Shown here: positions 1 through 64,000 of the stretch, piece after piece
How the letters are laid out: each line of letters opens with the position of its first letter
How positions within the stretch are numbered: the first letter of the stretch is position 1
Origin: Capsaspora owczarzaki ATCC 30864
Lineage: Eukaryota > Opisthokonta > Filasterea
Assembly: GCF_000151315.2 (NCBI RefSeq)
Contig: NW_011887295.1
Location: forward strand, 944,544-1,008,543
Reading direction: 5' to 3'
DNA length: 64,000 bases
Translations under genes and position numbers: made by a program
Notes under the pieces: generated by a model
Seen by the model: only the letters and a program-made list of their open reading frames with translations
What the model was told of the DNA's origin: nothing
Database searches by the model: none

Positions 1-508
1 CACATGCTTTTTTTTCCCTTTTTTTTTTTTTTTTTTTTTTTGAATTGCGATTTTCAACGCCAGTCACACAGTCACAGTCACAGTCACTGCACCCATCCAC
101 CACCACGACGAATCAACAGACGCATTTCCAACAAGACCTATGATGGGTGGGCGATGAGGGCATCGGCACCCAAGCGCAGGACGAGGTGCAGATCATCTGC
201 AACTATCACTCACCTCCCGCGCCCCTCTCGCTCGCCTCACTTCTACCTCCGACATTGACATTTTGGCCAACTCAGCCGCAAAGTCAGCAAAAGAGTTGAA
301 GCGTTGTGAGTGTGAATGCCAAACACTCAAAGCTCATCACACTTGGCCTTCGATTTCAATTCACCATCGCATGTGTGGAGTTTGCCTGGAGTTGGAGTTT
401 GGTCATCACATCATTGCTCAGCGTCATTGTCTGAGCCGGATCCAAGCATCCCAGGTGTAAAACATGATTTGACTCGCGCTCACTCTGCATCTTGAAACAA
501 ACCCTCAG
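1..508. other. 5' region of the QNG1 gene, first exon(s) unresolved
   Basis: The stretch opens with a T run (about 21-41) and a short CAGTCA-type repeat (62-88). The QNG1 homologue downstream needs about 20-40 more N-terminal residues, so at least one more exon should lie here. An open stretch in the right general position ends near 460 at a GTGTAA donor that would give the required phase 0. Another open stretch ends near 305 at a GTGAGT donor, but its phase does not fit. Neither gives a convincing match to the family N-terminus, so I leave the start open. Confidence 0.3.
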
Positions 509-1996
509 ATCATCTCGCTGCTCAGCAGCCATCGTCAGTCCACTCGGGAGCTCTGGATGTCCAACCCACTCAATCCGCAATCTCTATCCGACGCCACGTT
601 GGAATGGTACAAACACTACAGACGCACATTGAATACCAAAGTATGCATCATGTCTCACGCCAATAACGATCGTTGCCCTTGAAGGATTTTCGTTGTAGAC
701 ACGCTCAACTTTTCATTCTGGCCCGAGGACCCGGCAGTACCATTCACGGTCGAGTACAAAGACAAGTCCTACACAAACTACTGGTCGCTGTGCGCCGCAA
801 TCAACCGAGCGCTCGAGGTACAAGTCGCTGATGCTTTCACTTTTGCGTCGAGTGATGAGTTGCGATAGTTGTTGACGGTTGACTGATTTTGTTGTTGTTG
901 TTGTTGTTGCGCCACTGTGCTTCTTCAGGAGGGCATTGCAATCACCGACCCGGCCTACTATGCGACAATCACGATGGAGCAGCTGCAGCATGTCTTCCGA
1001 TCGTCCACCGCTACGCCAATTCCATTGCTGAACGAGCGGCTCGCAGCATTGCACGAAGCTGGCACCGCACTCGTCGAGCATTTTGACGGCAAATTCGCCA
1101 ACATGCTTCGCTTGGCCAGCCATTCTGCGGACGTGTTGATGCGAGACGTGCTAAAACACATGCCCATGTATCGGGATCGCGCGGCATACCATGGAGTAGA
1201 GTGTAAGTGTGCGAAGCGTGGGGGGGGGGGTTCGTGTTGTCGCTGTTTTCTTTCGCGGCAGCAAAACGCTTGCTTACCATCCTCTGTGCGTGTAGTGTGC
1301 TTTTACAAGCGGCTTCAAATCTTGGTGGCCGATATCTGGGCCTGCTACGATGGCAAAGGCGATGGCTACTTTTCCGACATTGATTTGATCACCATGTTTG
1401 CTGATTATCGGTACGCTCGACCGCTTGTCTGAAATGCTGCAAAGGGTACTCTCTGGTTTACTGCTACTTCAGGATTGCTGACTGGTGGTTGTTTGTGTTT
1501 TGCTCCTTTTGATTTGGGTTTGTTGCAGAGTTCCTCAGGTTTGTGCTTTGGAAGACCAATTGTCACCGCGAGAAACTGTCGTGTGCTCACTCTCCGCTGT
1601 TGTGACGGTTGTTTTTACAGGCTTTGGTTCATTTGGGTGCCCTCGAGTATTCCCCTGCACTACTTGAGCGACTAAAACGACACGAGCTCATGTTGTCGGG
1701 GGATCCTGATGAAGTTGAAATCCGTGGCTGCTCCATTTGGGTTGTGGAGGTATGGCGCAACATATTCTCGGCGTAGCCTTTTTTCAACTGCATTGGCTTC
1801 GTCGCTCACTTCTTGCTGCCTCGTACTTGGCCAGCTAATCCGAGCTCGAATCGCAGTCATTTTGCGCGAAGAAGACCCTCGCCGACCTCCTCCGAACGCA
1901 ATCCAGATCGATTTCTTCCTCTGGGATTTGGCGCAAGAGTTCCGCGAGCAAATGAAGCGGGTCCCCATCCACCTGGTTCGTTCGGCCTTCTACTAA
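509..1996 (+). CDS. QNG1: Queuosine 5'-phosphate N-glycosylase/hydrolase (QNG1, DUF2419), 5' partial
   Basis: This enzyme releases queuine from queuosine 5'-monophosphate so that the base can be reused for tRNA wobble modification. Exons, in phase throughout: 509-606, 685-817, 929-1202, 1296-1410, 1529-1538, 1621-1749 and 1835-1996, stop TAA. The product follows human C9orf64 nearly end to end. Landmarks are DTLNFSFW in exon 2, YWSLCAA, YKRLQILVADIWACYDGKGDG in the middle, ITMFADYRVPQ across the 10-base exon, and EVEIRGCSIW near the end. The C-terminus LVRSAFY matches the human ending. The 10-base exon at 1529-1538 is unusually small, yet it supplies the conserved VPQ exactly. Only the N-terminus is missing. 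Eukaryotes with QNG1 salvage queuine from food or microbes rather than making it, which fits a bacterivorous or host-associated protist. Confidence 0.93.
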
Positions 1997-2185
1997 GACA
2001 ATGTTGTTTTAGAGCGTGCCAGGTCGAGATCCCGTTCATGGATTGGCTTTTTTGGCATTGTGCTCTTTCCTATACCCTTTGTACCATTAGATCAGCACAT
2101 CAGTGTCATTTCTTTTCTGAGCTTTGTTGTTGTGTGACTTCTCAGTCACTTTTTTTTTTCTTTTTCTAGTTTCTAGTTTCCATCC

Positions 2186-4152
2186 ATGCCGCAGCTCGGT
2201 CGCGCACTCGACAGCTTTCCGTTGTCGGCAACGCAGCGCTCAAAGCTTGCCAAGGCCGGCTTTTTCAACGTGCAGGATGTGCTCGAAGTGTCTGTGATTG
2301 ACCTCAGTCGAGGCAAGTCAACACCAATGGGGCTGTGTGCATGCAAGTGGACGTTTGTGTTTTTTGGCGGGAAAAACTCATCATCAAACCTTTCCTGCTT
2401 TCTCTCCTCCTCCCCCACCACCACCACCACCGCGGTGTCGTGCGCGATAGAACTTGGCATTACAACAACAGAGTCACTGGAAATACTCACCCTCGTGCGC
2501 GGGGACGGCGACGCGGCCAAGCAGTCGCCACTTGCAAGCGCCGCGAGCGTTTCAGGCGTTGTTTCAAGCACAGCGGCGCTCGCCGCCAGCCCAGTGTCCA
2601 CTTCCGGTACGGCTCGGTGTGTGGGTGGTCTGCAATTGCTGCATCGTGAATCCGTTTCCCCGCGCTGGGCCGCTGCGTGGTGTGCGTGTGTCTGTGAGGC
2701 TCACGCGTTGCTGCTTGTTTTGGAATGATTCAGCGTCAGCCGCTGCGCTGTTACAACAAGAGGCATCGCGTGGTGCGATTCGGACAGGCTCGTTTGACAT
2801 GGACGCCATGCTTGGAGGTGGAGGCGTGCCTGTGGGCAAGATCACCGAGTTCTGTGGCGCGCCAGGAATTGGCAAAACACAACTTGGGTAACGTTTTGCT
2901 TCACTGTTTGGTTGCAGCGTTGAGCACCCAATTGTGTGTGTGTGTGTACCTTCTTTTTGAAAACACAAACACCGACAGGATACAAATAGCTGTGAATGCA
3001 CACATGCCGCGGGCCATCGGTGGACTCGAGGGCGAGGCTGTTTACATTGGTGAGGAAAAATCGACCCTCAAAACCAAACAGTGGGTTCTGAGTGCTCAAC
3101 TTTTGAAACGCGTTTTTGGGTGACATATAGACACGGAAGGCAGCTTTATCATTGAGCGGTCGGAAGACATTGCCGAAGGCGGCGTGCGGTTCGCGGCTGA
3201 ACTGGTCGCGTCGCAGCTGCCTCCACAACAAGCGATTGGCCTCGGAGGAATGACCGCTCAACAGGTCTTGGCAGGAATTCACTACTTTCGAGTTCACGAT
3301 TATATCGAGCAGCTTGCTCTTGTTAATATTTTGCCCGAGTTTCTCGCAGAGCATCCGGCCGTCCGCGTCATTATTGTGGACAGTGTGGCTTTCCATTTCC
3401 GTCACCACTTTGATGATATGGCACTGCGCACTCGCTTGCTCAATGGCATGGCGCAGTCTTTCCTCAAGATGGCGATTGACTCGTCCGTGGCTGTAAGTTG
3501 CAAGGAGAAAAAAAAAAACATTGAAGCAAACAATGAGCTGACACCGTGCCTGATGAGACGTTTCCAGATTGTGTTAGTCAACCAAATGACCACAAAAATG
3601 GGCTCTGAGCGTGGACAATCCCATCTCGTGCCCGCCCTTGGTAGGTTCCCAAACAAAAAAGGGGGTGGCTTTTTGTTGTGCCATCGTGCTCATTGCTGTG
3701 GCATCCACACATACACCGCCATTTTTGACATTGCAGGAGAAAGCTGGGGTCATGCTAGCACCAATCGAGTCATCATGTTCTGGAAGGACGGCCTGAGGTA
3801 AAAGCTTTGCATGGTTTTTTTTTTTGATGCTTTGTGATCCCATCCAAATCCCCTCATCCCCCCCCCTGCCCGCCCCCATCACAGACAAGCCACCCTGTAC
3901 AAGTCATCATCCATGCAGGAGCGAACCATCACCTATCAAATAACCGCCGAGGGTGTGCGAGATGCCCCCTCGCGCAATCTTCAACCAACACCACTCGTCC
4001 CAGCCACCAGCAACAGTTACATGGCCCCCTCGAAAAGGCCGCGCGAGGAAGATTCCGATCCCCTCAGACCAGCCACTACAAGTCCTCAGCCCGAGGATGT
4101 TGGACAACACGTCCATCGCGCAGCTCGCGTGGTAGGCTCGTTCGAACCATGA
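2186..4152 (+). CDS. RAD51C: RAD51 paralogue RAD51C, homologous recombination ATPase
   Basis: RAD51C acts in the nucleus in RAD51 paralogue complexes (BCDX2, CX3) that help load RAD51 and resolve recombination intermediates. Exons: 2186-2312, 2451-2606, 2734-2887, 2979-3049, 3131-3492, 3568-3640, 3737-3797 and 3885-4152, giving 423 residues against 376 in human. The N-terminal helix-hairpin region (SFPLSATQRSKLAKAGF, QDVLEV) matches RAD51C specifically. Walker A is GAPGIGKTQL in exon 3. Walker B is VRVIIVDSVAF in exon 5. LLNGMAQ, VNQMTTK and LVPALGESWGH follow in the family order. The C-terminus carries a basic PSKRPREE motif in the place of the human nuclear localisation signal. The first intron (2313-2450) has a GC donor (GCAAGT); all others are GT-AG. 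The next gene is convergent. Confidence 0.95.
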
Positions 4153-4161
4153 TGCAAATTG

Positions 4162-4167
4162 AATAAA
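4162..4167 (+). other. Polyadenylation signal of RAD51C
   Basis: AATAAA lies 9 bases after the stop codon. The facing GPR180-like gene ends about 200 bases further on. Confidence 0.6.
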
Positions 4168-4364
4168 GCCACTACTAATTGGTTGTTAGCCTGACGAAAC
4201 GAATCGGAATGTACAATAACACTCGCAAAAAGCAAAACGAAAAAAGCAAAACGAAAAAAACACTTGTGCACCAAAGGATTAACCTCTTTTGCAAACGCGC
4301 AAAGAGCGAAAACTTTTGCTCAATGCTGCAACTGCCGGGATGGACATCCGAGTGGCCCGCACTC

Positions 4365-5750
4365 TCAAATGGAATCATAGGGCAGCGCGCTCGAGTCGGA
4401 TGTGTCCTCGTCGTCGTGCGCCTGATCAAGCTTAAAGTACTTGGACGAGCGGGATGGCGACAGCAGGAACGCCAGGAAGGCAAACGACACAAAGTTGAGT
4501 GTGTAGAAGCAGCCGTTGATGGTCTTGTAGCGCCAGCGCGGATCGACAATGGCGGCCGCGATGACAATGAGCGGCAAGGCGACAAACCAAACCACAAAGA
4601 ATGCTCCAAACCGGCGGTAGAAGCTGAGTGTGTCGGAGTTGACCTCTTTGCGGTAGGTGCGCAGGAGCTCATAAATGAACCAAACAAGAATCAGGCAACG
4701 CAGGGTCAGAATCAGGGCGCCGGGCCAGGTTTGGTACTCGTTCAGCAGCGATTGCGGATCTTGGCCAGCCTCAATCCAAATGAAGAGGACAATGAACAAG
4801 AGTGAATAGCCGCCAAACAGACCGAGCATGAGGCGGCGCTTGGCACCGCTGCTGGGAGGGGAGCTCCAGCCCTTGGCGAACAAGAGGAGGAGGAGCATCA
4901 AGACGCACTGGGAAATGATTTGCAAAAAGAAGCCAAACGCATGCATTCCAGGAACGCCCTCGCCATCCTGCGAGTATTGGCCAAAGTGAATGAGGTTGGC
5001 CAGGACGGCGAGAAACTCGAGGAACATGGCGGCCGACGCGAGACGCACAAAGAGCGGCATGCCGGCAAAACCGCCGCTGCGCAGGTGCACAAAGACGTGT
5101 GCAGAGACCAGGACGATGTACAAGACAAAGTAGGCCACAAAGAGACCAAGAGCGCCCTGGTACTCGAAGGAGAACTGGTACATGAAGTAGTCGTGGCTGA
5201 CAACGTTCGGATTGCCGTTGACCACCCAGACGTCCACAACGCCGTGCACGCCTCCCGCGGACGGGGTGGCGGTCGAAAAGTCGCACGCAACCAGACTGGC
5301 ATACCAGAAGCGGGATCGCGTGTATGCGCTGTACTCGTTGACAATGTTGGCCTTGGGCTCAGTAAACGGCGGGACGGCGTAGCAATTCGCTGGCGCCGTG
5401 CGGTTGTTGCTGAACGGAGCGCACCAGTGCAGGTACGGAATGTCGTTGTTCTCCCAGTCGCGGATCTGGTTGACAATCTTTGCGCAGTCGGTCATGCCGC
5501 CGAGCGTGGCCCACAGATCGTCGTTAACGAATACAAACGCGCCGTTGAACGCGCTTGTTTGAGCGACCGCGGCCGTCGTTGGGCGGACATCGCCCCACAT
5601 GTAGCCCGTGTCTGCGCCCTGGTCGAAGCAGAACTTGTTCAGGTACGTGATTGGATCCGTTGTGGACACGGTGGTGTGGATGTGCATCGCGGCCGCATGC
5701 TGCAGCAAGCAGCAGAAGCCGAGGAGGGTTGAGAGTAAAGCGAGCTTCAT
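4365..5750 (-). CDS. GPR180/TMEM145-like seven-transmembrane (GOST-family) protein
   Basis: A single-exon protein of 461 residues. It opens with a signal peptide (MKLALLSTLLGFCCLLQHAAA). A luminal or extracellular domain follows, with several cysteines and an NRT glycosylation site. Seven hydrophobic spans run from about residue 195 to 435. The region starting HDYFMYQFSFEYQGALGLF, and the NxIHF, DPQSLLNEYQTWPG and WR-type motifs, are typical of the Pfam GPCR transmembrane domain shared by GPR180 and TMEM145 (PF10192). GOST proteins work mainly in the secretory pathway and are not classical rhodopsin GPCRs. The tail is acidic and serine-rich with a C-terminal YDSI. No intron is seen, unlike most neighbours. 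The assignment to this family is firm; the choice between GPR180 and TMEM145 is not. Confidence 0.85.
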   Translation of the reverse strand: MKLALLSTLLGFCCLLQHAAAMHIHTTVSTTDPITYLNKFCFDQGADTGYMWGDVRPTTAAVAQTSAFNGAFVFVNDDLWATLGGMTDCAKIVNQIRDWENNDIPYLHWCAPFSNNRTAPANCYAVPPFTEPKANIVNEYSAYTRSRFWYASLVACDFSTATPSAGGVHGVVDVWVVNGNPNVVSHDYFMYQFSFEYQGALGLFVAYFVLYIVLVSAHVFVHLRSGGFAGMPLFVRLASAAMFLEFLAVLANLIHFGQYSQDGEGVPGMHAFGFFLQIISQCVLMLLLLLFAKGWSSPPSSGAKRRLMLGLFGGYSLLFIVLFIWIEAGQDPQSLLNEYQTWPGALILTLRCLILVWFIYELLRTYRKEVNSDTLSFYRRFGAFFVVWFVALPLIVIAAAIVDPRWRYKTINGCFYTLNFVSFAFLAFLLSPSRSSKYFKLDQAHDDEDTSDSSALPYDSI

Positions 5751-7669
5751 TTCTCAAAGCGAACAAGCCAAGCGCGCCAAAGCCAACCGGGGGATGCGGG
5801 AGGCGAGGGGAGGGGGTGTGTGAGCTGGAAGTCGAGGCGGGGACAAGGGTAGAGCGAAGGGACGGCGATGGGCGGGTGGTCTTGAGGAAAGGGGCAGCGG
5901 GGCTTATCAGCGGGGCTTTTCCAGTGAGATCAAATCTGACTGCAACGTCACGAATGATCAACAAATAAGAAAAAAAAAACTGACTCCCTTGGTTTCGTTT
6001 CGGGGATACGCTCCTTGGTTGACTGCGAAGTATTCGGTTGCTGGTTGCGCGATATGCACAGGGAAGAATGATGGAAGAGTTGGATGATTGGTTGCAATGA
6101 ATGTCAGGATCAGAACACACGTCGTCAAAAGACATTGAAAACACAAAACACACTGAAGTTGTTGCTCAGACAATAGCAGGCGAGGCATTGTTGAGCATCA
6201 GTGTCTGCGGGCGGCATCCGTCTCGAAACGAGCAGCAAGAAGTGCGTGAGGGACGTTTGTGGAAACGAATCGGCGATGGCGGCTTTGGCACCAAGATCAA
6301 GGCCTCATTCATCCTGTTGTTGTGGATATTCTGGTCGGCTCGCTGCATGAAACTTGCCATCAGGCGAGGAGCTATACAATAGCTTTGATCTGTATTGAAC
6401 CATGACTCACACGACTGGGAGGACTGCAATGTGTTGCTGTGGCAGTCATCTCAAACCCTTCAGTAGCTTCCTTCAGCCACTCCATTCTGGGGCAGAGCCA
6501 ATCAAAACATTGCAGCACTGAAGTGGGTACATGCTGGACGCCCATGTCCGGTCGAACGCCGGGTTTTGCCAATGCTTTCGATTTGGGTCAAATAATCCGA
6601 TTCGAACCGAGTTCAGTTTTCTTTTCTTTTTTCTTTTTCAAACAGTATGCTTGGCAATGAAGCGCAACGTCGTCTATTTCTACACTTTCTAAATTTATCT
6701 GCCGAATTTTCTATTCCCAAAATTCTCTAACAACGCACACAAGCTGTACCACACGATTCCTCGCATGATTTGCAAAACCAATGCAAAGGAGGCTTAAAAT
6801 TCATGACAGCCTCAATAGAACGTATTTTCGGAGGAGAGTGCTATGAACCTGAACCGAATCCTCCTTTTGAAACAGTGGGGGACGAAGGGTCAGGAGGCGG
6901 GAGCAACGAGGTGTTGGGAAGGCCATTTTAAGGGCAATCAAGGCCCAGCGTGTTTTCTGTTATTTTCGGCAAATTGTATTCTGGGCTTTGTGCTTTGGCG
7001 ATGGATTCAACTTGTCGTTTGTCTCTGTTGTCGCGCGTTCGTGCTGAAGCTCGATCTGTGCGGATGAGTGAAAAGCAGAAATTGCTGCCTTGTGTGCTCG
7101 CATCTGACGCGACACACGACACGAAAACCGCGTCATGCAGGAGTTGTTATTTTGACGCAATCCATCAGAAACAAACAAACAAACAAACAAAAAAACAAAA
7201 AAAACCGCGGGCAAGCGCGTGGCCTCCTCCTGCCCCAGTGACACTCCAATAAACCTCATCTAAACCTCATCTATAGTGAAAGGATTGACAATATAGTTAC
7301 AGGAGTGCGCAATGAGATTCTCGTAGAGAGACACGCAGAAGAGTCAGGGCGCGACGCGCGTTTTGCCGCAAAATTCCCAGAGCAACAAAACCCACAAAAA
7401 CCCGACGTTTTATTTTTGGGGTTTGTCACAACATGTCTATTTTGAATTTGTGTATCTCGCTCCCATCCCTCCTGGTCCTTCTCCTGGCTATTCCAACCTA
7501 GCCACTTCTGCTCTTGAGACTATGCACACACAATGAACAAAAAAATCCGCGTTTGCAAGCTTTATTTTTTGGGCACGCTTTCCAAATCCCGAAAACCTGC
7601 TCTCCCGACCAAAATGCTGACCTTAATTCTGAATTGGAATCGCGCACTCTCTTTTTCCGGAAAATACAG
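5751..7669. other. Intergenic region between divergent genes, no gene recognised
   Basis: This 1.9 kb lies between the start of the GPR180-like gene (-) and the start of the first beta-helix receptor (+), so both promoters should be here. It holds only short open frames without family features. An AATAAA occurs at about 7249 next to a duplicated AAACCTCATCT (about 7252-7275), but no gene ends there that I can support. I saw no tRNA and no transposon ends. Confidence 0.5.
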
Positions 7670-10577
7670 ATGCGAGTCTTGCGGTCGTATTGGATCCAAC
7701 TGCTGGTGCTTGCAGCCATTGCAGCTACCGTGCCGTTCGCGCAAGGACAACAAGAGCCTTGCAGCATTACCGTCTCGGACGTGACTGCGCTCTACAACGA
7801 ACTTGGCTCCCCGAGCACGAGTACAGTTGTGTGCATTATGCCCGGAACCTACGCCTTCCCCAATCAGCGAACAATCAATCGATCGGTTTCGTTTCGAGGT
7901 CTGGGCACCCGCCCGGAAGATGTAGTCATCTCCAATCAATACGGCTCTCAGATTGTGTTTTACGTCACGAATGGCGCGGGCCTCAGCGTGAATTTTGAGA
8001 ATCTCAAAGTTACTCAAGGCTCGGGAGCCATTTACCTGAATACCGGCGTCAGCTCGGTCCTCAAGAACGTCATTCTGGACGGCTGCACCTCGACGACGCA
8101 GTCCCAAGCTGCCGGTCTCCACCTCTTCGGCAGCAACAATGTTGTGATGACAGACTCGGTCATTTCCAACAATCAAGTTTGGGGTAACTATTTAGAATGT
8201 CCTGACTTTGTTGCTTCGAGCGGGAATTGTGGTATGGTGAGACTCACCAACGCTGCTCCTCAGATTATGGTGCCGGCATGCGTATCGGGTCGTTCTCGAA
8301 CGTCCAACTCCAAAACGTTGCGTTCTCGAACAACGCGGGCGCTATGTATGGCTCAACCAATTATGGTGGTGCCATCGCCATTGACACTGTGACCACTGTT
8401 ACTGTCACTTCATGCACAGTACGTTCCGGCTCGTTTTGTGGCGTGACTGAAATGGCCGCCTGGGCTGCTTGAACCGAGGATGACTCACCTTTTCTCGACT
8501 CTTAGTTTACAAACAACCGAGCCTATTCCGGAGGCGCGATCGGCGTCAAGGCTGGAGTCTCAAACTCGCTGTCCATCTCCAAGTCCACGTTTACCGGAAA
8601 CACTTGTGCGGGCTCTGGCTGGGGCCATGCCCTCAGTCTCGGAACTACATCGAATGTAAGCATCAGCGCAACGTCGCAGCTTGAATTGAACGTACAAACC
8701 TCATTCCATCGCCTGAACAGTCTCGTACAGCAATCTACAAGAGCACGTTCAATGGCAACTATGTCGCAGGCACCGCAGCCAGCTCTAGCATCTATACTGC
8801 GTCCGGTGCGACCACTACTTTGCTCATCTACAACATGATCACTGCCAGCCAAGTGTCGTCAAACGGGTTTGCCAATTCGGACGTTGGCTTCGGAGGCAGC
8901 GCTACAGTTATTGCGACCAACGCCGATGTTAGTGCAGTCAGCAAGAGCGGCACTCCAACCTGGGTGGGCTTGGATCTTGCGCCCACATTCTGCACTTCGG
9001 CCATCTCGTCCGGAGCGCAGGCGTGGATGGTGAATGTTGTCGACGAGTGCATGATTGCCTCGACCTCGTCTGCGGCAATGGTGTCGCAATCGATCGCCTC
9101 CGTGTCCCTCGTGTCGGCGAGCTCGGTCTCCTCCGTGTCCGCTGCCTCGGCCTCCTCCGTGTCTGCTACGTCTGCGGCATCAGTCGCCGCTGTGCTTGCG
9201 TCAGTCGCTTCCGTGTCCTCTGCGTCCGCCGCGTCTGTGATCTCTTCATCCTCAGTCGCTGCTGCTTTGGCGTCGGCTGCCTCTGTGTCCTCTGTTTCCG
9301 CGGCCTCGGTTACGTCCGCAGCCTCAGTTGCCTCCGTGTCCTCCGCGTCTGCAGCGTCTGTTACTTCTGCAGCCTCCGTTGCCGCCGTCTTGGAGTCTGT
9401 TGCCTCCGTGTCCTCCGTTTCCGCCGCCTCTGCAGCATCCGCAGCATCTGTTGCTTCCGTGTCCTCCGTTTCGGCAGCCTCCGCTACTTCTGCAGCATCC
9501 GTTGCCGCCGTCTTGGAGTCTGCTGCTTCTGTTGCGTCAGTTGCTTCCGTCGCCTCTGTTGCCTCCGTCGCCTCAGTTGCTTCCGTGTCCTCCGTGTCCG
9601 CCGCCTCTGCGATCTCTGCTGCATCCGTCGCCGCCGCTTTGGAGTCTGCTGCTTCGGTCGCCTCTGTCGCTTCCGTCGCTTCGGTAGCCTCCGTCGCCTC
9701 AGTCTCTTCAGCATCAGCGGCCTCTGCGACGTCAGTCGCATCGGTCGTCGCAGCTTCGATGGAGTCGGTCGCTTCTGTCTCCTCAGTGTCTGCAAGCTCC
9801 GCGTCGGTCGCTTCCGTTGCGGCTGTCGAGTCTGCCGAGTCGGTCCGCTCGGTTGAGGCTGCCGTCTCCCTCCACTCTGTGCAGTCGGCTGCTTCGGTGT
9901 CCTTGAAGAACGTTCTCACCTTGCAGGCTTCGTCTGGCAGCGCCGGATCCATAATCCCAATCGTGGCTGGCGTCGTTGGTGTTGTCGCTCTCCTTGCTCT
10001 CATCGTCGTCATTGTCTTGGTCCGTCGTCGCCGCGCGCGCCAGCAGGCTGGAGCTTCCAAGCCCCGTGACGAGTTCTATTCGACTGGCCTTCAGTACAAC
10101 CCTCTGGCAGCTAGCCAGGCCTACGATGTGCTGAAAGTGGGCGGTAACGAAAGCCAAGGCTACGATCGTCTCGTCGGCCAGGCTGAACGCGACAGCCTTT
10201 CCTCTTCCCACACCACCGAGGACCTGTATGAAACGCTCGCAGCCATGGAGCCCACCTATGCCAACCCACCTGCGCCGGAGTATGGCCAGCCCGCGGCCAA
10301 TCCTCTGTACGCGAATCCCGCTGATGCCGACGCGTATGAGCCTGTGAGCAAGACCTCCGCGGCTGCTGCCGGGTACGATCAGTTGCAAAACCCGAACGCG
10401 GCAGCCGATGGGGCTCAAACCGGCATGTCCTACGACGTGCCCGCGCCTCCGTCCACCGACTATTCCAGCGTGATCAGTGTTTGCCGCGAGTCTTACATCC
10501 CGCCGCAAGGATCGACCGCTCCTGCCATTGGCGGCGCGGCGACAGAGTACGCCGACCTGTTGCATGGCAAACTGTAA
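7670..10577 (+). CDS. Secreted beta-helix, single-span receptor with tyrosine-rich tail (tandem copy 1)
   Basis: Exons 7670-8183, 8264-8418, 8506-8655 and 8721-10577 give 891 residues. I chose the ATG at 7670 because a clean signal peptide (MRVLRSYWIQLLVLAAIAAT) starts there; an earlier in-frame ATG at 7514 has none. Residues about 30-300 form repeated short strands (VNFENLKV, LKNVILDGC, VVMTDSVISNN, LSISKSTF) typical of right-handed parallel beta-helix, pectin-lyase-like folds. A long Ser/Ala/Val repeat stalk, built on SVSSVSAAS units, follows (DNA 9060-9900). Next come one transmembrane helix (IIPIVAGVVGVVALLALIVV), an RRRRAR stop-transfer and a tail of about 180 residues with many tyrosine motifs: YDVL, YDRL, YETL, NPLYANP, YEPV, YDQL, YDVP, YADLL. 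These resemble SH2- and PTB-docking sites. Function is unknown; an adhesion or sensing receptor read by tyrosine kinases is my inference. Confidence 0.85.
9060..9900 (+). repeat. Coding Ser/Ala/Val-rich minisatellite (receptor stalk)
   Basis: Imperfect repeats of about 9-30 bases built on GCCTCCGTGTCC-like units encode SVSSVSAAS-type blocks. They form the extracellular stalk of beta-helix receptor copy 1. The repeat is absent from copy 2 apart from a short related stretch. The opposite strand is open across it (Asp/Glu/Thr/Ala-rich), which is a by-product of codon bias. Confidence 0.8.
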
Positions 10578-12311
10578 ATGCTTTGATGATGCTTGTTAAA
10601 TTCTGTCTGAACCCTTTTGCAGCGGTCCTTGCTCGAGCGTTTTGTTTGAGTATGGGACTTTGTTGCAGTTAATGTGTGCCAAAGTGTGTCAATGTGTGTG
10701 CGAGTTGCGTGCGACTTGCCGACTGTCCGTGTTACCAACGCGAATAGATAGCATTTTTCGTCGCTTCTTCATGTTCAGATTGTTGATTCTTCTTTTTCTT
10801 CTTCTTTGTTGCTTTCAAAAAGCAAAATTGATCCAATTGACAGTCCTTTTTTTTTCTCTCTTCATTTCTACTTCTCATTTCATTTCTTTGTGGTCAGTGC
10901 TCGGTGGTAAGCTGACCGATCAAACGGTGGAATTGTTTTTGTTCTCCCGAGCAACCAACAACAAAAAAGTCGATTGTACACACGACTCGCCGCGCTCGGG
11001 AATGGTTTCCCACACACAGACCCGAAGCACAAGCAGCACGAAACAAACCCCAACGCGTTGTTATGTGTGTTGTGTGGGGAAAAGGCTGGTCGGCGAACAA
11101 AAAAAAACTAGTGTTGGTTGTCAGCCACAAAAGCCATCCGATGGAAGAACGGATTGAAACAACGAGATCAAAACAAAACGAGTCTGATGATGATGGCTTG
11201 GGGGTTCCGATGCTAAATGGTCGTGCACCCGGCCTGTGCTCGAAACACGGTGGCTGCAACGGGGCTGAAAAAAAATCCAACCTCCGCTTCAAACCGAGCG
11301 TTCATGCGCTGCGACTACGTGTCGTGTGGGCGCGCGTTTCGAGTGAGTCAAGCGCGATAAAAAAAAAAAAAAATGCGAAAAAGCCAAAAAAAAAAAAAAA
11401 AAATCAAATTGTGGTTCTTGAGTCCTTTTTTGCGTTGTGGCTGTCAATTGGAACCAAAATGTCCCAACAGCCACATTCACTTGCAGTGTGGCTGCAATGA
11501 ATGGTAGTGAAAGGCTTTCTGAGGGTGGCGGAAGCAGTCCAAGAAAGGCGTGCTGTGGTAGCAGTAGGATTCGCGGAAGAGGGGGGTGGCCTCGAAAGTC
11601 AAATTTTGCGCCCACCCCTTGTTTTTGTTTTTGTTTGATTTTTTGGATTACTGCATTGCGACAAAAATGATGCGAGGATTGAATTGAACGATGGTTTTTC
11701 CATTCTATTGAACTCGTTGCCGCGCCTCGGCTTTTTTTGGAAGAATGCCACAAGAATGGATGAACAACCGCAGCCTCCTCCTCTGCAGCATTGTCATCAC
11801 GTTTCAACCACAACAACCCGCAACCCTGCCCCTGCGGTGGTGGGTTTTTTTTTCTGTGGTCTACGGTGGTTGTTCTGGACAAACAGGGAGAGAATGTGAG
11901 AGAGAGAGAGCGCGAGTATACGGACGCAGCGAGCAGGTGACTTGTGATTTCGTCCCAATCGCCAATTTGCCGCAATGAGGCTTAGGAGACTCGCAGTTTT
12001 CGGTGATCTGCGGACACAGACTGTCCCCTTCCTTTTTGCCCTTTTTCGAAACATTGCAATCATGGCATGCCTGGTAACAGCTGTGGAAAACATTCCGGAT
12101 GTTCGGTTCGGAGAGCGGGGGAAAGGATAATCTGTGTCAACCTCGCTTGTCTTCGCTTTGTGATCTGAAACGCCGCCCCTCACCAAATGCATTTTGCCAT
12201 CCGCGAATTGTGCTGTATGAATTTAGAATTTAACATTACCTCCGACTTGTGACAAGCCAAAGCATCCGGCAAAACTTCACTCTTGCTCGACCCGAAATCA
12301 CCGGCCAAGGA
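10578..12311. other. Intergenic spacer between tandem receptor genes
   Basis: This 1.7 kb separates the two paralogous receptor genes. It contains A runs (about 11360-11402), a short GA-rich tract (about 11888-11912) and no open frame with recognisable protein features. The promoter of copy 2 must lie here. I see no remnant of a third copy. Confidence 0.5.
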
Positions 12312-14089
12312 ATGCAGCGCCAAAGTTCGCTGCTGCTGCTGCTGCTGGCGCTTGCTGTGTCAGCACAAGCGCAAGCCTGCGATGTCACCGTCGGCAATAC
12401 AGGTGATTTGGCCCTGCAACTCACTGCAGGGTCGACCGCCGCTGTGGTGTGCTTGCAAACCGGAACGTATGCCTTTTCCAACAGTCAAACGGTCGCCCGT
12501 TCTTTGACACTCCGCGGAACGGGCATCACCGCGGATAATGTGGTCATCTCCTCGACCGGAAACAACGTATTCGTTGTTAACAGCGGCTTGACCGTCAACT
12601 TTGAAAAACTCAGGATCAACGGCGCCCGCACTTGCATCAATTTGGCGAACACTGCCCAGTCCACAATGTTTGACATTACTCTGAACAATTGCGATTCGGT
12701 TGTGTCTCAAGGCGGCGGCATTCATCTTGTCAGTAACAATGTCATCAGCATCTCCAACTCTCGAATCTCCAACAGCCTTGCTCCGTGTAAGTTGAGAATT
12801 GTCAAAAACCAATCACCTCCGCTCTTGCTTCCACTTTACAACTTACCGTTATATTCTCTTGCACTTGCAGCTGTCGGAGGTGCTATTCAAGTCGGTGCCA
12901 GCTGCTCAGTCCAAGTGACAAATGTTACATTCACAAACAATGAGGCAACCTACAGCTCAAGTGCTTCGATTGGCGGGGCCATTGGCATTGCTGGAAACTC
13001 TGCAAGCATCACAATTACGTCCAGCACAGTAAGCTTGCTCCATTGCTCAAGGCCTGTTGGTTTTTGATGGTTTCCGACTGGCATACTCACTTGCATTGAG
13101 CAGTTTTCCGGCAACAAAGCTTACAATGGCGGTGCCATCGGTACTGTCAATGGTGTGGCCGGCACCCAGCTGTCCATTTCCAAGTCTACGTTTACGTCAA
13201 ACATTTGCTCCCCGTCCAATTTTGCCACCGGGCATGCACTGTACCTTGGCTGCTCATCCACGGTATGTGCTTGTGAAACCAATTGTGTAATTGTGCGGCA
13301 GTATCGATTGCAGACTGGATGCTCAATGACATTCCTACATGTTGGAAACACACAGACACGAACAGTCGTCTATGACACCTCTTTCATCGGAAACGTTGTG
13401 AAGCCCGGTGCGTTTTCAGGGAGCATTGCAACACCGAATGTGAACGGTCAAACGCCGATGCTCCTCATGTACAAGGTGCTAGCATCGGGACAAGCTAGCC
13501 CCGACGCTTTATATCCCAACTATGACGTTTATTTCGGTAGTGATCAGACTTTTGTCGTCATTTGGAGTACGACGGACGAAACCAGCTTCAACGATTTTGG
13601 CACTACGGCAAATTACAAAGATGCCAACGCCGCGCCTGGTACCTTCTGTCCCTTTGCTACCAGTAATGGAGCAGCAGCCTGGATGCTGAATGTGATCGAC
13701 GAATGCCAGGCGATCGCTTCCTCGTCGTCCGCGGTCGTGGTGTCAAACTCGATCGTGTCCGTCTCGAAAGCTTCGGCCGCATCCGTCACGTCATTTGCTT
13801 CCGTGCAATATCAGTCAATCACCTCGGTTTCCGCGCGTTCTGCAGCATCGATTAGCTCTGTGGAATACCGGTCGGTTTCTGCAGCTTCTGCAGCTTCGGC
13901 GCATTCTGCAGCTTCGGCGCATTCTGCAGCTTCAGTAGCGTCGATTGCAACCGAAACCGTGGGATCAACTGCCCAGCTCTCTTCGATTTCCTCTCAGACG
14001 GAGCATCAGGCGGTGTCCACCACTCTTTCGGAGACCCCAGCTCTGGCATCATCAACCGCCGCTGCGACATCATCATCTTCTTCTTCTTC

Positions 14090-14156
<67 letters not shown>

Positions 14157-14903
14157 GCGACCGAGATTTTCTCCAGCACCGAGGTTTCAGCTTCGACACA
14201 CTTGCCCTTGTCCTCTGTCCCGCACTCCTCGTCTATTGTGGCCCTGTCGTCGGCAACTCCGGCCGTATCCAGTAGCGCCGCTGGCCCATCTGGATCGCCC
14301 GCTAGTGGCTCGTCCGCGTCGATCGTTCCAATTATCGCAGGAGTCGTTGGCGCGCTCGTGCTGTTGGTCTTGATTCTCGTGATTGCGCTTCGTCGCCGAC
14401 GCCATTCTCGCAAGCCGAGAGTGGACGACGACTTCCAAGCGACCGCCTTGCAATTCAATCCTCTCGCAAACCGCCACGCACCCTCGACCTCGGGAGACAA
14501 GGCGTACGATATTCTTCAACAGCAGCGGACTTCGAATTACGACGATTTGGTCGCGGTCCGAAATCAAAAGGCCGCAGAGGTCGCCAACCCCCTGTATGAC
14601 GACCTGCAGTCGCACTACGCCAGCCCCAAGGAATCAAACTATGCCGCAATCGATCAGCGCTCCGGCTCGAGCTATGCAGAGCCAGGCCGCAAGGAGGAAT
14701 CCCACTACGATGACACATCCAATTACTCCCAACCAAAAGCACCCGGGTCCAATTACTCGGATGTTGTCGTGGGCAGACGGGACGAGCGTTTATCCAGCGA
14801 AAGTGCAGCGTCGTCGCACCCTGGTCCGACCTACGCGGCACCAGACTTGCAACCGGGCCACTATGCTGCTCTGGAGCTTGACACTCCAACTGGCTATGTT
14901 TAG
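12312..14903 (+). CDS. Secreted beta-helix, single-span receptor with tyrosine-rich tail (tandem copy 2)
   Basis: Exons 12312-12786, 12871-13028, 13104-13262 and 13356-14903 give 779 residues. The start at 12312 places a signal peptide (MQRQSSLLLLLLALAVSAQA) first. Domain order and all three intron positions match copy 1, so the genes are tandem duplicates. The beta-helix part repeats the copy 1 pattern (TGTYAF, LTLRGTGI, LTVNFEKLRI, LSISKSTFTSN). The stalk is shorter and contains a pure serine run from a TCA repeat. A transmembrane helix (IVPIIAGVVGALVLLVLILV) and RRRRHSRK precede a tail with AYDILQ, NYDDL, ANPLYDDL, HYASP, NYAAI, SYAEP, HYDD, TYAAP and HYAAL. Intron 3 (13263-13355) is 93 bases and free of stops in frame, so retention would still yield a protein. 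Function unknown. Confidence 0.85.
14069..14156 (+). repeat. Coding TCA/TCT microsatellite (poly-serine)
   Basis: About 29 serine codons in a row, first TCT/TCA mixed then pure TCA, lie within the stalk of receptor copy 2. The pure part should be length-variable between strains. Confidence 0.9.
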
Positions 14904-14969
14904 AGATTTTGTATCAATTTTTGTACAGTATTAGATGTGTGTTTGAGATGCGTTTTTTTTTTTGCCATG

Positions 14970-14975
14970 AATAAA
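14970..14975 (+). other. Polyadenylation signal of receptor copy 2
   Basis: AATAAA lies about 70 bases after the stop codon. The P450 gene converges from the other side, with its stop at 15101. Confidence 0.55.
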
Positions 14976-15100
14976 TCCTTGTATCAATCCTGTCCCGCTG
15001 GCTGTGCAAAGCGGCTCGAAAATTGTGATCAAAATTTTAGGTTAGACTCGCAATTGATTTCTACAACACTGACTCCATGTAATTTGGCAAACGCGCTCTC

Positions 15101-17165
15101 TCAGCCTTGCACCAGTCGAATACCCAACTTCAAGTCAGGGAAGGGACGCATCGTGACGGTGAGCCTCCTGACGTACTCGGGGCTGTTCTCGGGCATGAAA
15201 AAGTAGAAGCGGCGCACAATCGTCGCAATCACCGCTTTCATTTCCATGGTGGCAAACTTGTGACCAATGCACATGCGCGGCCCGTGCAGGAAAGGCATGT
15301 ACACAAAGCGGTTGACCTTGGCAGCCTCCCCCGTGCCGCCCTGCTCCTCGCTCAAAAACCGGGCGGGTCGGAATTCGTCGGGATTGTCCCAGAGTGCAGG
15401 ATGGAGGTGCATCATTCCGGGAAGGATCATGATTGTCATGCCCTTTCGAACTTGCACATTGCCAATCACGTCGTCCTGCATCGCAACGCGATTGGTAATC
15501 GGCACGGGAGGGTAACGGCGCATTGCCTCGGAAATCACCGCAGAAAGGTAGGACAGCTTCTCAAGGGACTCCCACGTCATGTGCTCGACGTCAAAGTCTT
15601 CCAACTCGCTGCGCAGGCGGTCTTGGACGTCAGGGTGTTGGGCAAGGGCATACAATATCCACGACATTGCAACAGAGGTCGTCTAGAAAGTGGAGGGGAG
15701 ACACGACATGTACATCATCGACGTTGGCATTACACTGCTGATCACAACCTTTTCGCTCGAAAGCCTCATCTGCATCAGCACTTCTCAAGACGTTTGCCGC
15801 AATGCAGCTTGGTGTGCCTTACTTCATGGCCGGCCAACATGAACGTCTTGACTTGGTCGCGCAATTCTTGATCGGAAATTGCAGCTTGGGTTTCTTCGTC
15901 TCGCACATCCATGAGCAAATCCAGCAAGTCGCGTTTGCGTGAAGCAGCCTTGGTGTCCAAGTCATCCTCCTCCTCCTCGTCGTTGTTGTTGTTGTTGCTG
16001 TCGTCGTTCACGAGCTGCTGCTGCTTCGACTTTTGCTGCTCGCGTTGCTGCCACTTGTCGGCAATGACCTTGTCGACAATTCCGTCCGCAGTCTTGACGG
16101 CCTTTTTAAAAGCAATGTTTTCTGGGAAGGGCAAGTATTTGGCGAACGGCACCAGCTGCTTCCAGGTAAACCGGCCCACGGCGAGCAAATCTGAAAACAG
16201 ATCAAACATGGCGCGGTCGCCGCTCTCTTGAGACTTGAACGCATATCCAAAGGCAGAGTGGCCAATCACATCCATGGTCAACTTGCTGAAATCAACATGA
16301 GCGTTGACAAGGGCCGAGTCGCCTGGCACCACGAGCGGCTTGGCGCCAGCCACCTTGGAGGTCGCATCCACGGCGAGCTCCTTGTTGTTGGCTTCTGCAT
16401 TCTCAATGTTTCCCATCCAGTTTTGCTCAAGGCGCTGTGCTGACAGCCGAAACAGCTCGACAAAGTTCTTGAGCTTTGAGTGGTGGAACGCCGGTGTGAG
16501 CATTCGCCGCATTCTCTCGTGCTCCTTGCCCTCCGCAGTCAATAAGGCGTGTCCGATGACGCGCTTCAGCAAGTTGGTGGCCAGCAGCGGTCGAGCATAC
16601 CGGGATGGATGCGCCGAGAGGACGTGGCTGGACGATTTGAGATTTGTACGAAAACGTCCCGGTTGTCGGTTGGGAACAACAAAAGGGGGTGTGCAGTACC
16701 AAACAAAGCACAACCAGTGAGCGGGGTCAGGTACCCAATATCAAGCAAAGTTCAAAGTGTGTGAGCGAGTGAAGAAGTTTCAATCCATTTTGGTTTGTTC
16801 GCTTCTCGCTGCGAAATCTTCTCGTCCCACGCTACGCCGCGTGAATTTTCTGCGACTCGTTGCGTTGGCGCTTACCGAATGCCCTCGGGGTCGGCGATGA
16901 GCAAGCGCTCGGATAGGAACACGCGGTACGTGCTGTACGAGCCGTACTGCTTGGCCCAGCGCAGATGCGGGGCAGCAGGCTCCTCGTTAAAGATGTCCGA
17001 CATGTTCCCCGTGAGCCAGTGGCCCTTGGGGCCGGGAAGGTGCCTGAGCGTCGAAATGTACGTCGGATACAGCCAGACGTAGTAGAGAATGTAGCTCGTC
17101 GCGAGCACGACGACCGCGGTCAGAACGAGCGACCAGCTCGAGGCCTCCGTCACGATTGCAATCAT
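15101..17165 (-). CDS. Microsomal cytochrome P450 monooxygenase
   Basis: A membrane-anchored heme-thiolate monooxygenase, probably in the endoplasmic reticulum. Exons on the minus strand: 16876-17165, 15823-16627 and 15101-15682, giving 558 residues. An N-terminal anchor (SLVLTAVVVLATSYILYYVW) is followed by the proline-rich hinge LPGPKGHW. The I-helix AGHETTS oxygen-activation motif is split by intron 2 between AGHE and TTS. The K-helix ExxR is SEAMRRYPPVP. The heme loop is FLHGPRMCIG, keeping the axial cysteine with a histidine in place of the usual small residue. An acidic and asparagine-rich insert (from an AAC-type repeat near 15975-16000) lies between the F/G region and the I-helix. The substrate cannot be told. 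The AGHETT motif resembles CYP3 or CYP4-like clans, but I do not assign a family. Confidence 0.93.
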
Positions 17166-17883
17166 GGTCGGTTGATCGAGGTTTGCGCTCCCAACGTCGT
17201 CGTCAGCAGCAATGAAACAAAAACGAATGAACAAGAATAATGAAGAATAAGAAGAAAAAGACTGAGCAGTTTTTGGTGTAACAACGCAAGGCAAAGTATT
17301 CGAGCGGAAGAATCGGCAAAAAGACCGGCAAAGGCAGACAAAAGAAGTTGATTGTTCCGCAGCTACGTCGAGCCGTCTTCTGTATTGTTGTGTAGTGTTG
17401 TGCTTGTGATTCAGTGGAGGACTAAAGCAAAAAAAGACGACGATTGGGGGAAGAAGGTTGGTGGATGTTGCAAGGCGATGAGACGAGCTTGGGACAACGA
17501 TGGAAAGGAACAACAAGGGCAGGCGACCAAAATCCCGGCAGCCTGCTGCTGACGTGGAACGGGGGACGCGTCGGGAACGGGGACAACGATTATTGCCGAT
17601 GGTACATGTAGATGAGTTTAAAAATGATGCGCATGGTTGCCGGGTGCTGAAGGGGGGCGGGAGGAGGAGAAGGAGGGAGGAATATGTGAAAAACCAACAA
17701 TCTCTGAGCGTCTGAGCTTCTGAGCTTCTGCTCTTGTCGTGATCGAAACAAACTAGCTGTTGTTGTTGTTGTTGTGCTCAAAAGTGCTCATGGTAACCCA
17801 GCCCTTCATGCCAACTCCTTCATCAAGTCAAGTTGCTCAGTCTGAGTTTTTTGGGTTGTTTCTTTTGCTTGGAGTCGACCACC
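17166..17883. other. Divergent promoter region between P450 and ACTR10
   Basis: About 700 bases between two divergent start codons. It includes a TTG repeat (17756-17775) and a GA-rich tract (17655-17690). No gene is visible. Confidence 0.5.
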
Positions 17884-19525
17884 ATGGCCTCGCCTTTCCT
17901 CAGCACAACGGCAACAACATCGACCGGCTCGTCTTCTTCATCATCGTCGTCGTCGTCGTCGGGCGTTGAATATGTCATTCGATCTGCTCATCGCGCTGTC
18001 GTGCTCGAGTTTGGCTCGCGCTTGATCCGCGTCGGCTTTGCGAGCGAGCATTGCCCGCGGCATCTCATCCCAAACCCGCCCCTGTCGCACTTTGCAGACC
18101 CAACCATCACACCAGCCAGCAAGACACCTACAACTACGACGACGACGACGCCGAGCACAGCCGCCAGCCAGCAGAGCGATGCTGTTGGACCAGCCGATCT
18201 GCAGCTGCTCTTCCAGCGAAGCGCTCGGCGATCGCAGACCGCGCTGCTCACGGGCGCCCTCGTCCGGTTTATGCAGCACGTCTACGTGGACTTGCTGCTG
18301 CTCAACCCGCGCGATCGCAGGGTCATTGTCGTCGAGGATCGCGATACGCCCGAGGCCTTCCGGAACGCGCTCGCTGCAGCGCTCTTCAGTCCTCAGCTCG
18401 ACGTCCCCGCCGTGAGCTTTGTTCAGAGCCACGATGCAACGACGCTGGCGGTGGCGTCGTTCGCTCCAGCAGCAGCAGCAGGCAAGGCGACAGAGCCCGG
18501 CACTGCGCGACAGCCGACTCCGACCGCTGCTTCAGTCGGCGGTGGGCCTGCCGCGACGTTTCTGCTCGTTGACTGTGCTCATGCACGAACAGCCATTCTC
18601 CCGATCGTGCATGGCGTTCCAGTAACGGCCGCTTATACGACGCTTCCGATTGGTGGCGCCGCCGTGGAGAGACAGCTCGCGCTGCAGCTGGGCAAATCCT
18701 TCCCGAGCGTTCAGTTTACCAGTCAAACCATCGAGGACATTAAAGTTCGCGCGTGCTATGTCCGCGCTAGCCGAGAACCCGCGACAACCAACCGGACGCT
18801 CGTGTACTCGTTGCAAGGCGCCCCAGAGTCGCAGCCGCTCGTCCTGCAGGAGAGCTTGATCGGATCTCCGTACGATGTGCTTTTCGCGGATGATCCTGTC
18901 GATGACGGCGACGAGCACGAGCAATCTCTAGTTTCCAGTGTTCTTCAGGCTCTGCTTGAGGTATAGGAGGTCGCGGTTTTCTGGTTGTTGGTCCCGGGAA
19001 TGCGGCTTTTCGATTGATTTGTTGTGTTTGCTTGTTTGCTTCAGAGCTCGGTCGACGACCGCGCAGCACTGGCTGCCAACATTCTACTCGTCGGCGGAAC
19101 CTCCGGGGCAGCCGGATTCCTCAAGCGGTTTGCTGTCGAGCTCAACCACACTGTCAATAACACCCCTCGTTTCAAATCCCTTCTTCCCTTGCTCACGCCC
19201 ACAGACACGCGACCTGCCTTCGGCGTGGTGGATTCAGTCTTCCCCGTCAACACAATTGCCTGGGTTGGTGGTGAGTTTCGATTCGTATTTGCTGTCGCTG
19301 TTTTCTTATTTGGTTTGTTGTTTTGTTTTTGTTGTGTTTTGCTCATTCGTTTCGAACGCGTGCTCTTATTGCGCGCTCATACGCACAGGCTCACTGCTCG
19401 GCTCATTGAATGCAAACGATGAGCGATTCGTCACTCGAGAAACCTACCAACAGACAAAGTCCATCCCAAACTGGGCGGATGTTGTCATTCCAGAATTTTC
19501 CCCAGAGATTGCTGTCACCCACTAA
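17884..19525 (+). CDS. ACTR10: Actin-related protein 10 (dynactin pointed-end subunit)
   Basis: ARP10 (ARP11) caps the pointed end of the dynactin ARP1 filament and so supports dynein-based transport. Exons 17884-18960, 19045-19270 and 19389-19525 give 479 residues. The ATG at 17884 sits in a good context (CCACCATGG), preferred over an in-frame ATG at 17833. Matches to ACTR10 include the start of the actin fold (VVLEFGSRLIRVGFASE), LLLNPRDRRVIVVED, LPIVHGVPV, LPIGGAAVERQL, IEDIKVR, NILLVGGTSGAAGFLKR, VNTIAWVGGSLLGSL and the family ending QQTKSIPNWADV. Insertions rich in Ser, Thr and Ala (after the first motif and before VDCAHARTA) make it longer than the human 417 residues. ATP-binding motifs are degenerate, as expected for this divergent actin relative. 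Confidence 0.92.
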
Positions 19526-19710
19526 CCAAAAATGTGAATCGCGCGTTTCGGGATGACTACTACCGCCAATATTAGTTGATGATTCAAGACAAGCCAAAAA
19601 ATTCTTGCAAGTGCTTCAAATACGTGCTGAAGGGAACGCAACGGAAAAAAAAAAAAAAAATGTTCATGTATTCTACAGCGTAACAACAGTACAAAAGCAC
19701 ATATCAGCAC

Positions 19711-23342
<3,632 letters not shown>

Positions 23343-24205
23343 GCCAAACAAAGCAACTGTTAAAAAAATGAAAAAAAAAATAGTTAAAAAAAAAAAAAAG
23401 ACTGGCGCCGATTCTCAGATTGTGGCAGCATCAGTCGGTAATCGAGCATTTGGTTCAAACTCTCCCAAAATATTACCATTGATGAAGCTATGGAAGATTT
23501 CCGCTTTGGAGAGATCACTCCTTTGTTTCCCTTTCAACAGAATGCCGCAAAATTCGCCGGTGCAGAAGGTGCAACTGCGACCAGACCACTTGCATCGACC
23601 CATCTCTGCAGTTACATTCATCGTGTGCACTGTACTGGTTGGATTGGCCCTGTGGGTCGTCTTGGTATCTGGAAACTCAGACGAATAAGGGCAGGTGCGC
23701 AACGCATTCAATCACGTCGCCCATTTCATTTTGCTCTGGTGCTTGTGCGTCAGTAGCAAGGGCCTGGTACCAGCCGCAGCAACAAAAACTTTTGCTCACA
23801 TCAGGCTGCTTGATGCACTCACTCACAGAGCCTCAAGCTTGAACGGTCGGGCGTTCATCTGTGCCGGCGTCGACTTTGCGAAACGCGACATCCGCCAAGG
23901 GGCCCCCTCCCTCTTCCCTCTGGTGCCAAGCGGCATGTTGTTCAGTATTATATATTAATGCATTGTTTTAGTGATAAACCATGAATCAGGATACGGGACT
24001 CATTGACAACCCGTAAATGCACCGATTTTCATCCGTGTTTCGAAACCCTCCCAGTGTCTCTTTTCACCTGTTTTTTTGCTCGAGTGCATGAAGATTGTCA
24101 GGTTCAGGTCACTCTTCTTTTGATTTAATCTCCCTGAAAGCCCGTCGATTTGACCTGGATTTTGTTACAAAAAAAAAATACTCCAAGATCCGAACCAAAA
24201 AAAAA
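23343..24205. other. Intergenic region between DENND1-like gene and viperin
   Basis: About 860 bases between divergent genes, with A runs (about 23365-23398) and no supported gene. Both promoters should lie here. I looked for interferon-type elements as in animal viperin promoters and do not claim any. Confidence 0.45.
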
Positions 24206-25474
24206 ATGCTGAAACACCTGTTTGCTGAGCTGATTCAGTGCGCCGGCTCCTCTGCCATCTACAGCTACATTGCGCTGGTCGTGGTTGGAGTTGTCACAAC
24301 CCTCTTCTACATGAGAAACCGCCTTCGTCAAACTCTGGGCGAGAGGCCGACAAGTTCTGACGCAAAAGTTGGAGTACGCCCAAATTCGGCCACGAGCGGA
24401 GTACAAACAAACACCAGTTTGCTCGCTCGCCTCAAACTCCCTGTCGATGCCTCGACTCTCGCAGGACCATCCCTCGGCGGCACAGAAGCCATCAACTGCT
24501 CCGCAAATGCTGCCAATGTCGTGAGCGTCAACTACCACTTTACGCGCCAGTGCAACTACTCTTGCAAATTTTGCTTCCACACAGCAAAGACCTCTCATCT
24601 CGTGCCGATTGAAGAGGCATGTCGCGGCATGAAGCTTCTCAAGGAGGCCGGCATGCGCAAGATCAACTTTAGTGGCGGCGAGCCGTTCCTCATCCGGCGC
24701 GGCAAGCAGGTTGGTCAGATGGTCCGGTACGCCAAGGAAACGCTCCAGCTTGAATCGGTCACAATCGTCACGAACGGCAGTCTCGTGACTGAAGAATGGT
24801 TTGAGCAGTACGGACAGTGGCTGGACATTATGGCCATCAGCTGCGACTCGTTCGACGAAGGCACCAACGAGCTCATCGGTCGTACAGCCGCCAACGCCGC
24901 CGCCAGACAGGTGGAAGTCGCCTACCGCGTCCAAGAGCTCTGTGGACGATTTGGCGTCAAATTCAAGCTCAACACCGTGGTCAACACCCACAACGTGAAT
25001 GAGGACATGACCGAGCACATTGCGCGCCTGCAGCCTGCGAGATGGAAGGTTTTCCAATGCTTGCTGATCGATGGTGAAAATGCAGGAGGCCAGGACCTTC
25101 GAGATGCTCGAGCCCTTGTCATAACGGACGACCAGTTTGCGGCATTCCTAGCAAGGCACAAGGCCCTGTCGCCGATCGCCGAGAGCAACTCGGTGATGCG
25201 CAACTCGTACGTGATTGTCGACGAGTACTTTCGCTTTTTGAACAATGTCAATGGCTCCAAGGAGCCGTCGATGAGCATTCTTGACAAGGGTGTCCAAGGC
25301 GCTTGGGGGAAGACCGTCTTTGATCAGGCGGGTTTCGTTGAACGCAGCGGCGAGTACGAATGGACCAGACTGGCCGAGAAGAATAGCACCGGCACCAGCA
25401 CCAGCACCAGCACCCTTGCTCGCATTCCTGACACCAACGTAGTTCTACGAGCTGTCAAGGAGCTCAGCGACTAA
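24206..25474 (+). CDS. RSAD2: Viperin-like radical SAM enzyme (RSAD2)
   Basis: Viperins use a [4Fe-4S] cluster and S-adenosylmethionine to convert a nucleoside triphosphate, CTP in animals, to its 3'-deoxy-3',4'-didehydro form, a chain terminator of viral polymerases. This single exon encodes 422 residues against 361 in human. The start ATG at 24206 follows an A run. The N-terminus has one strong hydrophobic span (YIALVVVGVVTTLFY, about residues 21-35) where animal viperin has an amphipathic helix. The core begins VSVNYHFTRQCNYSCKFCFH, with cluster cysteines C116, C120 and C123. KINFSGGEPFL, VTNGSL, LDIMAISCDSFDE, MTEHI, RWKVFQCLLIDGEN and YVIVDEYFRFLN all match vertebrate viperin closely. 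The C-terminus differs: after GEYEW it has a threonine/serine-rich extension ending ELSD, not the human LDW that binds the CIA factor CIAO1. Confidence 0.95.
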   Translation: MLKHLFAELIQCAGSSAIYSYIALVVVGVVTTLFYMRNRLRQTLGERPTSSDAKVGVRPNSATSGVQTNTSLLARLKLPVDASTLAGPSLGGTEAINCSANAANVVSVNYHFTRQCNYSCKFCFHTAKTSHLVPIEEACRGMKLLKEAGMRKINFSGGEPFLIRRGKQVGQMVRYAKETLQLESVTIVTNGSLVTEEWFEQYGQWLDIMAISCDSFDEGTNELIGRTAANAAARQVEVAYRVQELCGRFGVKFKLNTVVNTHNVNEDMTEHIARLQPARWKVFQCLLIDGENAGGQDLRDARALVITDDQFAAFLARHKALSPIAESNSVMRNSYVIVDEYFRFLNNVNGSKEPSMSILDKGVQGAWGKTVFDQAGFVERSGEYEWTRLAEKNSTGTSTSTSTLARIPDTNVVLRAVKELSD

Positions 25475-25532
25475 AAGGCTCATCGAAAAGTGAACATGTA
25501 CAATTCCAACTGAATGTAAAATACTGCAATCC

Positions 25533-25538
25533 AATAAA
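25533..25538 (+). other. Polyadenylation signal of viperin
   Basis: AATAAA about 60 bases after the viperin stop codon, ahead of the converging MBOAT gene. Confidence 0.6.
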
Positions 25539-25736
25539 AGTTGTATCTATCGACATTGGCGCCATTACTGGACATTTGGGGGGCATCTGTTTGTATTGTG
25601 ATGGGGGTTTCCCACTAGCAACACTCTGAAACAGGGGGAAAAGAGGAGACTACACAAAACAAAATCAAGCGATTCGCGAGGGCAAAAAACAAAGGAGAAG
25701 GTATCAGAACACACGAAAAATCTGCTTGCTCAGTGC

Positions 25737-28283
25737 TCAATCCGCCTTGCGCGAACGCGTGACGGGGGAGCTGGCCGCGACAGGGGATGCGGCAGTGGTG
25801 GCCGGGGCAGCGACGGGAGCAGCGCCGTCCTTGGCTTCGCGAGCGGCACGCTTGGCGGCAGCACGCTCCTGCTTGGCAACTTGGTTGAAGTACAGCATGG
25901 CGAGGGCAATGCCAATGTGGCCACAGAAGTAGATGGACTCGTAGAAGTTGAGCGAATCCTCGATGGTCAGAATGATAAAGGCGGCGCAAATGTAGTCAAG
26001 GGTGAACTGGGTGACAAACCAGCCAGCAGCGTCGTAGGCAACCTTGGTTGGCTTAGGGGTCTTGCCGTCTGCCTCCATGACGAGAGGGCGGAAACGACGG
26101 CGCAGGTTGCGAGCAGTCTCGGTGACGAGAGCGCCGCAGGCGAAGGTGAGGTAGTAACCAGGGTAGAATCCCTGCGAGAGAAACAAAGTCACGAGCGTCA
26201 GCGTCCACCACACAACACAAGGACATTTTCAGACCCTAGGCGATAGAATAACAACAACAAACGAAATCAAAGATCGCCACGTACATGCCAGAAGGCGGAG
26301 GTCATGTAAGTGGCAACGGTAACGTAAAGAGGAGCCTTCTTGCCGGCAGGGGTGAGACGCTCGTAAACATAGCGGCGCAGCCAGTTGCTGGTGTTAATGT
26401 TCCAGTTGTCAATGACAACCTTGAAGCTCGTGGCAGTCTCGATCGCGATGGGGTTGACGTTGGCGACGCCGTTCCACTGGATTTGACCGCTCTTGTCGAC
26501 GCCGTTGTAACCAAGACCAGCGGCAACGCAACCGCCCTCGGCCATAATCCACGCAAAGTAGTACGGCAGACTGGATGGTTGATGCCGCCAAAACCAAAGG
26601 CATTGGTTGGCGAGAGAAATGAGCTGTTTGTTGTTTGTTGCACTTCTTCAAAAAAAAAAAACCTTACCGCGAAGAGGCAACTCCGGTAATGACGTAAAAG
26701 ACCTTGAAGAAGAACGAGCGGTCGTTTTGGAACTCGGCGGTCTTGATGTACATGTTGGGGATGAACTGGCCAGCGAGGACAACCGAAACCATGAAGAAAA
26801 TGCCAGCAAGGAAGCGCATCAGGGCAGGCTTGATGGTGCTGGGAATCTTGCCGTTCTGTGCACAGGGCGTTCAAATGCCAATGGATGGTGAGATGGAGGG
26901 CAGGCGGGGAACAATCGAGGCCGTCAAACACCAAAAGTCAGACGTACAGGGAAAACAGTCAAGTTGGTAAAGCGCATGTAGTCCTGGAACTCGATACCAG
27001 GGCCAGAGAGGAAGCCACCGTAGAAGAAGACAAAGCCGGCAAACTCGAGAACCGAGGGCACCTGGCGGGTGGCGTACTTTTGTTGATCGGGAGTGCACTA
27101 CCAACAACAACAACAACAACACAAAAAAAAAAAAAAAAGCAGAAATGGAATGTTGTTAGTCGTCCCAGGAATGAAATTTTCCGTGACTCGTGTAGGACGA
27201 GCAGGACGAGTGCATTCGCTGGGAGGTTGCAAGCAAGCTGGCGGTACCTTTTCAAAGCGGCGGCCGTCGGCAACAGTGAAGGCGTAGGCGGTGAGCTTGG
27301 TGGTGAGAATCATGAGCGGACCAGTGACGTCGAGAGTGTAGCCGCCGTAGTCGTAGTACTGGCGCACCATGTGGCTGCATTTTTCAATCACCCAGAGCAG
27401 GATTATGGATGGAGGGGAGGGGGTGGGGTTAGGACAAAGTGAGGACTCTTGGACTCTTGAAAGCAAAAGCACATGCCACAACTGTGGCAACTGTCAGCCC
27501 TTACCAGATGCACATGAAAAAGAGGCAGAAGACGAACGAGACGAGGGGCACCTTGGGGTTGGGGACAAAGCTGAGGGCGTAGACCGGGATGGCCATGGCG
27601 AGCGGCAGCGCCATCTGCGTCAAGCCAAAGCAGAAGATGCCAAACAGGAAGCCGGCCGTCGCAGAGTACCTTCGAATGCAACATCAAATGCAACATCAAA
27701 TGCAACATCAACATCAAAATCAACATGTGAGCCTTCAATTTTGATCTTTCTTATTTTCAAAACACGAAGTCAACAACAACAATAACAAGTCCTCAAAAAC
27801 TGACAGATGCTTGGTGGTCGGGGACGGCAGCATCTTGTGACCGAACGAGATCAGATAGGCAGCCAGCAGGCAGATCACGAGCCTGAGTTGAAAACGAATG
27901 TCAAACAGTAACAATGTGATGAGCATATGCGATGCAATGGATGATGTATGGATGAAGCAATCACAGTAAGAGCGCGGCTTTTTTGTTCAAGGTTTTTTGT
28001 TGGGGAAATGAAAAAAAAAAAAAAAATGAAAGAACGTTCGTTCGCATTATTGCCGATCGCAGATGGGAAGCAGGGGGGCACTCGCAGCGATGGCAGGGCA
28101 GAGGGTGAGCGAGAGCGAGAGTGAGAGAGACGTGGACGAGTGGGAGGAGGGGAGCCTGGTGAGATATCAACGGAGAAGAGAGAGAAAGAGAGAGAGAGAG
28201 CAGCCGTACTTGAGCTTGTCAACAGAAAAGCCGAGCGTGAGCGCATGCGGCTCGAGCCACGCGTCCACATCAAAAGCCAGCAT
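25737..28283 (-). CDS. MBOAT lysophospholipid acyltransferase (MBOAT1/2, ALE1 type)
   Basis: A multi-span endoplasmic reticulum enzyme that transfers acyl-CoA chains to lysophospholipids in the Lands cycle. Eight exons on the minus strand: 28210-28283, 27805-27882, 27505-27669, 27248-27374, 26948-27097, 26668-26855, 26285-26570 and 25737-26171, giving 500 residues. Family marks in order are DYGGYTLDVTGPLMILTTKL, RQVPSVLEF, FLSGPGIEFQDY, LPYYFAWIMAEG, FKVVIDNWNINTSNWLRRY and SAFWHGFYPGYYLTF, the last carrying the catalytic histidine. The phase-0 intron between exons 7 and 8 falls directly after that histidine codon. The tail is rich in Ala, Lys and Arg and has no KKxx ending. MBOAT1/2/ALE1 proteins share this motif set; substrate head group cannot be read from sequence. 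Confidence 0.93.
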
Positions 28284-28679
28284 TGTTGTGTGACACGAAC
28301 GAAACAACAACAACAAAAAAAAAAAAAAACAGACTGCAAAAGGATGGAAAAACAACTTGCAAATAAACCAAACACAAATACAACAATCAGGCCAAAAGGC
28401 AGCTGCAAAAATGCACAGTTGGGTTGGATGGCCCACCGCCTTGCCTTGCTCTGACAACACGCTCCATCGACGAGAAGGATTTAGCAACCACCCAACAGCA
28501 CAATCAATCAACCTGGAAAACCAAACAAACAAGGAATCACCTGGACCAAAGAACAAATTACAGCATCACAATGTATTTACAAAGAAATCCAACCCACAAA
28601 AACAAGCGAGATAGCACGCCAGTTTCAGAGCAAGCGTCCGATAGACACACAGTGACGCGTCCTCGAGAAGGATGACTGC
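28284..28679. other. Gap between MBOAT start and cytochrome c stop
   Basis: About 400 bases, A-rich, with no gene seen. It must contain the MBOAT promoter and the cytochrome c 3' end. Confidence 0.5.
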
Positions 28680-29151
28680 TTAGGCAGTCGAGCTCTTGAG
28701 GTAGGCGATGAGGTCGGCACGCTCGTCCTTCTTCTTGAGGCCGGCGAAGACCATCTTGGTGCCGGGGATGTACTTCTTGGGGTCAAGGAGGTACTCGAAG
28801 AGGGTCTCCTCGTTCCAGGTGATGCCTAGCAGAGTCACGACGAAGGGAGTTTGAAGTGAGAGCGATCAAACACAAAATGCAACAAAAAAAAAAAAAGTGC
28901 TCGCGCAAAATCCAAACCCACGACCCCCCTCGGAGATCAGAAAGATAACTGGCTCAATGCGTCAACTTACCCTTGTTGATGTTGGCATCAGTGTACGAGT
29001 AGCCGGCAGCCTGGCCGGTCTTGCGGCCAAACAGACCGTTGAGGTTGGGGCCGGTCTTGTGTGGGCCACCAGCCTCGACAGTGTGGCACTGAGCGCAGCG
29101 CTGCTTGAACAGCTTCTCGCCCTTAGCGGCGTCACCAGCGGGAACAGACAT
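28680..29151 (-). CDS. CYCS: Mitochondrial cytochrome c
   Basis: The soluble electron carrier between complexes III and IV in the intermembrane space. Exons 28971-29151 and 28680-28825 on the minus strand give 108 residues, normal for the family. The heme attachment site is CAQCH, so the standard two-thioether heme is expected rather than the FxxCH form of euglenozoans. The sequence [20 protein letters not shown] and the axial methionine in PGTKMVFAG are conserved. The single intron lies after ANINKG. The gene carries no mitochondrial presequence, as usual for cytochrome c. Confidence 0.97.
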
Positions 29152-29381
29152 TGTTTGATGTGGACTGTCGTGAACGAGAGGAAGCAGCAGCAAGCGAGCA
29201 ATCGAATTGAGTCAATCTGGTCGACACCCAACGGAACCGTCGGAGGAAGCAAGACTGCAGCACTCAAACACACGCAAACACCTTGGCAAAACAGACCCAA
29301 AGCGACTACAGTGTGACGGGATGCCTTGTCTGATTTTGAGCTGGGCTCTGCTGGAGCAGATCGCTCTCTCACCCCCAAAAT

Positions 29382-29382
<1 letters not shown>

Positions 29383-29413
<31 letters not shown>
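29383..29413. repeat. 31-base A homopolymer
   Basis: Uninterrupted A run upstream of cytochrome c. Its length may be unreliable in the assembly. Confidence 0.9.
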
Positions 29414-29416
<3 letters not shown>

Positions 29417-29470
29417 GCACATGCGCTTTCCAAAGCAATGGAAAGTGGTGTGGTTCCTTCCATTGATTCA

Positions 29471-29494
29471 CTCTCTCTCTCTCTCTCTCTCTCT
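29471..29494. repeat. CT dinucleotide repeat
   Basis: Twelve CT units about 320 bases upstream of the cytochrome c start, possibly a GAGA-like promoter element when read on the minus strand. Confidence 0.85.
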
Positions 29495-30093
29495 CGTCTC
29501 GGCGCAACGCTAACGCAGCCTTGGCCTTGATGGCAGCGTCCGTGCAATCCCAGCCGCGCACAGCACACGCCAGCAGCGAGCAACAAGCAGCGCGAAATCT
29601 CTTGGCTTTTGGAGATCTCGTTTTTGATTTTTTTTTTTTTTTTTTTTTTTGAGGAAGATCGATTGGACTTTTCCAGTTGCGGTGCCAGTCGGGTACGAGC
29701 AAGATTGGCAGCCGTGATCTGGTGCTGGCCACAGGTCACCTTCCTCCTCTTCCTCCTCCTCTAGCGCAGTGCCAGCGGTGGTGTCCTCGTGGGTTTTGCG
29801 ATGGCCCTATTCTTTTTTTTCTATTCTTTTTTTTTTTTTTTTTTTTGATTCTTGTTCAATGGTGGTTTTTGTACTCACGTGAAAAAGAGTGGATCGCGTC
29901 GTAGAGCAAAAACTATCAGAATGGCAGATTGCGAAGGAAATCGCAGATCAATTGACAAAATTCTGAAGCGCGGGGAGAGGGCCTGAGATGAGATTTTGAG
30001 CCAACTTGGAAAACACACACAATCGGTATCTATTCATGAATCAATCCACCAGGAAGGGTGCCGGCACAGCTTGCACAACTTGCAACATCCAAG

Positions 30094-31609
30094 CTACGAC
30101 TTTTGAGCGGCATCAATGGAAGCTGCTGCTGCAGCATGCGTGGTCTCGCGAGCTTGTTTCAAAATCTCGGCAGCACCAGCGGCAATCATTTCGGTGGCAA
30201 GCGCCTGTCCGAGGCCACTGGCTGTGGCTGCGTCGGTTGCGGTGATGGTGCGCTCAGCAAAGCGTGAATCAGTGCCGTCCAGGCTGAAAACTCCACCCCG
30301 AAGGCGCAGTTGACCGGAGGAAGCGTCAAACTCGGTGTGGACACCGAGCGGGACTGAGCAGCCGCCTTCCAAGCTGCGCATGAAGGCTCGCTCCGCCGTG
30401 CATCGGAGCGTCGTGTCGTTATCTTGCAAAGGCTTCAGCAGCTCGAGAGTGGCAGTGTCATTCTCACGGCACTCGATGGCCAGCGCACCTTGACCAACCG
30501 CGTACAAGGTGACTTCCGGCTTGAGAATCTAATCAAGTGCAAAACAAGGTCCCGACAGTCAAACTATGAGTGCAACAGTCTCGCCGCCATCCCTATAAAG
30601 GCAAACAACATGAAACGGCCCCAGCTTTCAGCCTTCAAATGCAAATGGACTCGACAAGCTCACCTCGCTCACACGACCTTGCCAGCCCATACGATCGAGC
30701 CCAGCCTCGGCGAGAATGAGACCAGCATAAGTCTCGGCGTCATCCAGCTTGCGAAGGCGCGTGTTGAGATTGCCACGCACATCGCGGAAGACGAGATGGG
30801 GGAATGCACGCCGAAGCTGCGCAATTCGTCGCAACGAGCTGGTTCCAATGACTGAGCCCTCTGGAAGGGTAGCCAGCGTCAGTCCTGCAAACTTTGCTCG
30901 AAGGATGACCTGGCGGGGAGAGATGATTGAGGGGGAAAGTGAGAAAATGAAACTTGGCCTTTTGTTTTCTACCTTTTTGGAGCCTGCAAGTCTCAACGTA
31001 CAGCATCGTATGGGCTATCGCGCTTGCAAATGGCACCGATCGTCATGCCTGGCGGGAGTGTTGTGGGCAAGTCTTTCAGCGAATGCACGACCAGGTCAAC
31101 CTGTCGATCAAGAGCAGTGAGCATGAGCGAGTCGAGCAACCCGGTTTTGCCCCACTTCCCCAGCTTGTTGAACTCGATTATTCGCCAACATGTGATCTAT
31201 TCCAAACCCTCGACAAATTCCGAGTCGAACTGGGTCGAGTCGGAGGGATATGCGCTCGCTTTACCTCGTTCTGAGCAAGAGCGACTTCGAGCTCCTTGGT
31301 GAAGAGGCTCTTCTCGCCAATCTTGGAGAGTGCGCGATCAAGGACGTTGTCGCCTGTTGTGCTCATTGTAGCTGAAGAAGGGGGGGGGAGGGCCATGATG
31401 ACCATCAAGTGAGCTGCACTTCCACGCGTCCCCACACAGCCATGCACAGCAGAAGCAGCCTCGCATTCCCACCATGCACGCCTCTCGAACGTACTCAGTT
31501 CAAATGTGCAGTCAGAGTAGATGGCCTTCAGACGCGCAATGACAGAGTTGGTCTGGATGAGTGCGAGCTCGCTCTTGCGGGAGCCAACACGAACCACACG
31601 TCCGCTCAT
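30094..31609 (-). CDS. HMBS: Porphobilinogen deaminase (hydroxymethylbilane synthase)
   Basis: Joins four porphobilinogens into hydroxymethylbilane in heme synthesis. Exons on the minus strand: 31495-31609, 31265-31371, 31002-31100, 30664-30909 and 30094-30528, giving 333 residues. [47 protein letters not shown] (with the catalytic aspartate), [23 protein letters not shown] and [11 protein letters not shown] follow the human enzyme closely. The dipyrromethane cofactor cysteine is in [11 protein letters not shown] took the ATG at 31609 ([13 protein letters not shown]) because it aligns with cytosolic HMBS; an in-frame upstream ATG would add about 18 hydrophobic residues and could supply a targeting signal. 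The animal and fungal type is supported over the plastid type by similarity. Confidence 0.95.
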
Positions 31610-31781
31610 GCTCAAAACAAAAATCAGAGTAACAAAAGGACTGGATGTGGCATATACTGTCATAGAATATACACAGTATCATCGATGCAAGGAATAGTGA
31701 ACGGGTATCAGATTACAAAGTTGTCTAACAAAGCTCAATCAACGCAACAATCGAAACAAACAAAAAGCAAAAAAGGGCAGG

Positions 31782-33311
31782 CTATTGACGATCTTCGTCG
31801 CTGTCACTGGCCTCGTTGTGCAATAACGAAACAGACGATGTGCTGGGCTCGGAGAGGGCCGCGGGATGAGCAAGCACCTCCACCTGCACGGCGGTCGAAA
31901 ACTCTTGCTTGTGAGCATCCACATTCTCACTGATTAGCTCAAGATCCGTGGCATCTGCAGGCCGAACAGTGCTGCGCTTCCAGCACATGAGAGCGCCGAC
32001 GCCTTCAAAGACAATCACCAGGACTAGCTGGGTGAAATTCAGGAGAAAGCCGACGCCGTTCGGCACGTAGATGAACACATCGTCGCGGTCGATGCCGTAC
32101 ACCACCCACACGGCGCAAGTGATCAGGGTCGTGCAGTTGAGTGGTACAGAGATGGAATTTGCTCGCTTAGTCTGCAGAATTTGGCGCTGCGCAGAACAAA
32201 GGAACGTCAACATTGGTGAGTAAACATGGCAGAAGACGGAAAAATGGCAGACAGACAGACAGACGGACACGACATACCATCGACATCAATGGGGCGGCAA
32301 AGAAGCAGAACAGGACAATGTTCGTCACCAACCCGATCACGAGCTGCTTGTCATCTTGCGAGGGAACGTGAAAGGACGTGACGTAAAACGCGACCAGCAT
32401 GTAGATTGTCAGGCCAAACGCGCAACGCCGCATGATCATGGCAGTCTGTGCACATTACAACGTGTGTGCGTGAGCCACCATGCAAGCAAGATGTACAACG
32501 TGCATGCAGGTCGTACCCGCTCGCTCGCCAGCTCGATGCAGACCAGCAGGTAGTACGAAGTCATCAGGCACCCGAACGCATTCGGACTAAATACCGCCAT
32601 GTCGTTAATCATAATGCCATAAACTGTCCATCCGATGCAGTTTGCAAGTAAGAATGGGTAAACGAGTGGGCTGAAGCCTCCGAGCGATTTCGCGCGTTGG
32701 ATGGCCAGAATGCCTGGTCTGCAAGAGATAACAAACAGGTACCCAACAGTCAAGTCAGTGCTGATCAACGCAAACAGATCAAACGTCAACTGTCGTTGAA
32801 TGCATTGATATTCTTGTGGATTTTTGATAATCTTGCTGATTGATTGGTTTGTCTGAGATTGATGCAGTCAGGTGGTCACCAACTGAAGCGAATCAATCGT
32901 TCGCACAGCTCATTGTGTTTGTTACGCGGCGACATCATCATGATGCTCAGCTCCTCGTTCAGAGCAGTCATCACGCGAACGAGTGTGCAGTGGGTTGTCT
33001 GCCTCGAGTGGTGAAGCTTCGTTTCGGGCGACCATTGCAAACCCCATACGTCGCGAGGGACGTGAGGCCATGCGGACGACGTAGCGAACCACCCCGCCCT
33101 CTTCCTCCTCTCTCCACCCGCTCTCACGCCACACACCACACACACGCCAAGCACAACAAGACAATTGCACAACAAGTGCAAGGAGCAGAAAACTACAAAA
33201 AGCGGGAAGTGAGTGCGTTTTTTGTGCGCCGTACAAGGAACTGAGCTGCAAGATCACTGTGATGATGATGCAGAGAATTGGCAGCAGCGTGCTAAAGAAG
33301 ACGTTGCTCAT
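31782..33311 (-). CDS. SWEET-family sugar transporter
   Basis: SWEETs are seven-span uniporters that move mono- or disaccharides down gradients. Exons on the minus strand: 33235-33311, 32517-32718, 32278-32445 and 31782-32186, giving 283 residues. The first MtN3 triple helix covers MSNVFFSTLLPILCI, LPGILAIQRAKSLGGFSPL and PFLLANCIGWTVYGIM. The second repeats the pattern with TKRANSISVPLN, TCAVWVVYGID and VPNGVGFLLNFTQLVLVI. The paired Asn/Trp and Pro positions typical of SWEET pores are present. The cytosolic tail is acidic and serine-rich, ending SDSDEDRQ. The first intron (about 516 bases) is longer than others here, and I joined the exons across it by homology and phase. Confidence 0.9.
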
Positions 33312-33462
33312 TGTGTTTGCTGAAAATATCAAAAAAGAATAACCAAGACTGAAAGCGTTCGACAAGAATGGAATGGTCAAAAATAATGGCTTGGATGGTT
33401 CAGAAAATGTAGATCTATTGATTTGCCCCAAACAAAAAAGACAAAACGACAAAAACAACACC

Positions 33463-35553
33463 TCACAGCATCGCCCAGTTGCTCAAAGTCATATTCCAAG
33501 CAACGCCGTCATTGTCGTTGTGGCGATACTCAAAGTACATCGAGTTGGCGTCGTGCACGTGGACGTACGCGACACCGAAGGCTTGATCGTGGAAGGCGTC
33601 CCACGTCACATTCATGTACGTTTCATTGTCGAGGGACGCGCCGCTCATGCCGACCATGAGGTGAACTGGGGCAGTAGGCTTGTCAAAGGTGCCGCTGCAA
33701 GTGCCGTTCATGACGGGGCAGGTGGCCTGGAACGAGTGGTAGTGGCCAGAGAAGAAAATGTTGACCTTGTACTGCTGCATCAAGGGCTCGAGTGCCGCGC
33801 GCAAATAGAGCGAGACGTTGTAGTCGCCCATGTAGTTTTCGCTGCAGTACGCCGGGCGGTGGGCAGACACAAAAATCCACGGCGTCACGCTGCGATCGAC
33901 GGACGCGAGGTCGTTGGCAATCCACTTGTACATGTCCGAGCCTGGCAGAAAGTCGTGCTCGGCGGAGAACTGCAAAAAGTGCACAGAGCCGTAGTCGAAC
34001 GAGTACCAGAAGACCGAGTTGCCATTGTCGGGCATGTGGAAGCGGTTGTGGGTCGGGACGCCGCACTCGCCGTTCGAATCATCGCCATAGTTGCCCCAGG
34101 AAGGATGGAAGCCATTGCCTGCCGCGTGGCTGGGATCCTTCTCGCCGCCAAGAAGATGGCAGTACTCGTGGTTACCAATGGAGACCTGGTACGGCTTGTT
34201 GGTGGCGATCGGCTCAATCAGTGCACCAAACCACTCCCACACGTAGCCACGGCCCAACGCGTACGAAAGGTCGCCGACGTGCAGGACAAAGTCGACATCG
34301 TCAAGGTGGCTCAAAACGCGTTCGGAAGTGGCGACAGCGCCGGGCCCAGTCGAGTACGTGCCCATATCCGCATAGACCACGAACGAGATGGGAGTATTCT
34401 TGCCAGGCTGCGGGGCCGTGGTAAAGTTGGCCACTGCACTCCAGCCAGTGGCATCGTTGCCATACCTGTACCAATACAGCGTGCTCGGCGCGAGATTGGT
34501 CAACAGCACGTCGTGGAAAAAGCCGGGATCGATGAACAAGACCGGGCTCGGAGTCGAAGCCAGAGGACTGCAAATGTCGCTCGCGCGGTACGTGTGGGAC
34601 GTTCCAGACATGTTCATGTTGAGGATTCCAGCCGAGGTGCCGTATTGCACGGTCGGGATTGTTTTGTCTTCGTTCGTCACCCACATCACTCTGACAGAAG
34701 AAAGAACATGTGAAACATTGAACGAGGCCAATGAGCAAACGCAGAGGGGGGGGGCACAATCATCAAAAGTCCTAGCTTGACACATGGATGTTCGAGTGCA
34801 CTTTGGCAAACAAACAAAGAGTCGTTCACTTACCGCATTGTGGTCGGGTCGCCAGGGTAGGCAAGTCGGCCGTGCGTGGGCTCATTCTTGTTCACGAATT
34901 CGACAGGAGCGCTTTGGGCCAGCTGAGTGAGCACAGTGTTGCCAGAAAAGTAGCGGAAGCCATAGTCCTTGCGCATGTTGACGAGCTCGAAGGTGACATT
35001 GCCAAAGCCTTGCGACGCGGTTTCGCACTAGCAACGGCATATTCACGGTCAACAACAATCGTCAATGCAACCTCAAATGCTTCATGAAAGGACGCGCAAC
35101 TTGTCTCCAATCGAGAGCAGCAGCAGCAGCAGCAGCAGCAGCAATGGATGGATGCCTCACCTCCTTCACGTAAACCCAATCAATGTAAAGGCTGTGCTCG
35201 CTCGTGCTGGGCGAGTAGACGCCAATCCAGTCGTCCGCCTGGACCTTTGTCACGCCACTCCACGAGACGGTGACCGTGTCTCCATTCTTGGCGATCAGAG
35301 ACGGGCTTGCAGAGACGGTGACCGCGGCGCGTGGCGCCCGACGGTTGATAGTGCCGTCCAGCTCCAGCTGCTGCTCCTGCTGCTCGAGCTCAAGCAGCAA
35401 CTCGCGCGAGGGTGCAGCTTCCTCCAGGTCATTGTGCCAGCGTCCAGCAGCACCCTTCGACCATGGCGACGGGCGACCGTGAGCGTCGACGCCCAGCAGG
35501 CCGGCAAAGAGCAGCAGCAGCGAGATTGCGCAAAACGCCGACAACCGCAGCAT
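33463..35553 (-). CDS. Secreted purple acid phosphatase
   Basis: A dinuclear metallo-phosphatase of the plant-like, high-molecular-weight PAP type, probably secreted or lysosomal. Exons on the minus strand: 35161-35553, 34834-35027 and 33463-34690, giving 604 residues. A signal peptide (MLRLSAFCAISLLLLFAGLL) leads. A fibronectin-like N-terminal domain holds VTVSWSGV and WIGVYSP. The five metal-binding blocks are complete: ADMG, GDLSYALG, GNHEY, VSAHRPAY and GHYHS. Many N-glycosylation sites are visible (NMSGT, NVSL, NGTCSG, NETY, NMTL). The arrangement resembles plant PAP24/27 and metazoan ACP7. The role is likely phosphate scavenging. Confidence 0.94.
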
Positions 35554-35712
35554 GGCTACCGTTTGTTGTTTTTGTTATCTGACGTGCAGAAGGAACGAGA
35601 CAAAGGACCAAAAGACCGAAAGTGAGTTGTTGTGTTTGATGATTGAAAAGTTGAATGGATGACGAGCGAGTGTTGACGGGAAAGCGGCAAAAGAAGACCA
35701 AACAGTACTAAA

Positions 35713-36424
35713 ATGAAAACTGAACGCACAAATTTGTCGGAGAAAGCCCGGAATCAAAAGCGAGAGGATGAGAGCGAGAGGATGAAAGCGAGAGTTGCTG
35801 ATGGACTGATACATACACAACAAAATGCATTTCAAAGTGAGAGGGACAATGCTCAGCAGTTGGAGCGGGAAGGGACTTGAATTCAGCCAGTCGGTACACA
35901 GCTGTCTGACAGCTGGTCGGGTTTGAAAACAGCCGCGCCGACCAACCAGACATCGGTCAGCAATCACGCACACTCAACAGAGAAAGCAATTTGGAAGGGA
36001 TGGATTGATTCGATCGATTGGATTCAGCGCACGGGCGGCCAGCAGCTCCGTTGAAGGGCATTGGTCTTTGGGTTTCTGTTTGTAGCGGTGCGATTTAGCC
36101 ATGAATGGGGCGTATTTGTTGAACCGATGTCTCATGAAGTGGTTTTTCGATCGTGTTTTCACAGTCGCAGTGCCTCGGAGCTTCCAATGGAAGTTCGATC
36201 CTCGAAAGAGCAAGCTGCAGCGCCAGTATGCTCCATACTAATCTCATTTTCAGCTCAAAGACAACATTGCCCTGCCGGAGTATGCCTGCGAGACAGCGGA
36301 AGTTCTATTATCAAGGCAACAGTGGAAAAAGCTCGAGTCCGAGAAAGTCGAATCTGAAAAAGCGCGACAAATACATGTCCTCTGCACAAGCGTTGCTGGA
36401 ACTGCTCAATTCCAACATTGCTTG
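35713..36424 (+). CDS. Possible small gene, unresolved
   Basis: The only open signals in the 900 bases between the phosphatase and PQBP1 genes are on the plus strand. A highly charged 55-codon frame runs 35713-35880 (starts MKTERTNLSEKARNQKRE). A basic frame starts at an ATG at 36101 (MNGAYLLNRCLMKWFF, later KFDPRKSKLQR). The second could continue after a very short 28-base GTATGC...TTTTCAG intron into KFYYQGNSGKSSSPRKSN and stop at 36424. It would be a basic protein of about 95 residues, the kind expected of a small mitochondrial ribosomal protein, but I do not recognise it and the intron is shorter than any other here. Confidence 0.2.
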
Positions 36425-36457
36425 ACCAATAACCAAACCAACAAAAGAAAACTCAAG

Positions 36458-37467
36458 TTACGACAAAGGAACATCTGCATTCATGCCGCGACCCCAGGAT
36501 CCTCTGCCAGAAACGAAAACAACGACGCAAAAGGTGAGTCACTGGAGCACAGCAGCTTGTACACAGCATTGTGCAAAACACCCCCGGCCTAAGAACGCCG
36601 TCTTCCTTACACGGGCGCATCAGAATACGATGACGGATCCATGGGATCAAGGCCATCCTCGCTGTCGCCGCCAGAACGATGGTGGCCGCCACGACCGCCA
36701 TAGCCGCCTCGACCACCCCGACCACCCCGACCGCGAGGTGGCCCTCCTCGCGATGCTCCTCGATAGCCTCCGGGACCGCCTCCGCGGCCTCGAGCACCGT
36801 GGCTTTGGTACGGCGCGCTGTCGTGTCGCCGTTGCTCCTTGCTCACAGACAACGATGCTGGTGCTGGTGCCTTGCCCGGCATGACGGGACCAATCTCAGG
36901 CCGGCCTGCATTCCCATGTGCAGCTGTCGATGGTGACGCAGCAGCCGGCATAGGTCGTTGATGATGGCCCTGGTACGGCGGTAGTGGCTCGCCCGCGCCA
37001 GTTTTGCATGGGACGCAAATTCCCTCCTGTGGCAGCGGTCGCTTGGATCCGCACTTCCAGCACGATGTGTAAACCAGCGCAGTCGGCTCTTCCACTGGTA
37101 GCAGCAGCTGTTGCCCTGCTTGCTGGACGTTGTTGACTCGCGACGCCTGGAACTGAGCGGGTTCTGCTTTTGGCGGCTGGTGGCCAGCACCACCACCACC
37201 ACCACTACCACTATTACTACTAGTAGTACCACTACTACTTTGAGAAGCAGGAGCGTGAGTTGCTGGCGGATGTGCTTGATGCCAAGCTGAGCTCGCTTGT
37301 GCTTGCGCTACTGCTGCCGTGCTTGGATTCGCAGCAGTGGCCGGCCATGTCCACTTGGTCTCGTTCGTCTCCGTGTTCCAGTAGTAGACAAGTCCTGTAG
37401 CCGGATCTGGAACCGCCTGCCATGGATGTGGCAAGGGTACTGCAGGTGCAGGTGCTTGTTGAGCCAT
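36458..37467 (-). CDS. PQBP1: PQBP1-like WW-domain splicing factor
   Basis: PQBP1 is a nuclear WW protein that binds the U5-15kD/TXNL4A spliceosomal factor through its C-terminus. Exons on the minus strand: 36611-37467 and a small terminal exon 36458-36503, giving 300 residues. The WW domain is at about residues 14-44 (HPWQAVPDPATGLVYYWN, then TKWTWP). Next come a Ser/Gly linker and a small zinc-ribbon-like CWKC...CVPC unit that human PQBP1 lacks. An RGG/GGY-rich segment follows. The C-terminal DGLDPMDPSSYSDAP matches human PQBP1. Read straight through, the protein ends DAPV. Splicing at the GTAAGG donor adds GSWGRGMNADVPLS, which lines up with the conserved human continuation, so I include the second exon. 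Confidence 0.82.
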
Positions 37468-37784
37468 GACAGTTTTGGGTTGCTTCGGGTCTCAATGGGA
37501 CGATCTTCAATTCAACATAAAAAGAGTGAGTTACAAGTAATAGTCAAATGTAGTACTACTCCTTGCAGTAGTCTTGAAATCTGAGCGTTGTCGTCTTGCT
37601 TTGGCCAGTCCATATTCATACATTCATTTGTTGAGCTTTCTATCTTGTCGAACGCGTTCATTGTCGGAAAGCGTTGCTGAGGCGAAGAGCAGGCCGTTTT
37701 TGTTGCTCCAACCAGAAAGCGAAAACCCCTCCGTTTTGCTAAGCAACTGAGACAACAAACAAAAAGAGAGACAAAACCCCCAAA
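37468..37784. other. Divergent promoter region between PQBP1 and the giant TIR gene
   Basis: Only about 317 bases separate the two divergent start codons, so the promoters must overlap or share elements. No gene is seen. Confidence 0.5.
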
Positions 37785-40700
37785 ATGACTGAGACTGAGA
37801 CGCGACAACCCGATCCGGCGCAGTGTGGACCCGCCCGTGCTCCCAGCGCGACCATGCCCACGATGGATGCCAGTGTGCCTGCTGTTGATGGCCTTGTTGG
37901 GCGGACGGCAGCAGCAGCACCAGCAGCGGCACCAGCAGCGGGTGTTTGCACCGCTACTTGTTCTTCTTCCGCGTCATCGTCCGCTTGCCATCAACCAGAT
38001 CCTGAGGTGCTGCCGGTGCCTGACTTGAGCAGCTGCACGACAGAGCCCGAGCCGACCGTGCTCGCAATGTGGTCTGCGTCGCGCAACCGAGCCGCACAGA
38101 CGCGCGCATTGGACTTTTTCGCAAAGTTGCTGTGCGCGACGACCTCGATCGAGTACTCTGCCGACACGGACCATCTGGGACTGCTCAACCACATTGCAAC
38201 GCATGCACAGACACAGCCGTACCTCAACCCGGTCGTCGCGCAGGAAGTCGCCGTCCGATCGTCCTTTGCCAATCCAGCCGTCGAGGCAGAGTTTGCCGGC
38301 TACCAAGGCAGCAGCAGCAGCCGGTGGATGGGACTCTCCTCCTCCGCAGCGTCAAGCTCATCCCGATCAGGCACTGCGTCAGTCGGAGGAGGACTCGGTC
38401 ACGCCGCTCGAGCTCATGCAGGTTCAGGCTCAGGTTCAGGAAACACACCCATGGCATTGTACGCTGAATCTGTCATTCGGGAATCCAACGAATTTGAGCG
38501 AACTTCCTCCGTGGTCGATCTGGCCAACATGGACGACGACGACGCTAGTTCGGACACAATGTCGAACGCAAGCGGACCGATCAGCTCGATGATGGATTCC
38601 ATGCACGCGGAAGAACGGCTGCCGCTCGCTCAACTGAATCGGTCAGCCATGGGCCAGGACGCGTCTCCTGCTGTTACTTCTGCTGCTGCTGCTGCTGCGG
38701 CTGCTGCGGTTGAGCACTACTTTCACCTCGACCTGGGCGACAGTCGTAGCTTCAACCCAACGCACATTGTACTGCACTTTCGCTTGGCGCTTGCACGCTC
38801 GGCCGATCCCGCCAAGCAGATGCTTGCGTTTGCGAAAACTCGAGCAACCCTGTCGGTTTTCGGCTCCAATGATGGAGTCGCGTGGGAACCGCTGTACGGC
38901 TCTGGTAAAAGTCAAGGTGGTGCCTCGCATCACCGTCCGACCAATCAATCGTCTGCGCGGGCTGGAGAGGCGACTGCCAAGGCGGACTCGGCGGCCTCCG
39001 AAGGCGTTGGAAGCAGCAGCACCGCACTATTTTCGCGACGCCTTGCATCACGTTTGTCGGGGGTTGCCAGACGCGACTCTGACACCAGAGTCGATCGCAA
39101 CACCAACAGCAGCAGCGGCACTATCAGTCCTGCATCTTCGCAAGCACTGTCACACGATGACGGCAATAGCACGTTGAGAATCCACACGTTCGAGTACTAC
39201 CGTCACTTTCGAGTGGTTGGCAACGCCGGCCTTCAATCGGCCTCGATCGAGCTCTTTGGCGAGTTGATGACTGTCTCTGCGCTTGCTCGCAAAGTGCAGG
39301 CCTTCCAACAACATCAGCAATTACCAGCATCATCATCATCTCCCAACTCGACTGGTGTGCGCCTTCCCGGACCGTTGCACTCTCTTCCTTCATTCGACGC
39401 GACTGCCACCCAAGAAAATGTCAGGGAAGCGTTGGATCATGATGTTGTTCATCATGTCGTCCAGCTTGCAAGCTCTCATCACGCCTCTGTGCGGCATGTA
39501 GCCGCACGCTTGCTTTTAGCCATGGGTGCACACGAATCTCTGTGCACGGCGATCGCAGAGCACTCTGATTTGCCACGCCTTTTAGATCTCGCCACCGCCT
39601 CAGCCTCGGCTGCCGACGATATTGTCCGGGCTGCTGCCATTCGGCTTGTTCTGCTTGTGTTTGGCACATCCGCGGCCGCGGCAGACCGTCTCATCCAGCT
39701 CGGGGCAGCTCCCTTCCTCGCGTACGCAGAAGTGGTGGGCTCGTGCTCCATCCTCAAGTACGCCTTGGCTCGACTTGATACCGCCGTTGTCCAGTCGCAT
39801 CTGGCGTCGCAATCGCGCGTGGCTTTGCTCATGAGCTCCATCCAAGGAAGCATCCAATTTTTCAGGCTCGATGCCATTGTGCTCATTCCCAAGCTCGTCC
39901 AGCTGGATCCGTCGTTTGCGCTGGAATTGATGAGCCACAACTTGATTCCATTCCTGGCAAGTCTGCTGTCGCCGCTCGCAATGCAGTTCCGGGACAACGC
40001 CAACGAAACGTCTGTTGCCGAGGCGACGTTGATTGCCATCCTTGACGCCTTCGTCGCGCTCGCTGCAGCGCAGCCCCAGGCGTGCATCCCACCCATTCAG
40101 GAGCACGCCGTGGCGCTTGGCATTATCTCTGCCGCATTGAACGACTGGTCTGTTGTTGAACGCTGTGTTGACATTTTAATGCTCTTGTCGGCAGACTCGG
40201 ACATTGAGGCGCTCTTTTCACGGTTTGATGCCGTGAACTTTTGCGACAACTCTGCTGGCGTCTCCCCTGCGCTGCGCGCTTCGCAAGTTGCCATGGCATT
40301 TACCGGTCTGATACACTGTGCTCTCTGCCATCCCGATCACGAGTATGCCGAGCGTGTGTGGAAGTTTATTCTCCCAAGTTCGGCGCTCGGCCTGCGCACA
40401 TCTTCGTCCGCTTCTTCTGATTCGTCTTCGACCTCTTCGTCGTCTTTCAGCCCCGCCCGGCTCGACACGGGCCCATTCTTGCGCGCGTGCTTGTACATGA
40501 TGTGCGAATCGCTTGGGCCGTGCTCGCCGCATATTGTGGCGAACGGAGTGTTTGCGCTGGCGGATCGGCTCGTCTCTGACCCCCACGCGTTGGCAGAACT
40601 CATCGTGCAGCTGGAAGGGCGCTCCCGGATACTACCGGCACTGCTGGCAAAGGGTCTTGCGTGTGTGGTCACCATCGAATCGCTTGCCCCGTGCATTGCC

Positions 40701-43700
40701 AGCTGCCTGGACATCCTCGATGTCACGCTTGCGTCTTGGGTGCCGTTCGCCCAGGCGTCTGTCGATGCCGACGCAGCTGTCAGCTCGGCCTTCCGATTCC
40801 TGCTCGCCGTCTTTTGGGCCACCTGTCAGTCAGCGCCCAAACTTGCGTTCCGTGCCTCCTGCATGGTCTGCACTATTGTGCGCGCCCTCACTGATGCGCA
40901 GTTGGAAGTGCTCGTCACTCAACCCTGGCTCGACCACGCGTCGTTCGGAAGTCGAGACGCTGTTGTCGCTCCTGCTGCTGCCCCTGCTGCTCCTGCTGCT
41001 GCTGCTGCACAACAAGAGAAGACCAGTTTTAGTGCGAAACTCGACAACCTTGCGTGGGCCATCATTGACTCTGCTGTCGTCGCTCTTCACATGGACTCCA
41101 CCGAAGGCCAGGAGGATGCCCGACCTGTCGATTTCAACCAGTCTATCATCACCAGCTCTGTCCGCCTTTGGCAAGCACTCTGCGCACGTGAATGCAAAGA
41201 TCCAACACTCCGCGCACAGCTGTACGAGACCGCCATGCAGACATTCAAGCAGCAATCAGCTGCGGGTCACATGCTTCGGCTGATTGAGCGACTCGACTGG
41301 CTCTCAAAGACAAAGCCGCTGTCCATCATGGATCACAGCCTGTTCCAGCCTCCAGATCTCACGTTTGACCTCCCTCCGCCGCCTTTCTCGCTCATCACGC
41401 CGCTCATCGTGTCCCGAGCTATGGGATTGACCATGCAAGTCATGATTCATGCGTCACGCAACAAGCATTTGGCGCCCGCCAAATCAGCGCCCCTTTCAGA
41501 GAATGATGATGCTCATCCTACTGCTGTCGACAAGGCCTCTTGCGCCGTATCGTGTCTTCTCGCGGTGATTGACAACCGGCAGCTTGAGATGTTTGTGGAG
41601 CGTGCCTATGACGCAGATCCCTTCACCGGTCGTCTCGCGCGAAAACTCCTCAGCGTCGCATCGCACCTCGTGACGCCCAAGCAACTTGCCTCGCTGCCCG
41701 CTTTTGGCTATGCCTGGGGCGCCCTTCACTACACGTCCTTCTTTGAAGGCACCCAGGCAGCCACCCAGAACCTCGCCGGGTTTATCCCTTCTGAAATCGC
41801 TCCCGTCTCGTCCGCTGTCGTTGTGAGCGGGCTTCCCGAGGCTGCTGGACCCATTTGTTTGCCGCGACCCAAAAAGACGCCTTCCTCAGAGGCACCGGAT
41901 AGTGATGGTCAGGCTTTGCAAGCCCCTCCCCAGCCACAGCCGCAACAACCAGACCCGACAAAGCCCGCCGTCCTCACCGATGTCCGTCGTCTGGTCGCCA
42001 TTCTCAGCCCATCGTCGCCCTTCTCGCACATTCGCTTCCGCCTCACGGCTGCCAATGCGCTGGCCAACTTGCTGACCGACTGCGTGCAATTGTCGTTTGA
42101 GCGCAACGACGATGGACAGGGTTTGTTTACCTGGATTGGCACAAAAGCTGGCCAGCTTCCCTACGCCAACCCGGTCATCACAGGCGAGGTCTTGGTCGAG
42201 GCATCCCCTGCTCTGCTAAACAGTGGCTCTGAGGCAGACTTTATCGCGCGCGAACCCGGGCCATTCTCGACTGCCGATCGCTCAGACTCGCTCGTCTACG
42301 TGGACGTCTCTGGAGGTTCACGGCAACGCGCAATCTGCCCAACCCACTATGCGCTCTGCGACACGGCGTCCTGGGAGCATGGCTCGTACGTCACCAACTG
42401 GGAGCTGCAAGGGCGAGTGGACAAGTCGCACCCGTGGCTCGTTCTTCGCAGACACATGGACGATCATACTTTGTGCCGACGAAATGCCACGCAGTCGTGG
42501 TTTATCCAAGGCAGCGCTGCGAAATCGCACCTGACTGGCGTTGTCGATCAGTACGGTGCTCCCCAGGCCGTCCCACACCAGCACACTCCACAACCACCGT
42601 CACAGCAGCAACCTGGGCTTTCTGGAGCCCAAACGATTCCGTTTTGCTCCGAGTTTCGAGTCGTCTGCACAGGACCGGGCACTGGTGGGCGGCGTACGTT
42701 GACTCTGGCCGGGTTTGAACTGTACGGGTTGGTGCGCGAAGGGCGTGGCGCCTCACCCGAGACCTTGGAGGCGCTGGCAAGCCAGTTTGTCGAGGCCGGT
42801 GGTGTCGAGCATGTCTCTCGATTGCTTTCGCAGAGCCAAAGCAGTCTCTGTGATGCTGAGGCGCGCGCGGGTCAACTGGCACCGGAATCTCGCGAAGAAA
42901 TTGCGGCGCACTTGGCCGCGTCCTTCTGGTCGATTGACAGTGGCACAAACGACACGGAACGCCTCCGACTCGCGTGCATTCGCATGCTTCAAGCCGTGTG
43001 CACAACCGTGGAGCGTGCCGCTCGCGTGGCTCGCGCCGTTCAACCTCTCCTGAACTGCCTGTGTGCCTCGGAATCCCTCTCGGTGCAAAACCAGACCAGC
43101 CTGCTGCTTGCCACGCTTTGCGAGTCGTTCATGGACTCTGTCGTGCTGAATCCAGAGACACGGCCGTTTGACGCCAAGGCTCTCGTGTCTGCACTGCTCA
43201 CGCTGGCAGCATCTGTCGGTCGTGTGGTGGCGTCGCGAGCCATCAGCATTATCGAGCTGCTCACGCGACATTTGCCAGAGTTTGGCTCTGCGTTGGCAGA
43301 AGCCGGGACGATTGATTTGCTGATTTCAGTGATCAAGGAAGAACGGACGCGCGGGACGCTGTTGGCCGGTCACCCGGCATGCATTGCTTTGTGCAACATG
43401 TGCGTGAACGAAGAGCTGCGTGTCCGCGTCTTGTACCATGGCAATGCGCACATTCTCACGGGAATTATGCTGAATGCACGTACCGAGCTGCAACGCTTGG
43501 TTCTTGCCATCATGTCGATTGCTGTCCCTCACGACGCGTCGGCACTGACGCAGGATGACAGCATGCTCCGCTGCGGGACAATGCGGGCGTCGTTCTTTGA
43601 GACGTTGCTTGCGAATGGCGCTCTCGCCGTCATTTGCGAGTATTACGAAGCGCACTCTAAATCGCCCGAATGGTCCAGGCGCGTCTCTGCGTACTTTGGT

Positions 43701-46700
43701 GATCTGCAACTGCCCGATGATTCCAACAACCTCATTGTGGCTCGGTTGATTGCACAGCTGACTCAGCATTTGACAGACCATCGGCAGCTGCTGCAGACGT
43801 CCGTGTTAAATGTTGTAGTCGCCTTGCTCGCAACCGCGGAAGTGGATGTTCGCTGTTTTGCCACAGCCGCGCTCTTTCATCTGACGCGCAATTCGGACTT
43901 TCAGGTCATTGTGGCGGCGCACGCTCCTTTGCGCGACATTCTGTCCCAGAGCGTTGACGCTGCGCTCGCTCGCCTTCCGGCGCCAGAGTCCTCCCCATCA
44001 ATCGACACCCAACGGTCAGCTCGTTTGGCCAGCGACGCCATCGCCCAGCCGACCGGGACGTTTGACTCAACCAAGGTCGAAGACCGTCTCATGCTCTGGA
44101 CGCTCCGCTGCTTTATTCGCCTCGCCCTCAACCTGATTCTTCTGGAAGGCTTTACTGCGAGTCGATTGCGGCAGCTCCTGACCGTGGCCACTGCCGGCGA
44201 TGAAACGTTGATTCAAGAAACAACGCAGTGTCTCAAGCTGATTGTCAAGAGCAGCGACAACCGATCGCTCTTGGTCGAGCACGGCTTCATCCCTTTGCTG
44301 CTCTCCATGGTGCACTCTGTTGACTTGCGCGCGTTTGCCGTTGAGACTCTTGATAGCTTTCTCCTGCACGGTCAGGATAATGACGCCAGTTGCATTGAGC
44401 TCCTCCTGCACGATGGCATTCCGGTGTTGACTCGGTTGCTCGAAGCGTATGCGACGCTGGACTTGTCGCGTGATGCTTCCGCCACATTCGTCCAGCGGGA
44501 GGTGAACGTTTTTGTTCACGCGTGTTCGATTTTGTGCAATTTGGCGTATCAACAGTGCACGGTCAAGCGACCTGACGATATGCAGAGCACAACCGTTGCG
44601 GCCCTTGTCCTCGCTCATCCACCCTGCCTGCCCGCCCTCATCTCGCTCGTCATGTCGCCATCGGTGCTTTTGCAGCGTGTGTCCATCAGAACTATCATGT
44701 ATTTGGCAATGTCATCGGAGGTGGTCACGGCGCTTGCTCGGACCGTCGACAGTGCTTGGCAAATCCAGCGCCGCCTTCTTGCGGCGACGGAAGTTTCACC
44801 CAGCGAGTCTACCCGCACTGTCGAGCCGGTAGCGCAAATGCAGTCGAAACTTGGCACGCGGGGACCAACGAAATCGACAAGAAAGGCCACCACGGGACCT
44901 GGAGCCGGCTCGCAGACGAAAGGCACTCTGGGAATCAGCATGCTTCCGTCGTTCGTTCAAGTGCTCTTCCACCTCTGTGCCTCTGCAGATGATGAGGTCA
45001 AGTATGCTGCCGTCCGCGTCCTTGGCACAATGCTGCCAATCATTGATTTTGGGGCGTCCGAGCAAGTCAGAATCCACCGCTTCCACGCCTTCGTGTCGCA
45101 CACCCTCAGCTTAATTGAAGCAAACCACGAATCGTCCACGCGCCTCAACTTGCTCCGCTGGATTCCGGTTTTGTTTCAGATTCTGGCCGACCCGGCGTTC
45201 TTGTCATCGACGGAGGCCTTCTTTACGGTCGTGATGCGCGTCGCCTCCAAGCACATCTTGGAAATGTGCCTCAGCTCGCCGCTCGTCGCAGTGCAGGCGA
45301 TTGCAATGGACATTTTGCTGGTGGTTGGTGTCAAGGTCAAGCAGCTTGCAGCCATCTATCTGAAGCGCAAGCAAGCGGCCAGTTTTGATACTGTGGGCCT
45401 CGGCGAGGTCGTCCAGCTGTTGCTTTCACCGCACGACAGTCTGCGAACCAAAGCGGCGCGAGTTCTTGCCACGCTGAGCGCATCGGCAGACCACGCCAAC
45501 CGCATCGCCACGGAAGGTGCCCTCGACCACTTGCTGGTGCTGCTTCGGCTCGCAACAAACACCGCACCAGCAGAGTACCATGAGCACCAACGTTATCTCG
45601 CTGAATGTGCCGAACATCCCGATGCTGGCGCAGCCCCTCAGGCTCTGCATCACGCAAGACTGGAAGCCTTGAACTTGAACGCTCTGCCGGCTGCCCCGTC
45701 GCCACTCCAGGCTGGAACTCGCGCGTCCGACCGCCCGTTGGAGACTGCATCGGCCCCACAACTCGGCCAGGTAGGAGTCGGCTCCCGTAGTGTCGTGTCG
45801 TCAGGCGCAGCGGCCGAGAGCCTGTGGCTCCGGCTTCCGCTGGGCTTTGCGATTGATGAAGAAATCATCCCGATCGTCTTGAAAACGCTGCGTCGGCTGA
45901 CGTCGCACAGCCACCTGGCCGAGCGGTACTCGCGGCGTTTGCGAGGCGATGACCTGTTGCCCATTGTCGTGCTGTCCAACGGAGCCAATCAGCAACTCAG
46001 CGCGCAAGCCAAGCGCATTTTGAGCAACCTGAACGTGAACGATGCAGAACAGCTCCTGGGTCTTGCTGCGTCGACAGATCCTGCCGCTCAGCTGAAGGCC
46101 TTGACTGGCCTCGCAGAGCTGTCCTTGCACCAAAGCAATCGCGTTCTCCTCGTCAACCGTGGTCTCCAGCCGTTGCTTACTCTTGTTGAAAAGTCTCCTT
46201 CGCGGTCCCTCATTGGCGCGGCGCTGGCCGTGTTGAACAATTTAGCCAGCGTTGCGAAATGTCAAGAAGAATTCCGGGCGCCGGCCTTTGTGCGCTTGCT
46301 CATCGGCTTGGTGGTTGAAGACAAACACACATGGCGAAGGCAGCAGAAGCGGAAGAGCAAACTCGCGAACGCCGCCGAGTCGTCCGACGGTCGTGCCGCC
46401 TTTTCCGCCGCTGCGAGTGACGACTCTGACGCCGATTCAGATGGCGAGGTGGAGGCGTCGACAAGTGTGCTTGAAACAGACGATTCGGATTGCGATGACT
46501 TGTCTGGCTCCATGGCAGCGGAAGAAGTCAACATCCGCCGGTGGGCTTGCTCCATTTTTGGGCAGCTCTGCTCCCAGAACGACATCTTTTGCATCGAACT
46601 GGTCGACCTTGGCGGCCTGGATGCTTTGAACGTGGCGCTGTACAGCAACAACCAGGCCATTCAGCTGGAGGCGGCGCGGACGCTGCGCTGCATCTCGACG

Positions 46701-48599
46701 TGCATGGAAACTCACTTTAACATTGCGGCCCACCCTGTCGTTCAGACCATGTTGATTATCAGCTACTTTTCCCGCGGTGTCCCGAGCGACGTGCATCGAC
46801 GACTCGGAGCCGCCTTGCGCAACTTGGGTACCGGCTGGGTCCCCACTGTTGTCAAGCGATGGACACCTGCAGACGTGCTTCTTTGGGTGCAGTGCATCGG
46901 ACTTGCCCAGTTCTTGCCCGTCTTTGCGGCAATGCGGGTGACGGATGGCGAATTGTACATTCCGCCTCATGCAGTGGCGAGCGTCGCCGCTGATGCAGCC
47001 GGTCGCGCCAACACAGCGCATCGTCGAAGCGCAAACGCAGCAATCGCTGCAGGCGGCGGCGGCAACCCCACCTTCACTCATGCTCATGCGCATTCTCATT
47101 CTCATTCTCATGCGCATGGTAACCATGCGCGCGCGCATTCTCATGGGCACAGTCGTCACTCCAGTACACGGCAGAGCTCGATTCTCTCGGGCAGGTCGGC
47201 CTCGCCAAGCAACGACCCGCAAGCCTCGCGCAGGTCGATCGTTTCAGATACCGGCAGCCTGGAAGGAGTGGCATCGGTGCTCGGCCGCCCGTCCATTTCC
47301 GCGTCAAACACTAGCGACCAGCATTCTTCTCGTCACCATGGTCATCACCGCCGTCACCACCATCACTCCCATCGTCGTCACCACACCGACCATCACGGGC
47401 AGTCTCAGCAAGGGCAAGCGTCAACGGCTCTGCTAAACGGGAGGGGCCTGCTCGCCGTGACGGACAACGACGCTGCCTCGATTGTGAACGGGTCTTTGCG
47501 CGACACGAGCCTTTTGGTTGAAGCCCTGCACCAGCTGCGTGCCGAGTCCCTCCTGGACGTGGTTGCGCGCGCTGAGGTGCAGCTCCGCCAGCGCGCTGCC
47601 GAATCCACCGTGGCTGAGACCGTGCAACCACCCAAGCAGCAGTGGGACATCTTTTTGAGCTACCGGCACTTGGATGGAGACTTTGCTCGGGCGCTTGAAG
47701 CCGACCTGAATGAGAGAGGCTTTAGCGTGTGGGTGGACAAGAACGACATCAGTGCAGGAAACGATTGGCGCTCGGACATTGCCAACGGAATTGACAACGC
47801 GCTGTGCGTTGTATTCTTGATGACGCCCGGGTCGGTCCAGTCCAAGTACTGCTTGGAGGAAGTTCACTACGCCTACGAGGCGGACAAGCCCATCTTCCCC
47901 GTTGTGTTTGTCGACGCGTACGAACACATGAAGGGCGCACTCAAGATGATGCTGAGCCGAATCCAGTGGATTGATTTTGAAAATATTCCCTATGAGACGA
48001 GCCTTCTCAATCTCATCGGTCAAGTGGATCGCATCAGACTCGAAGTGGGTCGCAACGCTGTTGACGAGGAGGCGGGCGAAAATGGGGCGCAAATTGCTTT
48101 GCCTACTTCCCAGGTGCCAGAAGACGCCGTTTCGACTCCGTCTCAGCTGCCAGAAGACGCTGGTTTGATCATGTCCCAGGTCGAATTGGTCTCGAGCGTG
48201 ACCAGTTCAGCGCTGCTACCTGATGGCCAGGCAGTCGCATCCACGCAGGTGGAGGCAGCCGCCGTGCACGCGTCGAGCACTTCCGTCTTGAATGCTTCTG
48301 AAACCGTCACGAGCTCTCGTACTCTGAGCTCTGGATCTCTGACGCAGTTGCCGGAAGAATCGGAAGCGCCCATACCTCGAGCGCACCCTCCCCTGACAAG
48401 TCAACCTTCCAGTGCAAGTCTTGGACGACGATCGGTCAAGCTGCAGTCTACTGCGCCCGTTTCTCAAACAAGCGACGATATCAATGCGCTGAAAGTGATG
48501 CTGCAACGCCAGCAGCAGCAAATGAGCAAGATGGAGGAGGTGCTGCAAATGCAGGCTTCGCTGCTGCTTCAGCTGACGCGAAGCAAGCAGACCATGTAA
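37785..48599 (+). CDS. Giant ARM-SAM-TIR protein (SARM1-like order) with two discoidin-like domains
   Basis: One uninterrupted exon of 3604 residues. A low-complexity N-terminus (about 1-300) precedes a galactose-binding, discoidin-like domain (about 310-495; HYFHLDLGDSR and FEYYRHFRVVGN). An armadillo/HEAT-like alpha solenoid (about 530-1420) and a second discoidin-like domain (about 1448-1652; FIQGSAAKSHL, FRVVCTGPGTGG, LAGFELYG), similar to those of BTBD9 and HECTD1, come next. More armadillo repeats run to about 3015. A SAM domain lies at about 3022-3065 (WTPADVLLWVQCIGLAQFL), then two histidine-rich linkers. The TIR domain is at 3287-3422 (WDIFLSYRHLDGDF, FSVWVDKNDISAGNDW, SKYCLEEVHYAY). 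E3359 aligns with the catalytic glutamate of SARM1 (E642), so NAD cleavage is possible. A short coiled coil ends the chain. ARM-SAM-TIR is the SARM1 order; the discoidin domains and size are not. No fusion or frameshift is visible. Confidence 0.9.
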   Translation: MTETETRQPDPAQCGPARAPSATMPTMDASVPAVDGLVGRTAAAAPAAAPAAGVCTATCSSSASSSACHQPDPEVLPVPDLSSCTTEPEPTVLAMWSASRNRAAQTRALDFFAKLLCATTSIEYSADTDHLGLLNHIATHAQTQPYLNPVVAQEVAVRSSFANPAVEAEFAGYQGSSSSRWMGLSSSAASSSSRSGTASVGGGLGHAARAHAGSGSGSGNTPMALYAESVIRESNEFERTSSVVDLANMDDDDASSDTMSNASGPISSMMDSMHAEERLPLAQLNRSAMGQDASPAVTSAAAAAAAAAVEHYFHLDLGDSRSFNPTHIVLHFRLALARSADPAKQMLAFAKTRATLSVFGSNDGVAWEPLYGSGKSQGGASHHRPTNQSSARAGEATAKADSAASEGVGSSSTALFSRRLASRLSGVARRDSDTRVDRNTNSSSGTISPASSQALSHDDGNSTLRIHTFEYYRHFRVVGNAGLQSASIELFGELMTVSALARKVQAFQQHQQLPASSSSPNSTGVRLPGPLHSLPSFDATATQENVREALDHDVVHHVVQLASSHHASVRHVAARLLLAMGAHESLCTAIAEHSDLPRLLDLATASASAADDIVRAAAIRLVLLVFGTSAAAADRLIQLGAAPFLAYAEVVGSCSILKYALARLDTAVVQSHLASQSRVALLMSSIQGSIQFFRLDAIVLIPKLVQLDPSFALELMSHNLIPFLASLLSPLAMQFRDNANETSVAEATLIAILDAFVALAAAQPQACIPPIQEHAVALGIISAALNDWSVVERCVDILMLLSADSDIEALFSRFDAVNFCDNSAGVSPALRASQVAMAFTGLIHCALCHPDHEYAERVWKFILPSSALGLRTSSSASSDSSSTSSSSFSPARLDTGPFLRACLYMMCESLGPCSPHIVANGVFALADRLVSDPHALAELIVQLEGRSRILPALLAKGLACVVTIESLAPCIASCLDILDVTLASWVPFAQASVDADAAVSSAFRFLLAVFWATCQSAPKLAFRASCMVCTIVRALTDAQLEVLVTQPWLDHASFGSRDAVVAPAAAPAAPAAAAAQQEKTSFSAKLDNLAWAIIDSAVVALHMDSTEGQEDARPVDFNQSIITSSVRLWQALCARECKDPTLRAQLYETAMQTFKQQSAAGHMLRLIERLDWLSKTKPLSIMDHSLFQPPDLTFDLPPPPFSLITPLIVSRAMGLTMQVMIHASRNKHLAPAKSAPLSENDDAHPTAVDKASCAVSCLLAVIDNRQLEMFVERAYDADPFTGRLARKLLSVASHLVTPKQLASLPAFGYAWGALHYTSFFEGTQAATQNLAGFIPSEIAPVSSAVVVSGLPEAAGPICLPRPKKTPSSEAPDSDGQALQAPPQPQPQQPDPTKPAVLTDVRRLVAILSPSSPFSHIRFRLTAANALANLLTDCVQLSFERNDDGQGLFTWIGTKAGQLPYANPVITGEVLVEASPALLNSGSEADFIAREPGPFSTADRSDSLVYVDVSGGSRQRAICPTHYALCDTASWEHGSYVTNWELQGRVDKSHPWLVLRRHMDDHTLCRRNATQSWFIQGSAAKSHLTGVVDQYGAPQAVPHQHTPQPPSQQQPGLSGAQTIPFCSEFRVVCTGPGTGGRRTLTLAGFELYGLVREGRGASPETLEALASQFVEAGGVEHVSRLLSQSQSSLCDAEARAGQLAPESREEIAAHLAASFWSIDSGTNDTERLRLACIRMLQAVCTTVERAARVARAVQPLLNCLCASESLSVQNQTSLLLATLCESFMDSVVLNPETRPFDAKALVSALLTLAASVGRVVASRAISIIELLTRHLPEFGSALAEAGTIDLLISVIKEERTRGTLLAGHPACIALCNMCVNEELRVRVLYHGNAHILTGIMLNARTELQRLVLAIMSIAVPHDASALTQDDSMLRCGTMRASFFETLLANGALAVICEYYEAHSKSPEWSRRVSAYFGDLQLPDDSNNLIVARLIAQLTQHLTDHRQLLQTSVLNVVVALLATAEVDVRCFATAALFHLTRNSDFQVIVAAHAPLRDILSQSVDAALARLPAPESSPSIDTQRSARLASDAIAQPTGTFDSTKVEDRLMLWTLRCFIRLALNLILLEGFTASRLRQLLTVATAGDETLIQETTQCLKLIVKSSDNRSLLVEHGFIPLLLSMVHSVDLRAFAVETLDSFLLHGQDNDASCIELLLHDGIPVLTRLLEAYATLDLSRDASATFVQREVNVFVHACSILCNLAYQQCTVKRPDDMQSTTVAALVLAHPPCLPALISLVMSPSVLLQRVSIRTIMYLAMSSEVVTALARTVDSAWQIQRRLLAATEVSPSESTRTVEPVAQMQSKLGTRGPTKSTRKATTGPGAGSQTKGTLGISMLPSFVQVLFHLCASADDEVKYAAVRVLGTMLPIIDFGASEQVRIHRFHAFVSHTLSLIEANHESSTRLNLLRWIPVLFQILADPAFLSSTEAFFTVVMRVASKHILEMCLSSPLVAVQAIAMDILLVVGVKVKQLAAIYLKRKQAASFDTVGLGEVVQLLLSPHDSLRTKAARVLATLSASADHANRIATEGALDHLLVLLRLATNTAPAEYHEHQRYLAECAEHPDAGAAPQALHHARLEALNLNALPAAPSPLQAGTRASDRPLETASAPQLGQVGVGSRSVVSSGAAAESLWLRLPLGFAIDEEIIPIVLKTLRRLTSHSHLAERYSRRLRGDDLLPIVVLSNGANQQLSAQAKRILSNLNVNDAEQLLGLAASTDPAAQLKALTGLAELSLHQSNRVLLVNRGLQPLLTLVEKSPSRSLIGAALAVLNNLASVAKCQEEFRAPAFVRLLIGLVVEDKHTWRRQQKRKSKLANAAESSDGRAAFSAAASDDSDADSDGEVEASTSVLETDDSDCDDLSGSMAAEEVNIRRWACSIFGQLCSQNDIFCIELVDLGGLDALNVALYSNNQAIQLEAARTLRCISTCMETHFNIAAHPVVQTMLIISYFSRGVPSDVHRRLGAALRNLGTGWVPTVVKRWTPADVLLWVQCIGLAQFLPVFAAMRVTDGELYIPPHAVASVAADAAGRANTAHRRSANAAIAAGGGGNPTFTHAHAHSHSHSHAHGNHARAHSHGHSRHSSTRQSSILSGRSASPSNDPQASRRSIVSDTGSLEGVASVLGRPSISASNTSDQHSSRHHGHHRRHHHHSHRRHHTDHHGQSQQGQASTALLNGRGLLAVTDNDAASIVNGSLRDTSLLVEALHQLRAESLLDVVARAEVQLRQRAAESTVAETVQPPKQQWDIFLSYRHLDGDFARALEADLNERGFSVWVDKNDISAGNDWRSDIANGIDNALCVVFLMTPGSVQSKYCLEEVHYAYEADKPIFPVVFVDAYEHMKGALKMMLSRIQWIDFENIPYETSLLNLIGQVDRIRLEVGRNAVDEEAGENGAQIALPTSQVPEDAVSTPSQLPEDAGLIMSQVELVSSVTSSALLPDGQAVASTQVEAAAVHASSTSVLNASETVTSSRTLSSGSLTQLPEESEAPIPRAHPPLTSQPSSASLGRRSVKLQSTAPVSQTSDDINALKVMLQRQQQQMSKMEEVLQMQASLLLQLTRSKQTM

Positions 48600-48717
48600 A
48601 CGGGGCGCGTGTTTGAGCGCAAGAGTGGGGCGTTTACGAGATTGTCTTTATGCGCTTTTGCTTTGCCCTTTACTAGCACTTTCGATTTTGTTTTGTTTTG
48701 TTTTTGTTTGGATTGTC

Positions 48718-48723
48718 AATAAA
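48718..48723 (+). other. Polyadenylation signal of the giant TIR gene
   Basis: AATAAA about 120 bases after the stop, followed by a T/G-rich stretch. The SARNP gene converges from the other side. Confidence 0.7.
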
Positions 48724-48921
48724 TGATAACGTTTTGTGAAACTTTGGTGTTCCTCGTCTTTTGGGGGTTTTTTGTCATCCACGCTCTTCACGTCTGCGCC
48801 TGCACTTGGTGGCAATGAACTGGGATGGGGTTTTGCGAGAGACTGTATAAATGTAAAACTGAAGCATTCACTTGGCAAAACGCTCTAAACGGCTCTGCTT
48901 TTTCGCCTGTGAGAGAAATGA

Positions 48922-49883
48922 TCAACGAAACGGTTTGGTGCCGTTGGTCAGACAACAGATGGGCATTTTCGATTGTAAATCACGACAGATCAAACCCACC
49001 TCGGTTTCGGAGTCGCCACTAGCAAATCGTTGCTTCCTGCTTTCGCGCTTCGCCTCTTCTTCCTGTTTTGCCAACAAAGGAGAGATGGTGCCAAATCGTG
49101 CGGCGCGGTTGGCAAGATCCTAGAATCAAAAGGAAGAATTGGGAAGCGGGGTCAGAATTGGGATCGAAATTGGGGGTGTCAGTGTCTCATGTGGCTCCCC
49201 AGCGTGACAAAGACTGTCGTATGAGAATTTCGACGGTGGTACCTGTGGTGAGGTTCCGGCCGCTGCAGATGCAGCCGCTGCAGCTTGAATCGCTGTCGGA
49301 AAGACAAAGTCAAGGACAGTGAGTAAAGTAATCTGCGAATGGCAACAACGATGCATGCCATCCCTCAAGGAGAGCACTTGGAGAGTGCGTCGAAACGTTC
49401 AGCTCGGTACCTTGAGCAGCAACGTTTGAACGTTTAGAGGAGGCAGCTTTGCCAGAAGCTTTGTTGGCGCCAACCGGAGAAGGTGCGACCGGAGCTCCGA
49501 ATTTTGCGGCACGCATGGCCAATTTGGTTTCTGTAGATACTTCCAAGCCGAATCGCTTGGCTCTGGCCAGCTTTCGCTCCAGGTCCGATGCCTCAGTGCT
49601 GAGCATTGACAAATTTGAGTCGAAAGTGAAAGTGAGAATGACGAAAACGGTTCGATGCGCCCTCTTGTGCTCGGGAGGATGCGTTGTCCAGCTTCTTACC
49701 TATCTGGCTGCGCAGCGCTGGCGGCAGTCGACTGGGTGGCGGATGACTGGCTGGCAATTGGCGCGACGGAGGGCGAAGAAGCAGCAACAGCCGCGATCGT
49801 CGTCGTCGCCACTGGAGCAGCAGCAGCAGCAGCGGCCGTCGTCGCCGGAGTGGCAGCACCCGTCGCAGCCGGAGTAGCAGTAT

Positions 49884-49918
<35 letters not shown>

Positions 49919-50394
49919 TGGTGCGCTTCCAAGCGATCGACCAGCTCGGCCTTCAATCCCGTCGCAGCGAGTCCCAGCTTGGTCAGCTCAGCCTTGAGCT
50001 CAGGCACCTGCGTTGGTTTTTGTGCCGTGTTTCCGAAAACATTCATCAAAGACAAAGTAAGCAACAAACAAAAACCAGCATCAACAACATCAACATCAAC
50101 AACGAAAGCGTCGTCGTTTTCGAGTCAAATCGCAGCAAAAAGAAAAAAAATTGAAAGATCTTTGGCGCCCAAAAAAAAAAAAAAAAAAAAAAAACCGCCA
50201 AAATGTTTTGTTCATTTTCCTTCAACTTTGCTCTTCTTCTTCTTTTTGCTTTCATTCATTCAATTTCATTCGATCTGCTTTTTATTTCAACTATTTTTCT
50301 CGTTTTTGTTTGTTCTGTTGTTTTCAATCGAGATGTTGACGTTGTTCGATTCCGTTTAACAAACCTTCCAAGTCTTGTAACTCGCGTCGCTCAT
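48922..50394 (-). CDS. SARNP: SAP-domain RNA-binding protein SARNP/Tho1 (CIP29)
   Basis: SARNP/Tho1 works with TREX in nuclear mRNA export. Exons on the minus strand: 50365-50394, 49700-50007, 49411-49598, 49243-49292 and 48922-49119, giving 257 residues. The first exon has only ten codons (MSDASYKTWK). The SAP domain follows at once (VPELKAELTKLGLAATG, LKAELVDRLEAH). A long alanine-rich linker, partly a CAG/GCT repeat, separates it from two copies of the diagnostic RxxRFG-type motif: RKLARAKRFGLEVS and AMRAAKFG in exon 3, and LANRAARFG in exon 5. Human SARNP has four such motifs. The exact C-terminus is less certain than the rest. Confidence 0.85.
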
Positions 50395-50683
50395 TGTTTT
50401 GTGATCAAAAAAAAAGAGTGAAGATCAAAAAAAGAAATCTCAGAAAAAAGACAAAAGCAAGTCGATCACTTGAATGAGAGGATGCATTGAAGCTGAACGG
50501 TTCAGAGCGTCGAAGCGGCTGAGAAATCGCACCATTGTTTCAATCCGAGCGTTTTTCGCTGCTGCTCCTCCAAATGCTGCTGGGCTCAACCCCGCCCGGT
50601 CCTTCCTGACTGATAATCATGTTGATGATACTCGAGATCGTTCTTCAAAGGCTCACTCTCTTACCACTGCACAATTGTACAAA

Positions 50684-53367
50684 ATGTCGATTCAGTTGTT
50701 CAGCAGCAAACCCGCCAAACCGCGGGCAATCCCGAGCGATGCCACCCCCGAGGGCGCCCACCCTCCCACGATGACCGCTCCGTTTACAAGCAAAGCGATG
50801 AGTCTGACTCCGACGCGCAATGCGGCGCTGCTCAAGACAAAGCACGGCGAGGTCGCGCTTCGCATGCCGTCAAAGCCGACAACAGCGACAACGAGCTCAG
50901 CACCCAGCGCTGCAGCAGTCAAGGGTCTGGCAGTGGGCGCTGCTGCGACGATGGATCGTGCTGGCAAGCGGTCCTGGAGCTCAATGGAAGCGACCGAGGA
51001 CGATGCAGCGATGGACAGTGATGACGACGAGGCAGACGATGGAGCGTCACACGTGGACGAAGACCAAGACCAGGACGACGACTTGGAAGATGATGAAGAT
51101 GATGAAGACGACCAAGACGAAGACGCTATGGACGATGACAATGATGACAACGACAATGATGATGACGAGGAGGAGGATGACGACGATGACGACCCTGCCA
51201 AGCCTCAAGTCAATACCACGTTTGCGGCGCTCGGCCTCAAGCAGTGGCTGGTCAAGCAGTGCGAGGCGATGGGGCTGAAACATCCGACAGACATTCAAGT
51301 CAACACTATCAAGCATGTCCTAGCTGGTAAGAATGCAGTTGCCGTGCAAGCAACGCTCTTGTCGAAGTAGAACACGTCGGTTTTGGCCAACCTTCATTGA
51401 CTTTCCTCTCCATCGTACCACTTCTCTAATTGTTGTAATTGGGGCCCCTAATAGGTCGAAACGTCATTGGCTGTGCCAAAACGGGCAGTGGCAAGACTGC
51501 AGCATTCGCGCTGCCAATCCTGCATCGCCTCTCCGATGACCCCTACGGGCCGTTTGCCGTCGTGCTAACCCCAACGCGAGAGCTGGCATTCCAAATAGCA
51601 GAGCAGTTCCGAGCTCTCGGCAAAGGCATCAATCTTCGAGAAGCTGTTGTTGTGGGTGGTGTTGGTAAGGCAAAGCTCCGGTTACAGAACGAGATTTGTT
51701 CTACACCTATCTCATCCCTCGAATCTTCCATTTTGGACTTTCAGATATGATGCAGCAATCACTGGTACTTGCGAAGCGACCCCACGTTATTATTGCGACG
51801 CCGGGACGCTTGGCTGACCACTTGAACTCCAACTCGCAACTTTCACTGGCGCGAGCCCGCTTTCTTGTAAGCCATGACGTCCCTACGCCTCTTATCGCCA
51901 TGGTTCAGTTTGACTGATCAAGCGATTTCCAACCCCCAATGCTTGTCCTTCTTCTCCAGGTCCTCGACGAGGCGGATCGCTTGTTGGAAGAAGGCTTTTC
52001 TCCCGACTTGAATCGAATTCTGGCGGCAGCCTCCAACCCACAACGACAAACTCTGCTTTTCAGCGCTACCATTACCAAAAACATTGCCAATCTGGAGAGC
52101 ATGTCCATGTCGAACGTTGTTCATTACGAAACCAAGTCGAGGTAAGTTTTTCGCAAGGGGGCGAGTGCTTATTTTATCCCCAGTTCATGTCTTCACTGTA
52201 TTGTGATTTGGTTGTTACATGGATGGGGCCCGATCTTGCTTTGTCTGTTTGGAATGAGAAAAACTAGCGTGGCGACCGTCACTACCTTGGACCAGCGATT
52301 TGTCATCACACCCGCAAAAGTGAAGGATTGCTACCTCAGCTATCTGCTTGGACAGCACGAGGACAAGTCCATCATTGTGTTTACCTCGTCATGTCGAAAC
52401 TGCGAAACAATCACGCGCATGATCAAAGCGCTGGGCTTCCGATGCGTCGCGTTGCATTCGGAAATGTCCCAGTCCATGCGTTTGGGCTCGCTTGCCAAGT
52501 TCAAGTCAAGCATCGTTAATATCTTGATTGCTACGGATGTTGCGAGTCGGTACGTTTTGAGATGGAGGTAGTGGCAACGCTCTGGATTGAAAGTCGTTTC
52601 ATTCACGCTCTGTATTTCGTTTTCGCAGTGGTCTTGACATCCCGACGGTCAAGTTGGTGATTAACAATGATGTTCCTCGCACTTCCACCGATTATGTGCA
52701 CCGAGTTGGTCGTACGGCTCGTGCAGGTAAGCACCATACTGCCTCGGCTTTGCTACGTGGTCAGGTCAACTTTTCCAACTCTTTGTGCGTTGTCTTGCTA
52801 TTCAGGTCGAGGGGGCATGGCCGTCACCTTCGTTACTCAATACGATATCGAGCTAATCCAGCATATCGAGTCCAAGATCAGTTGAGTCGCTACATATCGG
52901 AAATTACATTGCAGGACGACGTTTCTGACTTTTCGTGCTTTTTTGTTTTCTGTTGAATGACAGAGGTCAAACTTTCAGCCTTGACCATGGATGAGGATGC
53001 TGCGCTTGTGAATCTTAACGACGTGACCACCGCAAAGCGCACGGCGATCATGGTGAGGAAATAGTGCGACCGGCCGATTCCTGCTTGAACCCCAAAACTA
53101 ACAAATTAACGTGCGTGTGCCTCGGCAGGAAATGGCGGAGGAAAACTTTGGCGAGCGACGAAGGCGTAATTTGGAAAAGCAAGACATGCACCGCAACGCA
53201 GCAGCGGCGGAAGCGGCAGCAGCAGTAAGTATTCAAGGGCAACCCGAGCGCCAACAACTCGCTCGTGCGTATCCATGCGTGGATTTTGAGAGTCGATCGC
53301 TGTACTCATTGGAATTTGCCACGTTTAGACGAAATCCTCCAAAAGGGCGCGCCTGACAGCTGAGTGA
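50684..53367 (+). CDS. DDX49: DEAD-box RNA helicase DDX49/Dbp8
   Basis: Dbp8/DDX49 is a nucleolar ATPase needed for 40S ribosome assembly. Ten exons: 50684-51326, 51455-51664, 51745-51866, 51960-52141, 52268-52549, 52629-52726, 52806-52880, 52964-53052, 53129-53224 and 53329-53367, giving 611 residues. The helicase core begins [20 protein letters not shown], a DDX49-type Q-motif region. Motif I is AKTGSGKT, Ia PTRELA, Ib [55 protein letters not shown] and [23 protein letters not shown] is typical of Dbp8. About 180 residues precede the core, including an acidic Asp/Glu tract of about 85 residues that human DDX49 lacks. The tail ends with a basic KSSKRARL, a possible nuclear signal. I took the ATG at 50684; upstream in-frame codons exist. 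Confidence 0.93.
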
Positions 53368-53433
53368 ACTCCTTCAACCTTGCTTTCGAATACAAAATCG
53401 CTCTCACTTTTGTGTTTTTGCAAATCCATTGTG

Positions 53434-53439
53434 TTTATT
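53434..53439 (-). other. Polyadenylation signal of the PAS-kinase gene
   Basis: TTTATT on the plus strand reads AATAAA on the minus strand, 22 bases past the stop of the kinase gene. It lies within 70 bases of the DDX49 stop, so the two 3' ends are close or overlapping. Confidence 0.55.
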
Positions 53440-53460
53440 GGATAAACGCTGAAAGCGCTG

Positions 53461-57810
<4,350 letters not shown>

Positions 57811-58533
57811 CTGGAAGGGGGGCAGTCAGAATGAAAAGGAGGGAAAAAACAAAAAAAAAAAAAAAAAAAAAAAAAAGAGTGGAGGTCGAAGTCGAAAGGC
57901 CAAAGCCCAAAGCGTGCAAATGGCTGACTTTGGGGGATGGGAGTGCTGGCTAATCCCGTATCGAATTCTATTATGGTTGATTTTACAAGGGCAGGCGCGG
58001 ATGAGGCGTTTTTGCGTCGAGTCGGCGGCAGCGTTCTGGTTTTGCAGTTTTTCAAGTTGCTGGTTTTTATTTTTCTCGTTTTGCTTCAAAACTGCACATC
58101 TCGGCTGGATACACACCAAGACGATATAATAACATCACAACAATGCTCAGTAATACTGAAAATTGACGGTGGGCGAATTTATGCCACCCAAGACATGATT
58201 CTTCATGCTTGAACGCCGACAAAGTTTGGAACCGATCGCTCAGCGCTAATTCCCGTGCTTCACCTTGCACAATTCGAAAATCCTGTACTGAATTATATTT
58301 AGCATTGTTCTATTGACGAAATGGGCGGCAGATTGTTCGCTAACGACGTGAGATTGCGATGGCAAATAGACAGTTTGAAGCAAGTGGTGTTTTTCCCAAT
58401 CGGTCGCTTTCTCATCCTCCTTTGAGCCTCTCTGATTCAAACAATCTTCCTCTGATACATTCATCAACCACCACGATGAAGATGCTCCAGAGTTTCTAAA
58501 TCGAAATGCACTTCACTCATACTTTTCTTTCCA
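57811..58533. other. Region between the PAS-kinase and importin-4 genes
   Basis: About 720 bases between divergent genes, with a 26-base A run at 57851-57876. It should contain the importin-4 promoter and the first exon or 5' leader of the kinase. A minus-strand frame at about 58246-58464 is open but has no recognisable features. Confidence 0.4.
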
Positions 58534-61500
58534 ATGGAACAACTCGATCCGCAGGTGCGTTTTTGGTGCTCAAGCCACAGTGACAACTTTCCCTTTCCCC
58601 CAAACCAACGACCAGCGACCGACATGCCCTTGCTGTTGCCTTCGAGTGAGCTTGGCTTTGAGTGGTGCTCTACGGGACGAGTGAGCTCAATCGTCAGAAG
58701 TGGAGCTGCATTGGAGGACGTGAGGAAGACCAGAGCGAGAGAGAGAGGGACCATGTGGCGGCTTTTCACTCTCGCTGCTCAATCTCAAAGTGCTACAGAA
58801 ACCACTCCCATTGACATCAAACTACTCCATCACGAATCCGCACTCCAATTCATATTCACAAGCGCACCCAGTTCAGCGACTTTGGTGGAGAGCAGTGCGC
58901 TGACTCGACCCTGTTTTCGTTCTCATTCTGCACAGACATTGGCGACGCTCGAGCACCACTTGGCTCAAGTCTTGCAGCCAGATAGCGCATTGATCTCTCA
59001 GGTTTGTAGAACATCTGCAAAGTACTGTTGCATTGTCGATGGCTTCCACCGTGGCAAAAGCGTGTTGCACCCAACACACTCATTCACTCATCCCCCCCCC
59101 TCAAAAAAACCTTCCAACAGGCCACCGCAGAGCTCAATGCATTCTTTGGTCTTCCGGTCTGCGTGCCGGCGCTTGTTCACGTGCTGGGCGCATCAACCAA
59201 TGCGGGCGTGCGCCAACTGGCGGGCGTTATTGTGCGTGCTCGCCTCATCCGTCAGTGGATGAAGCTCCCTGCAGACGTGCATGTGTGGATCAAGGCGAAT
59301 CTGCTGGCCATGATTGCCGTCGAGCCTCTGAGTATTGTGCGGCACGCCACTGCCGCCGTCATTGGCATTATTGCCAAGCACGACATGCGCGCCAACAACT
59401 GGCCCGAGCTGGTTCAGTTTGTCTTCCAATGCAGCCAGTCCAGCGAAGTTGCACACCGCGAGATTGGCATCTACGTTGTGCGCATGATGTGCGAGTCGGG
59501 CGACAGCTTCCTCGAGCCCCACCTGCCGTCGTTGCTGCAAATGTTTGCCCTGGCGCTCGCCGACGCTGCCAATCCGTCTATTCAACAGCTTGCCATCGAG
59601 GCCATGACATTCCTCACGCCGCTGCTCGACCAGTTCGACTTTCTCACTCTTGCCGCCATCAGCACTGGCGTTGACATCCAGCAAGTGGCGGATCGGGCTC
59701 GCCGAAAAGCAAAGGGAAGCAAGGCCAGCAAGTCACAGCTCGCGGCTGTCGCCCAGTCTCTGCAAGAGCAGACGTTGGTGCAATTCCGCGGGCTGCTCCT
59801 GAGTGCTCTGGACTTTATCCGGGCGCGGTTTGCGGCCAACGACCAGACCAGCGCCATCCTTGCCTTGGAGCTGTTCGACGAAGCCATCGAGTCCCCCTTG
59901 CCCCTTATTGCGCCGATTGCCCACGCTGTGATTGAATTTGCGGTGGAAATCGGAGCAAACCGTGCGGTGCCCGATGATGCACGCATCAAGGCGCTCTCCT
60001 TGCTGTCCTGGTTTGCCAGTTTCAAGCGTCGAGCGCTGAGCTCGAGCAAGGTCATCCAGCAAGTCATCCCTGCGCTGTTTAACATTCTTGCTGAGCACGA
60101 CGAACAGCTGGCGCTGCACTACGGCGGCACGTATGACGCACAAGAGGACGCCCAGAACATTCGCGGTGGCCAACAACAACAACAAGCCCAGGCCAATGCT
60201 GAAGACGACGACGACGACGACGATGACGAAGACGAGGAAGGTGGTCAAAGCATTGGTGACAAGCCATTCCAGGTCGCCGGCCAGATTATTCATCATTTCG
60301 GCTTGAGCTTCCCCGCCTCGCTTGTCCTGCCTCCCATTCTTGACCTGATGGCGAGCGCCATGTCCTCGCCCAACCCATACCACCGTAAAGCTGCCATGAT
60401 TTGCTTGCAAGTCCTCTGCGAGGGCTGCCCAGCGGCTCTGGCCGAGCACTTGCCGTTGCTTCTGCAGTACATTGGCGTTTGCATCGAAGACGCTGTGAAC
60501 TCGTTTGTTCGTGAGGCCGCCGTCATTGCGCTGGCTGAAATGAGCTCCACCATCGAGGAGGTCCTCGACTATCACGAGCAGGTCATGCCACGTCTGATGC
60601 TCGCGCTGACCGATCCTTCTGAGCGCGTTCAGGAAAAGGCTGGCTACTCGATCGAACATTACTGCTTCCACCTCGGCGAGCGTGTGCTCCCCTATGTCCC
60701 TCACGTTGTGGGCCAGCTTCTTCTCGTGATTGCCAACGCAACCCACCTCAACACACGCGCATATGCTGTTGGCGGTGTTGCGGCTGTCGCCCTGGCCGCC
60801 AAGAGCGAGTTTGTGCCATACCTGCCCCAAATCCTGCCGTCTCTGCTTGAATTTCTGGCAATAGAGGACGACGAGCACATGCCTCTGCGCATCGGCGCGA
60901 CAGACGCACTTGGATCGATTGTGAAGGCCGTCGGGAGTGAGCACTGCGGCTCTGTCGCTGAGCAAATCATGCCTGTGGTTGTGGCTGGGCTTGAGAAACA
61001 CGCTGACGACGCAGAGCTGTCCCAGAGCACGTTTTCCCTGTTTGCATCGCTCGCGGCGGTGTTCAAGGAGGCGTTCTCGCCGTATCTCCCACACTTGATG
61101 CCCACTCTGCTCTCTGTGTGCGAGTCCAACTACGGACTCGAGATGCATCGTGCAAAGTCCAACGATGATCAGGGATTCCGTCTCCCTCCATCTCTCGATG
61201 TTGACCAGGGCGCCGAAGACGAGCCCGAGGCCAGTGACGACGAAAACGAACAGGCTGGCGAGGACGACGACGACGACGACCATTCCGGCGAGGATTCGGA
61301 CGTCGATGAAATCCGCGCGACAGACACCTTCCTGGAGGAGAAGGAGACTGCCATCAACGTTCTTGGCGAGCTGTGCGTCCATTGCTTCTCTGGGTTCCAC
61401 CCGTTCATCCCCGCTGTGATGTCGGTCTTGTGCGAGCTCACGCGGTATCACTATCCCGAAGTATGCAAAATTTGTTTGATTTGAACGAAAAAAAAAAAAA

Positions 61501-63085
61501 AAAAGGGAATCGGATTGTGTTTTTTTGTTTTGCTTGCTCACTTGCTGTTTTCTGTACCTTGTGAACACTGCAGATTCGCAAGGCTTCTGTAGTATCGCTG
61601 ACAGACATCCTCGGCGCGCTATACAAGGCGGCAGCTGGTGACTATTCTTGGACGGCTTCTGCTCCCGAGTTGGTGACCGTTTTCCCTTCCGAAGAGACGG
61701 TGGGCGCCATGACTGTTATTTTCCCGACCATGCTGCGACGATTGCGACTGGACAACGACCCCACCGTCGTCATTGCTACGCTCGAGTCGTTCGACACAAT
61801 CATCACGACGATGGGGCCTGCCGCACTGGCCAACGGTGTTGGTGAGCGTCTGCTCAAATTTATCTATCGTGTGCTCCAGCGAAAGGCCATGTGCCAAGGA
61901 GACAGCGCCAGCTCCAACGCCGACGAAGACGACGAGGAGAATCTCGCCGACAATGCTGCCGATGCTAGCGACTCTCAGGACATTGCTGAAACTGAGCAAA
62001 TTTTGATCGAGACTGCAGCAGCCTTGCTCTCGACCTGTGCGCGGGCTGTCGGCCCTGCTTTCGCAACCCACCTCCCGAAAATCATGCGCTGGATTGGACT
62101 GTACGCCCAGAAGGACCGTTCCGAGTCGGAGCGGTCTCTGGCTGTGGGCATTGTTGCTGAAATTGTTGCTGCGGCTCGTGAAGGCACGATTCCCTATGCA
62201 CCTGTAAGCGTGTCTTCTTTCGGCCTGAGGCTTGAGGCTGCGAGGCGTGATGCTGTTCTGTTTTTTGGTTGACTCATCGTGTCACGATGGTCTTGGTAGA
62301 TGTTGCTCGAGTTCTTCCTGACCGGGCTTGGAGATCCAAACGACGAGGTCTGCTCAAACAGCAGCTACGGCACTGGCGTGGTGTGCGAGGTGGCCAGCTC
62401 CGTCCTCCTGCCACATTTCGGTCAAATCTTCAAGTGTTTGGCCAACGTCTTCCAGCAGGAGCGCGAGCTCTACAACACGCGCGATAACGTTTGCGGTGCC
62501 TTCTGCCGCATGATTTCGGTCGGCGCTGCTCAGTTGCCACTGGAGATGGTAAAAACGCAATCTGGCAAGCTGCAATGGTTGTGTCTCGAACCTTTTTCTC
62601 ATTTTTCCTTTTTGTGTGTTTTTTTTTTTTTTTTTTTTTTTTTTTTCCGTTTCCGCTTCTCTCGCAATAGGCGATTGCCGCCATTCTTCAGCATCTTCCG
62701 CTCAGGGTTGACTTTGCTGAGAACAAGACTGTTTATCCTGTGCTGATTGCGCTGGTTCAGCAAAACAATGCCACGGTATGTTCAGAACTGTTTGCGCTCA
62801 TTTTACAGTAGTTGGTGCGCTTTTCATTGACGGCCGTTTCCTATATTTTGTTGTGGTTTTCCGTGCTTGACATAGATCTGGAAGTTCATGCCTCAGCTCA
62901 TTGCAGCCAGCGCTCACGTGCTCCGCGAGGCCGCGACTGAGCTGTCGACCGCGCCCGAGGTTGCTGCGCAATTGGTCGAGTTGTTGCGCCTCCTCGCTGG
63001 CACCTATCCAGACTACTTGGCTGTCTTGTCGCAACTTCCTGCTGATGACCGAGTTGCCGTTGAAAGTCTCCTGGGCAGCGCATAA
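58534..63085 (+). CDS. IPO4: Importin-4 (karyopherin beta, Kap123 type)
   Basis: A Ran-dependent nuclear import receptor for histones and ribosomal proteins. Exons 58534-58554, 58936-59001, 59121-61460, 61574-62203, 62300-62548, 62671-62775 and 62876-63085 give 1206 residues, against 1081 in human. The first exon codes only MEQLDPQ, and joins in phase to TLATLEHHLAQVLQPDS, giving the normal importin start. HEAT repeats run throughout: IRQ-like GVRQLAGVIVRARL near the start, ANPYHRKAAMICLQVLCEGC in the middle, DDEHMPLRIGATDALGSI later. Acidic loops stand where Kap123/IPO4 have them (near 60210-60240, 61200-61310 and 61920-61945). The C-terminus YLAVLSQLPADDRVAVESLL matches the end of human IPO4. 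Confidence 0.93.
62617..62646. repeat. Long T homopolymer in an importin-4 intron
   Basis: A nearly pure T run upstream of the 62670 acceptor, probably doubling as an extended polypyrimidine tract. Confidence 0.8.
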
Positions 63086-63579
63086 TTTCGATTCCGTGGT
63101 GCTACCTTTTCTCGTTGTTTGATTGAACAAAATACAGTTGGTCGTTTTTCTTTGTTTTTTTTTTTCAAAGCCAACAAGGTTCTCTTCCACCTTTTTTTTT
63201 TTAAAAAAACTTGCTGTTGTTGTACAACTGTTGCTATTCAAGCGACTCTGACACTCAGTGCGTGTCATGTCTGAGGTGGAGGGAGTCGGCCAGCACCAAA
63301 TCCCGCAGTTGTGCGGTTTTGGTGTTTTTGTTTTTTCGACCAAAAATAACGACAAATCGATGACTCGGTTTTTTTTTGTGTGTCAGTTGCCAACAAAAGA
63401 GATCTGTTACGCTTTGTTGTTCGGGTTTGGAACACAGTGTACAAAGGCGACTTGCTTGGTATTCAATGACATGGAGGTGGGTTTGTATTTGCAGATGTTG
63501 ACAGAGGGGGGGAGACGACAGAAAGTAGAACAACAACAGGAAACAAACATCAAAGCGGTTGCTATGTTTGGAGCATTGG
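63086..63579. other. Gap after importin-4
   Basis: About 500 bases with T and A runs, converging on the small gene at 63580. No gene seen. Confidence 0.45.
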
Positions 63580-63828
63580 TTACATCTTTTTGAGTCGGTC
63601 GAGTGGCGACCGGGCCTTCTTGGAGCCACTGACGGCTGCGACATTGATCGTGCCAGAGTGGTCGGCGGTGCCGGCGCGCTGGCCTGGCATTGGCTTGGAC
63701 AGGTCGTCGCCCGGGCGGCGCAGTGCGGTTGGCTGGCCAACATGATCAGCAGCCACGCTGCCGCTGCTGGGCATTGATGATGGCTGGGCTCCTGCCAGAT
63801 CCATGCTAGTAGAGACGGTCGAAGCCAT
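63580..63828 (-). CDS. Small protein of unknown function (82 residues)
   Basis: An uninterrupted frame from ATG 63828 to TAA 63580. The product is low-complexity and Ser/Ala/Gly-rich at first (MASTVSTSMDLAGAQPSS), then basic, ending VSGSKKARSPLDRLKKM. I see no known domain. The KKARSP segment could be a nuclear signal or a phosphorylation site. The start context (AAAATGG in coding sense) is good. It may be a complete short gene or the last exon of one that continues past 63828. Confidence 0.4.
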   Translation of the reverse strand: MASTVSTSMDLAGAQPSSMPSSGSVAADHVGQPTALRRPGDDLSKPMPGQRAGTADHSGTINVAAVSGSKKARSPLDRLKKM

Positions 63829-64000
63829 TTTCGCGGAAGTGACGACCAAGAGAAGCGGGGTTTGGGAATGGGCAAAAGGCGACCACAAAAAAAAAAAAAA
63901 AAAAAAATAGAAAACCTAATTCAAACAAAGACTGGCTTGACTCTGCTAAAATCCTCAAAGAGTAAAGAGTGAGGCATTGAGCGGATGTCGAGAACGAAAG
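63829..64000. other. Window end, no gene seen
   Basis: Contains an A run (about 63889-63907). Nothing else is supported. Confidence 0.4.

Follow-up and report, generated by a model that had tools for sequence, protein, structure and literature searches.

How did a single-celled relative of animals come by a protein in which armadillo, SAM-like and TIR parts follow one another as they do in animal SARM1, an enzyme of nerve death, and Caenorhabditis elegans TIR-1, the NAD+ hydrolases of ARM-SAM-SAM-TIR layout? The question is raised by a window of 64,000 nucleotides (C4:944544-1008543 in the Capsaspora assembly, 27.5 Mb in 29 contigs, which was also used for all genome searches). A preliminary description had seen there one intronless frame of 3604 residues, SARM1-like and made of discoidin-like, armadillo, discoidin-like, armadillo, SAM, His-rich, TIR and coiled-coil parts in that order, and had placed it in a unicellular relative of animals. 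Frame and host were both rightly identified. Positions 37785-48599 read through 3604 codons without a stop, an open run with a probability of about 1e-49 given its own base composition, and the remaining five frames contain between 54 and 117 stops apiece across the same stretch. Apart from 54 bp missing in the record, the product is CAOG_03102 of Capsaspora owczarzaki ATCC 30864. This protein is not named in the literature that we searched. The features on which the argument depends are as follows.

37785..48599, forward strand: whole open frame, CAOG_03102 (3604 residues; public model 3586 residues)
38109..39299, forward strand: discoidin-like (galactose-binding-like) module 1, residues 109-505, interrupted by low-complexity inserts
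39357..41969, forward strand: first helical (armadillo-type) block, residues 525-1395 (Arm E 0.011 in 525-865, under cut-off)
42057..42749, forward strand: discoidin-like module 2, residues 1425-1655, sharing an N-terminal repeat with module 1
42762..46844, forward strand: second armadillo block, residues 1660-3020
44502..44555, forward strand: 54 bp spliced out as an intron in CAOG_03102 (GT..AG, in frame, with a coding-like score)
46845..46964, forward strand: SAM-like domain, first half, residues 3021-3060 (W-x7-W-x2-CIGL pattern; alignment with the SAM of SARM1)
46965..47423, forward strand: His/Ser/Ala-rich low-complexity stretch, residues 3061-3213 (two His tracts; pLDDT mostly below 50)
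47424..47570, forward strand: possible SAM-like second half, residues 3214-3262, without sequence support
47640..48044, forward strand: TIR domain, residues 3286-3420 (TIR_2 E 4.2e-25, TIR E 1.8e-5, above cut-off)
47859..47861, forward strand: codon of the putative catalytic glutamate, E3359, invariant in 7-row and 18-row alignments
48465..48596, forward strand: short heptad (coiled-coil-like) tail, residues 3561-3604

Whether the gene is truly intronless depends on these 54 bp. Residues 2240-2257 of the open frame, 18 in number, are missing from the public protein. Yet the coding score of the excised segment is 3.46, for a frame mean of 3.21, and in a reference set of 54-mers drawn from four nearby stretches presumed to be non-coding (mean -2.2) 5.6% reach this value. 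The segment scores as coding, so that the uninterrupted reading of 3604 residues is the more likely one, as the preliminary description had it and against the public model. The intron is a probable annotation error. A word-based database search with residues 1-3604 retrieved the CAOG_03102 record as its sole match; these protein searches depend on shared five-residue words, and their lack of matches therefore does not show that relatives are absent elsewhere.

The anatomy of the protein is that of a long armadillo scaffold, after which come a SAM-like half, a stretch of low complexity and a TIR that keeps the NADase glutamate, all in a single gene. How much of the remainder might be over-read? 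A rather improbable explanation holds that neither the discoidin-like modules nor the SAM are what they seem, and that we are dealing with an armadillo protein of great length to whose end a TIR domain has been fused. The search with TIR, SAM, armadillo and F5/8C profiles that had been proposed at the outset splits evenly on this point: TIR and Arm come out above cut-off, SAM and F5/8C below it, and removal of the inserts lifted neither of the latter two. The armadillo part itself is sound where it can be recognised, with a whole-protein Pfam match at E 7.8e-9 (35.7 bits for a cut-off of 20.6) spread over five stretches; residues 866-1395, which had been counted as armadillo as well, matched no Pfam family. 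A duplication relating the two armadillo blocks was considered and is not clear (score 67; shuffles 52 +/- 7, with a maximum of 72 in 40).

With its inserts removed, discoidin-like module 1 has PF00754 as its sole Pfam match, at E 0.038 and 0.062 (13.9-14.6 bits for a cut-off of 28.2). PF00754 came up with none of eight shuffled sequences, but one of them matched an unrelated family (E 0.12), which places the E-values of module 1 near noise. Module 2 matches no Pfam family and, used alone, nothing in the PDB. A PDB search with a profile of both modules gave one match, at E 1.4, which we take as chance. The alignment made for module 2 has three rows, partly misaligned, and the model of this module has a mean pLDDT of 32 and is unusable. 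The argument that the modules are nonetheless something in their own right comes from comparing them with each other. Residues 109-180 align in module 2 with a score of 85, far above shuffles (26.5 +/- 4.2; none of 1000 as high), and a genome search with module 2 found module 1 (E 0.0075) and no further place at E <= 0.1. Further along, the likeness is weak or absent: residues 309-378 score 26, at chance, and residues 459-505 score 32, a value reached by 33 of 1000 shuffles. When module 2 was compared with giant proteins, again through five-residue words and thus with no implication of absence elsewhere, only CAOG_03102 itself came back. Judged from these alignments, the N-terminal part of the two modules is a genuine internal repeat. 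Their motif pattern, we presume, fits galactose-binding-like domains; a discoidin-like identity is weakly indicated, by the sub-threshold match of module 1 and the shared repeat, with nothing on the side of module 2. The suggestion that they bind carbohydrate or lipid finds no support, and no ligand can be named.

The SAM-like region is likewise half convincing. Residues 3021-3065, aligned with the two human SARM1 SAMs, score 60 (shuffles 21.0 +/- 3.5; none of 1000 as high), and together with the module repeat this is the main objection to over-reading, as each of the two beats 1000 of 1000 shuffles. Residues 3212-3265 score 24, which is what shuffles give (23.2 +/- 3.9; 398 of 1000 as high), so that only the first half of a SAM is supported. 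No Pfam SAM family rose above cut-off with the whole protein or with three pieces of it; SAM_1 reached E 0.09-0.14, and an insert-free query against the PDB placed Liprin-beta-1 (E 0.018) ahead of SARM1 (E 0.13). Prediction of the C-terminal structure, also proposed earlier, succeeded for the TIR domain with high confidence and gave low values here (pLDDT about 44-51 at residues 3021-3060 and about 24-71 at residues 3214-3262). What was claimed as a SAM domain is thus, on alignment, its first 37 or so residues, followed by a long His/Ser-rich stretch, with no curated cut-off reached. The His-rich part is there as described. Its two tracts hold 9 and 11 histidines per 20 residues and consist in part of a 12-bp tandem repeat (47077-47117); they could bind metal or be a simple expansion. 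As for the C-terminal tail, hydrophobic residues occupy 9 of 12 a/d places in the best of seven registers, and this heptad count makes the announced coiled coil plausible as a short stretch.

The next question is that of ancestry. Could CAOG_03102 be a true, greatly enlarged relative of SARM1, which inherited the ARM-SAM-TIR order from a holozoan ancestor while its TIR diverged? We hold this to be unlikely, yet several observations speak for it. Compared in full with the PDB by phmmer, CAOG_03102 has SARM1 as its best match (E 2e-4), in which the end of the ARM, the SAM and the TIR align in order. Foldseek gives full-length SARM1 and TIR-1 chains ranks 1 to 13, with a best E of 2e-8. The junction of ARM and SAM (ALRNLG in one protein, ALRLLG in the other; residues 2960-3022) aligns with a score of 35, reached by 3 of 1000 shuffles. 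Finally, choanoflagellates own SARM1 homologues (Richter et al., 2018; PMC6040629, as far as the article was available).

Several of these arguments lose some of their weight on inspection. The Foldseek TM-scores are 0.15-0.19, and the ranking is due in part to chains that join ARM and TIR. One of 65 other windows of 63 residues in the second ARM block scored 38, above the junction, which is therefore unspecific; the entire C-terminal ARM block scores against SARM1 at a level that 17 of 200 shuffles reach, no ARM alignment on which the NMN/NAD+ pocket of SARM1 could be placed stands clearly beyond chance, and the human SARM1 ARM has no match in the Capsaspora genome at E <= 1. Human SARM1 SAM matches other places in this genome (best E 2e-6) and not the CAOG_03102 locus at E <= 1, so that the likeness of the first SAM half is one to SAMs in general. 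Within the whole-protein phmmer search, the TIR stretch by itself obtains 11.0 bits with SARM1 and 19.7 with the bacterial TIR 7uxr. When the PDB was searched with a profile including human SARM1, SARM1 came first, a circular result that was discarded; the search repeated without SARM1 ranked the bacterial Cat1 (8e-11) and 7uxr (1e-10), TLR15/2 and the plant Roq1 all ahead of SARM1 (2e-8).

Other TIR domains are indeed closer. Identity of the CAOG_03102 TIR is 46% with P0003 (from EukProt), 39% with P0004 (from a metagenome), 32% with P0005 and 22% with human SARM1; with the second TIRs of two other Capsaspora loci it is 26% and 25%. Ahead of the glutamate helix, human SARM1 carries an insertion (DKCMQDHDCKDW) where the six other rows of a 7-row alignment, CAOG_03102 included, have a gap of eight columns; we read this insertion, from the human and C. 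elegans sequences, as a mark of the SARM1 family. In the eukaryotic protein P0003 (g2282.t1, 489 residues), membrane segments precede a TIR and a further, TIR-like part, a layout like that of the membrane TIR loci of Capsaspora. P0005 (429 residues) has a TIR followed by a SAM, the reverse of SARM1, with TIR_2 at E 3e-23 and SAM_2 at 20.3 bits for a cut-off of 20.5.

In the Capsaspora genome, TIR_2 matches at least five places in three loci, and the TIR profile at least four of the same five and no new one. Human SARM1, searched in this genome, has one TIR match, the CAOG_03102 gene (E 0.0096). Besides CAOG_03102 the three TIR_2 loci are two putative receptor genes.

C2:17500-27000, forward strand: L006, putative receptor gene (Chlam_PMP E 3e-4, membrane segments, tandem TIRs at C2:22406-23780)
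C4:773500-783000, reverse strand: L007, putative receptor gene (Chlam_PMP / beta-helix repeats E 2e-10 and 1e-9; TIRs at C4:777606-778522)

In both, exons with beta-helix-type repeats are followed by membrane segments (by hydropathy) and by tandem TIRs with the glutamate kept. They share with CAOG_03102 an S-x-Y-C-x-x-E motif and their grouping in both trees described below, and differ from it in that their TIRs are tandem and lie behind membrane segments and beta-helix-type repeats. Immediately upstream of its TIRs, L007 resembles the end of a class C GPCR (7tm_3 E 0.0016, under cut-off), and 26 of 28 PDB rows for this part are metabotropic glutamate receptors (best E 0.0045). A GPCR-TIR-TIR fusion, if true, would be a striking receptor. 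We found no paper on GPCR-TIR fusions under such names, and the main text, as available, of an article on the GPCRs of animal relatives does not contain the word 'TIR' (PMC12716839). A word-based search for TIRs in proteins of about 400-1260 residues gave three matches, with five-residue words required and hence no statement on absence elsewhere.

Free trees of 40 rows, and of 35 rows after removal of five long-branched ones, place the TIR with P0004, P0003 and the Capsaspora TIRs, apart from SARM1, with support of 88/87 and 82/87, below the starred level, the trees holding two SARM1 rows and no choanoflagellate row. Constraining the TIR alone to join SARM1 costs 7.5 log units with 40 rows (AU p 0.30) and 6.2 with 35 rows (p 0.041); making SARM1 the sister of this TIR, P0003, P0004 and four Capsaspora membrane TIRs together costs 0.63 (p 0.26). 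The phylogeny that had been called for thus sets the TIR apart in the free trees, and the tests are not firm, for which reason descent from SARM1 is disfavoured only. Most likely, as far as such comparisons tell, the TIR comes from a separate lineage, shared with the membrane TIR proteins of Capsaspora. The label 'SARM1-like', understood as descent, did not hold: closer relatives exist, the insertion is absent and the SARM1-free profile ranks SARM1 lower.

Does this TIR look like an enzyme? Its model is confident, with ten-residue blocks at pLDDT >= 87 from about residue 3290, and the predicted fold lies within 1.4-2.2 Å of the TIRs of TRR-2, SPARTA (2.1 Å) and SARM1 (2.2 Å), a family not shown in this VIA superposition list being not thereby excluded. 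Together with the profiles, this fold bears out the TIR assignment. The putative catalytic E3359 closes the five-residue motif Y3355-C-L-E-E, in which a tyrosine replaces the tryptophan of WxxxE, and aligns with the glutamate of WVHKE in SARM1. Four residues (S3292, Y3293, D3318 and E3359) do not vary in any of the 18 rows of one alignment, and five (S3292, L3308, D3318, G3325 and E3359) are common to all seven rows of the alignment that includes human SARM1. The motif YCLEEV had been taken to place the glutamate at the catalytic position, and all 18 aligned TIRs agree. Bacterial-defence profiles match the domain (SAVED-TIR 2e-14, TIR-pAgo 3e-13, ThsB 2e-8), all of them TIR effectors. For the human SARM1 TIR, too, SAVED-TIR is the top match, and the match therefore indicates a type of enzyme, not a lineage. 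That the TIR would instead be a non-enzymatic scaffold recruiting partners in a large adaptor, in the manner of TLR and MyD88, seems unlikely to us, since E3359, D3318 and the SYR at its beginning are kept and profiles of TIR effectors match.

Fold and profiles are thus common to CAOG_03102 and to the bacterial TIR effectors (SPARTA TIR-APAZ, TIR-SAVED, Cat1, Thoeris ThsB), which, to our knowledge, are short prokaryotic proteins without an ARM/SAM scaffold. With SARM1 and TIR-1, CAOG_03102 shares the order of an armadillo part, a SAM-like half and a TIR, as well as the catalytic glutamate, and the first half of SAM1 is similar. It differs from SARM1 in size (3604 residues versus 724), in its added discoidin-like modules, in having no supported second SAM half where SARM1 has two tandem SAMs, and in a TIR that is 22% identical, lacks the insertion and stands apart in free trees. 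The SARM1 homologues with the glutamate and the Arm+TIR proteins reported from choanoflagellates (Richter et al., 2018; PMC6040629), which we could compare by description only, have in common with it a TIR with glutamate and the joining of Arm with TIR; giant size and discoidin-like modules are unmentioned in the part of the article available. A TIR atlas (Culbertson et al., 2026, preprint; PMC13142454) describes, in its available text, a SARM1 clade ('clade 8') with few protist members and several uncharacterised eukaryotic clades, which CAOG_03102 resembles in that it is eukaryotic and its TIR_2-type domain lies near those of bacteria; 'Capsaspora' does not occur in its main text.

How might the parts work together? 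We see about an even chance that CAOG_03102 is a giant, probably cytosolic, scaffold-held TIR enzyme that consumes NAD+, working as SARM1 does with a TIR of separate lineage; this reading leans on sequence, models and analogy. In SARM1, the ARM domain restrains the TIR. By analogy, the task of keeping the TIR domains apart would fall to the scaffold and its two discoidin-like modules, which partly repeat each other. Binding of a partner, or of a small molecule or metabolite, to the scaffold would free the TIR domains, and the SAM-like part, along with the heptads at the C-terminus, would then bring them together. Once assembled, the TIR would cleave NAD+ or make a cyclic ADP-ribose product, as a signal of death or stress. 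Since the TIR most likely stems from another lineage, the order ARM-SAM-TIR may have arisen independently of SARM1. A wider proposal, offered tentatively and at clearly less than even chances, is that filastereans built a NAD+-consuming sensor of ARM-SAM-TIR type independently of SARM1, from a stock of TIRs also fused to class C GPCR-like receptors. If true, TIRs of receptors and the TIR of a cytosolic sensor, all of a single family, would coexist in one genome, a TIR signalling circuit outside animals, plants and bacteria.

Capsaspora is described as lacking an obvious TLR (PMC9621439, in the part available). Despite this, its genome carries the TIR of CAOG_03102 and two membrane TIR loci, and this bears on the origin of enzymatic TIR sensors near the base of animals. 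Should CAOG_03102 be SARM1 after all, the layout would have existed before filastereans parted from choanoflagellates and animals. Should its TIR prove to be active on NAD+ and to belong to a separate lineage, the layout of SARM1 would have evolved more than once.
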